Origin: Alphaproteobacteria bacterium
Lineage (GTDB): Bacteria > Pseudomonadota > Alphaproteobacteria > UBA8366
Direction: 5' to 3'
Assembly (NCBI GenBank): GCA_028281325.1
Contig: JANQKC010000009.1
Location: 1 to 64,000 of the forward strand
DNA length: 64,000 nucleotides
Shown here: positions 1 to 64,000 of the stretch, piece after piece
How positions within the stretch are numbered: the stretch's first letter is position 1
Layout of the letters: each line of letters starts with the position of its first letter
The notes under the pieces: generated by a model
Seen by the model: the letters and a program-made list of their open reading frames with translations, nothing else
Database searches by the model: none
What the model was told of the DNA's origin: nothing
Program-made: the position numbers and the translations under genes

Positions 1-496
1 GCATATCCGCAGCGACACCACCGGGACGGAAGTAAGCCATATGAAGACGGGCACCGCTGACACGTTCACAGAACTCCATCAGCTTCTCACGTTCTTCAAA
101 CGCCCAAAGCATCGGCGTCATCGCCCCGACGTCCATCGCGTATGCCGTAATATTTAGGATGTGGTTCAGAATGCGGCCGATTTCAGCAAAAAGTACGCGG
201 ACGTATTGACCGCGCGGCGGCACATCCATGCCGGCCAGTTTCTCAACCGCGAGCGCAAACGCATGTTCTTGGTTCTGCGGCGCCACGTAGTCAAGCCGGT
301 CGAAGTACGGCACGGCCTGAAGATAGCTCTTATATTCTATGAGCTTCTCGGTACCGCGATGAAGTAAGCCGATGTGCGGGTCGGCACGGTCGATAATCTC
401 GCCGTCCATCTCCAACACCATACGCAACACCCCATGTGCCGCCGGATGTTGCGGGCCGAAGTTCATCGTGAGGTTTTTGATCTGTGTATCGCTCAT
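1..496 (-). CDS. nuoD: NADH-quinone oxidoreductase subunit D (5' part of gene)
   Basis: This is the N-terminal part of the complex I 49-kDa-type subunit, which helps form the quinone site of the peripheral arm at the inner membrane. The minus-strand translation begins [20 protein letters not shown] and continues through [20 protein letters not shown] and a HRGTEKL segment, all hallmarks of NuoD. Its start codon overlaps the nuoC stop (ATGA, 493-496), so the two are translationally coupled. The gene runs off the left edge of the window, so only about 165 codons are visible and the C-terminal half cannot be assessed. The order A-B-C-D matches a standard nuo operon. Confidence 0.95.
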
Positions 497-1143
497 GAGC
501 TGGCTTTGTCGGCCTCTTCGCTTTCGGCGTCTTCGTCGACGGTTGCTTTCTCATCACCCGGCAGTTGGTGCTGCATTCCTTCCCACGGGCTCAGAAAGTC
601 GAAGTTGCGAAACTCCTGTGTGAGATTGACCGGTTCGTAAACAACGCGCTTTTGCTCATCGTCGTAGCGCACTTCAACGTAACCGGTGAGCGGGAAGTCC
701 TTGCGCAGTGGATGCCCCTCAAACCCGTAATCGGTCAAAATTCGCCGCAAATCCGGATGGCCGGAGAAGAAGATGCCGTAAAGGTCCCAGGCCTCTCGCT
801 CCCACCAATTTGCCGCGTTGAAAACGTCGGCTACGGAGGGAACCGGTGTGTCCTCGTCGGTCGTCACTTTGACCCGTACACGCATATTTCTGGTCAAGCT
901 CAGAAGGTGATAGACAACATCAAACCGCTCTTCCCTATCGGGGTAGTCGACACCGCACACGTCGACGAGTTGCTTAAACTGACAATTCACATCGTCGCGA
1001 AGGAAAGTAAGCGTTTTGACAATACTGTCCCGATGGACGTGAATGGTCAGCTCACCGCCGGACAGATCGGTAGCATCCACCACATCGCCAAGAGCGCCGG
1101 AGAGATAATCTCCGAGTTCCTGAATGGGTTGGGGATCCGCCAT
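493..1143 (-). CDS. nuoC: NADH-quinone oxidoreductase subunit C
   Basis: 216 residues. NuoC is the 30-kDa-type subunit of the complex I peripheral arm. The family signature is visible in the middle and C-terminal half: [20 protein letters not shown], then [20 protein letters not shown] and a [19 protein letters not shown] segment. The last 25 or so residues are an acidic tail rich in Glu, Asp and Ser that extends beyond the usual core and is probably disordered. The gene lies 30 bp after nuoB and overlaps nuoD by 4 bp. It is a separate NuoC, not the NuoCD fusion found in enterics. Confidence 0.96.
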
Positions 1144-1173
1144 GGTGGTCTTCGCCTCTGAAACTCTATGCCG

Positions 1174-1719
1174 CTACCGCATCAACGTGCCGGTGCGGCG
1201 GATTTTTTTCTGCAACTGTAGAACACCGTATACAAGCGCCTCGGCGGTTGGTGGGCAGCCGGGCACGTAAACATCGACAGGCACGACCCGATCGCAGCCT
1301 CGGACAACGGCGTATGAATAGTGGTAGTAACCGCCGCCGTTGGCACACGACCCCATGGAAATCACATAGCGCGGCTCAGCCATTTGGTCGTAAACCTTGC
1401 GGAACGCCGGGGCCATCTTATTGGTCAGTGTGCCGGCAACAATGATCACGTCCGACTGACGCGGGCTCGGCCGGGGAACCACACCGAACCGGTCGAGATC
1501 GTAGCGGCTCACGTATGCGTGCATCATTTCGACGGCGCAGCACGCAAGACCGAATGTCATTGGCCACATCGAACCAGTCCGCGCCCAGTTGACCAGTTTA
1601 TCGAGATTGGCGACGACAAATCCCTTGTCGACGAGCGTCTCGGTGACATTGCGAAGGATTGCGTCCTGTTGAGTGCCGGGACCGAGCGCCGCGGAACGCA
1701 TCTCGGTTTCTACTCCCAT
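1174..1719 (-). CDS. nuoB: NADH-quinone oxidoreductase subunit B
   Basis: 181 residues from the start chosen here. NuoB carries cluster N2, the last iron-sulfur centre before quinone. The ligands are visible: the tandem cysteines in [11 protein letters not shown], the cysteine in [13 protein letters not shown] and the one in [16 protein letters not shown] longer open frame extends upstream to 1830, but the ATG at 1719 has GGAG seven bases upstream and begins MGVETEM just before the conserved core, so it is preferred. This start overlaps the end of nuoA by 10 bp, which suggests coupled translation. Confidence 0.95.
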
Positions 1720-2075
1720 TCCAACGCTCCTTTTTTCCACTCGTAAACGAAGCCGATAGTAAGAATGCCCAAGAAAATCACCATCGACCAAAACCCGAAC
1801 AAGCCGATGTCCCCGAGCGCCACTGCCCACGGGAACAGGAATGCGACTTCAAGATCGAAAATGATGAACAAAATTGCGACAAGATAAAACCGGACATCAA
1901 AACGCGTCCGGGCATCTTCAAATGCTTCAAACCCACACTCATACGCAGATAGTTTTTCTGCATCCGGGCGTTGAGGAGCAATAATCAACGACGCAATGAT
2001 GATTACAGCAGCGAGACCGCCGGCAATGCCGAGGAAGATTAAAATTGGCAGATACTGGAGGAGCAACTCGTTCAT
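1710..2075 (-). CDS. nuoA: NADH-quinone oxidoreductase subunit A
   Basis: 121 residues, the usual length. NuoA is a small membrane subunit at the junction of the complex I membrane and peripheral arms. Three hydrophobic helices are visible, near residues 8-30, 62-85 and 90-110. Between the first two lies the family motif [20 protein letters not shown] followed by [20 protein letters not shown]. It is the first gene of the nuo operon in this window, and the tRNA-Asp gene lies about 95 bp upstream on the same strand. I saw no convincing promoter in the gap. Confidence 0.95.
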
Positions 2076-2171
2076 TCGGTGTCCTGGGGACGTACTCCCA
2101 TCAAGATTAGAACCCGTGATCCGACCCCCGGTCTTCCACGAGCCCCGTACACGGTCAATTCTGACCGAAAG

Positions 2172-2248
<77 letters not shown>

Positions 2249-2446
2249 AAGCAGGGTTGCCCGCGAGCGCCTTGGTAATCCACGGCCTGAGACGTGTCAA
2301 GCGATCATACCTCTTCAAAAACAAGGAATTCGGCCACTTTGCCGGGCATTGCCTGTTCTCTAAACAGATTTGACTTTTCATCGTCAGTTTCAAGTCGGTT
2401 TTAAGGATTGAGCTTCCAATAAGGGTGGGCAATATTTGTATCTGAA

Positions 2447-2522
2447 TGGTGGGCGGTGACGGGCTCGAACCGCCGACCCCCTCGGTGTAAACGAGGTGCT
2501 CTCCCAGCTGAGCTAATCGCCC
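2447..2522 (-). tRNA. tRNA-Val (TAC anticodon)
   Basis: 76 nt with an encoded CCA. Minus strand: acceptor GGGCGAT, D arm TAGCTCAGCTGGGAGAGC, anticodon stem-loop CCTCG-TTTACAC-CGAGG giving TAC, T arm GGCGGTTCGAGCCCGTC. The 3' acceptor strand reads ACCGCCC, so position 6:67 is an A-C mismatch rather than A-T. The rest of the fold is canonical, so it is probably functional. Confidence 0.94.
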
Positions 2523-2620
2523 GCGCCGAAGCCCATACGGCCCCGAATTCGACGGTGGAGTACTGCTTTTCCCGGCGGATGGCAAGCCTTCGCAAGCCCC
2601 CGCCGGCTACACCGGTACCG

Positions 2621-2663
2621 AAAAACCAAAGCCGGCCGCACGACAGGTCGGCGGCCGGCTTTG
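2621..2663 (-). terminator. Rho-independent terminator after hup
   Basis: On the minus strand, about 20 bases after the hup stop codon, AAAGCCGGCCGC and GCGGCCGGCTTT form a 12-bp inverted repeat. It is followed by a T-rich tract (GGTTTTTC). GC-rich stem plus T run is the standard intrinsic terminator form. Confidence 0.85.
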
Positions 2664-2682
2664 CACAATGTCTTTAAACGTC

Positions 2683-2955
2683 TTAGTTGACGGCGTCCTT
2701 GAGCCCTTTGCCCGCCTTAAACTTAGGCTGTTTGGACGCAGGAATCTGGATTTGCTCACCGGTACGCGGATTGCGCCCAATCGACGCTTTGCGATTTGTG
2801 ATGCTAAACGTGCCAAAGCCAACCAAACGAACATCACCGCCCGTTTTCAAGGCGCCGGTGATTGAATCGAATACTGAATCAACGGCTCGCGCCGCATCTG
2901 CCTTTGACAGGCCAGCATCGTTAGCTACAGCTGCAACAAGATCGTTCTTGTTCAA
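2683..2955 (-). CDS. hup: HU family DNA-binding protein
   Basis: 90 residues, exactly the family length. HU is a dimeric nucleoid protein that bends DNA. The sequence has the N-terminal helical dimer region (MNKNDLVAAVANDAGLSKAD), the VGFGTFSI segment, and the DNA-binding arm with RKASIGRNPRTGEQIQIPA, including the GRNPxTG motif and the proline that intercalates in DNA. It sits downstream of lon on the same strand, the usual alphaproteobacterial position, and has its own likely promoter and an intrinsic terminator, so it is probably also expressed as a single gene at high level. Confidence 0.96.
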   Translation of the reverse strand: MNKNDLVAAVANDAGLSKADAARAVDSVFDSITGALKTGGDVRLVGFGTFSITNRKASIGRNPRTGEQIQIPASKQPKFKAGKGLKDAVN

Positions 2956-3027
2956 GGTAAAGCCCCCCTCTAAAGGCCAGGGAAAGTGTTGATAGGAACT
3001 GTTAACTTCCAGGCGAAAGTTCGGCGA

Positions 3028-3056
3028 GTTTATCTGTCATAAGAGCCGGCAGTCAA
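3028..3056 (-). promoter_or_regulatory. Putative housekeeping promoter of hup
   Basis: The minus strand carries TTGACT, then a 16-17 base spacer, then GATAAA/ATAAAC about 75 bp upstream of the hup start codon. The -35 box matches five of six consensus bases. The -10 box is weaker, and no start site is known. Confidence 0.5.
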
Positions 3057-3149
3057 CGACGAGCCCGCAGAAAACCGAGCTTTTTTGCCAACCTGATGCA
3101 TATCGGCACACAACCGGCGAAAATGGCGACACAGGCGAAGTAGAACTAC

Positions 3150-5564
3150 TCAGTGAGTGGTAACTCCACTGAGATCGCCCTCCGTTTGCGTTGACTGAAC
3201 CGGCTCGACCGACTCCGACTCGGGGCCCCATTCGATCGGTTTTACGGCCTCTTCCAGCGCGTTTTCGATCACTTCATCGACGGTCTTGACCGGGATGATA
3301 TCGAGGTTCCGCTTCACGTTGTCGGGAATCTCCGCGAGATCCTTAACGTTTTCCTGCGGAATCAACACCGTCTTCAGACCGCCGCGCAGCGCCGCAAGGA
3401 GCTTTTCCTTCAGCCCGCCGATCGGGAGGACCCTGCCGCGCAGGGTGATTTCACCGGTCATGGCGACATCCTTGCGGATCGGGATACCCGTCAGCACCGA
3501 AACGATCGACGTGACCATCGCCGTGCCGGCCGACGGACCGTCCTTCGGGGTGGCACCCTCGGGCACATGGACGTGAATATCGATCTTTTCGAACTCGGTC
3601 GGTTTGATACCGAAAGACGGCGCCCGGCTTTTGACGTAGCTTTCCGCCGCCTGCACCGATTCCTGCATGACATCGCCGAGCTTGCCGGTCCGGATGATCT
3701 TTCCCTTACCCGGCAACATCACCGACTCGATGGTCAACAACTCGCCGCCGACCTCGGTCCAGGCCAATCCGGTGACGACGCCGACGAGGTTCTCTTCTTC
3801 GACCTCGCCGAACCGGAATTTGCGGACGCCGGCAAATTTCTCGAGATTCTTCCGCGTCAGGCGGACCTTGACGACATCCTCTTTCATGAGGATTTCCTTG
3901 ATCGCCTTCCGCGCCAGGTTCGCGATTTCGCGCTCCAGGTTACGGACGCCGGCCTCGCGCGTGTAATAGCGAATCAGGTCGCGCAGCGCCTCGTCGGAAA
4001 TCGACCATTCCTCGTCCTTGAGGCCGGTTTCCTTGACCTGCTTGGCAATCAGATGGCGCTTCGCAATTTCGACCTTCTCGTCCTCGGTATAGCCGGGGAT
4101 GCGGATGATCTCCATGCGGTCCATCAACGGCTGCGGCATCCGCAACGTGTTGGCGGTCGTCACAAACATGACGTCGCTGAGGTCGTAGTCGACCTCGAGA
4201 TAATGGTCGTTGAACGTGCTGTTCTGTTCCGGATCGAGCACTTCGAGCAGCGCCGACGACGGATCGCCGCGCCAATCCGCGCCCAGCTTGTCGATCTCGT
4301 CGAGCAGGAACAGCGGATTCGAAGATTTGGCTTTCTTCATGCCCTGGATGACCTTGCCCGGCATCGAGCCGATATAGGTCCGGCGATGGCCACGTACCTC
4401 GGCCTCGTCGCGCACGCCGCCCAACGACATGCGGACGAATTTCCGGCCGGTCGCGCGCGCCATGGATTTCCCGAGCGACGTCTTGCCGACACCCGGCGGT
4501 CCCACGAGGCATAGGATCGGCCCCTTCACCTTGCGCATCCGATGCTGCACGGCGAGATATTCGATCAAGCGTTCCTTGACCTTGTCCAGACCGTAATGGT
4601 CTTCGTCCAGGACCTGCAATGCCCCGTTCAGGTCGCGCTTGGTCTTCGTGCGCTTTTTCCAAGGAATGCTCAAAATCCAGTCGAGGTAATTGCGGACGAC
4701 GGTCGCCTCCGCCGACATCGGGCTCATCGACCGCAGTTTCTTGATCTCGGCCTGCGCTTTTTCGCGGGCTTCCTTGGAAAGCTTGGTCTTCTTGATCTTC
4801 TCTTCGATCTCGGCGAGTTCGTCCTTGCCGTCCTCGCCTTCACCCAGTTCCTTCTGGATCGCCTTGAGTTGTTCGTTGAGATAATACTCGCGCTGGGTCT
4901 TTTCCATCTGGCGCTTGACGCGATTGCGGATGCGCTTCTCGACCTGCATCACGCCAATCTCGCCTTCCATGAAGGAATAGACGCGCTCCAACCGCTCGCC
5001 GATCTTGTCGACCTCCAGCAAGGCCTGCTTGTCGGCAATCTTGAGCGTCAGATGCTGCGCGACCGTATCGGCCAGCTTGCCCGGATCGTCGATCTGATTG
5101 ACCGAGATCAGAACCTCCGGCGGCACCTTCTTGTTCAGCTTGATGTACTGCTCGAACTCGCCCACGACGGCGCGGCTGAGCGCTTCCAATTCCTGCGGGC
5201 TCTCGACGTCGTCTTCGATCAGTTCCGCATTGGCCTGGAAGAAATCCACGTTGTCGATGAAGCTGTCGATGCGGGCCCGTTGGTTGCCTTCGACCAGGAC
5301 CTTGACCGTACCGTCCGGCAGCTTCAGGAGCTGCAACACGGTCGCCACGGTTCCCATCATGTAGATATCGCCGGGGGTCGGATCGTCTTGCGCCGCATTC
5401 TTCTGCGTGACGAGCAGAATCTGCTTGTCGTCCGCCATGACATCTTCGAGCGCGCGCACGGATTTCTCGCGGCCGACAAAAAGCGGCACGATCATGTGCG
5501 GGAACACGACGATGTCGCGCAACGGTAGAACCGGGAAAATCTGACCTCGGGTCAAGTCCAACAT
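3150..5564 (-). CDS. lon: Lon ATP-dependent protease (La)
   Basis: 804 residues, normal for LonA. Lon is the cytoplasmic AAA+ serine protease that degrades misfolded and regulatory proteins. Domains in order: N-terminal substrate-binding LAN domain (about 10-200), coiled-coil region (about 200-290), AAA+ module with Walker A GPPGVGKT at 355-362 and Walker B FLLDEIDK near 420, and the protease domain with catalytic Ser678 in [11 protein letters not shown] and Lys721 in [14 protein letters not shown]. It follows clpX after 95 bp and precedes hup. The chosen ATG has GAGG eight bases upstream. A heat-shock-type promoter candidate lies just upstream. Confidence 0.98.
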
Positions 5565-5614
5565 ACAGCCTCATCCAAGTATTGACCGCCTCAGCGGCGG
5601 AAAATCGTTAGTCA

Positions 5615-5645
5615 ATAGATGGCGATGTTATTTGGGACAATCAAG
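5615..5645 (-). promoter_or_regulatory. Candidate sigma-32 (heat-shock) promoter of lon
   Basis: In the clpX-lon gap the minus strand reads CTTGATT, 16 bases, then CCATCTAT, about 50 bp upstream of the lon ATG. This resembles the RpoH consensus CTTGAA...CCCCATNT. A small hairpin, CCGCC-GCTGA-GGCGG, follows in the leader. The match is by eye only. Lon is a classic RpoH target, which makes it plausible. Confidence 0.45.
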
Positions 5646-5659
5646 CCCGTTGTCACGGA

Positions 5660-6925
5660 CTAGGCGCTTTGGCCGGTGTCCTCTCGCCGATCGGCATAGA
5701 TATGAAGGGGTTTCGAGTTGCCATCGACGACTTCGCGGTTGATGACGATCTCTTCGACACCCTCGAGTCCGGGCAGCTCATACATCGAATCCAACAGAAT
5801 CGATTCCATGATCGAGCGCAATCCACGCGCGCCGGTCTTGCGCGCAATCGCCTTTTGCGCGATGGCCCGAAGCGCATCTTCGAGGAACTCGATCTGCACG
5901 CCTTCCATCTCGAACAGGCGCTGATACTGCTTGACCAGCGCGTTGCGCGGGCGGGACAGAATCTCGACCAACGCGTCCTCGTCCAAATCCGACAAGGTTG
6001 CCAGGACCGGAAGCCGACCGACGAATTCCGGAATCAATCCGAACTTCAGCAAATCTTCCGGCTCGACCCCTTGCAGCAATTCGCCGATCTGACGGTCTTC
6101 CGGACCGCGCACGTCGGCGCCGAAGCCGATGGACGATCCCTTGCCGCGCTGGGAAATGATCTTTTCGAGGCCGGCAAACGCGCCGCCGCAGATGAACAGG
6201 ATGTTGGTCGTGTCGACCTGCAGGAATTCCTGCTGCGGATGCTTGCGTCCCCCTTGCGGCGGGACACTGGCGACCGTGCCTTCCATGATCTTGAGCAAGG
6301 CCTGCTGCACGCCTTCGCCCGAAACGTCCCGCGTGATCGACGGGTTGTCCGACTTGCGGCTGATCTTGTCGACTTCGTCGATATAGACGATACCGCGCTG
6401 CGCCCGCTCGACATTGTAGTCCGCGGACTGCAGCAGCTTCAGGATAATGTTCTCGACATCTTCGCCGACATAGCCGGCCTCGGTCAGCGTCGTGGCATCC
6501 GCCATCGTGAACGGCACGTCGAGGATGCGCGCCAGCGTCTGCGCCAGCAGCGTCTTGCCGCACCCGGTCGGGCCGATCAGCAGAATATTCGATTTCGCCA
6601 ACTCGACATCATTGTTCTTGCCGCCATGCGCGAGGCGCTTGTAGTGGTTGTGAACGGCGACCGACAGAACGCGCTTCGCATGGTTCTGGCCAATGACATA
6701 GTCATCGAGGACCTTGCGGATTTCCCGCGGGGTCGGAACACCGTCGCGCGATTTGGAAATCGTCGCCTTATGGTCTTCCTTGATGATGTCCATGCACAAT
6801 TCGACGCATTCATCGCAGATGAACACGGTCGGGCCGGCAATAAGCTTGCGCACCTCGTGCTGACTCTTTCCGCAGAAGGAGCAGTACAAGGTGTTCTTGG
6901 AATCGCCGGAGCCAGTCTTACTCAT
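5660..6925 (-). CDS. clpX: ATP-dependent Clp protease ATP-binding subunit ClpX
   Basis: 421 residues, standard length. ClpX is the AAA+ unfoldase that feeds substrates to ClpP. The N-terminal C4 zinc-binding domain has Cys15, Cys18, Cys37 and Cys40. Walker A GPTGCGKT lies at 118-125, Walker [11 protein letters not shown] near 185, and the substrate pore loop (AGYVGED) near 150. The [20 protein letters not shown] segment and a C-terminal [15 protein letters not shown] sensor-2 region are also present. The gene lies 217 bp downstream of clpP and 95 bp upstream of lon on the same strand. Confidence 0.98.
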
Positions 6926-7142
6926 GTTTTAGTCTTTCGTTCCGGGGGGCTTTCGCCTCCACATATTAGCCAATCGCCACGATCATCGACACTCGAAAAA
7001 CCTGACAGATAGACATTGAAAAACAATTAAACGTTAATAAACCATACTGAAGGGGTGCTTGACATATCACACATTGTCACAACCGATGTCCAATGGAATC
7101 ACAGCCCCCGATTTCTTGGTTTATTACATTCCTTTCAATGCT

Positions 7143-7814
7143 TTAGTCGTCGACCTTCTTCCCGTCGCCGTCCGCCGCCGGGTCCGCGCCGCCCTCGCCG
7201 CCGTCCGGTCGGTTGGTAACCACTTCGTCGATCAGGCCGAACTTTTTCGCCTCGTCCGGAGCCAGGAAATTGTCGCGTTCCAGCGCCTCTTCGACCGCCT
7301 TCAGTTCCTGCCCGGTATGGCTGACATAAATCTCGTTCAGCCGCGCCCGCAAATTCAGGATTTCGCGGGCGTGGATCTCAATATCCGTGGCCTGCCCTTG
7401 GAACCCGCCGGACGGCTGATGCAGCATGATTCGGCTATTCGGCAACGAGTAGCGCTTGCCCTCCGCGCCGCAGCACAACAACAGGGACCCCATCGACGCC
7501 GCTTGCCCCACGCATACGGTGGACACGTCCGAACGGATATATTGCATCGTATCGTAAATAGACAACCCGGAGGTCACGATCCCTCCCGGTGAATTGATGT
7601 AGAAGGCGATATCCTTGTTGGGATTCTCCGATTCCAGATAGAGCAACTGCGCGTTAATCAAACTGGCGACGCCGTCGTTGACCGGTCCGGTCAGGAAAAT
7701 AATCCGCTCCTTGAGCAGGCGCGAGTAGATGTCATAGGCGCGCTCACCGCGATTGGTCTGTTCGACGACCATCGGGACCAGCGCATTCATGTATGTATCA
7801 ATCGGATCGTTCAT
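7143..7814 (-). CDS. clpP: ATP-dependent Clp protease proteolytic subunit ClpP
   Basis: 223 residues. ClpP is the tetradecameric serine peptidase partner of ClpX and ClpA. The catalytic Ser107 lies in [10 protein letters not shown], His132 in [10 protein letters not shown], and the Asp in the [12 protein letters not shown] segment near 181. The C-terminal 20 or so residues (rich in Gly, Asp and Ala, ending GKKVDD) extend past the conserved core. The start has an AGGATAGG ribosome-binding site. The gene follows tig after 51 bp and likely shares its transcript. Confidence 0.98.
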
Positions 7815-7865
7815 TAATGCCTATCCTAGCCTGTTGCCTGCCGCCCGGATCGGGCCTCTCACGGA

Positions 7866-9371
7866 TTACTCTTTTGGTTTCGCTTTGGCCTTCGGCGCCG
7901 CTTTCGGTTTGGAGGCAGCTTTGGATTTCGGCGCTGCCTTGGACTTCGGTGCCGCCTTGGCGTCGCTCTTCGTCTTGGCCGTACTGGCGGGTTTCTTTTT
8001 CGCAGCCGGTCGCTTGGCGCGCGTCTTGGGTTTCTCTTCGGTGGATGCCTCCTCTTCGGGGTCCTTCATCAGGTCGTCGATGCTGACGCTCTTGTCCGTG
8101 ACTTTCGCCAATTCAAGAATGAAGTCGACGACCTTGTCCTCGAAGATGGGGGCGCGAAGGCTCGCCATCAAGTTCTCGTTCTTCTGATAGGTCTCGATTA
8201 TCTGACGTTCCTGTCCTGGGAAATTCTGCGCTTGGCGAATCAGAGCCCGGTTCAACTCCTCCTGCGACACCTCGATGTTGTTGCGCTGGCCGACGGCGGC
8301 CAGCAAAAGGCCGAGCCGAACGCGACGCTGCGCGATCGTGCGAAATTCGTCCCGAATCTCATCGTCGCTCTTGTCCTTGTCTTCCGGATCCAGTTCGTCG
8401 TTCTTGCGGGCGGATTCAAACTGGTTCCAGATCGAATCCAACTCCGCGTCGACCATGCCGTCGGGAGCATCGAATTCATGTGATTCGTCGAGTTTGTCAA
8501 GCAGTTGGCGCTTCAACCGCTCGCGCGATACGTTCCCGTAATCGGCTTGGAGGCGCTCCTTGACCTGCTTCCGCAAGGTGTCGACGCCGTCCAGCCCCAT
8601 CGACTTGGCGAACTCGTCGTCGATCGTGCTTTTGACCTTTTCCCGGATTTCCTTGACGTCGACTTCGAAGACGCCGTCCTTGCCCGCAAGCTCCGCATTG
8701 CCGTAGCCTTCCGGGAAGGTCACCTCGACCTTGACGTGTTCGCCGGCCTTGGCGCCGACCAACTGCGTCTCGAATCCCGGGATGAAGCGGGCGCTGCCGA
8801 GCTCCAGGTGATAGTCCTCGCCCTTCCCGCCGTCGAACGCCGTGCCGTCGACAAAGCCTTCGAAATCGATGACGACGGTGTCGCCTTCCTTGCTTTTCCG
8901 CGCCTTGGCGATCGGCTCGGTCTTACCGAAATCCTCCGCCATCCGTTCCAGCGCTTCATCGATCTGGGCGTCCTCGACCGCCGCGGTGAGGTTTTCCAGT
9001 TCGATCGTCCGGAAATCGACCGGGTCGATCACCGGCAGGATATCGACGGCGATGGTGAACTCGAGATCCTTGCCGTCCTCGAAATTCGTCACCTCGATCT
9101 TCGGCTGCATCGCGGGCTGCAACTCGCGGTCCGCCAGCGCCTTCGAGGTCGTCTCCGAGACCGCCGCCTGCAACACCTCGCCTTTGACCGCGTCGCCATA
9201 TCGTTGGCGGATCAGCTTCACTGGAACCTTGCCGGGTCTGAACCCCGGAATATTCACCTGCCCGACGAGCTCCTCCAAGCGAGCCGTCACGCGATCCTCG
9301 ATATCCGCGGCCGGCACGGAGATCGCAAACTCGCGGCTCAAGCCCTCATTCTTCGTTTCGGTTACCTGCAT
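7866..9371 (-). CDS. tig: Trigger factor (ribosome-associated prolyl isomerase/chaperone)
   Basis: 501 residues, longer than the usual 430-450. Trigger factor binds nascent chains at the ribosome exit. The N-terminal ribosome-binding domain has the GFRPGKVPVKLIRQRYG signature (about 44-60), followed by the FKBP-type isomerase domain (about 160-245, EGDTVVIDFEGFVDGTAFDG) and the C-terminal helical chaperone domain. After residue about 435 comes an unusual tail of 60 or so residues made almost only of Lys, Ala, Pro, Ser and Thr, with near repeats of AAPKSK. It resembles a histone H1-like tail. The gene heads the tig-clpP-clpX-lon cluster. Confidence 0.96.
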   Translation of the reverse strand: MQVTETKNEGLSREFAISVPAADIEDRVTARLEELVGQVNIPGFRPGKVPVKLIRQRYGDAVKGEVLQAAVSETTSKALADRELQPAMQPKIEVTNFEDGKDLEFTIAVDILPVIDPVDFRTIELENLTAAVEDAQIDEALERMAEDFGKTEPIAKARKSKEGDTVVIDFEGFVDGTAFDGGKGEDYHLELGSARFIPGFETQLVGAKAGEHVKVEVTFPEGYGNAELAGKDGVFEVDVKEIREKVKSTIDDEFAKSMGLDGVDTLRKQVKERLQADYGNVSRERLKRQLLDKLDESHEFDAPDGMVDAELDSIWNQFESARKNDELDPEDKDKSDDEIRDEFRTIAQRRVRLGLLLAAVGQRNNIEVSQEELNRALIRQAQNFPGQERQIIETYQKNENLMASLRAPIFEDKVVDFILELAKVTDKSVSIDDLMKDPEEEASTEEKPKTRAKRPAAKKKPASTAKTKSDAKAAPKSKAAPKSKAASKPKAAPKAKAKPKE

Positions 9372-9463
9372 AGCGTCGACCCACTTTCTCGGGTTTTAGA
9401 ATAAGTAATCGTCCCGCGTTCCATCACTGCGACACGGCTATTGGCCGAACCGGCCAGTCCCGC

Positions 9464-9548
9464 TGGTGCGGGCGGAGGGACTCGAACCCCCACGGATTGC
9501 TCCACGGGTACCTAAAACCCGCGCGTCTACCAGTTCCGCCACGCCCGC
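9464..9548 (-). tRNA. tRNA-Leu (TAG anticodon)
   Basis: 85 nt with an encoded CCA and a long variable arm, as expected for leucine. Acceptor GCGGGCG pairs perfectly with CGCCCGC. The anticodon stem-loop CGGGT-TTTAGGT-ACCCG gives TAG. The variable arm contains GTGGAGCAATCCGTGG, and the T loop is GGTTCGAGTCC. It lies upstream of tig on the same strand. Confidence 0.96.
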
Positions 9549-9680
9549 AAGCCGTGGCCCGGCCCCGAAGGGCGCTCTTGTATAAGTAGCGGAAACCCTA
9601 TGGTCAAGCTGGCCAAGCGGTCGGTCGGCAATCTTAGCCCGGCCTATGACAGCATTGCCAGACGCGCCGCCACGCGGCCC

Positions 9681-10004
9681 CTAATTAGGAACGCGTTCCC
9701 GATAGGTGTCGGCAAAGGCCGAAAGCGCCAAAATCCGGGGGCCGTCCCGAAACCCCACGATCCTGCTCGGCCGCTGAAGGTTGATTTCGTAGCGGACATG
9801 CGGAATGCGTAATCCGTCCAAGACAACGGACAGAACGCGCGCTGTTTCGACGGATTTATCCGGCTTGATACGACGATATTTCATGCCACGGCGGATGTAT
9901 TCCATATCCCGGCCGCGCTTGAAGAAGGCGCTCGCGCGCTCGCTCCCTCGGAACCCCACGAATGCCGCTTGGGTCCGACCACTCAAACTGATTTCAGGCC
10001 CCAC
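9681..10004 (-). CDS. Small basic protein of unknown function
   Basis: 107 codons from a GTG at 10004 that has GGGGGA about seven bases upstream. An internal ATG at 9905 would give a 74-residue product beginning MEYIRRGMKYRRIKPDK. I do not recognise a family. The protein is arginine-rich, has no signal peptide or membrane helix and no cysteines, and ends in a segment (PSRIVGFRDGPRILALSAFA) that looks like alternating strand and helix. It sits alone between tRNA-Leu and malonyl-CoA decarboxylase on the same strand. It could be a real conserved hypothetical or a chance frame. Confidence 0.5.
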   Translation of the reverse strand: MGPEISLSGRTQAAFVGFRGSERASAFFKRGRDMEYIRRGMKYRRIKPDKSVETARVLSVVLDGLRIPHVRYEINLQRPSRIVGFRDGPRILALSAFADTYRERVPN

Positions 10005-10071
10005 ACCTCGTCCCCCGTGCTCTGAAGCCGATTCGATGCCGGCTTCGATTTTTTACGACGGTTTACCGTCG

Positions 10072-11523
10072 CTAACTTTTTAACAAACGTGTCACGCTGG
10101 AGGAAGCGGTAACCCGGCCTTCGCCGCTATAAGATTCGTGATTCTCTTCGATTCGATCGGACACGTAGAGATAGTTGACCATCATGCCCGCCGAACGGGC
10201 CATGCCATTGGCCGAGGTGTCGCCCAGCCAATTGAGACGCTCGACCCGGGCGCCGTTGGTCAGGTGGAAATGCGCCACCGGATCCATCGCCCGTTTACCG
10301 CGCCGTTTTTCGTTGACCAGATACTGGGCGCACAGACGCATCATCGGGCCCCGCAGCGCCTCGGCCATGCTTTCGTCCTGATGCCAATGCTCCGCGTCAA
10401 GCGCCCGGATCAGCGCATCGTTCGATTCTTCGAACCCGGTCACCTTGCGAACGGCGACGGCCTCGGCCGGCGTGAGCGGCGACCGCCCCGCGTCGATCTC
10501 GCGTTTCAACCAACCGCGGAAACCCGGTATCGGCGACAATGTCGCGAAGGTCTTGAGCCCCGGATACTCGGCCGTAAGCAGATCCACCACGCGCTTGATC
10601 AGGAAGCCGCCGAAGCTGATCCCGCCAAGCCCTTGCTGCGCATTTGAAATCGAATAGAAGATCGCCGTATCCGCATTGCGGGCGGCATCGATGACCGGCG
10701 CCTTCTCGTCGAGCAGATCGTGAATGTTGTCGGCCATGCCGTCGACGAGCGCCACTTCGACGAAGATCAGCGGCTCGTCCGGCATCCGCGGATGGAAGAA
10801 GGCAAAGCAACGACGGTCCGAATCCAAGCGGTTCTTCAGATCTTCCCAGCTCCGAATCTCGTGGACCGCCTCATAGGCGATCAACTTTTCGAGCAATGCC
10901 GCCGGCGCATCCCAGGTAATGCGCCGCAGGTCCAAAAAGCCGATATCGAACCAGGATTCGAGCAACCGCCGCAGGTCTTCGTCCAGCGACGCCAGCGTCG
11001 CGTCCTTGCGCGCGTGCGCCCGCAGATCAGCGCGCAAGTTGATCAGAAATTTCACGCCTTCCGGCAACGCATTGAATTGCGTCAGAAGACGCGTTCGCGG
11101 CGGCTCCAACGCCGCCCGCAAGGCCGCCTCGGCTTGCGGCCTTTCATCGGGCTGGGCCGCCTGCAGCACCGCGACCGCCTCGTCGATTTTCTTTCGGTCG
11201 GCATCGAACGCACCCGCGAGCAAGCGCAAGAAACGTTCGCGTCCGCGATCGTCGAGACCAAGATACGTTCGCCCAAGCCCAGCCGCGCGGGCGCGCGCCG
11301 ACACCTCGCCGCCCCGGCCTTCGAGGCATGCCTGCATCTGATCCCGCAAGCGGCGGATATCGCCTTCCGCCGACAGGCCGGCATCGACCGTGCCGGTGAC
11401 CGTGTCGGAGACGTCGCGCCATAGATTGACAATCCGAACCAGCGTCCGATCCAGAAACGATCCTTGCGACCGGACGGCGAATTGCGGCGAGGCGCTATCG
11501 TCTTTCTTCGGTTGTGCTGACAT
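10072..11523 (-). CDS. Malonyl-CoA decarboxylase
   Basis: 483 residues, the normal MCD length. The enzyme converts malonyl-CoA to acetyl-CoA and CO2. The N-terminal helical domain (about 60-190) is followed by the acetyltransferase-fold catalytic domain, with the family segments CFAFFHPRMPDEPLIFVEVA, SISNAQQGLGGISFGGFLIK and TFATLSPIPGFRGWL. The C-terminal part has DPVAHFHLTNGARVERLNWL followed by MVNYLYV, which holds the conserved His and Tyr. It lies 26 bp after the nnr gene, likely co-transcribed. No malonate transporter or malonyl-CoA synthetase is adjacent. Confidence 0.94.
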   Translation of the reverse strand: MSAQPKKDDSASPQFAVRSQGSFLDRTLVRIVNLWRDVSDTVTGTVDAGLSAEGDIRRLRDQMQACLEGRGGEVSARARAAGLGRTYLGLDDRGRERFLRLLAGAFDADRKKIDEAVAVLQAAQPDERPQAEAALRAALEPPRTRLLTQFNALPEGVKFLINLRADLRAHARKDATLASLDEDLRRLLESWFDIGFLDLRRITWDAPAALLEKLIAYEAVHEIRSWEDLKNRLDSDRRCFAFFHPRMPDEPLIFVEVALVDGMADNIHDLLDEKAPVIDAARNADTAIFYSISNAQQGLGGISFGGFLIKRVVDLLTAEYPGLKTFATLSPIPGFRGWLKREIDAGRSPLTPAEAVAVRKVTGFEESNDALIRALDAEHWHQDESMAEALRGPMMRLCAQYLVNEKRRGKRAMDPVAHFHLTNGARVERLNWLGDTSANGMARSAGMMVNYLYVSDRIEENHESYSGEGRVTASSSVTRLLKS

Positions 11524-11549
11524 ATCCTGCTTGGTCGTTTTTTATGGCC

Positions 11550-13016
11550 TTAGGGACGGAGCGCGCGCTGCACTTCCGGTAACAGGTCGGGCAAATCCTC
11601 CGCGATCAACCCCGGACCGAACGCGGCCGCCGCGGCGCCGTGCATCCACGTTGCCGCGCAGGCGGCGTCGAAGATATCCATGCCTTGGGCGATCAGTCCA
11701 GTGGCAATCCCCGCCAAGACATCTCCGGCCCCGGCGGTCGCCAACTCGGCGGGCGCGTTATCGTTGATGACGACACGTCCGTCCGGCGCGGCGATCACCG
11801 TATCCGCCCCTTTCAGCAGGACGACGGCGCCGGATTTCGCCGCCGCCGCGCGAGCGTCGGACATTTTGTCGCTGGTCGTGTCGAACAGGCGCGCAAATTC
11901 ACCCGCATGCGGCGTCAACAGGCAGGGCCCCTTGATATGCGAGAACAACAGATCGGGCGTTTCCTCGAAAACGGTCAGCGCGTCCGCGTCGAGAACGACC
12001 GCCTTCTCCGCTCGGAGCGCGGCCAGGGCATGTTCCCGCGTCGGCCCCGAAACACCATTGCCGGGCCCCACCAGGCAGGCGTTGACCCGCTTGTCCGCGA
12101 TCACTTCCGCGTATGCGGCGGTATCGCGGATCGGATGCACGATCACGCCGACAAGCGTTACCTTGTAGACCACCGCGTTATCCTGCGGCACGGCCACCGA
12201 CACGATGCCCGCCCCGGCACGAAGCGCCGCCCGCGCCGCGAGACGCGCGGCGCCGGTCATCACCGGACCGCCGCTGATCATGGCGTGGCCACGGTCATAC
12301 TTATGCTGATCGAGACGGGCTACGGGCAACGCCGATAGCCAGAGCGGCGGACAGTTTGCGGCCTGGGCCGGGGCGATCGCATCCAACACCGTCTCGGGAA
12401 TACCGATATCGACCGTCGTCACCCGGCCGCACATCAACCGCCCGGGCAGAAGCATGTGCCCCGGCTTACGTCGGAAAAAGGTGACGGTCACGTCAGCCTG
12501 CGGCGCGCCCCCCAGAACCGCGCCGGTATCCCCGTGCACGCCGCTCGGGATATCCACCGCCACGCAGCGCCGGTCGCCGATACTCCGTATGACCTCCGCG
12601 ACGACACCGTCGACCGGCCGCGTCAGGCCGGCGCCAAAGATGGCGTCCACGACGATCTCGACGTTATCGAGGACGCTCGGTGCGAAGACCTCCACCGGTC
12701 CGTCCCAACGGTCCGCGTTGGCGCGGGCGTCCCCTCGCAACGTCTCTCGGTCGCCGAGCAACGCGACGCGCACCGGCCACCCGGCATCCTGCAAGAGGCG
12801 TGCGGCGACGAAACCATCCCCGCCGTTGTTCCCCGGCCCGCACAGCACGACAACCGGCTGGGAGGCCCCAAGCCCCATGACCGCCTCGGCCACGCCGGCA
12901 CCAGCGGCCTCCATCAACGCGAGGCTCGGCACGCCGCCTGCGGCCGCCGCGGCGTCCGCGGCATACATCTGTTCGACCGTCAGCAGGGACGCGTCCGACT
13001 TATCGATCCTAAACAC
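11550..13016 (-). CDS. nnr: Bifunctional NAD(P)H-hydrate epimerase / dehydratase
   Basis: 488 residues with both repair domains fused. The N-terminal YjeF_N epimerase domain (about 1-215) has the CGPGNNGGDGFVAARLL motif and DAIFGAGLTRPVDG. The C-terminal ribokinase-like dehydratase domain (about 225-485) has MISGGPVMTGAARLAARAA, GPGNGVSGPTREHA, LLTPHAGEFARL and the NDNAPAELATAGAGDVLAGI nucleotide-binding segment. The enzyme repairs damaged NADH and NADPH hydrates using ADP or ATP. It overlaps the upstream membrane-protein gene by 8 bp and precedes malonyl-CoA decarboxylase. Confidence 0.95.
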   Translation of the reverse strand: MFRIDKSDASLLTVEQMYAADAAAAAGGVPSLALMEAAGAGVAEAVMGLGASQPVVVLCGPGNNGGDGFVAARLLQDAGWPVRVALLGDRETLRGDARANADRWDGPVEVFAPSVLDNVEIVVDAIFGAGLTRPVDGVVAEVIRSIGDRRCVAVDIPSGVHGDTGAVLGGAPQADVTVTFFRRKPGHMLLPGRLMCGRVTTVDIGIPETVLDAIAPAQAANCPPLWLSALPVARLDQHKYDRGHAMISGGPVMTGAARLAARAALRAGAGIVSVAVPQDNAVVYKVTLVGVIVHPIRDTAAYAEVIADKRVNACLVGPGNGVSGPTREHALAALRAEKAVVLDADALTVFEETPDLLFSHIKGPCLLTPHAGEFARLFDTTSDKMSDARAAAAKSGAVVLLKGADTVIAAPDGRVVINDNAPAELATAGAGDVLAGIATGLIAQGMDIFDAACAATWMHGAAAAAFGPGLIAEDLPDLLPEVQRALRP

Positions 13017-13737
13017 CGTCGACCTCTTTCGTGGGGCGGCTCTCTCTCAATATCTGTAACGTCTTCGACCGAAACTCCCGACGATACATTACCAGCACCA
13101 CCAAACTCGCGGCCGCGATCAAGGCGAAGGAGTGCAAGAACCATGCAAGCAGCGCCATCGCGAAATAATACGAGCGCAGGCCACGGTTGCTATGCTTGGC
13201 GGCGAGGGTCGCAAGCTGGCTAATATAGCGGCAGCGTTCGTTGCAGTCGTCCGTGAGCGCGGAGGACGGGTCCATCGCGCCGATCTGGATCGTGCAGTAG
13301 GAAAGCTGACGGATCGACCAGGCAAACTTGAAGAACGCATAGATAAAGATGAGACACATCGCGGCCAGCCGAATCTCGACCTCCAAGGGCCCCAGGCGAG
13401 ATACCAGCGGTAGGTTCTCGAACAGGCTCACCGCCTTTTCCGTCGCCCCCATGATCGCGACCAAGCCGGCAAGGATCAAAATCGACGTCGACGCGAAGAA
13501 GACGCCCGTGCGGGTCAGGTTCCGCATGATCTGCAGGTCGACCATACGGTTGTCCCGCGCCAGCATCTGCAGCATCCAGGCGTCGCGATGCGCCGCCATG
13601 GTCCCGATCAGGTTGGCCTTCTTCGGCCCGATTTCGTCGGCAAAGTAGGTGTAGCCGATCCAGACGGCCAGGAAATAGCCGATGGCGATCAGATCGAGAG
13701 TCGAGAAATAGGACACGTCATCTCCGGCTGCGATCAT
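13009..13737 (-). CDS. DUF599-type integral membrane protein
   Basis: 242 residues. Four hydrophobic helices are visible: about 11-31, 82-100, 123-145 and 200-226. The segment AHRDAWMLQMLARDNRMVDL after the first helix and the STSILILAGLVAIMG helix match what I recall of the DUF599 family. The function is unknown in the family. The stop overlaps the start of the nnr gene by 8 bp, so the two are probably co-translated. Family assignment is from memory of motif patterns, not a search. Confidence 0.8.
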   Translation of the reverse strand: MIAAGDDVSYFSTLDLIAIGYFLAVWIGYTYFADEIGPKKANLIGTMAAHRDAWMLQMLARDNRMVDLQIMRNLTRTGVFFASTSILILAGLVAIMGATEKAVSLFENLPLVSRLGPLEVEIRLAAMCLIFIYAFFKFAWSIRQLSYCTIQIGAMDPSSALTDDCNERCRYISQLATLAAKHSNRGLRSYYFAMALLAWFLHSFALIAAASLVVLVMYRREFRSKTLQILRESRPTKEVDGV

Positions 13738-13942
13738 AAATCCGTAGGAAATCTCGGCTAGACTTTTTCAACAAGTAAGTCGGAGATTCCAAGTAATCGT
13801 ACAGCATTCAGGTACTTTGGTAACGGAAATGCGCTTTATTTTCCATTAATTGTAGTGGACAGCCCGTCACGATTCATCATTATCCAAATCGCCGCAGCGG
13901 CCAATCCGCCCCAACAAACTGCAAAGACGGCTGATTTTATAA

Positions 13943-14470
13943 ATGAAACGGTACGATTCGCAGGTAACCCGCTCTCTCCCGCTATTCACAATCGTCGGCA
14001 TACTGCTGACGGCGCCTTTCCTGGCACACACGGCCGCGGCCGACTCGCCGAAGACCGCCACGGCGATTACAGGCGACACCATTGAGCTTGCCGGGAAGCA
14101 ATATTGCCTCGCCGATATCGATGCCCCGGAGCCGATGCAGCAATGCACCCTGCCCGACGGCAAACCCTATGACTGCGGTCGCATCGCGACGACGGCGCTC
14201 ATGGACCTGCTCGCCGGCGCATCGGTGCAATGCCGACCCACCAAGGAAATTCAGAACGGCTGCGCCGTAGCCTATTGCAAAGCCGACGGCTTCGACTTGT
14301 CGGCCAATATGGTGCACACCGGATGGGCGCTTGCGGCGCCGGACGCGCGCGGTCGCTATACGACCATCGAAGGAAAAGCCAAGGCGGGCAAGCGCGGCCT
14401 TTGGCGCGGCAAGTTTACCAAGCCCTGGGACTGGCGTGACCAACAGTCGGCAAACGGCGCTGGGAAATAA
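13943..14470 (+). CDS. Secreted thermonuclease (SNase)-fold protein, catalytic arginines replaced
   Basis: 175 residues. The N-terminus (LPLFTIVGILLTAPFLAHTA) is a signal peptide, probably cut after AHTAAA. The rest aligns with staphylococcal nuclease: GDTIEL (metal-ligand Asp), then YCLADIDAPE where the nuclease has FRLLLVDTPE, and GCAVAYCKADG where it has GRGLAYIYADG. Thus the acidic ligands (Asp21, Asp40 and Glu43 equivalents) are kept, but the Arg35 and Arg87 equivalents are both Cys. C-terminal AKAGKRGLWRG is typical. It is divergent from the DUF599 gene and sits 60 bp before queA. It may lack nuclease activity. Confidence 0.88.
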   Translation: MKRYDSQVTRSLPLFTIVGILLTAPFLAHTAAADSPKTATAITGDTIELAGKQYCLADIDAPEPMQQCTLPDGKPYDCGRIATTALMDLLAGASVQCRPTKEIQNGCAVAYCKADGFDLSANMVHTGWALAAPDARGRYTTIEGKAKAGKRGLWRGKFTKPWDWRDQQSANGAGK

Positions 14471-14530
14471 CCATCACCGATGCCGGCGATCCAGATCGCG
14501 CATCGCATCGCAAAGATCCGAACGACCATC

Positions 14531-15577
14531 ATGCGTACAGACGATTTCGACTTCGACCTGCCGACCGACCTGATTGCGCAAAGCCCTGCGGTGCCGCGCG
14601 ACGCGGCGCGGCTGCTGGATATCGGTGAAACCCTCGGCGACCGGCGCATCGCGGACCTGCCGACAATACTTCGCCCCGGCGACATCATGGTGTTCAACGA
14701 CACCCGTGTGATCCCGGCGCGGCTGACAGGCCGACGTGGCGCGGCGCGTGTCGAAATCACGCTGCATAAACAGGTTTCGGCCGACCGCTGGCTCGCCTTC
14801 GCGAAACCGGCCCGGCGGCTTAAACCCGGCGACCGCCTCGACTTCGCCCCCAACTTCCACGCCGACGTTATCGGGAAAGGCGACGGCGGCGAAGTGACGG
14901 TCGAAATGAGCAAGTCCGGCGACGCCTTTATGGCCGCATTGGTCGAGTATGGCGACATCCCCCTGCCGCCCTATATCAATCGTCCGGAAGGGCCCGCCGC
15001 GTCCGACCTGGAACAGTATCAGACGATCTATGCGCGCCATGACGGGGCCGTGGCGGCGCCGACGGCCGGCCTGCATTTTTCCGAACCGCTTTTCGCGGCG
15101 CTCGATGCGGCGGGCATTCAGCGCATTTCCGTAACCCTACATGTCGGGGCCGGCACCTTTCTGCCGGTCACGGCCGATGATGTCGCCAGCCACACCATGC
15201 ATTCCGAATGGGGCCGGATCGACGCCGCGGCGGCCGACGCCATCAACGCCGCCCGGGAAGCCGGCGGCCGCGTCGTTGCGGTCGGCACCACCGCGATCCG
15301 CCTGCTGGAGACCGCCGCCGCGGAGGACGGCACGATGACGCCGTTCGAGGGCGATACGTCGCTGTTCATCGTGCCGGGGTTTCGCTTTCGCGTGGTCGAC
15401 ATCCTGCTCACCAATTTCCATCTGCCGCGCTCGACCCTTTTCATGCTGACATGCGCATTCGCGGGCAGCGCCCGGATGAAGGCCGCCTATGCCCACGCCA
15501 TACGGGAGCATTACCGCTTTTACTCCTATGGCGACGCGTGTCTCCTACACCGGGATGACAAGCCGCAAACGGTTTGA
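14531..15577 (+). CDS. queA: S-adenosylmethionine:tRNA ribosyltransferase-isomerase
   Basis: 348 residues from the ATG at 14531. A frame-extending upstream start at 14480 adds residues with no family match, and [20 protein letters not shown] is the classic QueA N-terminus. QueA transfers and isomerises the ribosyl part of SAM onto preQ1 in tRNA, giving epoxyqueuosine. Family segments are visible: [56 protein letters not shown] and [15 protein letters not shown]. It is the first of three queuosine genes in a row. Confidence 0.97.
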
Positions 15578-15624
15578 ATACCGGCCTCCCTGACCTATCA
15601 TCCCTTCCGGAAGGCGCATGCAGC

Positions 15625-16089
15625 ATGGATGAAACCCGATACCGGAACCTCGGCCAGTTGGGCGGCGACTCGACCATTCCCGACACGCCCGACAAAGCCG
15701 TGCTGGAAGCGGTGTCGAACCCGCATCCGGAGACGCAGTATCTCGTTCGGTTTACCTGCCCGGAGTTTACCTCGCTCTGCCCGGTGACGGGGCAACCCGA
15801 CTTCGCACATCTCGTCATCGACTATGTGCCGGGCGAGACCCTACTGGAGAGCAAGTCGCTCAAGCTGTTCCTCGGCTCGTTCCGCAACCACGGCGGCTTC
15901 CATGAGGACTGCACGGTCTCCATCGCCAAGCGGATCGAAAGCGCCATCGCCCCCGTCTGGCTGCGCATCGGCGGATACTGGTACCCGCGCGGCGGAATTC
16001 CAATCGACGTGTTTTACCAGAACGGCGACTGTCCGGACGGCCTGTGGCTGCCCGACATCGGCGTGCAGCCCTACCGTGGACGAGGCTGA
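15625..16089 (+). CDS. queF: NADPH-dependent 7-cyano-7-deazaguanine reductase
   Basis: 154 residues from the ATG at 15625, which has GGAAGG upstream. A longer frame reaches a TTG inside the end of queA. QueF reduces preQ0 to preQ1. The short (unimodular) QueF signature is present: [20 protein letters not shown] with the active-site Cys, [20 protein letters not shown], and [10 protein letters not shown] with the conserved His-Glu-Asp. It lies between queA and queG on the same strand. Confidence 0.96.
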
Positions 16090-16097
16090 CCGACGCC

Positions 16098-17240
16098 ATG
16101 TCAACCGTTGCGATCCGCGACAAGGCCCTCGCGCTCGGCTTCAATACCGTCGGGTTCGCGAAGGCGGAAACCAACGCCGATGCCCGAAGTTGGCTCTCGG
16201 AATTCATCGCGAACGGCTTCCACGGCGATATGGGATGGCTCGCCGCCAACGAGGACCGCCGGGCATCGCCGCGCAAGCTGTGGCCCGACGCGCGCAGTGT
16301 CGTCGTGGTCGGCTCGAACTACGCGCCTCACGAGGACCCGTTGCAAGCCATGCACCGCCAGCAACCGTATGGCCGCGGCGCGATTTCGGTCTATGCGCGC
16401 AACCGCGACTATCACGACGTCATGAAGAAACGGCTTCGTGCGCTCGCCCGTTGGATGCACGAGACGTTGGGCGCCGAGGTAAAACTGTTCGTCGACACCG
16501 CGCCGGTGATGGAAAAATTCCTCGGCCAGCAAGCTGGCCTGGGATGGCAAGGCAAACACACCAATCTCGTGTCGCGGGAGTTCGGGTCCTGGATGTTCCT
16601 CGGCGAGATCTACACCGCCGCCGAATTGTCGCCGGACACGCCGGAACAGGACCGCTGCGGCTCATGCGACCGGTGCCAAACCATCTGCCCGACCGACGCT
16701 TTCCCCGCCCCCTACAAGCTGGACGCCCGCCGTTGCATTTCCTATCTCACGATCGAGCATAAAGGGCATATCGCCGAGGAATTCCGTCGCCCCATGGGAA
16801 ACCGCATCTACGGCTGCGACGACTGTTTGGCGGTCTGTCCCTGGAACAAGTTCGCCCAGCCGACCAGGGAACCGGCTTTCCTGCCGCGTGTGGAACTGAC
16901 CGCCCCGCGCCTTGCGGATTTGGCGGCGCTCGATGACGAAGGGTTCAGGACCGTATTCGCGGGGTCGCCGATCAAACGCGTCGGCCGCGACCGCTTCGTC
17001 CGGAACGTGCTGATCGCGATCGGCAACACCGGCGATCCGTCGCTGACGCCAACCGTCGACGGGTTGCTGGACGACCCTGCCCCCGTGGTCCGCGCCATGG
17101 CGGTTTGGGCGCTCGGCCAGATCGCCGACACGGCGCATTTCAGCGCCGCCCATGCCCGGCATGCACATCAGGAGGACGATCCGGCAGTCGCCGCGGAATG
17201 GCGGTCGGCAAGCCGATCGATGCCGCGGCTCGCCGTGTAG
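16098..17240 (+). CDS. queG: Epoxyqueuosine reductase
   Basis: 380 residues from the ATG at 16098, eight bases after the queF stop. QueG uses cobalamin and two 4Fe-4S clusters to reduce epoxyqueuosine to queuosine in tRNA, the last step of the pathway. Both ferredoxin-type motifs are visible: CGSCDRCQTICPTDAF and CDDCLAVCPWNKF. The core has VDTAPVMEKFLGQQAGLGWQ and RRCISYLTIEHKG. The C-terminal part has one or two HEAT-like repeats (VRAMAVWALGQI), as in other QueG proteins. It converges on the next gene with an 8-bp gap. Confidence 0.96.
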   Translation: MSTVAIRDKALALGFNTVGFAKAETNADARSWLSEFIANGFHGDMGWLAANEDRRASPRKLWPDARSVVVVGSNYAPHEDPLQAMHRQQPYGRGAISVYARNRDYHDVMKKRLRALARWMHETLGAEVKLFVDTAPVMEKFLGQQAGLGWQGKHTNLVSREFGSWMFLGEIYTAAELSPDTPEQDRCGSCDRCQTICPTDAFPAPYKLDARRCISYLTIEHKGHIAEEFRRPMGNRIYGCDDCLAVCPWNKFAQPTREPAFLPRVELTAPRLADLAALDDEGFRTVFAGSPIKRVGRDRFVRNVLIAIGNTGDPSLTPTVDGLLDDPAPVVRAMAVWALGQIADTAHFSAAHARHAHQEDDPAVAAEWRSASRSMPRLAV

Positions 17241-17248
17241 ACCGAGCG

Positions 17249-18106
17249 TCAGCAGCGACCGGGCGCTTTCGCGCCGGTAACCGTGTCGGGTGCGCTGCGA
17301 TACGACGTCAGCCAGTCCTTGGCCGCGCGCCAGGCGTCGCCGCTCTCCGACAGCGGCCCTTTCGCTTGCAGCGGAAGCACCGCAAAAGGCACGCCGTAGA
17401 GCTTGGACAGGCGCTGCATGAGCTTGAACTCGGTGCTGGTCACGAAGGACGCGCCCGACCGATGACGTCCGAAGGCGAACGGATTTCTGGACTCGCCGAG
17501 GCCCCAGGACTTCGCGCTGTCGCGCCGCGACATCACGATCAACGTGCTGTCGCCGCCGATGACGCCGCTGCCGTCGATCGCCAGGATATCGAGAACGGAT
17601 TCCCCGTCCTTCGACGGCACCTTGTTGTATCCGTCGGTCCGGATGTGGGTCGCCGGCGCCAGCGGAAAGCGAATGTCGGACCCGGTCGAACCGGCTTGAA
17701 CCTTGACCGGGTCCGGCAGCGGTGCGCCAGCCGGCGGCTTGCCGTCTTTGGCGGGTGCGGCGCCGTTTAACGGCGCGGTCATATCGAACGCGGTGAACTC
17801 TTTGTGCGTCTTCTCACCGAACCGGGCGTTGTTGACCGACCGCAGATGTTTGCGCATCACCCGGTGCGCCGTGGGAAACACGAAAACGGCACGGCGGACC
17901 GCGCCGCTGGGAACGCTCAGAAACCGCTCTCGGTATTGCCGGATCGTGACCGAAGCTTCGAACCGGTCGAACTTTTGCATGAACGCGCCGGCACACACCC
18001 ATTTCGCTGCATCCGTCGGCTTGGCGGCGGGCGAGGCGGCTGCAAATCCGGCACAGACGATCCCGGCCGCCAGCAAACCATGGACTGGTTTCGGTAGTGA
18101 TTTCAT
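17249..18106 (-). CDS. Predicted secreted protein of unknown function
   Basis: 285 residues from the ATG at 18106. A longer frame to 18172 exists, but from 18106 the protein begins MKSLPKPVHGLLAAGIVCAG, a clear signal peptide ending near AAASPAAA. I recognise no domain. The mature part has two cysteines (WVCAGAF near the N-terminus and the final residue), a proline/alanine-rich linker near the middle, and segments such as VLDILAIDGSGVIGGDSTLI and NPFAFGRHRSGASF that look like beta structure. It is convergent with queG and unrelated to it in strand. Confidence 0.75.
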   Translation of the reverse strand: MKSLPKPVHGLLAAGIVCAGFAAASPAAKPTDAAKWVCAGAFMQKFDRFEASVTIRQYRERFLSVPSGAVRRAVFVFPTAHRVMRKHLRSVNNARFGEKTHKEFTAFDMTAPLNGAAPAKDGKPPAGAPLPDPVKVQAGSTGSDIRFPLAPATHIRTDGYNKVPSKDGESVLDILAIDGSGVIGGDSTLIVMSRRDSAKSWGLGESRNPFAFGRHRSGASFVTSTEFKLMQRLSKLYGVPFAVLPLQAKGPLSESGDAWRAAKDWLTSYRSAPDTVTGAKAPGRC

Positions 18107-18257
18107 CGATTTGCTTGACACCCTCTCGACCGTCCTCCGGACCTGCGCATAAACCCGCACGGCGGACGCCATGGTAATGTCGAGAGTGTTAGCAAAAATT
18201 TAAGAGAACCCGCTCGAACCGGATCCGGAAGCGGTGCGGCAGCCTAGCGAAGCGGCA

Positions 18258-19475
18258 TCAGCCGTCGAAGCGTTTGACCGCCAGGACCGCATTCAAGCCG
18301 CCGAAGGCGAAGGAATTCGACAGCGCCGCACCGATCTGCAGTTCGCGCGGTTCATTCGGCACGTAGTCGAGATCGCATTCGGGATCGGGTTCGGTGAAAT
18401 TCGCCGTCGGCGGCACAACGCCGTTTTGGATCGCCAGGGTGGTCACCGCCAATTCCAGCGCGCCGGCCCCGCCCAACGCATGACCGAAGACGGATTTGCT
18501 GGAGGACACCACGGCCTCTTCCGCGGCGGCATCGCCGAGAGCCATCCGCAACGCCCGCGTTTCGGTGGAATCGTTCGCCGCCGTGCCCGTGCCGTGCGCA
18601 TTCACATAGTCGATGTCGTCCGCGTTCAGACCGCCATCCGTGAGCGCGCCCTCCATCGCCCGGGCCGCACCGCCGGCATCCGGCAACGTGATGTCCATGG
18701 CGTCAGAACTCATGCCGAAGCCGGCCAGTTCGGCGTAGATCTTCGCGCCGCGCGCCTTCGCATGATCGAGCGATTCGAGAATCACCGTCGCCGCCCCCTC
18801 GCCCAGCACCATCCCGGTCCGGCCCAACGAGAACGGCCGGCAGGTATCGAGCGCCATCACCCGGATAGCCTCCCAGCCCTTCATCGTGCCGAGCGCGATA
18901 CAAGCTTCGGTACCGCCGGCGACAGCCGTATCGACCATACCGCTGCGCACCATATGAAAGGCCTGGCCGATCGCATGGGTCGCCGACGAGCATGCGCTCG
19001 CAACGGCGAATGCCGGTCCCCGCACGCCGTGTTCCATGGCCACATGACTGCAGGCAGCGTTCAGCATTAACCGCGGAATCGTGAACGGGTGCACGCCCTT
19101 ACGGCCTTGTGCGTAGATCCGGTAGTAGCTTTCGTCGAGCGTTTGCTGTCCCCCGACACCCGACCCGATCAGGCAGGCGGCCCGCAGCCCTTCGTCACCG
19201 TGGAAATCCATGCCGGAATCCTCGACCGCCTCGCGCGACGCCATGAGAGCGAGCTGCGCGAAACGGTCAAGCAGGCCGAGTTGCTTGGAGGCAAAGTGTT
19301 CCTTCGGATCGAAATCCTTGATTTCCGCGCCGATCTTGATGTGAAGATCGTCGGTCGGAATGATCGTTAGCGGACCGATTACCGATTTTCCATCACGGAC
19401 CGTTTCCCAAAATTCGGGAACGGACTTCCCGGCGGCGCTGAAAACGCCAACGCCGGTGATGACAACCCTGTTCAT
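18258..19475 (-). CDS. fabF: Beta-ketoacyl-ACP synthase II family protein
   Basis: 405 residues. It is a condensing enzyme that extends acyl-ACP with malonyl-ACP. The Cys-His-His triad of KAS I/II is visible: FAVASACSSATHAIG (Cys near 164), YVNAHGTGTAANDSTE, and SSKSVFGHALGGAGALE. The C-terminal FAFGGLNAVLAVKRF is typical. It lies directly downstream of a dedicated acyl carrier protein gene and lpxD, which suggests a specialised role in making the hydroxyacyl chains of lipid A or other envelope lipids rather than bulk fatty acid synthesis. That role is inference. Confidence 0.9.
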   Translation of the reverse strand: MNRVVITGVGVFSAAGKSVPEFWETVRDGKSVIGPLTIIPTDDLHIKIGAEIKDFDPKEHFASKQLGLLDRFAQLALMASREAVEDSGMDFHGDEGLRAACLIGSGVGGQQTLDESYYRIYAQGRKGVHPFTIPRLMLNAACSHVAMEHGVRGPAFAVASACSSATHAIGQAFHMVRSGMVDTAVAGGTEACIALGTMKGWEAIRVMALDTCRPFSLGRTGMVLGEGAATVILESLDHAKARGAKIYAELAGFGMSSDAMDITLPDAGGAARAMEGALTDGGLNADDIDYVNAHGTGTAANDSTETRALRMALGDAAAEEAVVSSSKSVFGHALGGAGALELAVTTLAIQNGVVPPTANFTEPDPECDLDYVPNEPRELQIGAALSNSFAFGGLNAVLAVKRFDG

Positions 19476-19519
19476 ACGATGCGTCTTTTCGCTCTGGGTG
19501 GGGCCGAACGCTCAAGCAT

Positions 19520-19780
19520 TCAGGCGGAGGCGCCTTCTTCGTCGATCAACTTCTGAACGGCGGTCACCACATCGCCGATCGTCTCGAACTCAAGCTCTTG
19601 ATCATTGGCGTTATACGGAACGTGGATATCGAATTTTTCTTCTACCGCAAAGATAATCTCAACGACATCAAGCGATTCAATTTCAAGGTCTTCGAGTTTG
19701 GCATCCGACTGCAGCTTGGAGCGATCGACCGCCGATTTTTCGGCAATGATATCGTAGATATCGCTTTCGACACTCGACAT
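19520..19780 (-). CDS. Acyl carrier protein
   Basis: 86 residues from the ATG at 19780, which has GGAGA five to six bases upstream. An ATG four codons earlier (19792) lacks this site. The phosphopantetheine attachment Ser lies in LEDLEIESLDVVEIIFAVEE. The phrase around it and the second helix (FDIHVPYNAND) are closer to the lipid A-type ACPs of alphaproteobacteria than to housekeeping AcpP (DSL(D/E)xVEL), though this is judged by eye. It lies between fabF (44 bp) and lpxD (54 bp) on the same strand. Confidence 0.92.
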   Translation of the reverse strand: MSSVESDIYDIIAEKSAVDRSKLQSDAKLEDLEIESLDVVEIIFAVEEKFDIHVPYNANDQELEFETIGDVVTAVQKLIDEEGASA

Positions 19781-19834
19781 GTGTTTCTCCATTACAGCAG
19801 CGATCGGATCGTTTCTTATCGATGGATCGCGTGA

Positions 19835-20932
19835 TTAGCCTTTTTTGTTTCCCGATTCAACAGCTTTCAGCCGATCCTTCAACCGTGCCACTTCATCGAA
19901 CAAGCTCTTGAGGCGCCGCGTATACATGTATATCTCAGCCGCCTTGCTCTTTGCCACCGCCGGCGACCCCACCGCGATCATACCCGACTTCAGGTTCATG
20001 CCTACCGCCGAAGTTGCACCGACAACGACATCGTCGCCAATCTTAATGTGATCGGCCACGCCGACCTGCCCCGCGAGCACGACGCGGTTTCCGATCGTGG
20101 CGCTGCCCGCGATTCCCACCTGGCCGCAGATCATGCAGTTTTCGCCGATCACCACGTTGTGCCCGATCATCACCAGATCGTCGATTTTGGTATTGCCGCC
20201 GATGCGCGTCGAACTGAGCGTCCCGCGGTCGATCGACGTGCACGCGCCGATTTCCACGTTGTCCCCGACAATGACCGATCCAAGCGAGTTGATCCGCGTG
20301 AGACTCTCATTCTTGGCCGTCACTTCATCGACGACGCCGCTGCGCGCTTCTTCGGTCGCGCCGAGTTCGGGCGTGACGAAGCTAAAGCCATCGGCCCCGA
20401 TGCTGGCGTTGTGATGTACGATCACCCGCTCACCGATCTCGACCCGCTCGCCGATCCGGGCGCCCGCGTGGATCAGCCCCCGCGCGCCGACCCGCGCCCC
20501 CGCGCCGACCGTCACGTTGGACATCAGAATCGTGCCGTCGCCGATTTCGGCGCCGCTCGCGACATAGGTGAAGGGACCGATGCGAACATCGTTTCCGATC
20601 TTTGCATCCGGCTCGATCACCGCGCTTGCATGAATGCCATCCGGTGCGTGAACCGGCAGTTCGAAGAGAGCGGTGACGCCAGCCATCGCATAGCGCGGCC
20701 GCTTCACCTGAACGTAGCCCGCGAGCTGATCCTCGGGGACGGCGACCCCATCCTCCACGATGGCCGCTTTCGCCAGCGTCCCGTGAAGCGCCTTTACCAG
20801 CTTCTTGTCCATGGCGATGGCAAGATCGCGGGACGATGTGACCTCGTCCGGATGCGCCGCCCGCGTCACCTCGATCGATCCGTCACCGACCAACGTGCCG
20901 CCCAAGGCCGCCGCGATGTCACTAAGCTTCAT
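19835..20932 (-). CDS. lpxD: UDP-3-O-(3-hydroxyacyl)glucosamine N-acyltransferase
   Basis: 365 residues from the ATG at 20932. The longer frame to 21055 adds a non-homologous N-terminus that would overlap the divergent CoA-transferase gene. LpxD adds the N-linked hydroxyacyl chain in lipid A synthesis, using acyl-ACP. MKLSDIAAALGGTLVGDG begins the uridine-binding domain. A long left-handed hexapeptide-repeat domain follows (about 100-320) with IHASAVIEPDAKIGNDVRIG, the catalytic His region VIVHHNASIGADGFSF and VMIGHNVVIGENC. A C-terminal coiled helix (EIYMYTRRLKSLFDEVARLK) ends it. The operon neighbours are an ACP and a KAS. Confidence 0.96.
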   Translation of the reverse strand: MKLSDIAAALGGTLVGDGSIEVTRAAHPDEVTSSRDLAIAMDKKLVKALHGTLAKAAIVEDGVAVPEDQLAGYVQVKRPRYAMAGVTALFELPVHAPDGIHASAVIEPDAKIGNDVRIGPFTYVASGAEIGDGTILMSNVTVGAGARVGARGLIHAGARIGERVEIGERVIVHHNASIGADGFSFVTPELGATEEARSGVVDEVTAKNESLTRINSLGSVIVGDNVEIGACTSIDRGTLSSTRIGGNTKIDDLVMIGHNVVIGENCMICGQVGIAGSATIGNRVVLAGQVGVADHIKIGDDVVVGATSAVGMNLKSGMIAVGSPAVAKSKAAEIYMYTRRLKSLFDEVARLKDRLKAVESGNKKG

Positions 20933-21033
20933 CGACTGGTCCCGTCTCGCTAATCCTGCGGGCTTGCCTACACCGTCCGTCACGGGCAAACAAGGGGCTG
21001 ATGAATCGATCGACCGTCGGAGGGAGACCGCCA

Positions 21034-22272
21034 ATGCCGCCGCCCGCGTCCGCAACCAACGAACGCCCCCTTACCGGTATTCGCGTCGTCGGCCTGGAGC
21101 AATACATGGCCGGCCCCTATTGCACCATGCTGCTGGCGGACGCCGGCGCAGAGGTCATCAAGATCGAGCGGCCGGGGGTCGGCGACCCCCGACGGTCGAT
21201 CGCTCCCTTCGCCGAGAAGGACGGCGCGAAGAAAGCCGCCGGCTTCATGGCCTATAACCGGAACAAGAAAAGCCTGGCCCTCAACCTTCGGGACCCGCGC
21301 GGTCAGGACGTCTTCCGCAAGCTCGCCAGCACGGCGGACGTGGTGGTCGAGAACCTTCGCCCCGGATCGATGAGCAAACAGGGTCTCGGCCATCGCGAGA
21401 TGCGCACCGCCCACCCGCGCCTCGTCTGGGCGATCATCTCGGGTTTCGGCCGGATGGACGGGTACACAGGGCCCTACAGCGACCGGCCCGCCTTCGATAT
21501 CGTCGCCGAGGCGATGAGCGGGGTGATGAACCTCGTCGGATTCGAGGACAAGCCGCCCAGCGGCACGATTTACGGCTTGGCCGACGTCTATTCCGGCCTG
21601 TGCACAGCGTATGGGATCATGCAGGCGTTGTTCATGCGCGAACGCACGGGCGAAGGCCAACTCGTCGATTCGGCGATGTTCGACAACATGCTGGCGCTCA
21701 ACGAAGCGATGATCGCGCTGTATTCGGTCAGCGGCCAAGTGCCGCAACGCGGGCAATCCAAAAACTACTGGCCGCGCGGCGCCTTCGCGACGAAGGACGG
21801 CCATATCGCCATCAACGTGCCGGACGAAATCATCTGGAAACGCATCTGCGAAATCATGGAACGGCCGGACCTGGCGGAGGACGAACGGTCCTGCAACGGT
21901 CCCGCCCGCGCCGCCAACACCGACTATCTCGCACCGATCCTCGAAGACTGGCTCGGCGCGATGACCCGCGACGAGGCGGTCGCCACGTTCAACGACGCCG
22001 GCATTCCCTGCGGGCCGGTCTATGCCGCCGACGATGTGTTCAACGACCCGCACGTGGCGGCCCGGCGCGTGCTCATGCCCGTCGCCGATCCGGATGTCGG
22101 CGAATACCGGTTCGCCCGCACGCCGCCACTGCTCTCCGCCGCGCCGGAACTGCCCGCAGACCCGCCGCCCAATCTGGGCCAGCATACGCGGGAGATACTC
22201 GAGTCATTGTTAGGCTATGACGCGACCGACGTGGACGCGATGGCAGACGACGGCGTCGTGCAATTGCCCTAA
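21034..22272 (+). CDS. CaiB/BaiF family CoA-transferase
   Basis: 412 residues from the ATG at 21034, which has GGAGGGAG seven bases upstream. The ATG at 21001 is therefore less likely. Family III CoA-transferases move CoA between carboxylic acids. The family features are LTGIRVVGLEQYMAGPYCTM, LLADAGAEVIKIERPGVGDP, NRNKKSLALNLRDP, VVVENLRPG and RPAFDIVAEAMSGVMNLVG, which holds the catalytic Asp. The substrate is not predictable. It is divergent from lpxD and transcribed alone. Confidence 0.92.
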   Translation: MPPPASATNERPLTGIRVVGLEQYMAGPYCTMLLADAGAEVIKIERPGVGDPRRSIAPFAEKDGAKKAAGFMAYNRNKKSLALNLRDPRGQDVFRKLASTADVVVENLRPGSMSKQGLGHREMRTAHPRLVWAIISGFGRMDGYTGPYSDRPAFDIVAEAMSGVMNLVGFEDKPPSGTIYGLADVYSGLCTAYGIMQALFMRERTGEGQLVDSAMFDNMLALNEAMIALYSVSGQVPQRGQSKNYWPRGAFATKDGHIAINVPDEIIWKRICEIMERPDLAEDERSCNGPARAANTDYLAPILEDWLGAMTRDEAVATFNDAGIPCGPVYAADDVFNDPHVAARRVLMPVADPDVGEYRFARTPPLLSAAPELPADPPPNLGQHTREILESLLGYDATDVDAMADDGVVQLP

Positions 22273-22308
22273 GCGGAACCCGCTCGGGCTCGACGATCAC
22301 GGTCTAGC

Positions 22309-22485
22309 CTAGTAGTCGCTCCGGCTCCGGCGCAGCGGGTTGCGGACCCGGCTGCGGCCCGGCTCGCTCTCTTGCCGTTTCCGCTGGACGCGACGGTCCT
22401 GTCCCGGAAGACGCGCCCGGCGCATTTCGTCGGCGGTGACGTCGGCCCGGTCGGCCGGTTCGGATTGCTCTTGCTTGCGTTGCAT
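22309..22485 (-). CDS. Small highly charged hypothetical protein
   Basis: 58 codons from an ATG that has AAAGGTG a few bases upstream. An ATG at 22515 would add ten residues. The product begins MQRKQEQSEPADRADVTADE and is about half Arg, Glu, Gln, Asp and Ser, ending RNPLRRSRSDY. There is no family I recognise, no signal peptide and no cysteine in the preferred form. The frame is short and another frame overlaps it, so coding is uncertain. It is convergent with the CoA-transferase gene. Confidence 0.35.
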   Translation of the reverse strand: MQRKQEQSEPADRADVTADEMRRARLPGQDRRVQRKRQESEPGRSRVRNPLRRSRSDY

Positions 22486-22644
22486 GGTGCACCTTTCACC
22501 ATAATTCTGGTGCATCCCCCACTCGCAATCCTACGCCTCTCTGGCGCTAGTCCAAAGGCACTATTCGATGACATTTTAATTGGAAATTCTTATCGCCCGT
22601 TTCTCGGCCGGTCGGCATCGCCATGACCGACATCCGGCGCGCCG

Positions 22645-23196
22645 CTAAATCCCCTCGACCCGCACCTTGCGCCAACGCGCCGGCCAGTTTTTAGCCCGCA
22701 CGCGCGCCAAATAGTCGTCGAACCTCTCCCGCCCGCGCGGGGTCGGACGCGCCCGCAGGCCCAACAGGTCGTCGACGCCCCATGGCGCCATGACGGTAAG
22801 GCGACCGTCGCGTTCCAACCGGACGCCGATGCTGGTTGCGGTTTCGAGATAGAACCGTAAGGCGTCCTCGGTGTCGCGGTAGGGGCGGTCGCCGTTGCGT
22901 ACATGCATCCGGGCCTGGTTACGCACCTCCCACGGCACATCGGGCATTTCACGGCGCAGCCGTTCTTCCGCTCGCCGGTCCGCCGCCGGATCCCGGTTCG
23001 AAGGGTCGAAATACACGACGTCCACGTCCGCCACCGGCGTCGGCGCGGCGAGGTCGTGACAATGATCCCACACCGCGCTCCGCACATAGCCGGCCGCAAC
23101 CGCCCAATCCGGCAGATCAAGCGCACGGACCGCCTGTAAAACGGCAAGCCGCCGCGGATCGCCGAGAAACAGACTTTCAATAAGCGCAAGCGTCAC
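22645..23196 (-). CDS. Nucleotidyltransferase-family protein (NTP_transf_6 / COG3575-like)
   Basis: 183 residues. The N-terminal half contains WAVAAGYVRSAVWDHCHDL and VADVDVVYFDPSN, the GxxR...D-x-D-V pattern seen in the minimal nucleotidyltransferase family formerly DUF925. The C-terminal part holds SIGVRLERDGRLTVMAPWGVDDLLGL, with the third acidic residue, and a terminal basic helix. The natural substrate of this family is not established as far as I know. It follows the Cys-rich peptide gene on the same strand after 91 bp. Confidence 0.82.
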   Translation of the reverse strand: MTLALIESLFLGDPRRLAVLQAVRALDLPDWAVAAGYVRSAVWDHCHDLAAPTPVADVDVVYFDPSNRDPAADRRAEERLRREMPDVPWEVRNQARMHVRNGDRPYRDTEDALRFYLETATSIGVRLERDGRLTVMAPWGVDDLLGLRARPTPRGRERFDDYLARVRAKNWPARWRKVRVEGI

Positions 23197-23287
23197 GGTT
23201 TCCGGTCCTCGCCCTATCGGCCGCGCGCGAAAAACCGTCTGGCCAGCGTCCCGGAAATGGCGCCGAAACCCGGACGCCTCGCAGCCG

Positions 23288-23554
23288 TTACTTCGTCGGC
23301 TTCACGGTATCCGCCGACTTCGCCTTGTCCGCTGTGCCGGCCGCGCTGCCTTTGGTCATCTGACATTTCTTGACGCAGGTCGCTTTTTCCGCCGTGCATT
23401 TACCGGTGTCGTTCGGATTGAATTGCTTGCACTTCGCCAAGGCAAAATTGCAATGCATACAGCTCGATTGAGCCAAGGCCGGCGTACTAAGCCCAATCTG
23501 CGCCAAGGCAAGCAGGCCCCCGGCAATCGCTAGTAGCGAGAATACTCTACGCAT
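23288..23554 (-). CDS. Small secreted cysteine-rich protein
   Basis: 88 residues. A signal peptide (MRRVFSLLAIAGGLLALAQI...) ends at ALA-Q, residues 26-29. The mature 60-residue protein has six cysteines at 32, 35, 42, 53, 60 and 64, the first two in a CMHC motif, with spacing that suggests three disulfides or metal/haem binding. Only one His is near (His34), and there is no CxxCH. The C-terminal 20 residues are Lys/Ala/Thr-rich. I do not know the family. It lies 80 bp after the large lipoprotein gene on the same strand. Confidence 0.75.
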   Translation of the reverse strand: MRRVFSLLAIAGGLLALAQIGLSTPALAQSSCMHCNFALAKCKQFNPNDTGKCTAEKATCVKKCQMTKGSAAGTADKAKSADTVKPTK

Positions 23555-23634
23555 CGTCGCCTCCCTTGATTTTTGTTATTCAAGGAGTCAATCAAACCGG
23601 ACACTGCCGAGTCAAACGCGCATGACGCAAAGCG

Positions 23635-26600
23635 CTAGAACTGCCCCATAACGCCGATCGCATTTTCGAATTTTCCGACCGCGCCCTTGGCGGCCGCGAT
23701 GCGTTTCTTGAGGGTGTTCTCCAGCACGACTTGCGCCAGGATGCGCTTGGCGGCCTTGGGTTTGTCCGCGTTCGCGTTGTCGATCTTGGTCAACGCCGTA
23801 GCGTAATAGCTGCTCACCGCCCGCAGCGCGCCGGCGAGCGCCCCGCTCTCCGTGCCTTTGGTGATGCCGTCGATCGTTTCGTCGTCCTGATCGGTCAGCT
23901 TCTTCAAATCGCTGCCGTCCACGATGGCGACCGCCGATTTGAGCTTGTCTACATCATCCGGCGCAACGCCGCCGCTCGCCCATTCGGCCTCGATCCGAGT
24001 CGGATAGCCCTTGGCCTCGTCGCGCAGCGCCTTGATGGCCGCCAGCGTCTCGGCCCGGTAGCTCGCCTCGAACTTCCGGAAGGTCTTGCCGAGCGCCGAC
24101 GCTTCCGCCGGATCCTTAGGCTGGGCCGCCGTCGGCGCGACGCCGGGGGCCGACGCGCTGCCGGGCGCACCGGTCAGCGGCGTGGACGACGGTGGCGTAA
24201 CGAACCCGCCCCCGGCGAAGAAGGCAAGCTTGCGCGCCGACTCCGCGATCTTGCGCACATTGGTCGAGTAGTTTTTCACATACCAATTGCCCACGTCGTC
24301 CTTGGCGATGGCGTAGTTGGTCGTCCCGGACCCCGCGACGCGAACCCGGTTGATCGTCTGCCAGAACTGTTTGTCAATTTCGTTGATGATCTTGTTTTCG
24401 GTGTCATGCGCCGAAAACAGATCCGGAAACAACGGAAACCCCGACTGCAGGCCCTGACGCTGGAGCATATTCTTCCAGGCAACGTCATTTCCCTGCAACG
24501 TGGTGGCTGCAAAACTGGTCCGCAGGTACGCGACGGCCGGCCGGATATAGATCATGTCGCCCCGCTGCCGGTAGGCCTCGGCCAGCGCCTTGGTTGTATG
24601 CAGTTCCTCGATCAAATCCGCCTTACCGCTGCGCGCCGCATCCAGATGCTCATAGCGAAGCACGGCAATCAAACTGTCGAGCACGTCGCGGGCATTGGCA
24701 TTCTTGTCCGCCGCTAGTTGCGCGCCCGGGATCGAGAGTGCCGGCGGCAAAGACCCGACAATGGCGATGGCCGTATCCAATCTTTTCTGCCTCTTAGCCT
24801 CCGCTATCGCGTTAGACGCCGTTTTATTGGCGTCGGTCTTCGATTCCTCAAGCACCTCCGATAAGGCTTGCCGAACCAGCAGACCGCCGCTGGACCGGTA
24901 CTTGCCGGCGTTGGGCGACACGGTTTTGACAGCATTCGCCTTTGCCACTGCTACCGACCGATGTGCGGCGAACACCGGCCGTGACGTCAGTAGTTCCAGC
25001 ACCGCTTGCTGTAGATCCTGGATCGTCGCACCAAACGTGTTTTCGCGCTTGTTTTTTTCGGCGACTACAGCTTTTGCAGCAGCGCACGCATTCTGCAGCG
25101 ATTTCCTCTTCGCCACGGCGGTATCGTACAAGACGATGGGTTTCTTCAGCTTAACCAATTCGGAAAGAGCTTTTCCTTGCATTTCTTTTTCGAACTCTTC
25201 CGCAAGTTTCGTACCCGAGCCCGGCGTAAGGCTCGGCCTCGCTGTCGAATATGTCGCTTTGACCAACATTAGGCGTGAAAGCAGATCACCATTCGATACC
25301 ACCGTTGCCTCTTTAATTGCCGTGTCGAGAGCTTTCTCAATGGCGTTCGGAATTACGTCGTGCGCTACCGGTGTTTTGACTTTCCTCAATGCATCGACCG
25401 CAGATTTTACTTTTGCGTTAGCGTTCCCCGCGTCACCGGCTAGTCCAACGGCCTCAAGCATGCCCTCGTACTGCTTCAATGCATCCCGCTGCACCTGCGT
25501 CGGTGCAAGCGGAAGCGTGGCCGGAAAACTGCAGACAGCGGTCTCTGCTTTTTTGGCCGATGCCAATTCGGTCCTTGCCGTTGCATGCGCCTTCTTAAGC
25601 GTCGCAATCTCGCGCCTTGCCGTTTGTACCTGAACGCTTAGCGCCCGGATCAGCTGATCGAAGGCCTGCTCCGGGCCGTCGCCGAAGAGTTGGCTGGCAG
25701 CGGCAAGCTCGCGATCCTTGGCACCAACCAGAGCCTTTTCGTGCGTCTCCTCGTTCCGCATGGCGTCGATATGGACGAGGATCGAATTACCGACCGTCTG
25801 CAACACGCGAACGTAAGTGTCCGTCTGCGCGTCGTCCGAAACGCCGCCGTTCCAGCCGTCGTCGTCCCCGGTGCCATTGGACCTGTAGACCGACGACGTT
25901 GTCTGAAACAGCGACTCGTGGTTCACGACAAACAACACTTTCTGCGCAAAACGAATCAATGCATCATGCAACAGTCGGCGCGCCGCGTCCGCCTGCGCCC
26001 CGGGGTTCACGCAAGGGTTTTCGCCGCAAGAGGCGATTGTCCGTTTTCGCGACTTTTCAAGGAAATCTTCGATCAAGGCGAACAGACCGGGCTCAATCCG
26101 GCCGCGGTGCCAATCGAAGGAAACGTCGATGCCGATTTCGCCAAGACCACTAAGAGTTTCGTTGAAGTCTTCCAAAGTGCCCGAATTCAGCGCTGCGGGA
26201 CCCTGTACTAGACCGAATTTGCGTCGCGTCGCGTATCCGGCAAAGCGATCTTCAATGCGATCAGAGTCCTCTACCGATATGCGCCCATCAAAACGGCTTC
26301 GTGCGATCTTGAGGTCATAGTTCTTCGATTTGAACCAATAATGAGCATCAAGAAGCGCATTCGCGCCGCTGATAGGATCCTGGGTCAGGACGTGCACAAG
26401 GGTGCGATCGAGAACCTGCCACGCCTCGCGGCTAATTTGTTCTCTAGGCATGAACGGATTGACAAGACCGGTGAGTGGCGTCGCGAGGGTTCGTTGCAGT
26501 GGCGTCTCATAACGCAACGCCAATAACAGGTGGCTCCGCTGTATTAAACTCGCAATCTGTTTAGAAAGCTCAACTGTCGCCTGCTCCAGGGCCGAGAGAT

Positions 26601-27645
26601 CACGAGCACTCGTCTTCGACGTCCGCGCAGCATTTCGGAAGACGCCCAGTTCCCTCAACCCGACAACCGCCGTGACGAGCAGTTCCTCCGTATGCTGGCG
26701 GGCTTCCGTGAAGCCACGGGCCGTGCGCGCGACAACACGGATGAATGCGTCCTGGTCATCCGCACCCTGAAAAAGCAGCGAGGCTTGACGACGAAGGACA
26801 TCATCACGCGACCACACTTCGAAGAACTTGTTCGAACTGACATTGGCCCAAGAGGGCATTTCACCGTCGCCATCGCGCCCCGGACGGATGACTTCCCTGA
26901 CGCCTTCAAGGACCATATTGATATCCCTCCTTATGGCGGAGCGCATGTCAGCGGTCATCGCAGGCCAACCGACATCATCCGCCTGCAGCCTTTCGAGCTC
27001 TTTGGTGATTGCCCGCCAGTTGCGAAACAGTCTGCCGTTATTCGGCTTGGCCGCCAGATAGCTGTGGTAGGCTAAAGCCAATGATTTGGCTGGCCCGGCA
27101 CTCTCCGAAATATCCTTCAGCTTTCCGATAATGCTCCTTTCCGCATTGAACGAAGGCAGCAATTGAAAATCATTAAATGCTTCACTCGTGCGTTCCAAAT
27201 TATCTCCCGCCTCGCGCAAGAGCCGGCGGAATATCGCCTTGGGATCGATTTCTGACAAATCGCTGTAGAGGCTGAGCGTAGCCTCAACATTTTCCAACAG
27301 GTGCTCAGAGTCTTTTTTCGCCCGCACACTGGTGTTCTCGGTAAACGAGACCGGTATCGCTGCGATTCGGCCGTATTGATCGCGGCAAATTTCTGCATTC
27401 GAATTGGTAAAACCGCCGTCGCTGCGTACTTTCTCGCATAGATTACTCTTTAAACGTTCCAGCAACGGCCGTGCCCCCACCGCCATCACGGCGATCTGTT
27501 CGGTCTGCACATCCTTGTGATTGGCGAGCGGGCCTTTGTAGACGTCCACGTCGATGGTCATGACGGCGCAGCCGTAGAGTGCCGCGCCCATTGCCGCGGC
27601 CACGGCGGTCGTCCGCGCCGCGCGATAGGTTAGACGCAATCTCAT
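23635..27645 (-). CDS. Very large lipoprotein of unknown function (1336 aa)
   Basis: The open frame extends further upstream, but the real start is almost certainly the ATG at 27645, which overlaps the stop of the preceding lipoprotein gene (ATGA, 27642-27645). It begins MRLRLTYRAARTTAVAAAMG and then AALYGC, a lipoprotein signal with lipobox Cys26. The remaining 1310 residues are mostly predicted-helical by eye (many ELxxAxxxL runs), with a Gly/Pro/Ala-rich linker (about 1180-1215) near the C-terminal domain. I recognise no domain. The middle (about 24.8-27.4 kb) is visibly AT-richer than both ends. It could be an envelope scaffold or a toxin- or surface-associated lipoprotein, but there is no evidence to choose. 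Confidence 0.85.
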   Translation of the reverse strand: MRLRLTYRAARTTAVAAAMGAALYGCAVMTIDVDVYKGPLANHKDVQTEQIAVMAVGARPLLERLKSNLCEKVRSDGGFTNSNAEICRDQYGRIAAIPVSFTENTSVRAKKDSEHLLENVEATLSLYSDLSEIDPKAIFRRLLREAGDNLERTSEAFNDFQLLPSFNAERSIIGKLKDISESAGPAKSLALAYHSYLAAKPNNGRLFRNWRAITKELERLQADDVGWPAMTADMRSAIRRDINMVLEGVREVIRPGRDGDGEMPSWANVSSNKFFEVWSRDDVLRRQASLLFQGADDQDAFIRVVARTARGFTEARQHTEELLVTAVVGLRELGVFRNAARTSKTSARDLSALEQATVELSKQIASLIQRSHLLLALRYETPLQRTLATPLTGLVNPFMPREQISREAWQVLDRTLVHVLTQDPISGANALLDAHYWFKSKNYDLKIARSRFDGRISVEDSDRIEDRFAGYATRRKFGLVQGPAALNSGTLEDFNETLSGLGEIGIDVSFDWHRGRIEPGLFALIEDFLEKSRKRTIASCGENPCVNPGAQADAARRLLHDALIRFAQKVLFVVNHESLFQTTSSVYRSNGTGDDDGWNGGVSDDAQTDTYVRVLQTVGNSILVHIDAMRNEETHEKALVGAKDRELAAASQLFGDGPEQAFDQLIRALSVQVQTARREIATLKKAHATARTELASAKKAETAVCSFPATLPLAPTQVQRDALKQYEGMLEAVGLAGDAGNANAKVKSAVDALRKVKTPVAHDVIPNAIEKALDTAIKEATVVSNGDLLSRLMLVKATYSTARPSLTPGSGTKLAEEFEKEMQGKALSELVKLKKPIVLYDTAVAKRKSLQNACAAAKAVVAEKNKRENTFGATIQDLQQAVLELLTSRPVFAAHRSVAVAKANAVKTVSPNAGKYRSSGGLLVRQALSEVLEESKTDANKTASNAIAEAKRQKRLDTAIAIVGSLPPALSIPGAQLAADKNANARDVLDSLIAVLRYEHLDAARSGKADLIEELHTTKALAEAYRQRGDMIYIRPAVAYLRTSFAATTLQGNDVAWKNMLQRQGLQSGFPLFPDLFSAHDTENKIINEIDKQFWQTINRVRVAGSGTTNYAIAKDDVGNWYVKNYSTNVRKIAESARKLAFFAGGGFVTPPSSTPLTGAPGSASAPGVAPTAAQPKDPAEASALGKTFRKFEASYRAETLAAIKALRDEAKGYPTRIEAEWASGGVAPDDVDKLKSAVAIVDGSDLKKLTDQDDETIDGITKGTESGALAGALRAVSSYYATALTKIDNANADKPKAAKRILAQVVLENTLKKRIAAAKGAVGKFENAIGVMGQF

Positions 27646-28520
27646 GTCCCGCCTCCCGATCCGGTCGCGGGCTTCGTGGTCGTCTTGGTTTTCTCTTCGA
27701 CCTTTTGGGTTTCCACGACCGTCTTTTCCTGATTCGTGGTGTCCGTCTGCGCGGCCTCTTCCGGCTTCTTCTCGGGCTCTTTTTCCGGCTCCAGCGCCGC
27801 CGCGGTCGCCGCCGCGTTGGCAACCGACTTCTCCAACGCGTCGAGCGCTTCGCGATGCCCGTTCAACACGAGCTGCGCTTGCAGCATCAGCGCTTTCGCG
27901 GCGTTCTCGTCTCCCTTCGCGCGCAATGTGCTGAAATCGCCGAGCGCGCCGTCGATCGCCTCGAAAAACGCATCCGGACTGCCCCCCATGACGATGACGA
28001 GCCGATGGTCTTTCGGCGCTTCGCGAAAACCTTCCGGTCCGAACTGCATGAGACGACGGCCGGGCGTGAGTTGCGCCTTCAGTTCGGCTTTGACTTCGCG
28101 GAGCTGTACGCGCGGATCGTCCGTCGACGGGTCGTCGTCCTTCTTCGGGAAGGTAAACCCGGCATGGCTGCCGAGCGAATCGACGAACCCTGCCGGCACC
28201 CAACCGGACGCGAAACGCACGCCGCTGATGGCGCTCGCCTGTCCATGCACCCGCACCCGGTACATCGCCGGCGGCAGCTGACCTTGCGGGTCGAAGGAGC
28301 CGAGGTAGTAGATCTGTTCCACCTCATGCGCCGGCGAGGACGCGCCGTAGACCGTCGCGCCGACCACGCCACCGACAATTCCACCCGTCGTGTCGCAGCC
28401 GCCCATCGCAAGGCCCGCGACGGTTAGGCCAAAGAGAAAACGAACGCGACGCCGGCACTTGGCGGACGCGCTTCGGCCATCAATTGAAGAATGGATTCCG
28501 CTCTTCGGAATTCGTCGCAT
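27642..28520 (-). CDS. Lipoprotein of unknown function, partner of the 1336-aa lipoprotein
   Basis: 292 residues. The ATG at 28520 has GGAGGA a few bases upstream. An extended basic n-region precedes VRFLFGLTVAGLAMGGC, a lipoprotein signal with Cys42. A glycine-rich segment follows (DTTGGIVGGVVGATVYGASS), then a globular part with QIYYLGSFDPQGQLPPAMYR and HRLVIVMGGSPDAFFEAIDG. The last 60 residues are a charged tail of Glu, Lys and Thr. The stop overlaps the start of the large lipoprotein gene by 4 bp, which is strong evidence that the two are made together. I do not recognise the family. Confidence 0.85.
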   Translation of the reverse strand: MRRIPKSGIHSSIDGRSASAKCRRRVRFLFGLTVAGLAMGGCDTTGGIVGGVVGATVYGASSPAHEVEQIYYLGSFDPQGQLPPAMYRVRVHGQASAISGVRFASGWVPAGFVDSLGSHAGFTFPKKDDDPSTDDPRVQLREVKAELKAQLTPGRRLMQFGPEGFREAPKDHRLVIVMGGSPDAFFEAIDGALGDFSTLRAKGDENAAKALMLQAQLVLNGHREALDALEKSVANAAATAAALEPEKEPEKKPEEAAQTDTTNQEKTVVETQKVEEKTKTTTKPATGSGGGT

Positions 28521-28947
28521 TCGATCCTCCCCGTCCCCTTAGGTTCGGTGGGCGGGCGGGCCGGCTGCGGCGCAGGAGTGCTCCCCTGCGATTAACGGTT
28601 GAAACGGCTCTCGATATTCTCCGCGCCGGCGCGTTGCGCACCAAGGGACACTTCAAATGCTTTATTTCTTATCTCATAGTTCGTTTTAAAGTTGTATCAC
28701 ACTTCATTGCACATATCCATAGCGGGATTTAATTAGTCTCAAATAGAAGTTTTGTACAAATCGATCTACCGAAGATTCTCCCCCTTGGACTGAGTGTTTG
28801 GGTTCCGCGCAAACCGGTGAGTCACAATACCGGTTGCCGCCGCGCGATCGGCGTCACTGATTCGCCCCCGCTTCCGCCTTTGTGCACTATGACGCTGCCG
28901 CCAAGCGATTTTCACTCGGAAAAAGAACCACGCGGGAACACCACGCC
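28521..28947. other. Divergent intergenic region, 427 bp, AT-rich core
   Basis: This lies between the lipoprotein operon (minus) and the MmgE/PrpD gene (plus). I see no credible gene. About 28660-28790 is clearly AT-richer than the surroundings and probably holds the promoters for both directions. An inverted repeat (separate entry) lies near its right end. Confidence 0.6.
28812..28835. promoter_or_regulatory. Inverted repeat, possible operator
   Basis: AACCGGT, ten bases, ACCGGTT: a perfect 7-bp inverted repeat whose arms are 17 bp apart centre to centre. It lies 113-136 bp upstream of the MmgE/PrpD start codon. No regulator gene is adjacent, so the assignment is tentative. Confidence 0.3.
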
Positions 28948-30312
28948 ATGCAGCAGGCCACCGAAAAACTGTGCGAGCGGATCGTCGCCGTCACCAGCGA
29001 CGATCTCACCGACGACGCCGTTCAACGCGCCCGGCAGTTGTTTCTCGATGGCCTCGCCGTCGCGGTTGCCGGGACGATCCAGGAGGAACCGCCGTCGATC
29101 CTCGCCGCGCATGCGCGCGAGATGGGGGGCATCGAAGCCTCCACCGTCATCGGCTTCGATTTCAAGACCAACCCTGTGCAAGCGGCCTATGTGAACGGGT
29201 CGTCCATGCATGTGCTGGACTTCGAACCGATGTGGAGCCCTGCCAACCATCAGGTGTCGACCAGCCTGCCCGCGGTGCTTGCGCTGGCCGAATACCGGGG
29301 TCTGTCGGGCCGGGAGGCGGCGACCGCACTGGTCAAGGGGATCGAGATGATGGGCTGGCTGCGCGAGGCGTCCCGGCAGATCGACATCAAGATCATCCGC
29401 TTTCATCCGCCCGGCATGGTCGGTCCCATGGGCGCGGCGGTCGCCGCCGGGCACTTGTTGGGCCTTACTGTCGAGCAGTTGCGCTGGGCGATCGGCATCG
29501 CGGCGTCGCGCTGCGGCAGCGTGCAGGCCAATACCGGCACGATGACCAAGTCGACCCATTGCGGCCTCGCCGCTTCGCTCGGCCTGGATGCGGCGTTGCT
29601 TGCCGCGCGCGGCTTTACGGGCAACGCGGATGTGTTGGAATCGCACCGCGGCTATGTCGAGATGTTCTTCGACGAGAATTTCGACTACGAGGCGATGCTG
29701 CGCTACGGCCCGCCCTTCCGCGTCGTGACGCCGGGCTACGCGATCAAGATGTTCCCGAGTCAGTTCGCGACGCATTTCGTCATCACCGCCGCCCTGGAAC
29801 TCCACGAAAAGATCGACGACCCTGCGCGCATCAAGGCGGTCCGCCTGACCACGCCCGTGATGGAATACATCGACCGGCCGAAACCGCTGACCGGTCTCGC
29901 CGGCAAGTTCAGCTGGCAATACACAACGGCCTGCGCCCTGCTCGACGGCAAGGTCACGATGGAGAGTTTCGAGGACGGGAAACGGTTCAGCCCTGCGGTC
30001 GAGTCCCTGCTCGACAAAATCGACCTCGACATGCGCGACGACATTCCGGGCTTCTTCGAGGAAATGTATGTCGAGATGGAGGTCGAACTCGACGACGGCA
30101 GCGTGGTCGGCACCCGCTGCGACGGCCCGCGCGGCAAATGGGGCACCCCGCCGATCACCATCGAGGAACACCTGGTCAAAGTCCGAGATTGCCTGTCGAC
30201 GCGGCTCTCCGAACGCGACCGGGACCGCGTGATCGAGCTCGGCAGCAACTTCGAAGCGTTGAGCGGCGGTGAGATCGCCGAGGTAATGAGCATCGTCCGC
30301 TGCGCCGCCTGA
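28948..30312 (+). CDS. MmgE/PrpD family protein
   Basis: 454 residues from the ATG at 28948 (MQQATEKLCERIVAVTSDDL). A longer frame from 28882 adds no family sequence. The MmgE/PrpD family includes 2-methylcitrate and cis-aconitate-type dehydratases. Typical segments are RQLFLDGLAVAVAGT, AAYVNGSSMHVLDFEPM, SLPAVLALAEYRGLSGREA, GMVGPMGAAVAAGHLLGL, TKSTHCGLAASLGLDAALLA and AIKMFPSQFATHFVITAALE. The substrate is unknown. It heads a plus-strand run with a YHS-like peptide, an MFS carrier and UxaA subunits, which suggests uptake and dehydration of a hydroxy or sugar acid. Confidence 0.9.
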   Translation: MQQATEKLCERIVAVTSDDLTDDAVQRARQLFLDGLAVAVAGTIQEEPPSILAAHAREMGGIEASTVIGFDFKTNPVQAAYVNGSSMHVLDFEPMWSPANHQVSTSLPAVLALAEYRGLSGREAATALVKGIEMMGWLREASRQIDIKIIRFHPPGMVGPMGAAVAAGHLLGLTVEQLRWAIGIAASRCGSVQANTGTMTKSTHCGLAASLGLDAALLAARGFTGNADVLESHRGYVEMFFDENFDYEAMLRYGPPFRVVTPGYAIKMFPSQFATHFVITAALELHEKIDDPARIKAVRLTTPVMEYIDRPKPLTGLAGKFSWQYTTACALLDGKVTMESFEDGKRFSPAVESLLDKIDLDMRDDIPGFFEEMYVEMEVELDDGSVVGTRCDGPRGKWGTPPITIEEHLVKVRDCLSTRLSERDRDRVIELGSNFEALSGGEIAEVMSIVRCAA

Positions 30313-30418
30313 TCATTGGCAGGAAACGTGGCAGCTTTGTCATTTATGCCGGCGCCGTCTTGCGCCACTCTCTAGTTGATATCATCGCACGCAGAACCAT
30401 CAAACGGGAGGACGGATC

Positions 30419-30610
30419 ATGGCCTCACTCAACCTCCAGGATTGCATCAATTCGATTTGCCCCTGGTCCGGCAAGCCGGTCAGCGCCAATTCCTTGACCA
30501 AATACGGCGACCACGTGGTCGGGTTCTGCAATCCGGGTTGCCGCGACAAATTCGAGACGGCGGTGGGCTCCTTCGAAGACGCTCTGAAGAAAAGAGCCTT
30601 ATCCGACTGA
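30419..30610 (+). CDS. Small YHS-like Cys-rich protein
   Basis: 63 residues, preceded by a GGGAGGACGGATC-type ribosome site. It contains CPWSGKPVSANSLTKYGDHV followed by VGFCNPGCRDKFETAV, which resembles the short metal-binding YHS/TRASH fold (CP-x-SGKP ... GFCNPxCRDKF). It has four cysteines in all (9, 14 and a CNPGC pair). It is cytoplasmic, with no signal peptide. A role as a metal sensor, chaperone or small redox partner is possible, but nothing here decides it. It lies 28 bp before the MFS gene, so it is probably co-transcribed. Confidence 0.8.
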   Translation: MASLNLQDCINSICPWSGKPVSANSLTKYGDHVVGFCNPGCRDKFETAVGSFEDALKKRALSD

Positions 30611-30638
30611 TCTTGAACACTCTTCGCAGCATCGACCC

Positions 30639-31880
30639 ATGCGTCGGATCTACTACGGCTGGTACATCGTGGTCGCTTGCAATTGCGTCGCCTTCATCAC
30701 CTGGGGCGTCGGCATCTTCAACCAGGGTGTCTTTCTCGGCTATTTCGCCGACCAGCACGGCTGGTCCATCGCGACGATGTCGATCGGGTCGACGCTGTTC
30801 CATCTCTGGGCGGGCATCGTCGGCATCCTGGTCGGGCGGGTCATCGACCGGCGCGGGCCGCGCGGGATCCTGATCGCCGGCGCGATCACCCTGTCCGCCG
30901 GCACCATCGGCCTCGGCCTCACAACCGACCTGTGGCAGCTCTTCCCGGCTTTCCTCGCGCTCAGCACCGGATTCGCGAGCATCCACACCGTCACGCTGGG
31001 CAAGATCGTCGCCCGTTGGTTCATCCGCATGCGGTCCCGGGCGATGGCCCTCGCGACATTCGGCGCGGGGATCGGCGGCGCGCTGCTGGTGCCGCTGAAC
31101 GCCTATCTGCTGGACCGCTGGGGCGGCCCGGCGGGCGGCATCGCGCTCGCCGTCATCACGATGATCGCGATCGTCCCCCTCGCGCTGTTCATCTTCAAGG
31201 ACGGCCCCGAAACGCTCGGCCTGTCGCCCGACGGCGACGATAGGGCGGGAAGCGATGCGCCCACGCACGTCCCCGAGACCGAATTGCGCGAATGGACCGC
31301 CTCCGAGGCGATGCGGACCGTCGCCTTCTGGGCCCTGTCCGCCGCCTTCTTCTGCGGCATGCTGGCGCAGAGCGGATTCCTGTTGCATCAGGTGCTCTTC
31401 CTGAAAGCGACCTTCGGCCTCGTCGGCGCGGCGTCGGTGGTCACGGTGACGACGATCGCCGGCATGGTCGGCCGCGTGCTGTTCGCCATCTTCGGCGACC
31501 GCTGGAAATCGCGCGACGTCGCCGTGCTGTTCTTCCTGCTGCAGGCGAGCGGCTTCATTTTGTTCGCGGTCCACCCCGCCCCTTGGAGCCTCGTCCTCGG
31601 GTCGGCGATCTTCGGCTTCACCATGGGGGTCGTCGTGGTCCTGCAACCGTTGGCCACCGCCGAGTGTTTCGGCCAACCGTCTTTCGGCCGCGTCTTCGGA
31701 CCGATCTACATGTGGGTGCGCATCGGCTCCGCCCTCGGCCCGATGATCATCGGGCTGCTGTTCGCGGCGACCGGCGACTACCGCGCGGCCTGGATCACCG
31801 TCGCGCTTATGCTGATCGCGGCGAGCGTCGCCGTCCGCTGGGCCAGCGCGCCCTTGCACCGGGTCGCCCCTGCCGTATAA
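30639..31880 (+). CDS. Major facilitator superfamily transporter
   Basis: 413 residues with about 12 hydrophobic helices in two halves joined by a charged loop (about 195-220, GDDRAGSDAPTHVPETEL). MFS marks include the loop GRVIDRRGPRGILIAGAI after helix 2 and GDRWKSRDVAVLFFL in the second half. It starts MRRIYYGWYIVVAC, a phrase common to the oxalate/formate-antiporter-like and monocarboxylate branch (YYGWxIV). A carboxylate substrate therefore fits the neighbouring UxaA and MmgE/PrpD genes. It ends 11 bp before the UxaA large subunit. Confidence 0.92.
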   Translation: MRRIYYGWYIVVACNCVAFITWGVGIFNQGVFLGYFADQHGWSIATMSIGSTLFHLWAGIVGILVGRVIDRRGPRGILIAGAITLSAGTIGLGLTTDLWQLFPAFLALSTGFASIHTVTLGKIVARWFIRMRSRAMALATFGAGIGGALLVPLNAYLLDRWGGPAGGIALAVITMIAIVPLALFIFKDGPETLGLSPDGDDRAGSDAPTHVPETELREWTASEAMRTVAFWALSAAFFCGMLAQSGFLLHQVLFLKATFGLVGAASVVTVTTIAGMVGRVLFAIFGDRWKSRDVAVLFFLLQASGFILFAVHPAPWSLVLGSAIFGFTMGVVVVLQPLATAECFGQPSFGRVFGPIYMWVRIGSALGPMIIGLLFAATGDYRAAWITVALMLIAASVAVRWASAPLHRVAPAV

Positions 31881-31891
31881 CGGTCGGCAAT

Positions 31892-33058
31892 ATGACCGAG
31901 CAACCAACATTCGACGGCTATGCGCGGCCCAATGGCGCGGCCGGCGTCCGCAACGACGTGCTGGTGCTGTCGCCGACGGGACTGACCGCGCCGACCGCCC
32001 GCCGCATCGCCAACAACGTCGCGGGCGCGAAACTGGTCTCCATGCCCTATGCCAGCGGCGTGGTGGGCGACGACGGCGCGCTGCGACGCCGGACCCTGAA
32101 GGGCCTCGCGACCCACCCCAATGTCGGCGGCGTGTTGTTGATCAGCGCCAACGAGCCAGAAATGGAGGCGATGGCGGCGGAAATCTCGGGCGCCGGACAG
32201 CGGGTCGAGGCGATCAGCCTGGACTCCTGCGGCCAGGATGCGCTGCGCCTGACCCATGAAGGCATGCGGTTGGCGGGCCATCTGACCAAGGACCTGTCGC
32301 GGCAGAAACGCGAACCGCAGCCCTTGTCCGAGTTGTTCCTGGCGCTCGAATGCGGCCGGTCCGACCCGAGTTCGGGCATCGCCGCAAATCCGCTCGTCGG
32401 CGCGGTGGTCGACCGGGTGGTGGACGCCGGCGGCAGCGCCGTGTTCGGCGAAACGATGGAATGGTACGGCACCGAGGAAGCGCTCAGCGCCCGTGCCGCC
32501 GATGACGGTGTCGCAGAGGACATCCGGAACGCGATCGCGCGGCGGGAACAAGCGGCCGAAGCGGCCGGTATGGACCTGATCGGCAACAATCCGGGTCCGA
32601 CCAACATCGCGGCCGGATTGACGACGCTGGAGGAAAAATCGCTCGGCTCCGTCGCCAAGGGCGGCAGCCGCACGATCCAGGGCGTGTTGGGGATCGCGGA
32701 AGCGCCGGCCAGACCCGGCCTCTACGCAATGGACGGCCCCTGGTACGCCCCGGAATCCCTGACCGGGATGGTCGCGGCCGGGGCGCAACTGGCCCTCTTC
32801 ACCACCGGTCCGGGCAACAGCTTCACCAGCCACCTCGCCCCGACGATCAAACTGTCCGCGAATGTCGAAACGGTCCAACGGCTCGGCGAGCTGGTCGATT
32901 TCGACGCAAGCGCCCTCACCGCCGGCCACGCCGCGCTCGACGACGTGGCGTCCGACCTGCTCGACAAAATCGTCGCGGTGGCGTCGGGCGAGGCCACTTG
33001 GGGCGAAATATGGAACGAAGGCGAGGAAGTGATCAGCCGGTTGGGAGCATCGCTCTGA
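31892..33058 (+). CDS. UxaA family hydro-lyase, large subunit
   Basis: 388 residues from the ATG at 31892; the open frame extends 200 codons upstream inside the MFS gene as a shadow. The UxaA family covers altronate and galactarate dehydratases and sulfolactate sulfo-lyase. Family features are FDGYARPNGAAGVRNDVLVL, LISANEPEMEAMA, LALECGRSDPSSGIAANPLV with the metal-ligand Cys, GNNPGPTNIAAGLTTLEEKS and YAMDGPWYAPESLTGM. The small SAF-domain subunit follows with a 1-bp overlap (TGATG). The exact substrate cannot be told, so no symbol is given. Confidence 0.92.
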   Translation: MTEQPTFDGYARPNGAAGVRNDVLVLSPTGLTAPTARRIANNVAGAKLVSMPYASGVVGDDGALRRRTLKGLATHPNVGGVLLISANEPEMEAMAAEISGAGQRVEAISLDSCGQDALRLTHEGMRLAGHLTKDLSRQKREPQPLSELFLALECGRSDPSSGIAANPLVGAVVDRVVDAGGSAVFGETMEWYGTEEALSARAADDGVAEDIRNAIARREQAAEAAGMDLIGNNPGPTNIAAGLTTLEEKSLGSVAKGGSRTIQGVLGIAEAPARPGLYAMDGPWYAPESLTGMVAAGAQLALFTTGPGNSFTSHLAPTIKLSANVETVQRLGELVDFDASALTAGHAALDDVASDLLDKIVAVASGEATWGEIWNEGEEVISRLGASL

Positions 33059-33351
33059 TGGCGCAAGACCTCGACGCTATCGCCCTGCACGAGGCGGACT
33101 CGGTCGCGACGGTCCTGCGCGCCGTCGCGAAAGACGAGGACTTCGTCGTCGGCTGCCCGGGCAAACAGATCACGCTCCGCGCCGTGGAGGACATACCGAT
33201 CTACCACAAGGTCGCGCTGGCTGATCTGGCGGCCGATGCGACCGTCCATAAGCACGGGCACTGGATCGGCAGGACCACGGCGGCAGTCGCCGCCGGCGCG
33301 CTGGTCCACGTTCACAACATGACCGGCAGGAAAGCGAGCAACGACGGCTAG
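33058..33351 (+). CDS. UxaA family hydro-lyase, small (SAF-domain) subunit
   Basis: 97 residues from the ATG at 33058, whose A is the last base of the large-subunit stop. The SAF domain fold is indicated by LHEADSVATVLRAVAK, then ITLRAVEDIPIYHKVALADL and VHKHGHWIGRTTAAVAAGAL, then VHVHNM, the pattern of altronate dehydratase N-terminal domains and sulfolactate lyase alpha subunits. With the large subunit it should make a two-component hydro-lyase. In E. coli UxaA both parts are one chain, while here they are split and reversed in order. Confidence 0.9.
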   Translation: MAQDLDAIALHEADSVATVLRAVAKDEDFVVGCPGKQITLRAVEDIPIYHKVALADLAADATVHKHGHWIGRTTAAVAAGALVHVHNMTGRKASNDG

Positions 33352-33433
33352 TTTTTCATTTGCGGTCGGGCACGCCGGCCTAGGACAGCGCCCAATCAAG
33401 CGGCGCCACCGTCAAATACGCCGGTCTCGGTCT

Positions 33434-34024
33434 TTAAGTCGGACGTTCGAACCTTTTACGCGCGTTTTCGGCATCCGGCCTAATCACGCAATCCTCGGCA
33501 TGATCGTTGACCATCCCGATCGCTTGCATAAAGGCATATACCGTGGTCGGTCCGATGAACTTCCATCCTCGTTTCTTCAAGTCCTTCGACAGCGCGATAG
33601 ACTCTGCGGATTTTGACGCGACCTGCGGTTCGGCGGACCGATCCTCCGGTTCGTACCGCCAGACGAAGCCGGCGAGCGACCCTTCACGGTCAATGAGTTC
33701 CTTCGCCCGCATCGCGTTGTTGATGGTCGCTTCAATCTTGCCGCGATGGCGCACGATACCGTCATCCTGAAGCAGGCGATCGATGTCGCGTTCGGTGAAG
33801 CGCGCGACGCGGTCGATGTCGAAGTCGAGAAATGCCGTGCGAAAATTTTCACGTTTGGCGAGAATCGTGTGCCAACTAAGGCCGGATTGAAAACTCTCCA
33901 AGCTCAATTTCTCGAATAACCGCCGATCGTCCTTATCCGGGAATCCCCACTCGGTGTCGTGATAGCGGAGATACTCCGGCGCGGTGCCGCACCACCGGCA
34001 ACGCAGGCGTCCATCCGGCCCCAT
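33434..34024 (-). CDS. tag: DNA-3-methyladenine glycosylase I
   Basis: 196 residues from the ATG at 34024. A TTG at 34039 with GGAGG eight bases upstream may be the true start and would add five residues. The enzyme removes 3-methyladenine from DNA in base-excision repair. Features: RCRWCG (zinc ligand Cys), YLRYHDTEWGFPDKDDRRLF with the catalytic Glu, ESFQSGLSWHTILAKRENFR, and the C-terminal DHAEDC zinc ligands. It is the third gene of a tetR-yciI-tag run on the minus strand. Confidence 0.94.
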   Translation of the reverse strand: MGPDGRLRCRWCGTAPEYLRYHDTEWGFPDKDDRRLFEKLSLESFQSGLSWHTILAKRENFRTAFLDFDIDRVARFTERDIDRLLQDDGIVRHRGKIEATINNAMRAKELIDREGSLAGFVWRYEPEDRSAEPQVASKSAESIALSKDLKKRGWKFIGPTTVYAFMQAIGMVNDHAEDCVIRPDAENARKRFERPT

Positions 34025-34076
34025 TATCGTCTTGCTCAACGCGCTGGCCTCCACATTGCGAACGAATTCGGGCTTT

Positions 34077-34364
34077 CTAAGCGACGAGAAACCCGAGCCG
34101 CTCGTCGGCTTTTGCCGGGCTGAGTTCAATGATCTCGGCGTCGACGACATTTTCCGCGACGAAGGGATCCGCGCCGACGCGTCTCTCAAGGTCCTGCAAT
34201 GTCGTATTGTGCGCCAGTATTCCGCCGCCCGAACTTGGCTGGAGGCTCCCGACCATCAAGAAAACGCCATCGGCGAATCCACGGTCGATCCAATCCTTAT
34301 GGCCGTCCGTGAACTGGCCGGCTTGGTCCTTGTTAGCGGAAAATCTCAGCAGAACGATGAACAT
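34077..34364 (-). CDS. YciI family protein
   Basis: 95 residues from the ATG at 34364, which has GAGGAGA nine bases upstream; an earlier frame start at 34382 lacks a site. The YciI family are small ferredoxin-like-fold proteins, some with putative dehalogenase or muconolactone-isomerase-like activity. Here MFIVLLRFSANKDQAGQFTD, GHKDWIDRGFADGVFLMVGS and the DPFVAENVVDAEIIE segment match the family. It lies 26 bp after tetR and 37-52 bp before tag. The biochemical role is unknown. Confidence 0.87.
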   Translation of the reverse strand: MFIVLLRFSANKDQAGQFTDGHKDWIDRGFADGVFLMVGSLQPSSGGGILAHNTTLQDLERRVGADPFVAENVVDAEIIELSPAKADERLGFLVA

Positions 34365-34390
34365 CGATATCTTTCTCCTCAAAGGTCAAC

Positions 34391-35002
34391 CTAAATGATC
34401 CCCCGGCCCGCCGACCGGCTGGCATCGCCTTCCCGGCCTTGCGCACAGGCTTCCAACCAATCGCACAATTGCGCCACTTCGCGATCGATGAAGCCTTCGT
34501 CATGGATAGCGCTTGCGAGCGTGGCGACACCCTGGCTGCGGGCGAGAAGATGCAGGGCAAGCGCATCGGCATCCGCCGCCCGCCCGAGATCGATGAACTG
34601 CTGGCGCAACCAGACCCTGAAAAGGTCAAACAGACTGTTCGCGTCCGCCCGCGCCGCATGATCGAGTTTCGAGAGTTCCGCGCTCAGGGTGCCGACCGGG
34701 CAGCCGTACAGCAGTATCTTGGCCCTGTTCGCGACCAGAATATGGATAAAACTCCGAATTCGGTCCGCCGGGGTATCCTCGTCCAACGCCCACTGATCCA
34801 CCATCGCGCGGGTATTCTCCAGGCGGAATCGGATCACCGCATCAAGGATTTCGTCCTTGGTTTTGAAGTGATAGTAAAAATTGCCGCGCGAAATCTGCAC
34901 GGCATTCGCGATATCCGTGAACGACGTGTGCTCAAAACCTTGCCGGTAGAACAATTGATCGGCGGCTTCGACAATCTTGTCCCGCGTTTTCATGTTGCTC
35001 AT
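34391..35002 (-). CDS. TetR/AcrR family transcriptional regulator
   Basis: 203 residues. The N-terminal helix-turn-helix is typical: RDKIVEAADQLFYRQGFEHT, SFTDIANAVQISRGNFYYHF, KTKDEILDAVI (about 6-56). The ligand-binding domain follows and contains one Cys (LLYGCPVGTLSAELSKLD), a pattern also found in NemR- and YxaF-type regulators with TetR_C domains. Its promoter carries two strong palindromes, one inside the -35/-10 spacer, so autorepression is very likely. The co-transcribed genes are yciI and tag. The inducer may be an electrophile or alkylating compound, but that is inference from Tag. Confidence 0.93.
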   Translation of the reverse strand: MSNMKTRDKIVEAADQLFYRQGFEHTSFTDIANAVQISRGNFYYHFKTKDEILDAVIRFRLENTRAMVDQWALDEDTPADRIRSFIHILVANRAKILLYGCPVGTLSAELSKLDHAARADANSLFDLFRVWLRQQFIDLGRAADADALALHLLARSQGVATLASAIHDEGFIDREVAQLCDWLEACAQGREGDASRSAGRGII

Positions 35003-35096
35003 GAACCTGCCATTCCATGACGGTGTAAGGCGGCGTCATAAGCATCCTCCACTGTCCGTATCGCTGATTGAAGGGCGATGAAAGGCCACAACGAAG

Positions 35097-35143
35097 TGTA
35101 GGATGCTCATCCTAATTCACAAAATTAGGACGAGCATCCTACA
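35097..35143. promoter_or_regulatory. Two tandem palindromic operators of the TetR regulator
   Basis: Two near-identical 16-bp palindromes, TAGGATGCTCATCCTA (35099-35114) and TAGGACGAGCATCCTA (35126-35141), lie 27 bp apart centre to centre. Together they also form a 21-bp inverted repeat with one mismatch around the pentamer CACAA (35118-35122). The right palindrome sits wholly between the -35 and -10 boxes of the tetR promoter, and the left one around the expected start of transcription. Confidence 0.85.
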
Positions 35144-35150
35144 TTGTCAA
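35122..35150 (-). promoter_or_regulatory. Promoter of tetR-yciI-tag
   Basis: The minus strand has a perfect TTGACA (35145-35150), 17 bases, then TAATTT (35122-35127), about 120 bp upstream of the tetR ATG. The spacer is filled by an operator palindrome, which supports the promoter call. Confidence 0.65.
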
Positions 35151-35244
35151 CACTTCGGCAAAGCATCGACGGCGCCGGTTCGGTGTGCGGAAGCCTTAGA
35201 TGTCGGCCGGAAACGCCGAAACGATGACGAACCCGGCCGTAAGG

Positions 35245-35276
35245 TCCGCCGGGGTGCGGAAGGATTCCCCGGCGGA
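35245..35276 (-). terminator. Stem-loop after the peroxiredoxin gene
   Basis: TCCGCCGGGG and CCCCGGCGGA form a perfect 10-bp stem with a 12-base loop, starting about 20 bases past the peroxiredoxin stop on the minus strand. The T tract after it is short, so it may act with Rho or protect the 3' end rather than terminate alone. Confidence 0.5.
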
Positions 35277-35294
35277 TCAAACGTCATCAGCCGG

Positions 35295-35957
35295 TCAGGC
35301 CCCGGGCTGCGGCACGACCCGGATGTACGGCTTGGGTGCGGTCCAACCGCCCGGGAACTTCTTCTTCGCGTCCTCGTCCGACACCGCCGGCACGATGATC
35401 ACGTCCTCGCCCTGGTTCCAGTTCACCGGCGTCGCCACCTGATGATTGGCGGTAAGTTGCAGGGAATCGAGAACGCGGAGGATCTCGTCGAAGTTCCGGC
35501 CGGTGCTCATCGGATAGACGAGGATCAGCTTGATCTTCTTGTCCGGCCCTATCACGAACACGTTGCGGACGGTCTGGTTGTCCATCGCGGTCCGGCCCTC
35601 GGCGCTGTCGCCGGCAGCCGCGGGCAGCATCCCGTAGGCCTTCGCCACCTTCAGTTCACTGTCGCCGATCAACGGGTAGTTCGGCTTGTGTCCGGTCACC
35701 GCCTCGATGTCGTCGAGCCATCGCGCGTGGTCGGTGATCGGATCGACGCTCAAGCCGATGATCTTGCAGCCCCGTTTCGCGAAATCCGGCGCAAGCTTCG
35801 CCATGTAACCGAGTTCGGTGGTGCAGACAGGGGTGAAATCCTTCGGATGCGAGAACAGGATCACCCAGGATCCGTCAGCCCAATCGTGAAACTTGATCTG
35901 TCCGTCCGTGGTCGGAACGTCAAAATCCGGCGCGGTGTCGCCGAGTTGCAAAGCCAT
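35295..35957 (-). CDS. 1-Cys peroxiredoxin (Prx6 type)
   Basis: 220 residues from the ATG at 35957, preceded by GGAGATA. The open frame extends further to 36146 without family sequence. It reduces peroxides. The peroxidatic Cys is in HPKDFTPVCTTELGYMAKLA (near residue 45). The Arg and the C-terminal dimer domain segments (GRNFDEILRVLDSLQLTANH, VATPVNWNQGEDVIIVPAVS) match the long 1-Cys Prx6 class, which lacks a resolving Cys. One extra Cys (RGCKIIGLSVDP) is present. It is downstream of a LysR gene on the same strand (185 bp). Confidence 0.95.
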   Translation of the reverse strand: MALQLGDTAPDFDVPTTDGQIKFHDWADGSWVILFSHPKDFTPVCTTELGYMAKLAPDFAKRGCKIIGLSVDPITDHARWLDDIEAVTGHKPNYPLIGDSELKVAKAYGMLPAAAGDSAEGRTAMDNQTVRNVFVIGPDKKIKLILVYPMSTGRNFDEILRVLDSLQLTANHQVATPVNWNQGEDVIIVPAVSDEDAKKKFPGGWTAPKPYIRVVPQPGA

Positions 35958-36142
35958 AGGGTATCTCCTCGGAATAGGCCGCGCCGGCACGACGCCGACG
36001 GCGGCAGTAGAGTTGGATTTGCGTGGGACGCGATGGACAAACGGCGTCAACGGGCCCACGCATTTCGGTTTGTTCGCGGCTGTTGCGCGGACCGTAGACG
36101 GGGCTTGTTTCCGACGTATTTCCAGTCGGCCGGCAAATTGTT

Positions 36143-37063
36143 TCAATTGTTGCTGTCGGCCGAGCGCGCCGCGAAGGCCGTCATCAATGCGGCCTTCAGC
36201 GCCGCCGCCGCCGGCGACAAAGTCGCGTCGCGGCGTTCCGCGATCACGATCGCCCGCGCGAGATCGGGATCGACAAGCGGCCGGTAGACAAGCGGCCCGG
36301 ACGCCATCGACTGGATCGCCATCTCCGGGATGATCCCGACCCCAAGCCCGGCTTCGAGAAAGGCGATCTTGGTCGACAGGTGCTGCACTTCATAAAGCCA
36401 CGCTTCGGGAGCCCTGGGCTGCGGCAGTTGCGCATAGAGCAAGCGGCTTGTGCCGCTGCGCCGTCCCAGCGTCACGACGGGAACTTCCGTCAGCGCATCC
36501 CATCGCATGGGCCCGTCCGCCGCCAACGGATGGTCGCGATGACACGCCATGACGAAGCGGTCCTGCATCACCGTCGTGAACGTAAGGTCCGGGTCCGGCG
36601 CGTCCAACGCCATGTCGATGGCAAACTCCACCTCGCCGCGTCGCACGTATTCGGCGATGTCCTGCTCGGACTCGTCGAACACCCGGACGCTCACATTCGG
36701 GTGCTGACGCCGGAAGTCATGAATGACGGCAGGCAGGATATTCGTGGCGACCGAGATCAGGCTGGCGATCGTCACCCGCCCGCTGCGGATCGCGATGACG
36801 TCGCGAACATCCGCGATGGACCGCTCGAACTGCGCGAGCATCCGCCGGGCCGCCGGCAGGAAACTGCGCCCCACCGCCGTCGGGGCGACCGTGCGGGTGG
36901 TCCGATCGATGAGCCGCGCGCCGAGTGCGTCCTCGAGCTTCTTCAAGCGCTGCGTCAGCGCGGACTGCGTCAGATGAAGCTCCCGCGACGCCTTCACGAA
37001 GCTGCCATGGTCGACCACCTTGACGAACACATCGATTTCCTTGAGACCGAATTCGGGACTCAT
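36143..37063 (-). CDS. LysR family transcriptional regulator
   Basis: 306 residues. The N-terminal winged helix (IDVFVKVVDHGSFVKASREL, HLTQSALTQRLKKLEDALGA, RLIDRTTRTVAPTAVG) is textbook LysR. The effector domain follows (about 95-300). It is divergent from the TcuA-like dehydrogenase gene with a 199-bp shared AT-rich intergenic region, so it probably controls that gene and prpF, like TcuR in Salmonella tricarballylate use. Control of the peroxiredoxin downstream is also possible. Confidence 0.92.
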   Translation of the reverse strand: MSPEFGLKEIDVFVKVVDHGSFVKASRELHLTQSALTQRLKKLEDALGARLIDRTTRTVAPTAVGRSFLPAARRMLAQFERSIADVRDVIAIRSGRVTIASLISVATNILPAVIHDFRRQHPNVSVRVFDESEQDIAEYVRRGEVEFAIDMALDAPDPDLTFTTVMQDRFVMACHRDHPLAADGPMRWDALTEVPVVTLGRRSGTSRLLYAQLPQPRAPEAWLYEVQHLSTKIAFLEAGLGVGIIPEMAIQSMASGPLVYRPLVDPDLARAIVIAERRDATLSPAAAALKAALMTAFAARSADSNN

Positions 37064-37165
37064 TTATTATTATTCCTAAATAATTATCGATATCTTTGAA
37101 TTTCACTTCAGAATAATCTTCCGGCACACTCCGCTCAAGGTCCGGCCGGGCCGCATGCCGCCCGA

Positions 37166-37196
37166 TTGGCGTGTGCACACGGGCGGGCTGTATACT
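37166..37196 (+). promoter_or_regulatory. Possible promoter with embedded palindrome, upstream of tcuA
   Basis: A perfect 12-bp palindrome CGTGTGCACACG (37170-37181) lies ten bases before TATACT (37191-37196), which looks like a -10 box. TTGGCG at 37166 could be a weak -35, though the spacing is 19. The gene starts at 37263. The palindrome may be a regulator site. Confidence 0.35.
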
Positions 37197-37262
37197 TTCG
37201 TGCATAACAACTCGGCCCGCATGTCGCGTGAAACGCGGCCGCGCCATCCTAGGGAGAAGCAA

Positions 37263-38750
37263 ATGCCAGATTATGATGTCATCGTTGTCGGAGCCGGTAA
37301 CGCGGCCCTCGCCGCGGCCATGTCGGCGCGCGAAAACGGCGCGGACAAGGTGCTCGTGCTGGAGGCGGCAACGAAAGGCATGCGCGGCGGCAACACGCAT
37401 TGGAGCGGGGGTATTTTGCGGTTCGCCTTCGACAATCCCCGCGATATCGAGCCGCTGTTGCCCGGCGTCGAGGACGAGTATCTGAACTTCTACGAAGGCG
37501 TCTCTCCCTATACCGAAGACGATTTCATGGGCGACTTGCTGCGCGTCACCGCAGGCCGCACCGACCCGGAACTCTCCAAGGTTCTGGTCTCGAATTCCAA
37601 GGACACCGTCTTCTGGGCCCATGAACGGGGCAAGATTCCGATGGAGCCGGCCCGGTCGATCGCCGGCGTCGAGGTCAACGGCGTGGTGATCTGGCCGAAG
37701 GGCGCCATCGTCCGCGCCGAGCACGAAGGCGTCGGGTTGTCGGCGTCCTGGTTCAAAGCGGCCGAGGCCGACGGGTGCGAGATCCGCTACGAGGCGACCG
37801 GCCGCAACCTGATCCAGGACAAAACCGGCCGGGTGGTCGGCATTACCGTGCAGGAAAAGGACGAGTTGAAAGAGATCACGGCGAAAGCCGTCGTGCTCGC
37901 CTGTGGCGGTTTCGAGGCCAACGCGCAATGGCGGGCGCAGTATCTCGCGCGACCCTGGGATCACGCCAAGGTGCGCGGCACCCGCCACAACCAGGGCGAC
38001 GGCCTGCGCATGGCCATGGAGATCGGCGGGATGCCCTGCGGCCAATGGAGCGGCCGCCACTCCACCCCGATCGACGCCCACTGGCCCGACTTCGCCGACC
38101 GCAAGCTGACCGACAAGAGCAACCGGCTGTCCTATCTCTACGGCGTGATGATCAACCGCAACGGCAAACGTTTCGTCGACGAGGGCGAGGACACGCAGTT
38201 CTACACCTATGCCAAGTTCGGCGCGGCGATCCTCGACGAACCGGGCGGCATGGCCTACCAGGTGTTCGACCAGAAGACCGTGCACCTGCTGGAGCCGCGT
38301 TACGAATACGCAAAGAAACCGTTGAAGGCGGATACGCTGGAAGAGTTGGTCGAAATGATGGACATCGACGACAAGCCGCAGGCGATCAAGACGCTGAACG
38401 AATACAATGCGGCGGCGGCGGACGACGACAACTTCGATCCGTCGCAGAAGGACGGCGTCTCGACCTCGGGGCTGAACCCGGAGAAGACGAACTGGGGCAT
38501 CCGGTTGGACTCACCACCTTTCGAGGCCTATGCGGCGACCGGCGGCATCACCTTCACCTTCGGCGGTCTCAAGATCAACGAGGACGCGCAGGTGATCGGC
38601 ACCGACTGGCGCGTCATCCCCGGCCTCTACACCTGCGGCGAGATGGTGGGCAACCTGTTCCACTACAACTATCCCGCCGGCACGGGGCTGGTGTCCGGCC
38701 AGGTCTTCGGCCGCATCGCGGGCCGCAATGCGGCCGCCGAACAGAGCTAG
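37263..38750 (+). CDS. tcuA: FAD-dependent tricarballylate dehydrogenase-like protein
   Basis: 495 residues from the ATG at 37263 (AGGGAG site upstream). It belongs to the fumarate reductase/succinate dehydrogenase flavoprotein family. The FAD-binding Rossmann motif is DVIVVGAGNAALAAAMSARE, followed by EAATKGMRGGNTHWSGG, which is characteristic of TcuA. Later blocks are VLACGGFEANAQWRAQYLAR, GTRHNQGDGLRMAMEIGG and a C-terminal GGLKINEDAQVIGTDWRVIP with YPAGTGLVSGQVFGRIAGR. TcuA oxidises tricarballylate to cis-aconitate. No TcuB (the electron-transfer partner) or TcuC (the transporter) is adjacent, so the substrate assignment is by family only. Confidence 0.85.
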   Translation: MPDYDVIVVGAGNAALAAAMSARENGADKVLVLEAATKGMRGGNTHWSGGILRFAFDNPRDIEPLLPGVEDEYLNFYEGVSPYTEDDFMGDLLRVTAGRTDPELSKVLVSNSKDTVFWAHERGKIPMEPARSIAGVEVNGVVIWPKGAIVRAEHEGVGLSASWFKAAEADGCEIRYEATGRNLIQDKTGRVVGITVQEKDELKEITAKAVVLACGGFEANAQWRAQYLARPWDHAKVRGTRHNQGDGLRMAMEIGGMPCGQWSGRHSTPIDAHWPDFADRKLTDKSNRLSYLYGVMINRNGKRFVDEGEDTQFYTYAKFGAAILDEPGGMAYQVFDQKTVHLLEPRYEYAKKPLKADTLEELVEMMDIDDKPQAIKTLNEYNAAAADDDNFDPSQKDGVSTSGLNPEKTNWGIRLDSPPFEAYAATGGITFTFGGLKINEDAQVIGTDWRVIPGLYTCGEMVGNLFHYNYPAGTGLVSGQVFGRIAGRNAAAEQS

Positions 38751-38904
38751 GCAAACGCAGGGAAGCGGCCCATCCGGATGCGTGCCGAAGGCGGCCGATC
38801 CATCCGCACGGGTGGCGCCGGTCGCTCAAGCTTGACCTATTCGCCGGGCGGTTCTATGCCCATACAAAGGCCCGACAGGAACAGCCGCGTTCGGAGGAAA
38901 GCAG

Positions 38905-40086
38905 ATGAAACAACGCCGTATCCCAGCCGCCTTCATGCGCGGCGGCACCAGCAACGCCATCGTGTTCCACCAAAGCGACCTTCCGGAGGATCGCGCGCTG
39001 TGGGACAAGATCTTTCTCGCCGCGATGGGCACGCCCGACCCGAACGGCCGCCAGTTGAATGGCATGGGCGGCGGCATCTCGTCGTTGTCGAAGGTCTGCG
39101 TGGTCGGCCCGCCGTCGCATCCGGACGCCGATATCGACTACACCTTCGCGCAGATCGGCGTCCAGAAGGAAACCGTCGGTTATGCCGCCAATTGCGGCAA
39201 CATGTCCGCCGCCATGGGGCCGTTCGCGATCGACGAGGGTATCCTGTCGGCGGACGGCGCGAAGGCCATGGTCCGAATCCACAACACCAACACGAAGAAG
39301 ATCATCCACGCGCATTTCGAGTTGGACGAGGGTCTCGCGGCGGTCGACGGAGATTACGAACTTCGCGGCGTTTCCGGGACGGGATCGCCGGTTCGCCTGG
39401 AATTCCGCGACCCCGCCGGGGCGGCGACGGGGCGTTTGCTGCCCACCGGCAACACGCTCGACGAGTTGGAGGTGCCGGGATTGGGCCGCATCGAGGTCTC
39501 GATGGTCGATGCGGGCAATCCGGTCGTGTTCGTCGAGGCATCGACCCTTGGCGTGGAAGGCACCGAACTGCCGGCCGACATCGACGCCGACGCGGAGCTG
39601 ATGGCGAAGCTGGAGGCGATCCGCACACACGGCGCGGTGCAGATGGGTTTGGCGAAGACGCCGGAAGAAGCGCTGACCGTCGTGCCCTTCGTCGGCTTCA
39701 TCGCGCCGCCGAAGGACGCGTCGACGATCTCCGGCGAGCCGAACCCGGCCGCCGACGGCGACGTCACGGCCCGTATCCTGTCGTCGGGCAATACGCACCG
39801 GGCGCTCCCCCTCACCTGTTCGATCTGCACGACGGTCGCGTCCCGGATCGAGGGGACGCTGGTTCACCGAAACGCCCGGCCGACCGATAACCCGAAAGAC
39901 GACCTCAACATCATGCAACCGTCGGGCATCATTACCGTGGCGTCCAACGTATACATGAAGGGGAACGAGTGGCACGCCGAGTATGGCGCGACCTACCGAA
40001 CGCAGCGCCGCCTGTTCGACGGCTTCGTCTACCTGCCCGCGTCGCGCGTTCCGGAACTGACCCCGGACGGCAAGGCGGCCGCCTAG
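38905..40086 (+). CDS. prpF: PrpF family isomerase
   Basis: 393 residues; GGAGGAAAGCAG precedes the ATG. PrpF-family proteins, of the diaminopimelate epimerase fold, isomerise double bonds in unsaturated tricarboxylates (2-methylaconitate, 4-oxalomesaconate, methylitaconate). Visible features: RIPAAFMRGGTSNAIVFHQS (family N-terminus with RGGTS), LNGMGGGISSLSKVCVV, VGYAANCGNMSAAMGPFAID with the conserved Cys, and NIMQPSGIITVASNV near the end. It lies 154 bp after tcuA on the same strand. Here it may isomerise aconitate rather than work with AcnD, since no acnD or prpC is present. Confidence 0.9.
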   Translation: MKQRRIPAAFMRGGTSNAIVFHQSDLPEDRALWDKIFLAAMGTPDPNGRQLNGMGGGISSLSKVCVVGPPSHPDADIDYTFAQIGVQKETVGYAANCGNMSAAMGPFAIDEGILSADGAKAMVRIHNTNTKKIIHAHFELDEGLAAVDGDYELRGVSGTGSPVRLEFRDPAGAATGRLLPTGNTLDELEVPGLGRIEVSMVDAGNPVVFVEASTLGVEGTELPADIDADAELMAKLEAIRTHGAVQMGLAKTPEEALTVVPFVGFIAPPKDASTISGEPNPAADGDVTARILSSGNTHRALPLTCSICTTVASRIEGTLVHRNARPTDNPKDDLNIMQPSGIITVASNVYMKGNEWHAEYGATYRTQRRLFDGFVYLPASRVPELTPDGKAAA

Positions 40087-40521
40087 AACAGCCGCCGTTT
40101 CCTATACCCGGGCCCGCGCAAAATAAAAGGCCTCGACAAGAGTCGAGGCCGTGTAAGTGATGCGGAAAGGTACCGGTTATTCCGGCTTTTTGTATTTCAC
40201 TCTTCCGGCCGGCGCTGCCCGTGGTCGCGCTGCCTAGCAGGAATTAGTGTAATTAAATCTATCTGAAGTTGCGCCCCGATCAATAAGTTCAGACGACCAT
40301 TTCCTAATCGCGGATTGTGACCGGGCTCCCCGCCACCCGTTAATCGGACAGTACACAATTACGCCACATTTGCCAAGCCTTTGATAATTAACAAATTAAG
40401 TTGTATACACATCGTGCCAATACCCTTCATGCGGGTGAAGTTTGTTAACACTTTCCTTGCCGGCCGAATTGCCCTCCCGTATTAACGCACCCTGAAATGG
40501 CCGACAGCTTGCACGTATCGG
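40087..40521. other. Intergenic region of 435 bp with no recognisable gene
   Basis: It lies between the prpF stop and the stop of the convergent methyltransferase gene. It is AT-richer from about 40240 to 40480. I found no reading frame longer than about 20 codons that I could support, and no tRNA. One strong stem-loop is listed separately. Confidence 0.6.
40121..40150 (-). terminator. Intrinsic terminator, minus strand
   Basis: GGCCTCGAC-AAGA-GTCGAGGCC (40129-40150) is a perfect 9-bp stem with a tetraloop. On the minus strand it is followed by TTTTATTTT (the AAAATAAAA at 40120-40128), the classic terminator form. The minus-strand gene upstream of it, the methyltransferase, ends at 40522, about 370 bp away. 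Confidence 0.8.
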
Positions 40522-41139
40522 TTAGGAAACAACCGCTTCGCCGTCGAAATGCCAGGTCAGAAATTTCGGCCCCTTGACCAAGTAACCTTCGTCCAACCGA
40601 CGGAACCGGAAATCGGCCGCTTCCACGAGCCCGGCGATATCGCGGTTGAGGTGGCATCCGCCGGCGCACCGGCCCCATAACGGATCAAGCCGCGTCTGCC
40701 ACCGGGCGACGGCCGCCGACGGCGCGCGGCCGTGTTCGAGGAAGACGAGCGCCCCGCCCGGTTTGAGCACGCGTCGGATTTCACGGAGCGCGCGGTCGAT
40801 ATCGGGAATCGAACACATCGTCCAGGTGGACATCACCGTATCGAACGCGCCTTGCCCGAAGGGTAACGTCTCCGCCGAACCGTGATGCAGCGTCACCGGA
40901 AAGCCGACATGCACCGCAGCATTGCCCGCCATGCCCAGCAACGCCGGCGACGGATCGATCCCGTCCACCGACGTTACGGCCGCGCCGTAATGCTGCAGAT
41001 TGAGACCGGATCCAATGCCGATCTCGAGAACCCGCCCGGTCGCGGCCGGCGCGATGCGCGCCCGCTGCCGGCGGACTTCGGGATTCTTCATCGATACGTG
41101 AAGCAGACGCGGCAATACATACCGCTCGTAAACGCCCAT
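40522..41139 (-). CDS. Class I SAM-dependent methyltransferase
   Basis: 205 residues from the ATG at 41139 with GGGAG eight bases upstream. The SAM-binding motif I is GRVLEIGIGSGLNLQHYG and motif II region DGIDPSPALLGMAGNA. Further blocks are ETLPFGQGAFDTVMSTWTMC, REIRRVLKPGGALVFLEHGR and RWQTRLDPLWGRCAGGCHLN. The sequence resembles UbiE/phospholipid-methyltransferase-like proteins with a small C-terminal domain, but the acceptor is unknown. It follows the AsmA gene on the same strand after 51 bp. Confidence 0.92.
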   Translation of the reverse strand: MGVYERYVLPRLLHVSMKNPEVRRQRARIAPAATGRVLEIGIGSGLNLQHYGAAVTSVDGIDPSPALLGMAGNAAVHVGFPVTLHHGSAETLPFGQGAFDTVMSTWTMCSIPDIDRALREIRRVLKPGGALVFLEHGRAPSAAVARWQTRLDPLWGRCAGGCHLNRDIAGLVEAADFRFRRLDEGYLVKGPKFLTWHFDGEAVVS

Positions 41140-41190
41140 GGGGACGGCTCCCGGTGCCAAGACGAAACAGGAAACGTTCTCGCCTCAGAC

Positions 41191-43212
41191 TTATTCCGCC
41201 GCGGCCGGTTCTTCAATCACTTCCGGTGTATTTGTCCGCGCCGGTGCGGCGGGGTTTTCCGCGATGATCGGACGGGTGAACCGTCCAGGTTTTGCGGGCG
41301 GCCGTGGTTTCCGCTCGACCGTTCGACGCCGCTCCGGCGACCGCGGGATAGCCTTCAAGCAGGCGTTGGCCGGGGATTTGCGCATAACGCCGTCGAACCA
41401 CCGCCGCAGCGGGGACACGCCACTGCCGAGCGACAGCCGCCGTCCTTTCGCAACAGGATCCGGGCTCAGCGTGGGGTTAGCCAATCGACCACCGATGGAG
41501 ACCGGCGTCGGCACCATCAACTCGGGCCCCTGGGATTTCGGAACGAACCGCAGGGCGTACCGGCCTTCCCGGAAATCGATATTCCCCGCACCCCGAACAT
41601 GGGCCGCGTCGCTTCGGATTTCCGTCCCCGCGCTTTGCGCCAGACCGTCCTGCAGGATGATCCGGCTGGCAGCGCAGTGAATCCTGGTGTCGCCGCCTGG
41701 ACGTGCGACCAGCATCCCGGCAAGGAGCGCCGGACCACCGGATTGGATATCAAATCGGCCATGATCCGGCGCTGCAATCCGTAACCGGCCCGGCCCCATG
41801 GCAAGCAACACTTCGCCTTTCAATCCTTCGACCCAGTCCGCCGCCGCTCCTCCCTTGGCGCTAAACCGTGCGGACACGGCGACCCGGCCATCGAACGTCT
41901 CGACGCTCTCCACCCGCTGCAACAACGGTCCCGCGTTGAACCCGGGCGCTTTCACGGACACCACGGCAGCGGGCACCGGCGCACGCAGATCCAGCTCGAA
42001 CGACCCGGTAACCGTACTGTCCGCGAAGCGTGCCGACACACGCTCGGACGACAACAACTTATCTTTCAGGTCAAGAGTCGTTACGACATCGTGAAGATCG
42101 GCCGGGCCGACGGATAGCGCCCGGACCTCGAGACCGATGCGCCCGTTGACGCCGGCGAGCACGCCGCGCGACAGCCCCAGACTGGCGAGGTCGGACCCGA
42201 TGCCATCGCGTACGACTTCCCAAATCGCATGGGCATTCATCCGGTCGGCCGTGAGATCGGCATCGAACACCGCCACCTCACCGCTCAAATCGACGGTTGC
42301 GGTGCCGCCAAGTTCGGAATCGCCAGCGGCGATCCGAAGGTTCGACAGCATTGCCCGGTCCCCCCGATACGCGAGGTCGCCTTGCACCGAAAAGGGCGCG
42401 GCGTCGGCGGGCGACTTATCGCCCTTGGCTGCGGAAATCCTGGCGATGACACCGGGGCCGCGCGGAGACTGTTCGATATGTCCCTTCGCGGACAACCGCA
42501 ACGCCCCCGCGCCGACCGAGACCTCGACCGGATAGACGGTCTCATCCGCGGCGGTCCCCGCACCGACCGGTCCCGCCGCGCCGTCGAGCGCGACCGGCAC
42601 CCCGTTCCATCGTCCGTCCAAGTGCAGCGTTATCGGCGCCGATCCGCCATCCCCGACGGTCCGGGCGGTCGTGACCGCGAAAACGTGGACGTCACCGGAT
42701 TCACCGTCACGGATCGTCACGCGCCCCCCTTCTACGTCGACGCCGCCGACCGTCAGCATGTCGAGCAACCCACGCTTACGGTCGTTGCCGAGAGTCGCCG
42801 GGTCACCGGCCAGCACCCAGTTGACCTTTCCGTGCGGGTCCGTTTCCAGCCAGACATCTGCCTGGGTCATCTGAAGCCGATCGAACCGCAACCGTCCCCG
42901 CAGCAATGCGGCCAAGTCGATCCGGGCGGCAACCCGATCAATTTGCGCCATGTCCGCGCGCGACCCCCACGGCGCATTGCCGATCCGAACCCCCTGGACG
43001 ACGAAGGCGGGCTCAAGCCCGTAGATCAACGAGACCGGACCATCGATCGCGATGTCGCGCCCGGTTGCGCCGCGAAGCTCATGAACCAACCCATCCTTGT
43101 AACGATCGAAATCAAGCGACCGCAGATGGACCGCTCCCGCCACGGCCAGCGCGGCGAGCCCCAAAACGATCGGGATTATGACTTTTCGAATGCCCACGAC
43201 GCCATTCTGCAT
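41191..43212 (-). CDS. AsmA family outer-membrane assembly-like protein
   Basis: 673 residues. One N-terminal membrane helix (about 9-28, VIIPIVLGLAALAVAGAVHL) anchors a large periplasmic part. The AsmA signature follows: FDRYKDGLVHELRGATGRDI, AIDGPVSLIYGLEPAFVVQG and ARIDLAALLRGRLRFDRLQM, VWLETDPHGKVNWVL. The C-terminal half has the other AsmA block (about 460-620, ending with FVPKSQGPELMVPTPVSIGG). AsmA proteins are thought to bridge the envelope for phospholipid transport. A basic, Arg/Pro-rich C-terminal tail follows. It is downstream of the racemase-like gene. Confidence 0.9.
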   Translation of the reverse strand: MQNGVVGIRKVIIPIVLGLAALAVAGAVHLRSLDFDRYKDGLVHELRGATGRDIAIDGPVSLIYGLEPAFVVQGVRIGNAPWGSRADMAQIDRVAARIDLAALLRGRLRFDRLQMTQADVWLETDPHGKVNWVLAGDPATLGNDRKRGLLDMLTVGGVDVEGGRVTIRDGESGDVHVFAVTTARTVGDGGSAPITLHLDGRWNGVPVALDGAAGPVGAGTAADETVYPVEVSVGAGALRLSAKGHIEQSPRGPGVIARISAAKGDKSPADAAPFSVQGDLAYRGDRAMLSNLRIAAGDSELGGTATVDLSGEVAVFDADLTADRMNAHAIWEVVRDGIGSDLASLGLSRGVLAGVNGRIGLEVRALSVGPADLHDVVTTLDLKDKLLSSERVSARFADSTVTGSFELDLRAPVPAAVVSVKAPGFNAGPLLQRVESVETFDGRVAVSARFSAKGGAAADWVEGLKGEVLLAMGPGRLRIAAPDHGRFDIQSGGPALLAGMLVARPGGDTRIHCAASRIILQDGLAQSAGTEIRSDAAHVRGAGNIDFREGRYALRFVPKSQGPELMVPTPVSIGGRLANPTLSPDPVAKGRRLSLGSGVSPLRRWFDGVMRKSPANACLKAIPRSPERRRTVERKPRPPAKPGRFTRPIIAENPAAPARTNTPEVIEEPAAAE

Positions 43213-43272
43213 CGAATTGCGGCCAAATTACGCCGCCGCGCGCGAACGGATTCCTATTGCCGCGCGCCCCGT

Positions 43273-44007
43273 TCAGGACGGGCCGGGATCCACGGTCGAA
43301 AAATCCTGAGGCGAGAGCGCCGCGTGAAACCAAGTCAGGAAGGTATAGATATCGAAGACCGGCACATCGGCGGACGCCCGCAGCGCCCGCGCATACGGGG
43401 CCATATTCGTGCATTCGAGTAGGATCGCGCCCACGTCCGGATGCGCCGCGACAAGCTGCGCGCCTGCATCCAAGACATCCTGCCGCGCCAGGTCGACATC
43501 GAGGCTCGGTTCGTCATTCAAGATCGCACGGCTGAATTCGCGACCGCCTTCGGTGCCGATGACCGGCGTGCCGGCGGGAACGCCGGCGGCGGCCAGATGC
43601 GCCTTGGTCAATAGGTCGGCCGATATCGTCAGGATCCCGACCCGTTTCCGCGGCCCCAACAGCCGTTGTATGAAAGGCGCCTGCATGAGCGACGACGTCG
43701 CGACCGGCACGCCGCACCGGGCCGCGATATCGTCTTGAAAGAGCGATAGAAAGCCGCAGGTGGTGCTGATGCCGTCGACACCCTCCGCCACCAGGTCGGC
43801 GGCGCCGTCGCAAAAGGCGTCAAGAAGCCCGGCGGCCCCATCCCGAACCACGCGCTGCGGCGACGCGTTTTCGACGACGCGAATCCTGACCGGAAAAGGC
43901 CAGGTATCGGGATTGCCGATATCGCCCAGGATCCGGGGAAACCGGGATTCCAACATCAAGATGCCAAGGCGCGCTACGCGATCGCCGCTTGGGGTATCAC
44001 CTGGCAT
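43273..44007 (-). CDS. Aspartate/glutamate racemase family protein
   Basis: 244 residues. The two catalytic cysteines expected of the family are in DGISTTCGFLSLFQ and GAILLECTNMAPYA, and the substrate loop SSLMQAPFIQRLL follows. The hydantoin racemase/arylmalonate decarboxylase-like fold is likely; the exact substrate is unknown. It lies 31 bp after the iclR gene and is probably part of the TRAP-iclR operon, which suggests a role on the substrate brought in by that transporter. Confidence 0.85.
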   Translation of the reverse strand: MPGDTPSGDRVARLGILMLESRFPRILGDIGNPDTWPFPVRIRVVENASPQRVVRDGAAGLLDAFCDGAADLVAEGVDGISTTCGFLSLFQDDIAARCGVPVATSSLMQAPFIQRLLGPRKRVGILTISADLLTKAHLAAAGVPAGTPVIGTEGGREFSRAILNDEPSLDVDLARQDVLDAGAQLVAAHPDVGAILLECTNMAPYARALRASADVPVFDIYTFLTWFHAALSPQDFSTVDPGPS

Positions 44008-44038
44008 CGCCGAAAACTCCCCGACCGCATTTGCTGGT

Positions 44039-44842
44039 CTATTTCGTCACCGCCAGAACGCTCGACAGGTCGTCCGCGGCTTTTCGCAACTCGGGCACCC
44101 AGTCGACCGCCGCCTCCAAGGACATGCGGATCGCCGGCGCAAATATCGACAAGGTCGCGACAAGCCGCCCGCGGCCGTCCAGAACCGGCACCGCGACGGC
44201 CACCATCCCGTCGATGAATTCCTCGTTGTCGGTACTGTAACCGCGCGCGGCGATTTCGGCGATATCCGCCTCCAGATCGTTCGCGATGGTGATGGTGTTG
44301 GCGGCGTGTTTCTCCAACGGCAGATGCTTCAGCAACCGGGTCCGCGTGGCCGGCCGCATGCTGCTGAGATACATCTTACCGGCCGAGGTGCAGTGCAACG
44401 GCACATGACTGCCGACCGGAAACTGGACCCGCAACGGCCAGCGCGTTTCCACACGGTCGATATACTGCATCTGGTTCTTATCCGGGATGGAGATATTCGC
44501 CGTTTCGCCCACTTGCTTCGAAATCCGCGCCAGCACGGCGCGCATCAGAACCTGTTGCTCCTCGGTATGGAGGAAGCCCAGCGCCATCGCCCGTAAGCGG
44601 GGACCGACCGTATAGCGCCGCCCATCGAGGGCGCGCTTCAGAAAGCCGGCCGACTCGAGTGTCGAACAGAGTCGGTGGATCGTCGGCTTCGGCAGCTTCA
44701 GTTCCTTGTTCAACTCGGTCGGCGTGACCGGCTGACCCAGCAGCGCAACCTCCTCCAGGATGGTCAGGGCGCGCATGATCGAAGACCCTTTCCTGCCGGT
44801 CGACGCCGCGTCGTGAGGCTTGGCGCTAACGTCATGGGACAT
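44039..44842 (-). CDS. IclR family transcriptional regulator
   Basis: 267 residues from the ATG at 44842 with AAAAGGA upstream. The winged helix is in SSIMRALTILEEVALLGQPV, TPTELNKELKLPKPTIHRLC, SLLES-type helix (about 20-75). The IclR effector domain follows, with VPLHCTSAGKMYLSSM, GYSTDNEEFIDGMVAVAVPV and RLVATLSIFAP. It lies 30 bp after dctM in the same direction, so it controls its own operon most likely. A 17-bp palindrome found in front of dctP and the GMC gene is a candidate site. Confidence 0.93.
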   Translation of the reverse strand: MSHDVSAKPHDAASTGRKGSSIMRALTILEEVALLGQPVTPTELNKELKLPKPTIHRLCSTLESAGFLKRALDGRRYTVGPRLRAMALGFLHTEEQQVLMRAVLARISKQVGETANISIPDKNQMQYIDRVETRWPLRVQFPVGSHVPLHCTSAGKMYLSSMRPATRTRLLKHLPLEKHAANTITIANDLEADIAEIAARGYSTDNEEFIDGMVAVAVPVLDGRGRLVATLSIFAPAIRMSLEAAVDWVPELRKAADDLSSVLAVTK

Positions 44843-44872
44843 AGGACATATCCTTTTCGTTTCTTGGTCTTC

Positions 44873-46192
44873 TTACTGGCCGTACATCACCGTCGGCAAC
44901 CAAAGGGCGATTTGCGGGAACCCGATGATCATGAGGAGACCCAACACCTGCAACACCATGAACTGCATCATGCCGAAATAGATATCCTTGAGATCCCATT
45001 CCGGAACCACGCCTTTCAGGAAGTAGGCGGATAAGGCGACAGGCGGCGATAGCCATGCCGTTTGCAAATTCACGGCTACCAATATGCCGAACCAGGTCAA
45101 ATTGAAACCCAATTGGTCGATCAGCGGCAAGACGATCGGCACGATGATCAGCACGATCGGCACCCATTCGAGCGGCCATCCGAGCAGGAAAATCAGCCCC
45201 ATAATCAAGAACAGCACGACATAGCGGTTCAGTTCGAGGCCCAACAGCAACTCGGTCAGCATGGTCGGCGTGCCGAGACGCGAGAACACCGCACCGAAGA
45301 AGTTCGACGCCGCGACCAGGATCATGATCAGCGCCGTGATCTCGAGAGTCTTGATCAACGCTTCCTGAAGCTTCTTCAATGTCAACTTGCGGTAGGCCAG
45401 CGACAGCAGCAACGCGCCGAAGGCGCCGCACCCTGCCCCTTCGGTCGGCGTCGCAAGGCCGAACAGGATGCTGCCGAGCGCCGAGAACACCAGCAACGAC
45501 GGCGGCACCAATCCTTTGAGGAACTCGATCCAGACCTCGCCCATGTTGTCGGCCCGCTCCTCGGCCGGCAAGGCCGGTCCCAACGCCGGATTGATCCAGC
45601 ATCGGACCAAGGCGTAGGTGGCGTACATCACCGCCAACATGATGCCGGGGATGATGGCCGCCGCGAACAGATCGGTGACCGGCACCTCCAGGACCGGCCC
45701 CATGACCACCAGCATGATGCTCGGCGGAATGAGAATCCCCAGCGTGCCGCCGGCGGTAATGGTCCCCGACGCCAGCCGAACGTCGTAGTTCGACCGGTTC
45801 ATGGTTTTGGCGGCCATGATGCCGAGGATCGTGACCGAGGCGCCGACAATCCCGGTGGCCGCGGCGAAAATCGTCGAGACGAACAGCACCGCCAAGTAAA
45901 GCGCGCCGCGTACCCGCGACAGCATCAACTGGACGGAAGCGAATAATCGCTCCATCAGTCCCGCCTGCTCCATGAGGATCCCCATGAAGACGAACAGCGG
46001 GACCGCCGCGAGCGTTTGTTCCAGCATGACGGACGAGAATTGGAAGGTCATCAGATAGAAGACGACCTGCCCGAACCCCAAGTACCCGAACACGAAACCG
46101 AGGAATATCAACGTGAAGGAAATCGGAAACCCGATAAAGATCGCGAACAGCATGCAGCCGATCAGGACCAGGCCGAGAATCTCCGGTTCCAT
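44873..46192 (-). CDS. dctM: TRAP transporter large permease (DctM)
   Basis: 439 residues from the ATG at 46192, which overlaps the dctQ stop (TGATG). A GTG three codons earlier (46201) is an alternative. About 12 hydrophobic helices are present. Family segments: PLFVFMGILMEQAGLMERLF, GGTLGILIPPSIMLVVMGPV and FGLATPTEGAGCGAFGALLL. The protein is the main transport subunit that uses the sodium gradient for uptake of the substrate delivered by DctP. It is one of three adjacent TRAP genes. Confidence 0.95.
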   Translation of the reverse strand: MEPEILGLVLIGCMLFAIFIGFPISFTLIFLGFVFGYLGFGQVVFYLMTFQFSSVMLEQTLAAVPLFVFMGILMEQAGLMERLFASVQLMLSRVRGALYLAVLFVSTIFAAATGIVGASVTILGIMAAKTMNRSNYDVRLASGTITAGGTLGILIPPSIMLVVMGPVLEVPVTDLFAAAIIPGIMLAVMYATYALVRCWINPALGPALPAEERADNMGEVWIEFLKGLVPPSLLVFSALGSILFGLATPTEGAGCGAFGALLLSLAYRKLTLKKLQEALIKTLEITALIMILVAASNFFGAVFSRLGTPTMLTELLLGLELNRYVVLFLIMGLIFLLGWPLEWVPIVLIIVPIVLPLIDQLGFNLTWFGILVAVNLQTAWLSPPVALSAYFLKGVVPEWDLKDIYFGMMQFMVLQVLGLLMIIGFPQIALWLPTVMYGQ

Positions 46193-46788
46193 CAGGGCCA
46201 CCGCCCGCGGGTCGCCGCGTAATAACTCTTAAGAAGCTCCGAGATGCCTTGGATCAGCAGCAGGATGATGCCGGCCGGAAGCGCCGTCTTGATCGGTCCC
46301 ATATACGGCATCCAGGCGGTGTCCATGCCGCGCTCGCCCCGAAACCAGGAGAGATAGGCGAAGTCGGTCGCCATGAACAGGAAGACCAGCAGACCGGGGA
46401 AGTAGAAGACGACGTACAACACCGCATCGACGGTGCCCTGTGCCCGCGCCGGCCAGTTGCGATAGATGAAGTCGGCGCGGATATGGACGCCTTTCGACAG
46501 CGCATATCCCGCGCCCAGCATGAACAGCGCCCCGGCCAGGAACCGGCTCATGTCGTAGGCCCACATGGTCGGCGCGACAAAGGCGTAACGCGCCACGATC
46601 TCGATCACCATGACCATGAAAAGCGGCACCACCAGCCAGCACACGGTACGGCCGACCCAGAGACTGAACGTATCGATCCAGGTGATCGTGCGCGCCATCC
46701 ACGGCGGCATGTCTTTCGGCAGATTCCCCGGCGAGCCCGACCGCCGTTCGGCAATCAGTTCGTCGGAAAAGTCCGGTGTGTCCGACAT
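46192..46788 (-). CDS. dctQ: TRAP transporter small permease (DctQ)
   Basis: 198 residues from the ATG at 46788, which has GGGGGA six bases upstream. Four hydrophobic helices are seen (about 45-65, 80-100, 125-145, 170-190). It contains the DctQ-like phrase EIVARYAFVAPTMWAYDMSR and GYALSKGVHIRADFIYRNWP. The first 30 residues are charged and cytoplasmic. It overlaps dctM and lies 150 bp after dctP. Confidence 0.93.
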   Translation of the reverse strand: MSDTPDFSDELIAERRSGSPGNLPKDMPPWMARTITWIDTFSLWVGRTVCWLVVPLFMVMVIEIVARYAFVAPTMWAYDMSRFLAGALFMLGAGYALSKGVHIRADFIYRNWPARAQGTVDAVLYVVFYFPGLLVFLFMATDFAYLSWFRGERGMDTAWMPYMGPIKTALPAGIILLLIQGISELLKSYYAATRGRWP

Positions 46789-46938
46789 GAGTGTCCCCCA
46801 GTCTTTCCGGAACATACGATGTGTCGACCGCATCGGCGGCCGAGGCAGAGAATCTTGGCGCAGAACTCTATTTCATCGCGAAAAAGAAACCGGGGGAAAC
46901 GAACGCCGTGCCCGTCTCCACCGGTGAGTTTGCCCCAA

Positions 46939-48060
46939 TTACTTCTTTTTCTGTCCCTTCGCGAATGCCATACCGAGATTGGCATTCGACATCTGCGCAC
47001 CCGCCCAGAACGGCACCGCAATTTCCGCGAACTTTCTTTGAGAGTCCCAGACCTTCTTGAAGAAGGCGTTGTCCGCGGCATTCTTCTCAAGCGACGCCTT
47101 GGCCGCGGTCATGTACTCGGTGAAATAGTCCGGCGGCGTGTCATGCAGGATGACGCCGTGGTTTTCGGTCAGATCCTTCAGCGCCTTGCCGTTCTCATAG
47201 ATGCGGTAGCTCAGCGAGCGGATCAGCGAGGCGTCCGCCGCAACCTGCATCGCGTTCTGCTGCGCCGGCGTCAGCTTCTTCCAAACGTCGCCGTTGATGT
47301 AGATATCCGCGTTGACGACGACCTGATGCAGCCCTTGCAGATAGTAGTTCTTCAAGACCTTCTGGAAGCCGAACACGCTGTCCGGTTTCGGGCAGCACCA
47401 TTCGGCGGCGTCGATCACGCCCTTCTCCAGCGCGGGCAGAATATCGCCGCCTCCCATCGCAACGGCGGCGACGCCGATATCCTTATAGGTCTGCCCCGGA
47501 ATGCCCGGCGGCGTCCGGAACCGGTACTTGCGGAAATCGGCCATGCTCTTGATCGGTTCCTTGAACCAGCCGAGCGCTTCGGGACCGACCGGTTGCAGCA
47601 TGAGGCCCTTGACGTTCATGCCCATCTCTTTCCAGAGCTGGTCATAAAGCTCACGGCCGCCGCCATACATGAACCAGGAGACCCAGGCGATGTTGTCGAT
47701 GCCAACGCCCGCGCCCGCGACGGGCGACCCGAACAGCATGGCGGCGGGATGATACCCGGACCAATAATGCGTCCAGGCGAAACCGCCCTCCACGAGGCCC
47801 TTGTCGACGGCTTCCAGCGTTTCCTTGACGCCGACGACCGCGCCGGCCGGCAGCACTTCGATCGTAACCTCGCCATTCGTCAGGTCGCTGACGGTCTTGG
47901 CGAAATCCTTCAACATCGTTACTTCGTCGGCCTTCGACGGAATAACGGACTGAACGCGAATCTTCGTACTCTTGGCTTGCGACGATGAAAACGGCGCGGT
48001 CACGACGACCGCCAAGAACAGCACCGCAACGCCGATCACGAGCGTCTTGAGTTTGGGCAT
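46939..48060 (-). CDS. dctP: TRAP transporter substrate-binding protein (DctP)
   Basis: 373 residues from the ATG at 48060, which follows GGGAGGGACG. The signal peptide is MPKLKTLVIGVAVLFLAVVV... to SSSQA. The mature protein has family features: GFAWTHYWSGYHPAAMLFGS, FRKYRFRTPPGIPGQTYKDI with the substrate-binding Arg, GDILPALEKGVIDAAEWCCP and NADIYINGDVWKKLTP. It looks closest to the mannitol/chloroaromatic-type subfamily of DctP rather than dicarboxylate DctP. The ligand is unknown. It heads the dctPQM-iclR-racemase run. Confidence 0.94.
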   Translation of the reverse strand: MPKLKTLVIGVAVLFLAVVVTAPFSSSQAKSTKIRVQSVIPSKADEVTMLKDFAKTVSDLTNGEVTIEVLPAGAVVGVKETLEAVDKGLVEGGFAWTHYWSGYHPAAMLFGSPVAGAGVGIDNIAWVSWFMYGGGRELYDQLWKEMGMNVKGLMLQPVGPEALGWFKEPIKSMADFRKYRFRTPPGIPGQTYKDIGVAAVAMGGGDILPALEKGVIDAAEWCCPKPDSVFGFQKVLKNYYLQGLHQVVVNADIYINGDVWKKLTPAQQNAMQVAADASLIRSLSYRIYENGKALKDLTENHGVILHDTPPDYFTEYMTAAKASLEKNAADNAFFKKVWDSQRKFAEIAVPFWAGAQMSNANLGMAFAKGQKKK

Positions 48061-48418
48061 TGAACGTCCCTCCCGGTGAATACTCACGGATGAAAAGCCG
48101 GCTCTCCGGAAAGGCCGCACGCCTGGCGCCCTGCACCGGAAACCCGACCCACGACTAACAGCCCGACCTCGTCGAGCCGCGCGGAATCCATCGCGCCGTC
48201 CTGACAGACGGCCGGGACACGTCGAGACGCAATTTTCCTGATGACATGATGTCCTCCCTGTATCGATGGACCGACGGCATCTAATTTTTATTTTTTAGAA
48301 TAGTGATACCGTAGGTCTCATACTCACACTCAATTCGACGATGTGCAAGCTTGAACGAGGCGTATCTTTGCAATTATCGACCCATGGTTGCCGACACGCG
48401 GCAAAATTGACCGTGGCG
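48061..48418. other. Intergenic region of 358 bp upstream of dctP
   Basis: This is upstream of dctP (minus) and just beyond the 3' end of the GMC gene. No coding frame is convincing. The region 48280-48305 is AT-rich (TTTTTATTTTTTAGAATAG) and a palindrome lies at 48304-48320, so a promoter for the TRAP operon is likely here, about 240 bp upstream of its start codon. Confidence 0.6.
48304..48320. promoter_or_regulatory. 17-bp palindrome, candidate IclR site (TRAP operon)
   Basis: On the minus strand it reads TGAGACC-TAC-GGTATCA, an imperfect palindrome with one mismatched pair. The same TGAGACC half-site and spacing recur at 50060-50076, just in front of the GMC gene. Confidence 0.4.
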
Positions 48419-50032
48419 TCAGCCCGCCCGCGCGTCTTCGAGGATCATGTCGGCCGCCTTTTCGGCGATCATGATCGTCGGCGCATTGGTGTTGCCGGAT
48501 ACCAGGGTCGGCATGATCGACGCGTCGACCACCCGAAGCCGGCCGATACCGTGCAGCCGAAGCCGCTCGTCGACGACGGCCATCGGATCGGATCCCATTT
48601 TGCAGGTGCCGACCGGATGATAGATCGTCACGCTGTTGTTGCGCGCATGGTCGAGCAACTCTTCGTCGCTCTGCGCCGCCGGGCCCGGTTCGAGTTCTTC
48701 GGCGACATAGGGCCCAAGCGATTGCGTCTCGGAAAGCCGGCGCGACATCTTCATGCCGTCGACGATCGTGCGCTGGTCCGTCTGGGTCGCCAGGTAATTC
48801 GGATGGATGGCCGGGTATGCGGTGGGATCGTTCGACTTGATCGTAAGATATCCACGGCTTTCCGGCCGTAGCTGACAAACCGACGAGGTGAAGGCCGAGA
48901 ACTTGTGCAGGCCGTCCCCGGGTTTGTCCGCGCTCAACGGCTGCAGATGGAACTGGATATCCGGCGTCTCCATGTCCTGCTGCGTGCGCGCGAAAACGCA
49001 GACCTGGCTGGCCCCCATCGACAAGGGCCCGCGCCGGAAGAACAAGTAGTCCAACCCCATGAACATCTTGTTGATCGGGTTCTTCACCTGATCGTTCATG
49101 GTGATCGGGTCCTTGGTGCGGTACATGCTGCGGACCTGCAGATGGTCCTGCAGATTCTCGCCGACGCCCGGCAGGTCATGAACCGCGGCCACGCCGGCGG
49201 CGGCCAACAGCGCCCCGCCCCCGACGCCCGAAAGCTGTAGGATTTGCGGCGACCCGATCGCGCCCGCCGACAACAAAACCTCCGCGTCCGCATAAGCCGT
49301 CTGCGTCCGTCCCTCGACGGAGTACTCGATCCCGACCGCTTGCTTGCCGTCCAGCAGAACACGGTGCGCCAGCGCGTGCGTGACGACATCAAGGTTCGGC
49401 CGTTTCTTGACCGGGTTCAGATATCCGACGGCGGCGCTGCAGCGCCGCCCGTTGCGCGCGGTGAGTTGGACATATCCCGCGCCTTCCTGGCTCGCGCCGT
49501 TGAAATCATCCGTCGCCGGAATGCCGAGTTCCTCGGCGGCCTTGATGTAAACGTCGCAGATTTCGCGGCTGATGCGCATATTCGAAACGGACAGCGGGCC
49601 GCCCGCGCCATGAAACTCATCGCCGCCGCGCTCCTGATCCTCGGCTTTCTTGAAATACGGCAATACGTCGTCAAACGACCAACCGGCATTCCCGAGTTGG
49701 CGCCACTGATCGTAGTCCTGCGCTTGGCCGCGAATGTAGATCAAACCGTTTATCGAACTCGATCCGCCGAGCACCTTACCCCGCGGCCAAGCGATACTTC
49801 GGCCGTTCAGCCCGGGGTCCTTCTCGGTCTCGTAACACCAGTCGGTGCCCGGATTATGCATCGTCTTGAAGTAGCCGACCGGGATATGGATCCAGGGATT
49901 GACGTCGCGACCACCCGCCTCCAACAGCAATACGCGGTTCTTGGGATTGGCCGACAACCGGTTCGCGAGGACACATCCGGCCGACCCGGCGCCAACAACG
50001 ACATATGTGTAACGCTTCTCCCCGGACGGCAC
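48419..50032 (-). CDS. GMC family FAD-dependent oxidoreductase
   Basis: 537 residues from a GTG at 50032 with GGAGAG upstream. Glucose-methanol-choline oxidoreductases oxidise alcohols. The FAD motif is [20 protein letters not shown] and the family stretch [20 protein letters not shown]. Other segments: [20 protein letters not shown], and near the end [20 protein letters not shown] (catalytic His) with [20 protein letters not shown]. It resembles choline dehydrogenase and alkanol/PEG dehydrogenases, but the substrate is unknown. A candidate operator shared with the TRAP operon lies 28-44 bp upstream of its start codon. Confidence 0.93.
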
Positions 50033-50059
50033 CCATCTCTCCCATCATTATCGAATTTT

Positions 50060-50076
50060 TGAGACCCAGGTTCTCA
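50060..50076. promoter_or_regulatory. 17-bp palindrome, candidate IclR site (GMC gene)
   Basis: TGAGACC-CAG-GTTCTCA, an imperfect palindrome that shares its left half with the site at 48304-48320. It is 28 bp upstream of the GMC start codon. Confidence 0.4.
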
Positions 50077-50245
50077 GTATGGTGAAATTATCGATGCAAG
50101 AAAACCAAAATCGCGCAACGAATGGTCAACCGGTCGGCCGCCGACATATCGGCGACGGGGCCGTGCCGTCCGCAAGAACCGTCTTGGAAACCGTCCGAGA
50201 CCCGATTTTGGGCGTCGCCACGACAAGGCAACGACCGACGAGCGA

Positions 50246-50412
50246 TCAGTGCGTCGCTTCGCCTTCGATGATGATCCAGTGCATCATGCGCCGGTGTCCG
50301 TGATCGTCGTCAAGCGCCCTACCGGTTGTCCCATAACGCCAGCGAATCCTTCTCCCACCGAAACCGGCAGGTGAGTTCGGATTGCGTCGCGTGATCGAGC
50401 GGACATCCAGCA
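50246..50412 (-). pseudogene. C-terminal remnant of a TauD/TfdA-family dioxygenase
   Basis: The minus-strand translation of about 50330-50412 reads LDHATQSELTCRFRWEKDSL then ALWDNR and a stop. After a frame change it continues ALDDDHGHRRMMHWIIIEGE to 50246. The intact dioxygenase at 52180-53073 has AHAVRPEFTCRFRWRNGSIA, FWDNR, then CVQHYALNDYHGQRREMHRV. Compared with it, the fragment has lost a short block that covers the CVQHY part and shifted frame. Only about 50 C-terminal codons remain, so this is a decayed paralogue and not a gene. Confidence 0.8.
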
Positions 50413-50447
50413 AACGCGGAATAAGGAATCGCCCGGAAGACCCGAGG

Positions 50448-50666
50448 CTAGGTCGACAGGATCGCGTCGAGCTCCTCGTCGGTCGGGAACCGACCGAGCG
50501 CCTTCTTCGAAAACGCGAGGGACCCGTCGACGGTGATTTCGAACACGCCGCCCCCGCCCCGGATCAACTCGACCTCGACCGCATCAATGGCCTGCAACCG
50601 TTCCCGCGCACGGCGGGCCCTCGGTTCGTAGTTTCAAACGCCGCAGTATTCGATTTCGATCTTCAT
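50448..50666 (-). CDS. SelW-like (Rdx family) selenoprotein with in-frame UGA
   Basis: 72 residues if the TGA at 50634-50636 is read as selenocysteine. The minus strand begins MKIEIEYCGV, then UGA (residue 11), then NYEPRARRARERLQ. After that comes VEVELIRGGGGVFEITVDGS, then SKKALGRFPTDEELDAIL and a TAG stop. The Cys8-Gly-Val-Sec11 motif and the GVFEITVDG...FSKK...GRFP pattern are the hallmarks of SelW/SelT/SelH-type Rdx proteins, which often use Sec at just this position. The ATG has GGAG upstream. A stem-loop lies after the UGA. Conventional ORF finding misses the gene because it is cut at the UGA. It is cytoplasmic, with a thioredoxin-like fold expected. Confidence 0.85.
50598..50624 (-). 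promoter_or_regulatory. Putative bacterial SECIS stem-loop for the SelW-like gene
   Basis: Directly downstream of the UGA the minus strand has CCG-AGGGC-CCGC... and forms CCCGC-CGTGC-GCGGG, a 5-bp upper stem with a 5-base loop that has G in its second position. Flanking CCG and CGG can extend the stem with an internal bulge. The loop begins about 21 bases after the UGA, within the range of bacterial SECIS elements. Confidence 0.6.
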
Positions 50667-50720
50667 GCCGACACACTCCATCCTGTTCGCCGGCCAACGG
50701 GCCGACATCGTGCGGTTCCC

Positions 50721-50750
50721 CATATCTGTAACGATTCCGCCGGTAGTCAA
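50721..50750 (-). promoter_or_regulatory. Possible promoter of the SelW-like gene
   Basis: Minus strand TTGACT (50745-50750), 18 bases, then GATATG (50721-50726), about 55 bp upstream of the ATG. The -35 box is good; the -10 is weak. Confidence 0.35.
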
Positions 50751-50856
50751 GCCGTCCGAAGCGGCAAGGCGTCAACCGGTTGTTCCCGCAGATGCCGCAA
50801 CCGGATACACTGCTCTCCCTCACCGCACGGCCCGAAACCGAAGCAGGAACCCCGCC

Positions 50857-51321
50857 ATGTCCAACGTCTCCCTCGATCAGGCAACGGCCCTCATCGACGC
50901 GGCGCTCACCGTCGGTGCGGATGCCGGCATGATGCCGTTGACCGTCGCCGTGTTGGATACCGGCGGTCACCTGGTCGCGCTGAAGCGGCAGGACGGGTCC
51001 GGCATCATGCGCGTCCAGGTCGCCACCGGCAAAGCCTGGGGCGCCCTGGGGATGGGCGCGTCCAGCCGGCTGCTGCGCGACCGCCTGAGCGACCGCCCGG
51101 CCTTCGTCTCGGCCCTCACCGTCGCCTCCGAAGGCCGCTTCATCCCGGTGCCGGGCGGTGTGCTGATCCGGGACGCGGACGGCGGCATCGTCGGCGCGGT
51201 CGGGATCAGCGGCGATACCTCGGACAAGGACGAATACTGCGCCATCGCAGGCGTGAAAGCCGCCGGTCTGACGCCCGATCCCGGTGAACCCGACCCCGAT
51301 TGGCAAGCTTCCAAACTTTAG
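50857..51321 (+). CDS. GlcG/HbpS family haem-binding-like protein
   Basis: 154 residues from the ATG at 50857 (AGGAA eight bases upstream); the frame extends to 50665 without family sequence. GlcG/HbpS proteins are small alpha-beta proteins of uncertain function found in catabolic operons. The features are LTVAVLDTGGHLVALKRQDG, ATGKAWGALGMGASSRLL, RFIPVPGGVLIRDADGGIVG and AVGISGDTSDKDEYCAIAGV, all diagnostic. There is no signal peptide. It is divergent from the selenoprotein gene and 73 bp before the enoyl-CoA hydratase-like gene. Confidence 0.9.
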   Translation: MSNVSLDQATALIDAALTVGADAGMMPLTVAVLDTGGHLVALKRQDGSGIMRVQVATGKAWGALGMGASSRLLRDRLSDRPAFVSALTVASEGRFIPVPGGVLIRDADGGIVGAVGISGDTSDKDEYCAIAGVKAAGLTPDPGEPDPDWQASKL

Positions 51322-51394
51322 CGTTACGAATCGACCGAACGCGGGCGGCGGCCCCCTGCACACCTGACAACGACCATCACGAAGGAGCAACCCC

Positions 51395-52168
51395 ATGCCT
51401 GAATTCTGCAGCGCCGAACGCGACGGCCACATTCTTATCGTCACGATCAACCGCCCGGAGCGGATGAACGCCTTGCACTCCGGCGCGCATTACGAACTGT
51501 CGGCGATCTTCGACGAGTTCGAGGCCGACCCGGATCAATGGGTCGCCATCCTGACAGGCGAAGGCGACCGCGCCTTCAGCGCCGGCAACGATCTGAAATG
51601 GCAGGCGGAAGGCGGCACTCGGGACCGGCCCGACACGGGCTTCGGCGGCATCACGACACGCTTCGACCGGACCAAGCCGCTGATCGCCGCGGTGAACGGG
51701 ATCGCCATGGGCGGCGGATTCGAGTTGGCGCTGGCGAGCGACATCATCATCGCGTCCGAGAACGCGATCTTCGCCCTGCCCGAGCCGCTGGTCGGCCTCG
51801 CCGCCCTGGCCGGCGGGCTGCACCGCCTGCCGCGGCAAATCCCGATGAAACAGGCGATGGGCATGATCCTGACGGGCCGACGCGTGCCGGCGGCGGAAGC
51901 CTACACGCTTGGTATCGTCACCGAAGTCGTGCCCGAGGGCGAAGCGCTCACCGCCGCGAAACGCTGGGCCGCCGATATCGAGAAATGCTCGCCGCTGTCG
52001 ATCCGCGCCAGCATCGAGTCGGTCATGAAGGGCCTCGACTACGCCTCGGTCGAGGAAGCCATGAACGCGGACTACCCGGCGGTCGAGCGCATGCGCAACA
52101 GCGAGGATTATGTCGAGGGTCCGAAAGCCTTTTCGGAAAAACGCCCGCCCAACTGGAAAGGCAAGTAG
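51395..52168 (+). CDS. Enoyl-CoA hydratase/isomerase family protein
   Basis: 257 residues, AAGGAG ribosome site upstream. Crotonase-fold enzymes act on enoyl-CoA. The oxyanion-hole motifs are AFSAGNDLKWQ and GIAMGGGFELALASDIIIAS. The first catalytic Glu is kept (FALPEPLVGLAAL), but at the second Glu position of rat mitochondrial hydratase (AMEMVLTG) this protein has AMGMILTG, so that acid is lost. It may therefore be an isomerase, carnitinyl-CoA-type dehydratase or other crotonase. It is transcribed with the GlcG-like gene and convergent with the TauD gene. Confidence 0.9.
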   Translation: MPEFCSAERDGHILIVTINRPERMNALHSGAHYELSAIFDEFEADPDQWVAILTGEGDRAFSAGNDLKWQAEGGTRDRPDTGFGGITTRFDRTKPLIAAVNGIAMGGGFELALASDIIIASENAIFALPEPLVGLAALAGGLHRLPRQIPMKQAMGMILTGRRVPAAEAYTLGIVTEVVPEGEALTAAKRWAADIEKCSPLSIRASIESVMKGLDYASVEEAMNADYPAVERMRNSEDYVEGPKAFSEKRPPNWKGK

Positions 52169-52179
52169 CCCCGGCGCGG

Positions 52180-53073
52180 CTACTCCGCGGCGGCGGGATG
52201 GTCCTGCCGCGCCAGGAACGGCCGGTCGCCGCAGATGGTCACCCGATGCATCTCGCGGCGCTGGCCGTGATAGTCGTTCAGCGCATAGTGCTGGACGCAA
52301 CGGTTGTCCCAAAAGGCGATCGACCCGTTGCGCCACCGGAAACGGCAGGTGAACTCCGGCCGCACCGCGTGGGCGTAGAGGTAGTCGAGCAGCGGCTGGC
52401 TTTCTTCCTGCGTCCAACCCTTGAATCGTTGCGTGAAGACATGGTTGACGAACAATCCCTTGCGCCCGGTCTCCGGATGCGTGCGCACCACCGGGTGTTC
52501 CACCATGGCTTCCGCGTCGAGGCCGAACTTGATCTCCATCGACTTGCTGCCCTTTGCCTTGCGGCGTGTGGTTCGGCTGTCCACGCCATAGGACCGGGAC
52601 GCGTTGTGCAACGCGGTCAATCCCTCCAACAGCTCCTTCAGACCGTCCGACAGCGTGTCATACGCCATGTACATGTTGGCGAACATGGTGTCGCCGCCGT
52701 AGGCCGGCGTTTCCAAAGCATAGAGGACCGATCCGAGCGCCGGCTTCTCATAGAAGGTGACGTCGGAATGCCACGTGCCGCCGAAATTGCCCGCATGGTC
52801 TTCGGCCTCCTTGATCACCGGCAACACTTCGGGCAGGTCATCCAACCCCTTGGCGAAGGGATGAATGTCCAATTCGCCGAAACGTCCGGCAAACGCGACA
52901 TGCTGTTGCGGCGTGATCTGCTGGTCGCGGAAGAAAATGACGAGGTTTTCGTGAAAGGCCCGCTTCACCTCGGCAAAGGTTTCGTCGTCCAACGGCGATG
53001 ACAGGTCCACGCCCTGCACTTCGGCGCCCAAAGCGCCCGCAATCGGCCGAACATCGATCTTCTTGAACTGCAT
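52180..53073 (-). CDS. TauD/TfdA family Fe(II)/2-oxoglutarate dioxygenase
   Basis: 297 residues from the ATG at 53073, which has GGAGGATGCGG upstream; the frame extends to 53154. The family oxidises taurine, 2,4-D or related compounds with 2-oxoglutarate. The metal facial triad is visible: GGTWHSDVTFYEKPALGSVL (His-x-Asp) and the distal His in FWDNRCVQHYALNDY. The 2-oxoglutarate-binding Arg is in HGQRREMHRVTICGD. The substrate is unknown. A decayed copy of the C-terminus lies at 50246-50412. Confidence 0.93.
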   Translation of the reverse strand: MQFKKIDVRPIAGALGAEVQGVDLSSPLDDETFAEVKRAFHENLVIFFRDQQITPQQHVAFAGRFGELDIHPFAKGLDDLPEVLPVIKEAEDHAGNFGGTWHSDVTFYEKPALGSVLYALETPAYGGDTMFANMYMAYDTLSDGLKELLEGLTALHNASRSYGVDSRTTRRKAKGSKSMEIKFGLDAEAMVEHPVVRTHPETGRKGLFVNHVFTQRFKGWTQEESQPLLDYLYAHAVRPEFTCRFRWRNGSIAFWDNRCVQHYALNDYHGQRREMHRVTICGDRPFLARQDHPAAAE

Positions 53074-53213
53074 TCCGCATCCTCCAGAAACTGGCGTTTT
53101 CGGTCGGTATACGCCGCCACCCCCTATCATCGCGTCGCGGCCGCCATCATGCAACCGAAGCCGGCCGGCAGCGATGCAAAAGACAACAGGTTTGAGGGCT
53201 AGGATATGCGGAG

Positions 53214-55331
53214 TCAGCCGGCGGACGACTGTGCGGCGTCCGACTTCGCGACGAGACGGTCCGCCGGAAAGGTCACGGTCACGGTCGTTCCCTGGCCGAG
53301 ATCGCTCTCCAGCAACAGGGTCCCGCCCTGAAGGCCGACGAGGGACTTCACGATCGGCAGGCCGAGCCCGGTCCCCTCGGCCTGGCGGACAATTTCATGG
53401 TCGACCCGCTCGAACGGCGTCAGGGCTTTCTTGATCTCGTCCGGCGGTATGCCGATGCCGGTATCGACAACGACGATGGCCAGGCTTCCGTCCCGCACTT
53501 GTCGCGCCGAGACCTCGACGCGTCCGCCTTGGGGCGTGAACTTCACGGCGTTGGAAAGGAGGTTGAAGAGGACCTGTTTGCAGGCCCGCCGGTCGCCCCG
53601 CAGGGCCGGCAGGTCGGGCGGGCATTCCTTCGCCAAACCAAGGTCACCGACATAGGCCGCTTCACGGAAATGCTGTACGCAATCCTCGATCAAATTGGCG
53701 ATGTCGATTTCTTCATCGTCGCCAAGCTCAAATTTGCCGGCCTCGATCCGCGAGAGATCGAGAATATCGTTTAACAGACTCAGCAAATGCTCGGCGCTGC
53801 GATGAATATCGGTGGCGTATTCCTTGTACTTCGGCGGCGACACCGGACCGAGCACCTCCTGCGAGATCGCCTCGGAGAACCCGAGGATCGCGTTCATCGG
53901 CGTCCGCAGCTCATGGCTCATATTCGCCAGGAACTGCGATTTGGTGCGATTGGCCTGTTCCGCCATGTCCCGGGCGATCACCAACTCGGCCTCCTTCGCC
54001 TTGCTCTCGATCGCAATTCCCGCGAGGTAAGCGGTCGTGGTCGCGTAGTCCAGCGAGAAATTGTCCGGCCGCATGGGTCGGTCATAGTAGACCGCAAAGG
54101 TTCCAAGAACACTTCCGTCTGAGGATTTAATCGGTTCGGACCAGCACGCCCGGAGTCCCGCCTGCGTCGCTGCATCGCGGAATGCCGCCCATTTCGGATC
54201 GGACTGGATGTCTTCGGTAACCACGCGTTCGCCGAGATATGCCGCCGTGCCGCAACAACCGGCGACCGGACCGATCTCGATGCCGTCGACCAACTCGTTA
54301 TAGAAATCGGGAAGATTGGGCGCCGAACCGAACGACAGGTGATTTCCGTCCTCGGCGGTCAGAAGGACCGAACAGCGTATGCCCGGAATCGCCCCTTCCA
54401 TACCTGTCACAAGCGCACTGAGAATTTCATCCAATGACGCCCCGGACGCCAACAGTTCCAGTGCTTTGTTCCGGCCTTCGATAATCTGTTCAGCGCGCAT
54501 GCGGCCGGTGATATCCCGCGCCGTGCCACGATATCCGAGAAACGCATCGTTATCCTGACCGAACACCGGCAGGCCACTCACCGAAAGATGGCGGATCTCG
54601 CCGTCACCCAGGTCCAGGCTGTATTCGAAGTCGCGGAACCCGCGACGCGCCAGCAGAACTTCTCGGTGACGGCGCCACTTCGCCTCCCTGGCCGGATCGA
54701 TGCCGGCGAGTTCCCAGTGGGTTCGCCCTTTTGCCAGCCCCGCCAGCGCGACGCCCGCAGCATCCTCGGCGAAAAAATCGGTGAACCGCAACGCGGCGTC
54801 CATCTCCCACAGCCAGTCCGATCCCACATAGGCGAAATCCTTGAAGCGCTGCTGGCTTTCCGACAACGCCTCCTGCGCCTGCGTCAACGCCGTCACATCG
54901 GTTTCGGTCACGACGATTTCATTGCCGGGCAGCTTGCTTTCCTGGATCAGGAAGCAGGTTCCGTCATCCCGGCGGCGCAGTATGGAACCGCTTGGATCCT
55001 TGTGGCGCTTTAGCCGCGCTTTGACGAATTCCTCTTCCCGGCCGATCGCGGCAGGAACATGCCCCCCTTCAAAGAAAGCACGCACCATGTCGTCGAATCG
55101 CATCCCCGGCTCGATCATGTCGCGCACCGGGCCATGCAGCCGGCGGTATTCCTCATTCGCGATCACCAGGCAGCCGTCGGCGTCGTAGAGCGCGAACCCC
55201 TCCTGCAGGCCGTGGACGATTTCCTCGAACCAAGCCTCGGTGTATCCGGGTTTCGGCGGCTTGGATCGGGACAGTGCTTTCCCGCCGCCCTTGCCCTCTG
55301 CATTTCCTGTTTTGGTTTTGGCCTTCGCCAT
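53214..55331 (-). CDS. PAS/GAF sensor histidine kinase
   Basis: 705 residues from the ATG at 55331 (a TTG six codons earlier is less likely). Domains in order: a Lys-rich N-terminus, a PAS domain (about 30-150, EIVHGLQEGFALYDADGCLV), a second PAS/PAC (about 160-275), a GAF domain (about 300-445, GCCGTAAYLGERVVTEDIQS), then HisKA with the phospho-acceptor His in FLANMSHELRTPMNAILGFS and HATPase_c with NLLSNAVKFTPQGG, VVDTGIGIPPDEI and EGTGLGLPIVKSLVG. There is no membrane helix, so it is cytoplasmic. No response regulator or receiver domain lies next to it, so it is an orphan kinase with an unknown partner. Confidence 0.95.
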   Translation of the reverse strand: MAKAKTKTGNAEGKGGGKALSRSKPPKPGYTEAWFEEIVHGLQEGFALYDADGCLVIANEEYRRLHGPVRDMIEPGMRFDDMVRAFFEGGHVPAAIGREEEFVKARLKRHKDPSGSILRRRDDGTCFLIQESKLPGNEIVVTETDVTALTQAQEALSESQQRFKDFAYVGSDWLWEMDAALRFTDFFAEDAAGVALAGLAKGRTHWELAGIDPAREAKWRRHREVLLARRGFRDFEYSLDLGDGEIRHLSVSGLPVFGQDNDAFLGYRGTARDITGRMRAEQIIEGRNKALELLASGASLDEILSALVTGMEGAIPGIRCSVLLTAEDGNHLSFGSAPNLPDFYNELVDGIEIGPVAGCCGTAAYLGERVVTEDIQSDPKWAAFRDAATQAGLRACWSEPIKSSDGSVLGTFAVYYDRPMRPDNFSLDYATTTAYLAGIAIESKAKEAELVIARDMAEQANRTKSQFLANMSHELRTPMNAILGFSEAISQEVLGPVSPPKYKEYATDIHRSAEHLLSLLNDILDLSRIEAGKFELGDDEEIDIANLIEDCVQHFREAAYVGDLGLAKECPPDLPALRGDRRACKQVLFNLLSNAVKFTPQGGRVEVSARQVRDGSLAIVVVDTGIGIPPDEIKKALTPFERVDHEIVRQAEGTGLGLPIVKSLVGLQGGTLLLESDLGQGTTVTVTFPADRLVAKSDAAQSSAG

Positions 55332-55576
55332 AGATGAAAGTCTCGCCAAATCAACGTGATATGGCCGAACCTTCGCAAAAGATGGTTGATGCTTGGTTAA
55401 CTACGCACCCATCGGGACCAACGCGGGAAACCCCGCATACGGCTCAATGACGGCGACAACCCATCCACCGCAATCGATTGACGTCAAAAAGAACGTCGAT
55501 AGGGAATGGCCGGGAAGGTGCGGAAAACAGCGGATTCCTAACGATGGCCAAAGGTCTCCTACCGGTATCGGCGGCA

Positions 55577-57022
55577 TCAGCGTGGCAGGTCGGAACGCCC
55601 CATGAGGAATTCGTCGATCGCCCGGGCACATTGACGGCCTTCCCGGATCGCCCAAACGACCAAGGACTGGCCCCGGCGCATATCGCCGGCGGAAAAGATC
55701 TTATCGGCCGAAGTCTTATAGACTTCGGTGTCGGCGTCGACATTGCCGCGGTCGTCCAGCTTGACCGTAAGAGCGTCGAGCATTCCCTCGTGAACAGGGT
55801 GAACGAATCCCATCGCCAGCAGGACGAGATCGGCCTTGAGCACGAATTCGGACCCGTCCACTTCCTTCATCTGCATCCGCCCGTCCTCGCCGACGGCCCA
55901 TTCCAGGCGGACCCCGTTCAAGCCCGAGACACGACCGTTGTCGTCGCCGGAGAAGGATTTGGTCATCACCGACCAATCGCGGTCGCATCCTTCTTCATGC
56001 GACGTCGACGTGCGCAGCTTCATCGGCCATTCCGGCCAGGACAAAGCCTTGTCCTCGCGTTCCGGCGGTTTCGGCATCAATTCGAGCTGGGTCACCGACG
56101 CGGCGCCTTGACGGACCGACGTGCCGACACAGTCGGACCCCGTATCGCCGCCACCGATGACGATGACGTGACGGTCCTGCGCCAGGATTGCGACATCGTC
56201 CGGCACCGTCACGCCCGCGACGCGGTCGTTTTGCTGCGACAGGAAATCCATCGCGAAGTGAATACCGCCCAGGTCCCGGCCGGGAACCGGCAGATCACGC
56301 GGCACTTCCGATCCCCCGCAGAGAGCGATGGCGTCGAAATCGTCCAGCAAACCGTCGATCGGCACATTCTCGCCGACATGGCTGTTCGGCCTGAACTCCA
56401 CGCCCTCGGTCTGCATCTGCGCCATCCGGCGGTCGATCAGGTGCTTTTCCATCTTGAAATCGGGAATCCCGATCCGAAGCAAACCGCCGATCCGCTGATT
56501 CTTCTCGTATACCACCACTTTATGGCCGGCGCGCGCCAACTGCTGCGCGCAGGCCAGTCCGGCCGGTCCCGATCCGACGACCGCGACGCGCTTGTCCGTA
56601 TGATGGCCGGTCGGTTGCGGCGTGATCCAGCCTTCCTCCCAGCCGCGGTCGACCAGCGCGCATTCGATGGTCTTGATCGTTACCGGCTCGTCCGTGATGT
56701 TCAGGGTGCACGCTTCCTCGCAGGGCGCAGGACATATACGCCCGGTGAATTCCGGAAAATTATTCGTCGAATGAAGCAGTTCCAGCCCTTCGCGCCACTT
56801 GTTCCGATACACAAGATCGTTCCAATCCGGAATGATGTTGTTTACCGGGCACCCCTGATGGCAGTACGGAATGCCGCAGTCCATGCATCGCGCGCCCTGT
56901 TCCGCGACGTCTTCGCGCGGCATCGGAACAACGAATTCTTCCCAATGGCGCACGCGCTCTTCAACCGGCTCATAGCGCCGGTCCTCGCGTTCGATCTCCA
57001 AAAACCCGGTTGGCTTACCCAT
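55577..57022 (-). CDS. gltD: Glutamate synthase (NADPH) small subunit
   Basis: 481 residues. GltD passes electrons from NADPH to GltB. The N-terminal cysteine clusters ([20 protein letters not shown] and [12 protein letters not shown]) hold the 4Fe-4S centres. FAD-binding ([20 protein letters not shown]) and NADPH-binding ([20 protein letters not shown]) motifs are clear. It starts 4 bp after the gltB stop on the minus strand, the classical alphaproteobacterial gltBD pair in B-then-D order. Confidence 0.97.
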
Positions 57023-57026
57023 ACTT

Positions 57027-61664
<4,638 letters not shown>

Positions 61665-62026
61665 GCAGAGATCATCCTATTTCATGCGCCAAGGGCGCGG
61701 CCAAAGTCGTTAATCTACCCGAAACCCGCCATATTTGCTAGGTTTCGGCCATAGCGCAGCCGGCTCCTCACTCCGCCAGGAGAGCGATTTTCGAACCGGT
61801 TGAGTGAAGTATATGCTGCCCGTCGCGGACGCAGCCGACCCTCGCGCCGGGGTTGTTTTTACCGTCCAAACGCGATTTTCGCAAGCGATCGCTCGGTCGA
61901 ATCAAAGCGGCGATCCGACCTAACCCTATGACCTAAAGCATTTCTCCGACGACGCAAGCATCATCGCCCGGATCGTTGCAAATCCGGGGAATGGCCTTGT
62001 CCTAAAGCGCTGGGGGCGGCCCGGGA
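61665..62026. other. Intergenic region of 362 bp upstream of gltB
   Basis: There is no coding frame I can support. On the gltB side (61719-61748) an 8-bp inverted repeat CCGAAACC ... GGTTTCGG with a 14-base loop lies about 55-85 bp before the start codon, and a GCTCTCCTGG...-type hairpin may follow. Promoters for gltB are probably here. Two copies of CCTAAAGC occur near 61930 and 62000. Confidence 0.5.
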
Positions 62027-62275
62027 TCAGGCGACCAAATGCATTTCGAGATAGGAAACCGCAGAATCGAGCGAATCGAGCTTTGCGTAATCGGCCTCGG
62101 GAATGTCGATCCCCAACCGTTCATGCAGCCCGGTAACCAGTGTCAGAAAGTCCATGGAATCGATATCGAATTCCTCTCGAATATCGCCGTCCCGATCGAC
62201 AAGATCGATATCGACCTCGGGCGCGATATGCCCAAGCTCGTCGGTAACAACCTGTTCGATTTCCTCTCGCGTCAT
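62027..62275 (-). CDS. Acyl carrier protein linked to a 2-oxo acid dehydrogenase complex
   Basis: 82 residues. The phosphopantetheine Ser is in EEFDIDSMDFLTLVTGLHER (DSMD). It starts [20 protein letters not shown]. The ATG overlaps the stop of the E2 gene (ATGA, 62272-62275), and a GGAGG site lies inside the E2 end, so it is translated with E2. It differs from the ACP at 19520 in the Ser motif (DSMD against ESLD). A role in handing acyl groups made by the complex to an ACP-dependent pathway is possible; the family of such stand-alone ACPs is diverse. Confidence 0.92.
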   Translation of the reverse strand: MTREEIEQVVTDELGHIAPEVDIDLVDRDGDIREEFDIDSMDFLTLVTGLHERLGIDIPEADYAKLDSLDSAVSYLEMHLVA

Positions 62276-63438
62276 AAAACCTCCGGATGTTGTAACTGCT
62301 CGCCCAGTTTCCTGAGGAACAAGGCGCCGCGGTGACCGTCGCTGACCCGATGATCCGCCGCCAGCGTGGCGGTGATGACCGCCCGCGGTCTCACGGTTCC
62401 GTCGATGACGCAGGCGCGTTCGGTAACGCTTCCGAGCCCGACGATCGCAACCTGCGGCGGATAGATGACGCCGAACAACAGGTCGACGCCGCGTTCGCCG
62501 AGGCTGGACACGGTGACCGTCGGATCGGCCAGTTCCGAGCCGCGGAACCGGCCGCCACGGACCCGCTTGGTCAAGTCCCGCAGCTTCGCCATGACCTCGT
62601 CCAGTGACAATTGGTCCGTATTATGGATCGCCGGCGCCACGAGCCCGCCGCCGCGGATTGAAATTGCCGCGCCGACGTGGATGGCGTCGCTCGGCCGAAA
62701 TCCGCCGTCTTCGAAGAACCCATTCAGGTCGGGAAACTTCCGCAGCGACAGGGCGACCGCCTTCAGGCATGCCGCGCCGATCAACACGCGCTCCGCCGGC
62801 GGACGGTCGGCGTTTGCCGCCGCGAGCCAATCCTGCAAGCCGGTGACATCGATTTCGTATTGCAGATAGTAGTGCGGAATCTCCCGCTTGGACCGCGCCA
62901 TCGCAGCGGCGATCGCCGACCGCATCGCGGTCAAACCGTCGCCCGCAGCCGGTTGCCGTTCTTTGCCGCCCGCGCCTTCCACGTCGGCGTATAGGATTGC
63001 GCCGCCCGCACCGCTTCCGGACAGGGTCGACAAATCCAGCCCGATAGCCGCCGCGAGCTTCCGCGCGGCCGGCGAGGCCCGCACGCGGTCGCCGGGGGAC
63101 GGCGCAACTATAGCCCGCTTCGGTGGAACGGGCGGCACGGTTACCGGCGGCACGCTTGCCGGTTCTGCGGGTTCTGACGGCACAGGCTGCACGGGTGCAT
63201 CCGCGCCGCCGCTGATCATCGCCAAGGGCGTGCCGACAGGCACGGTCGTCCCCGGATCCACGAGAAGCGAGTCGACCGTGCCGTCCTGGAATACCTCGAT
63301 CTCGATCGCGCCCTTCTGCGTGTCGACCACCGCGATGATATCGCCGCGCCCGACGCTGCTGCCAGGTTGAACGAGCCACTCGACGAGCGTGCCCGCCTCC
63401 ATGTCCGCGCCCAGCGACGGCATGCGAAACTCGGTCAT
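62272..63438 (-). CDS. Dihydrolipoamide acyltransferase (E2) of a 2-oxo acid dehydrogenase complex
   Basis: 388 residues from the ATG at 63438, which overlaps the E1-beta stop (TCAT at 63435-63438). Domain order: lipoyl domain with the lipoylated Lys in [16 protein letters not shown], a Pro/Ala linker, peripheral subunit-binding domain ([20 protein letters not shown]), then the catalytic acyltransferase domain with the His in [17 protein letters not shown]. There is one lipoyl domain. It may be pyruvate, acetoin or branched-chain specific; sequence alone does not decide. The coupled ACP gene downstream is unusual. Confidence 0.93.
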
Positions 63439-64000
63439 CCGCCGGACCCCATAGTCCCAAGCGTCTGTTTCGTCGCCGCAACAATTTGATCCGCTTGCGG
63501 GATCGACGCCTGTTCCAAATGCGCCGGATAGGGAATGGGCACCTCTTCGCTGCAAACCCGACCGACCGGCGCGTCCAATTCCCAAAAGACCTGCTCGACG
63601 ATACGCGTCGTGATTTCCGCCGCGAGACTGCCGCTTCGCCATCCTTCGTCGACGATGACCGCGCGCCGCGTCTTGGCGACGGACGCCATGATGGTTGCAT
63701 CGTCCAAGGGGCGCAGCGTGCGCAGGTCGACGACTTCCGCGTCGATCCCCTCGCCCTTAAGCCGGTCGGCGGCCTCCAACGTCTTCCACAGCGACCCGCC
63801 ATAGGTGATCAGCGTCACGTCGCTTCCGGGCCGCCGAATGGCGGCCTTGTCGATCGCCACCGCGCCCGCATCGGCGGCCAACGAACCCGTCCGGTTGTAA
63901 AGCATGACGTTCTCGAAAATCAGAACCGGGTCCGGATCTTCCAAGGCGGTCCACAGCATCCCCCGGGCGTCCTCGACGGTCGCCGGCGCGAGAATCTTGA
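63435..64000 (-). CDS. 2-oxo acid dehydrogenase E1 component, beta subunit (3' part of gene)
   Basis: The visible 188 residues are the C-terminal half of an E1-beta (transketolase-like) subunit: [80 protein letters not shown] and [20 protein letters not shown] are all typical. The 5' end lies beyond the right edge of the window. Its stop overlaps the E2 start, so the complex is an operon of E1-beta, E2 and ACP, with E1-alpha presumably upstream outside the window. Confidence 0.94.

Follow-up and report, generated by a model that had tools for sequence, protein, structure and literature searches.

A predicted SelW-like selenoprotein gene with an in-frame UGA codon in an alphaproteobacterial genome

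Bacterial SelW-like selenoproteins were described between 2005 and 2008 in surveys of the Sargasso Sea, of bacterial genomes and of the GOS data (PMC1088965, PMC1794560, PMC2398784). In the Sargasso Sea paper the function of SelW is called unclear, the CXXU motif is taken as a sign of a redox role, and an interaction with glutathione is noted (PMC1088965). For the SelW of Campylobacter jejuni (CJnc60), translation past the UGA has been shown by Ribo-seq and proteomics (PMC11955535), and the SelW genes of epsilonproteobacteria were wholly missed by annotation (PMC4607533). The locus reported here shows no fundamental difference from the surveyed bacterial proteins. It belongs to the same family (PF10262), has the same CxxU motif in a stand-alone small protein with few Cys homologues, and carries the same bacterial SECIS (bSECIS) just after the UGA, its apical loop containing a G; this copy lies in an alphaproteobacterial genome with at least seven predicted selenoprotein genes. 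Since the family was described in 2005-2008 and one member is proven in C. jejuni, the locus is best regarded as a genuine but ordinary further member. It is a well-supported addition to a family which, according to metagenome surveys, is the most abundant selenoprotein of the sea, and it leaves the understanding of Sec decoding unchanged.

The selW-like frame and its product

The DNA comes from Alphaproteobacteria bacterium (UBA8366), assembly GCA_028281325.1, and the window is the whole stretch of 64,000 nucleotides that was analysed, positions 1-64,000 of contig JANQKC010000009.1. The features of the locus are as follows.

50448..50666, minus strand: selW-like coding sequence of 72 residues, with ATG at 50666-50664, TAG at 50450-50448 and one internal predicted Sec-UGA
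50634..50636, minus strand: predicted Sec-UGA, codon 11, at the second redox position of CxxU; the partner Cys is codon 8
50603..50617, minus strand: putative bacterial SECIS hairpin, stem CCCGC/GCGGG (50617-50613 with 50607-50603), loop CGUGC (50612-50608)
50676..50684, minus strand: AGGATGGAG, a candidate Shine-Dalgarno-like element read from the sequence, about 9 nt ahead of the selW ATG
50665..51321, plus strand: HbpS/GlcG-like protein, divergent neighbour (matches Pfam HbpS-like from residue 69 on, E 1.2e-30)
48419..50032, minus strand: GMC oxidoreductase, downstream neighbour (Pfam GMC_oxred_N/C)

The sense codons of the frame (50451-50666, minus strand) translate as MKIEIEYCGV-UGA-NYEPRARRARERLQAIDAVEVELIRGGGGVFEITVDGSLAFSKKALGRFPTDEELDAILST, ending at the TAG. 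With the UGA read through, the product matches Pfam Rdx PF10262 (E 9.8e-17) at 61.4 bits, above the cut-off of 22.6, and NCBIfam TIGR02174 at 53.6 bits, above the cut-off of 34.2. The original prediction, made from the DNA letters and their open reading frames, had proposed a minus-strand 72-residue Rdx protein that needs readthrough of one UGA at the redox position of a Cys-x-x-Sec motif. Both the frame and the Rdx match agree with this, and the UGA was found at codon 11 with the Cys at codon 8. The locus is predicted, with a probability of about 0.97, to be a working gene whose product is a bacterial selenoprotein of the SelW-like (Rdx family) type, with UGA used as Sec.

The product reached 85 bits against NF041051 (the SelTWH_Campy equivalog), and that of the congener 84.4, so that the cut-off of 88 was not reached. 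By its score the product is related to NF041051 but is not filed under that equivalog. It has the CxxU motif in common with C. jejuni SelW (NF041051), and both are encoded by an unannotated small gene with a UGA. However, the two belong to different classes, with 72 residues here compared to about 80 in C. jejuni and a score just under a cut-off that was built for Campylobacter-type proteins.

A sequence match was also found to the solved Rdx protein Atu0228 of Agrobacterium tumefaciens (PDB 2fa8; E 1.2e-9). The AlphaFold model, which used an alignment of 25 homologues, has a pLDDT of 92, and all 23 of its PDB matches at E<0.001 belong to the SelW/Rdx family, mouse SelW and MIEN1 among them, with TM values of 0.83-0.93 for the top SelW-like structures. 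In this predicted model C8-G-V-U11 is placed after strand 2-8 of a thioredoxin-like fold. Atu0228 and other Cys-type Rdx proteins share the fold (TM 0.83-0.90) and the position of the CxxC/U motif, but they have Cys for Sec, their motif is CTQCxW, and their loop between residues 26 and 31 is longer. Mammalian selenoprotein W (2npb) also has the Rdx fold and CxxU, with 27% identity; its eukaryotic SECIS is in the 3' UTR (PMC1088965), unlike the hairpin just after the UGA here.

Standard annotation would miss or truncate a gene of this kind, as it did in Thermomicrobium roseum. The 'Rdx family protein' deposited for T. roseum plasmid NC_011961.1 (L119, 1501-1740) begins 57 nt into the match, past the UGA of CTSU, so that the deposited protein is truncated, with its active site missing. 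The expectation that automated annotation would give nothing or a fragment is thus borne out in this relative.

Conservation of the UGA codon and the hairpin

A total of 190 genomes sampled by kinship were searched for SelW homologues, and 27 had a match. Exactly one TGA was present in 23 of these (the source genome and its congener G001 included), while 3 had none and 1 had a decayed remnant. A further 77 loci came from scanning GTDB contigs; the fetched loci include some genomes that were reached twice, e.g. L010 and L038. In the alignment to Rdx/SelW homologues that had been proposed with the original prediction, codon 11 is UGA in 94 of the 103 homologous loci covering the position (the window's own included), Cys in the other 9 and nothing else, and every one of these 103 loci has Cys at codon 8. 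The UGA loci span Alphaproteobacteria, Desulfobulbaceae, Planctomycetota, Anaerolineales and others. Among them are L045 and L057, from the cultured relatives Desertibaculum subflavum and Rhodopila globiformis.

The congener keeps the UGA and the frame at 87% identity. When the window was compared with the congener downstream of the UGA, dN was 0.071 and dS 0.53 (dN/dS about 0.13). This low dN relative to dS shows that the region after the UGA is translated and under purifying selection. Synonymous differences between the two are scarcer in codons 1-21 (1 over 13 sites compared to 16 over 39; Fisher p 0.04).

These data bear directly on whether the locus is instead a pseudogene, a Cys-type Rdx gene with a chance nonsense mutation. 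UGA is one step from UGC or UGU, and real decay is seen in a relative (G010, locus L035, described below). However, the UGA is common to 94 of 103 loci across the groups named above, the codons after it are under purifying selection, and the hairpin covaries, as described below. A chance nonsense mutation had been judged much less likely from the outset, and in the congener and many homologues the UGA is found at the same place, within a frame that is unbroken before and after it; where a true stop or frame decay in close relatives could have spoken for a pseudogene, the closest relative keeps both UGA and frame. The pseudogene reading is refuted because the UGA and the frame are conserved in relatives, and its probability is minimal.

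The hairpin of the predicted SelW-like selenoprotein gene begins 16 nt after the UGA and its loop begins 21 nt after it, with the spacing and the loop G as originally described. Published bSECIS rules (PMC13188914) ask for an upper stem of 4-16 bp, a loop of 3-9 nt, a G in the first two loop positions, a UGA-loop spacing of 16-37 nt and an MFE <= -7.5 kcal/mol. The selW hairpin fits this published consensus, with 5 bp, a 5-nt loop, G at loop position 2 and a spacing of 21, and the isolated hairpin folds at -7.8 kcal/mol and the 37-nt stretch at -9.9. The stability is unremarkable when these GC-rich 37 nt are compared with their own dinucleotide shuffles (z -0.19), and what makes the hairpin significant is the comparison of homologues, not single-sequence folding.

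Covariation was tested on 47 representatives with <75% nucleotide identity, using as the control 2000 resamplings of synonymous codons that kept the protein. Standard pairs made up 203 of 235 in the stem compared to 146.9 +/- 5.2 after resampling (maximum 168 among the 2000), and the complete 5-bp stem was present in 30 of the 47 representatives compared to 3.3 expected, though these figures are not strict probabilities because the representatives are still related. When the 3' arm was slid by 1-3 nt, the pair count fell to 88-133. The stem pairs switch between U-A (T-A), G-C and C-G, which are compensatory changes. In about one third of the distant homologues, mostly Acetobacteraceae, the 5-bp stem is not formed in exactly that register.

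In the decayed SelW remnant at L035 (about 1705-1480, minus strand) the UGA and a SECIS-like GCCCTCCGTGCGAAGGTGC are still present, but the Cys motif and the reading frame are gone and there are further stops. This remnant is an example of a true pseudogene of selW.

Gene neighbourhood and proposed mechanism

The longest ORF of the divergent HbpS-like gene would overlap the selW start codon, and the true start of this gene is probably further in. The GMC oxidoreductase is on the same strand as selW across a gap of about 400 bp, and no operon evidence was seen for the pair. Near selW the window and the congener have two genes in common, the divergent HbpS-like one and that for an enoyl-CoA hydratase, and Acetobacteraceae share a mannose-1-phosphate guanylyltransferase-like gene (named from sequence alone) upstream of selW. 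Beyond close relatives no conserved neighbours of selW were found as a functional clue, and the neighbourhood does not reveal the substrate. The promoter and terminator scan gave nothing, including no sigma-70-type promoter, the Rfam scan of the window gave only three tRNAs, and there was no match to the phage collection.

When Sec-tRNA runs short, translation ends at any Sec UGA, and the codon could on that ground be a selenium-dependent switch that yields a short regulatory or truncated product, rather than serving mainly for enzyme production. However, there is no downstream gene in an operon for translational coupling, and the protein after the UGA is strongly conserved. A switch is therefore highly improbable, and production of a SelW-like enzyme is the preferred reading.

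In bacteria it is well established that SelB drives Sec insertion at a SECIS immediately 3' of the UGA, and this fits every feature computed here: a conserved frame, a hairpin that covaries, all of the decoding machinery in one genome, and the fold. Ribosomes at the UGA of codon 11 would be supplied with Sec-tRNA(Sec) by SelB docked on the downstream hairpin, and we infer that Sec is inserted in this way in the source organism. The product would have 72 residues and a thioredoxin fold, its first strand ending in the redox pair Cys8-x-x-Sec11. Judging from CxxU in a thioredoxin-like fold, it is most likely a small thiol/selenol oxidoreductase: Sec11 would attack the substrate, and Cys8 would resolve the selenenylsulfide.

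Sec decoding and other predicted selenoprotein genes of the genome

The absence of selA, selB, selD and tRNA-Sec had been named as a result that would count against Sec at this codon, but all four were found in the genome. The tRNA-Sec of the same assembly scored 76.7 bits and has the anticodon UCA; selA (TIGR00474, 601 bits) and selB (TIGR00475, 453 bits) are both near it on the same strand, and selD (418 bits) is encoded away from these three. The presence of all four together with further UGA genes argues that the genome decodes Sec. Some 1.2 kb, with a gene of the enolase superfamily in it, separates the tRNA-Sec from selB, which it follows (L036:9966-10056 and L036:11214-14555, both minus strand). 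The tRNA-Sec gene is separate here, whereas it has been reported nested inside selB in some Alphaproteobacteria.

Among the 190 genomes, 38 had a tRNA-Sec match above 67 bits, and the next scores were <=54, which leaves a clear gap. A strong tRNA-Sec was present in 20 of the 23 genomes with UGA-SelW compared to 18 of the 167 without it (Fisher p 8e-14, with kinship ignored). The three UGA-SelW genomes without one are in fragmented or incomplete form, with 540, 530 and 80 contigs and a completeness of 77-93%, and none of the 3 Cys-form-only genomes among the 190 had one.

A UGA frame alone cannot tell Sec from tryptophan or from general readthrough under an alternative code. However, homologues have UGA or Cys at codon 11 and never Trp, UGA also terminates genes in this genome (e.g. 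at the selD 3' end), a tRNA-Sec with a UCA anticodon and SelB are present, and the hairpin after the UGA is position-specific. The reading of this codon as tryptophan or by general readthrough has a negligible chance of being correct.

The genome holds at least seven predicted selenoprotein genes, which by their sequences are those for SelW, SelD and five peroxiredoxin-like proteins. The selD gene (G000:C17:10982-11911; L115:1483-2529) itself has a UGA, in HGGGU-GCK, with a hairpin AGCACC-GUC-GGUGCU after it. The five others are AhpC/TSA-family (peroxiredoxin/thioredoxin-like) genes with a single active-site UGA each, in the contexts PGUT, NNUT, WUPYC, WUPFC and WUPYC (L128, L129, L130, L131 and L132 on G000 contigs C16, C27, C2, C17 and C24). 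All six UGA genes other than selW belong to known selenoprotein families. A hairpin with bSECIS geometry was found in each of them, though as isolated hairpins not all of the six reach the threshold of -7.5 kcal/mol. Two of the five peroxiredoxin-like genes have a CGUG loop start at 21-nt spacing, as in selW. The formate dehydrogenase and the AhpD/CMD family of the genome were also checked and have no UGA.

This differs from the 2006 survey, in which FdhA was the sole selenoprotein in the Sec-decoding Alphaproteobacteria covered (PMC1794560); the lineage here has many. The genome is thus an example of a selenoprotein-rich alphaproteobacterium, which is mildly notable for the class. Several of the SECIS loops start with C-G-U at about equal spacing, which suggests tuning to one SelB. 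The odds are about even that in a selenoprotein-rich branch of Alphaproteobacteria, with SECIS elements tuned to one SelB, the SelW-like protein is a core Sec enzyme kept by vertical descent. A second SelD-type domain, which has no UGA, is present in an 819-aa frame of the genome (G000:C33:123515-124432; L116), and this frame is possibly an oxidoreductase/SelD-related fusion.
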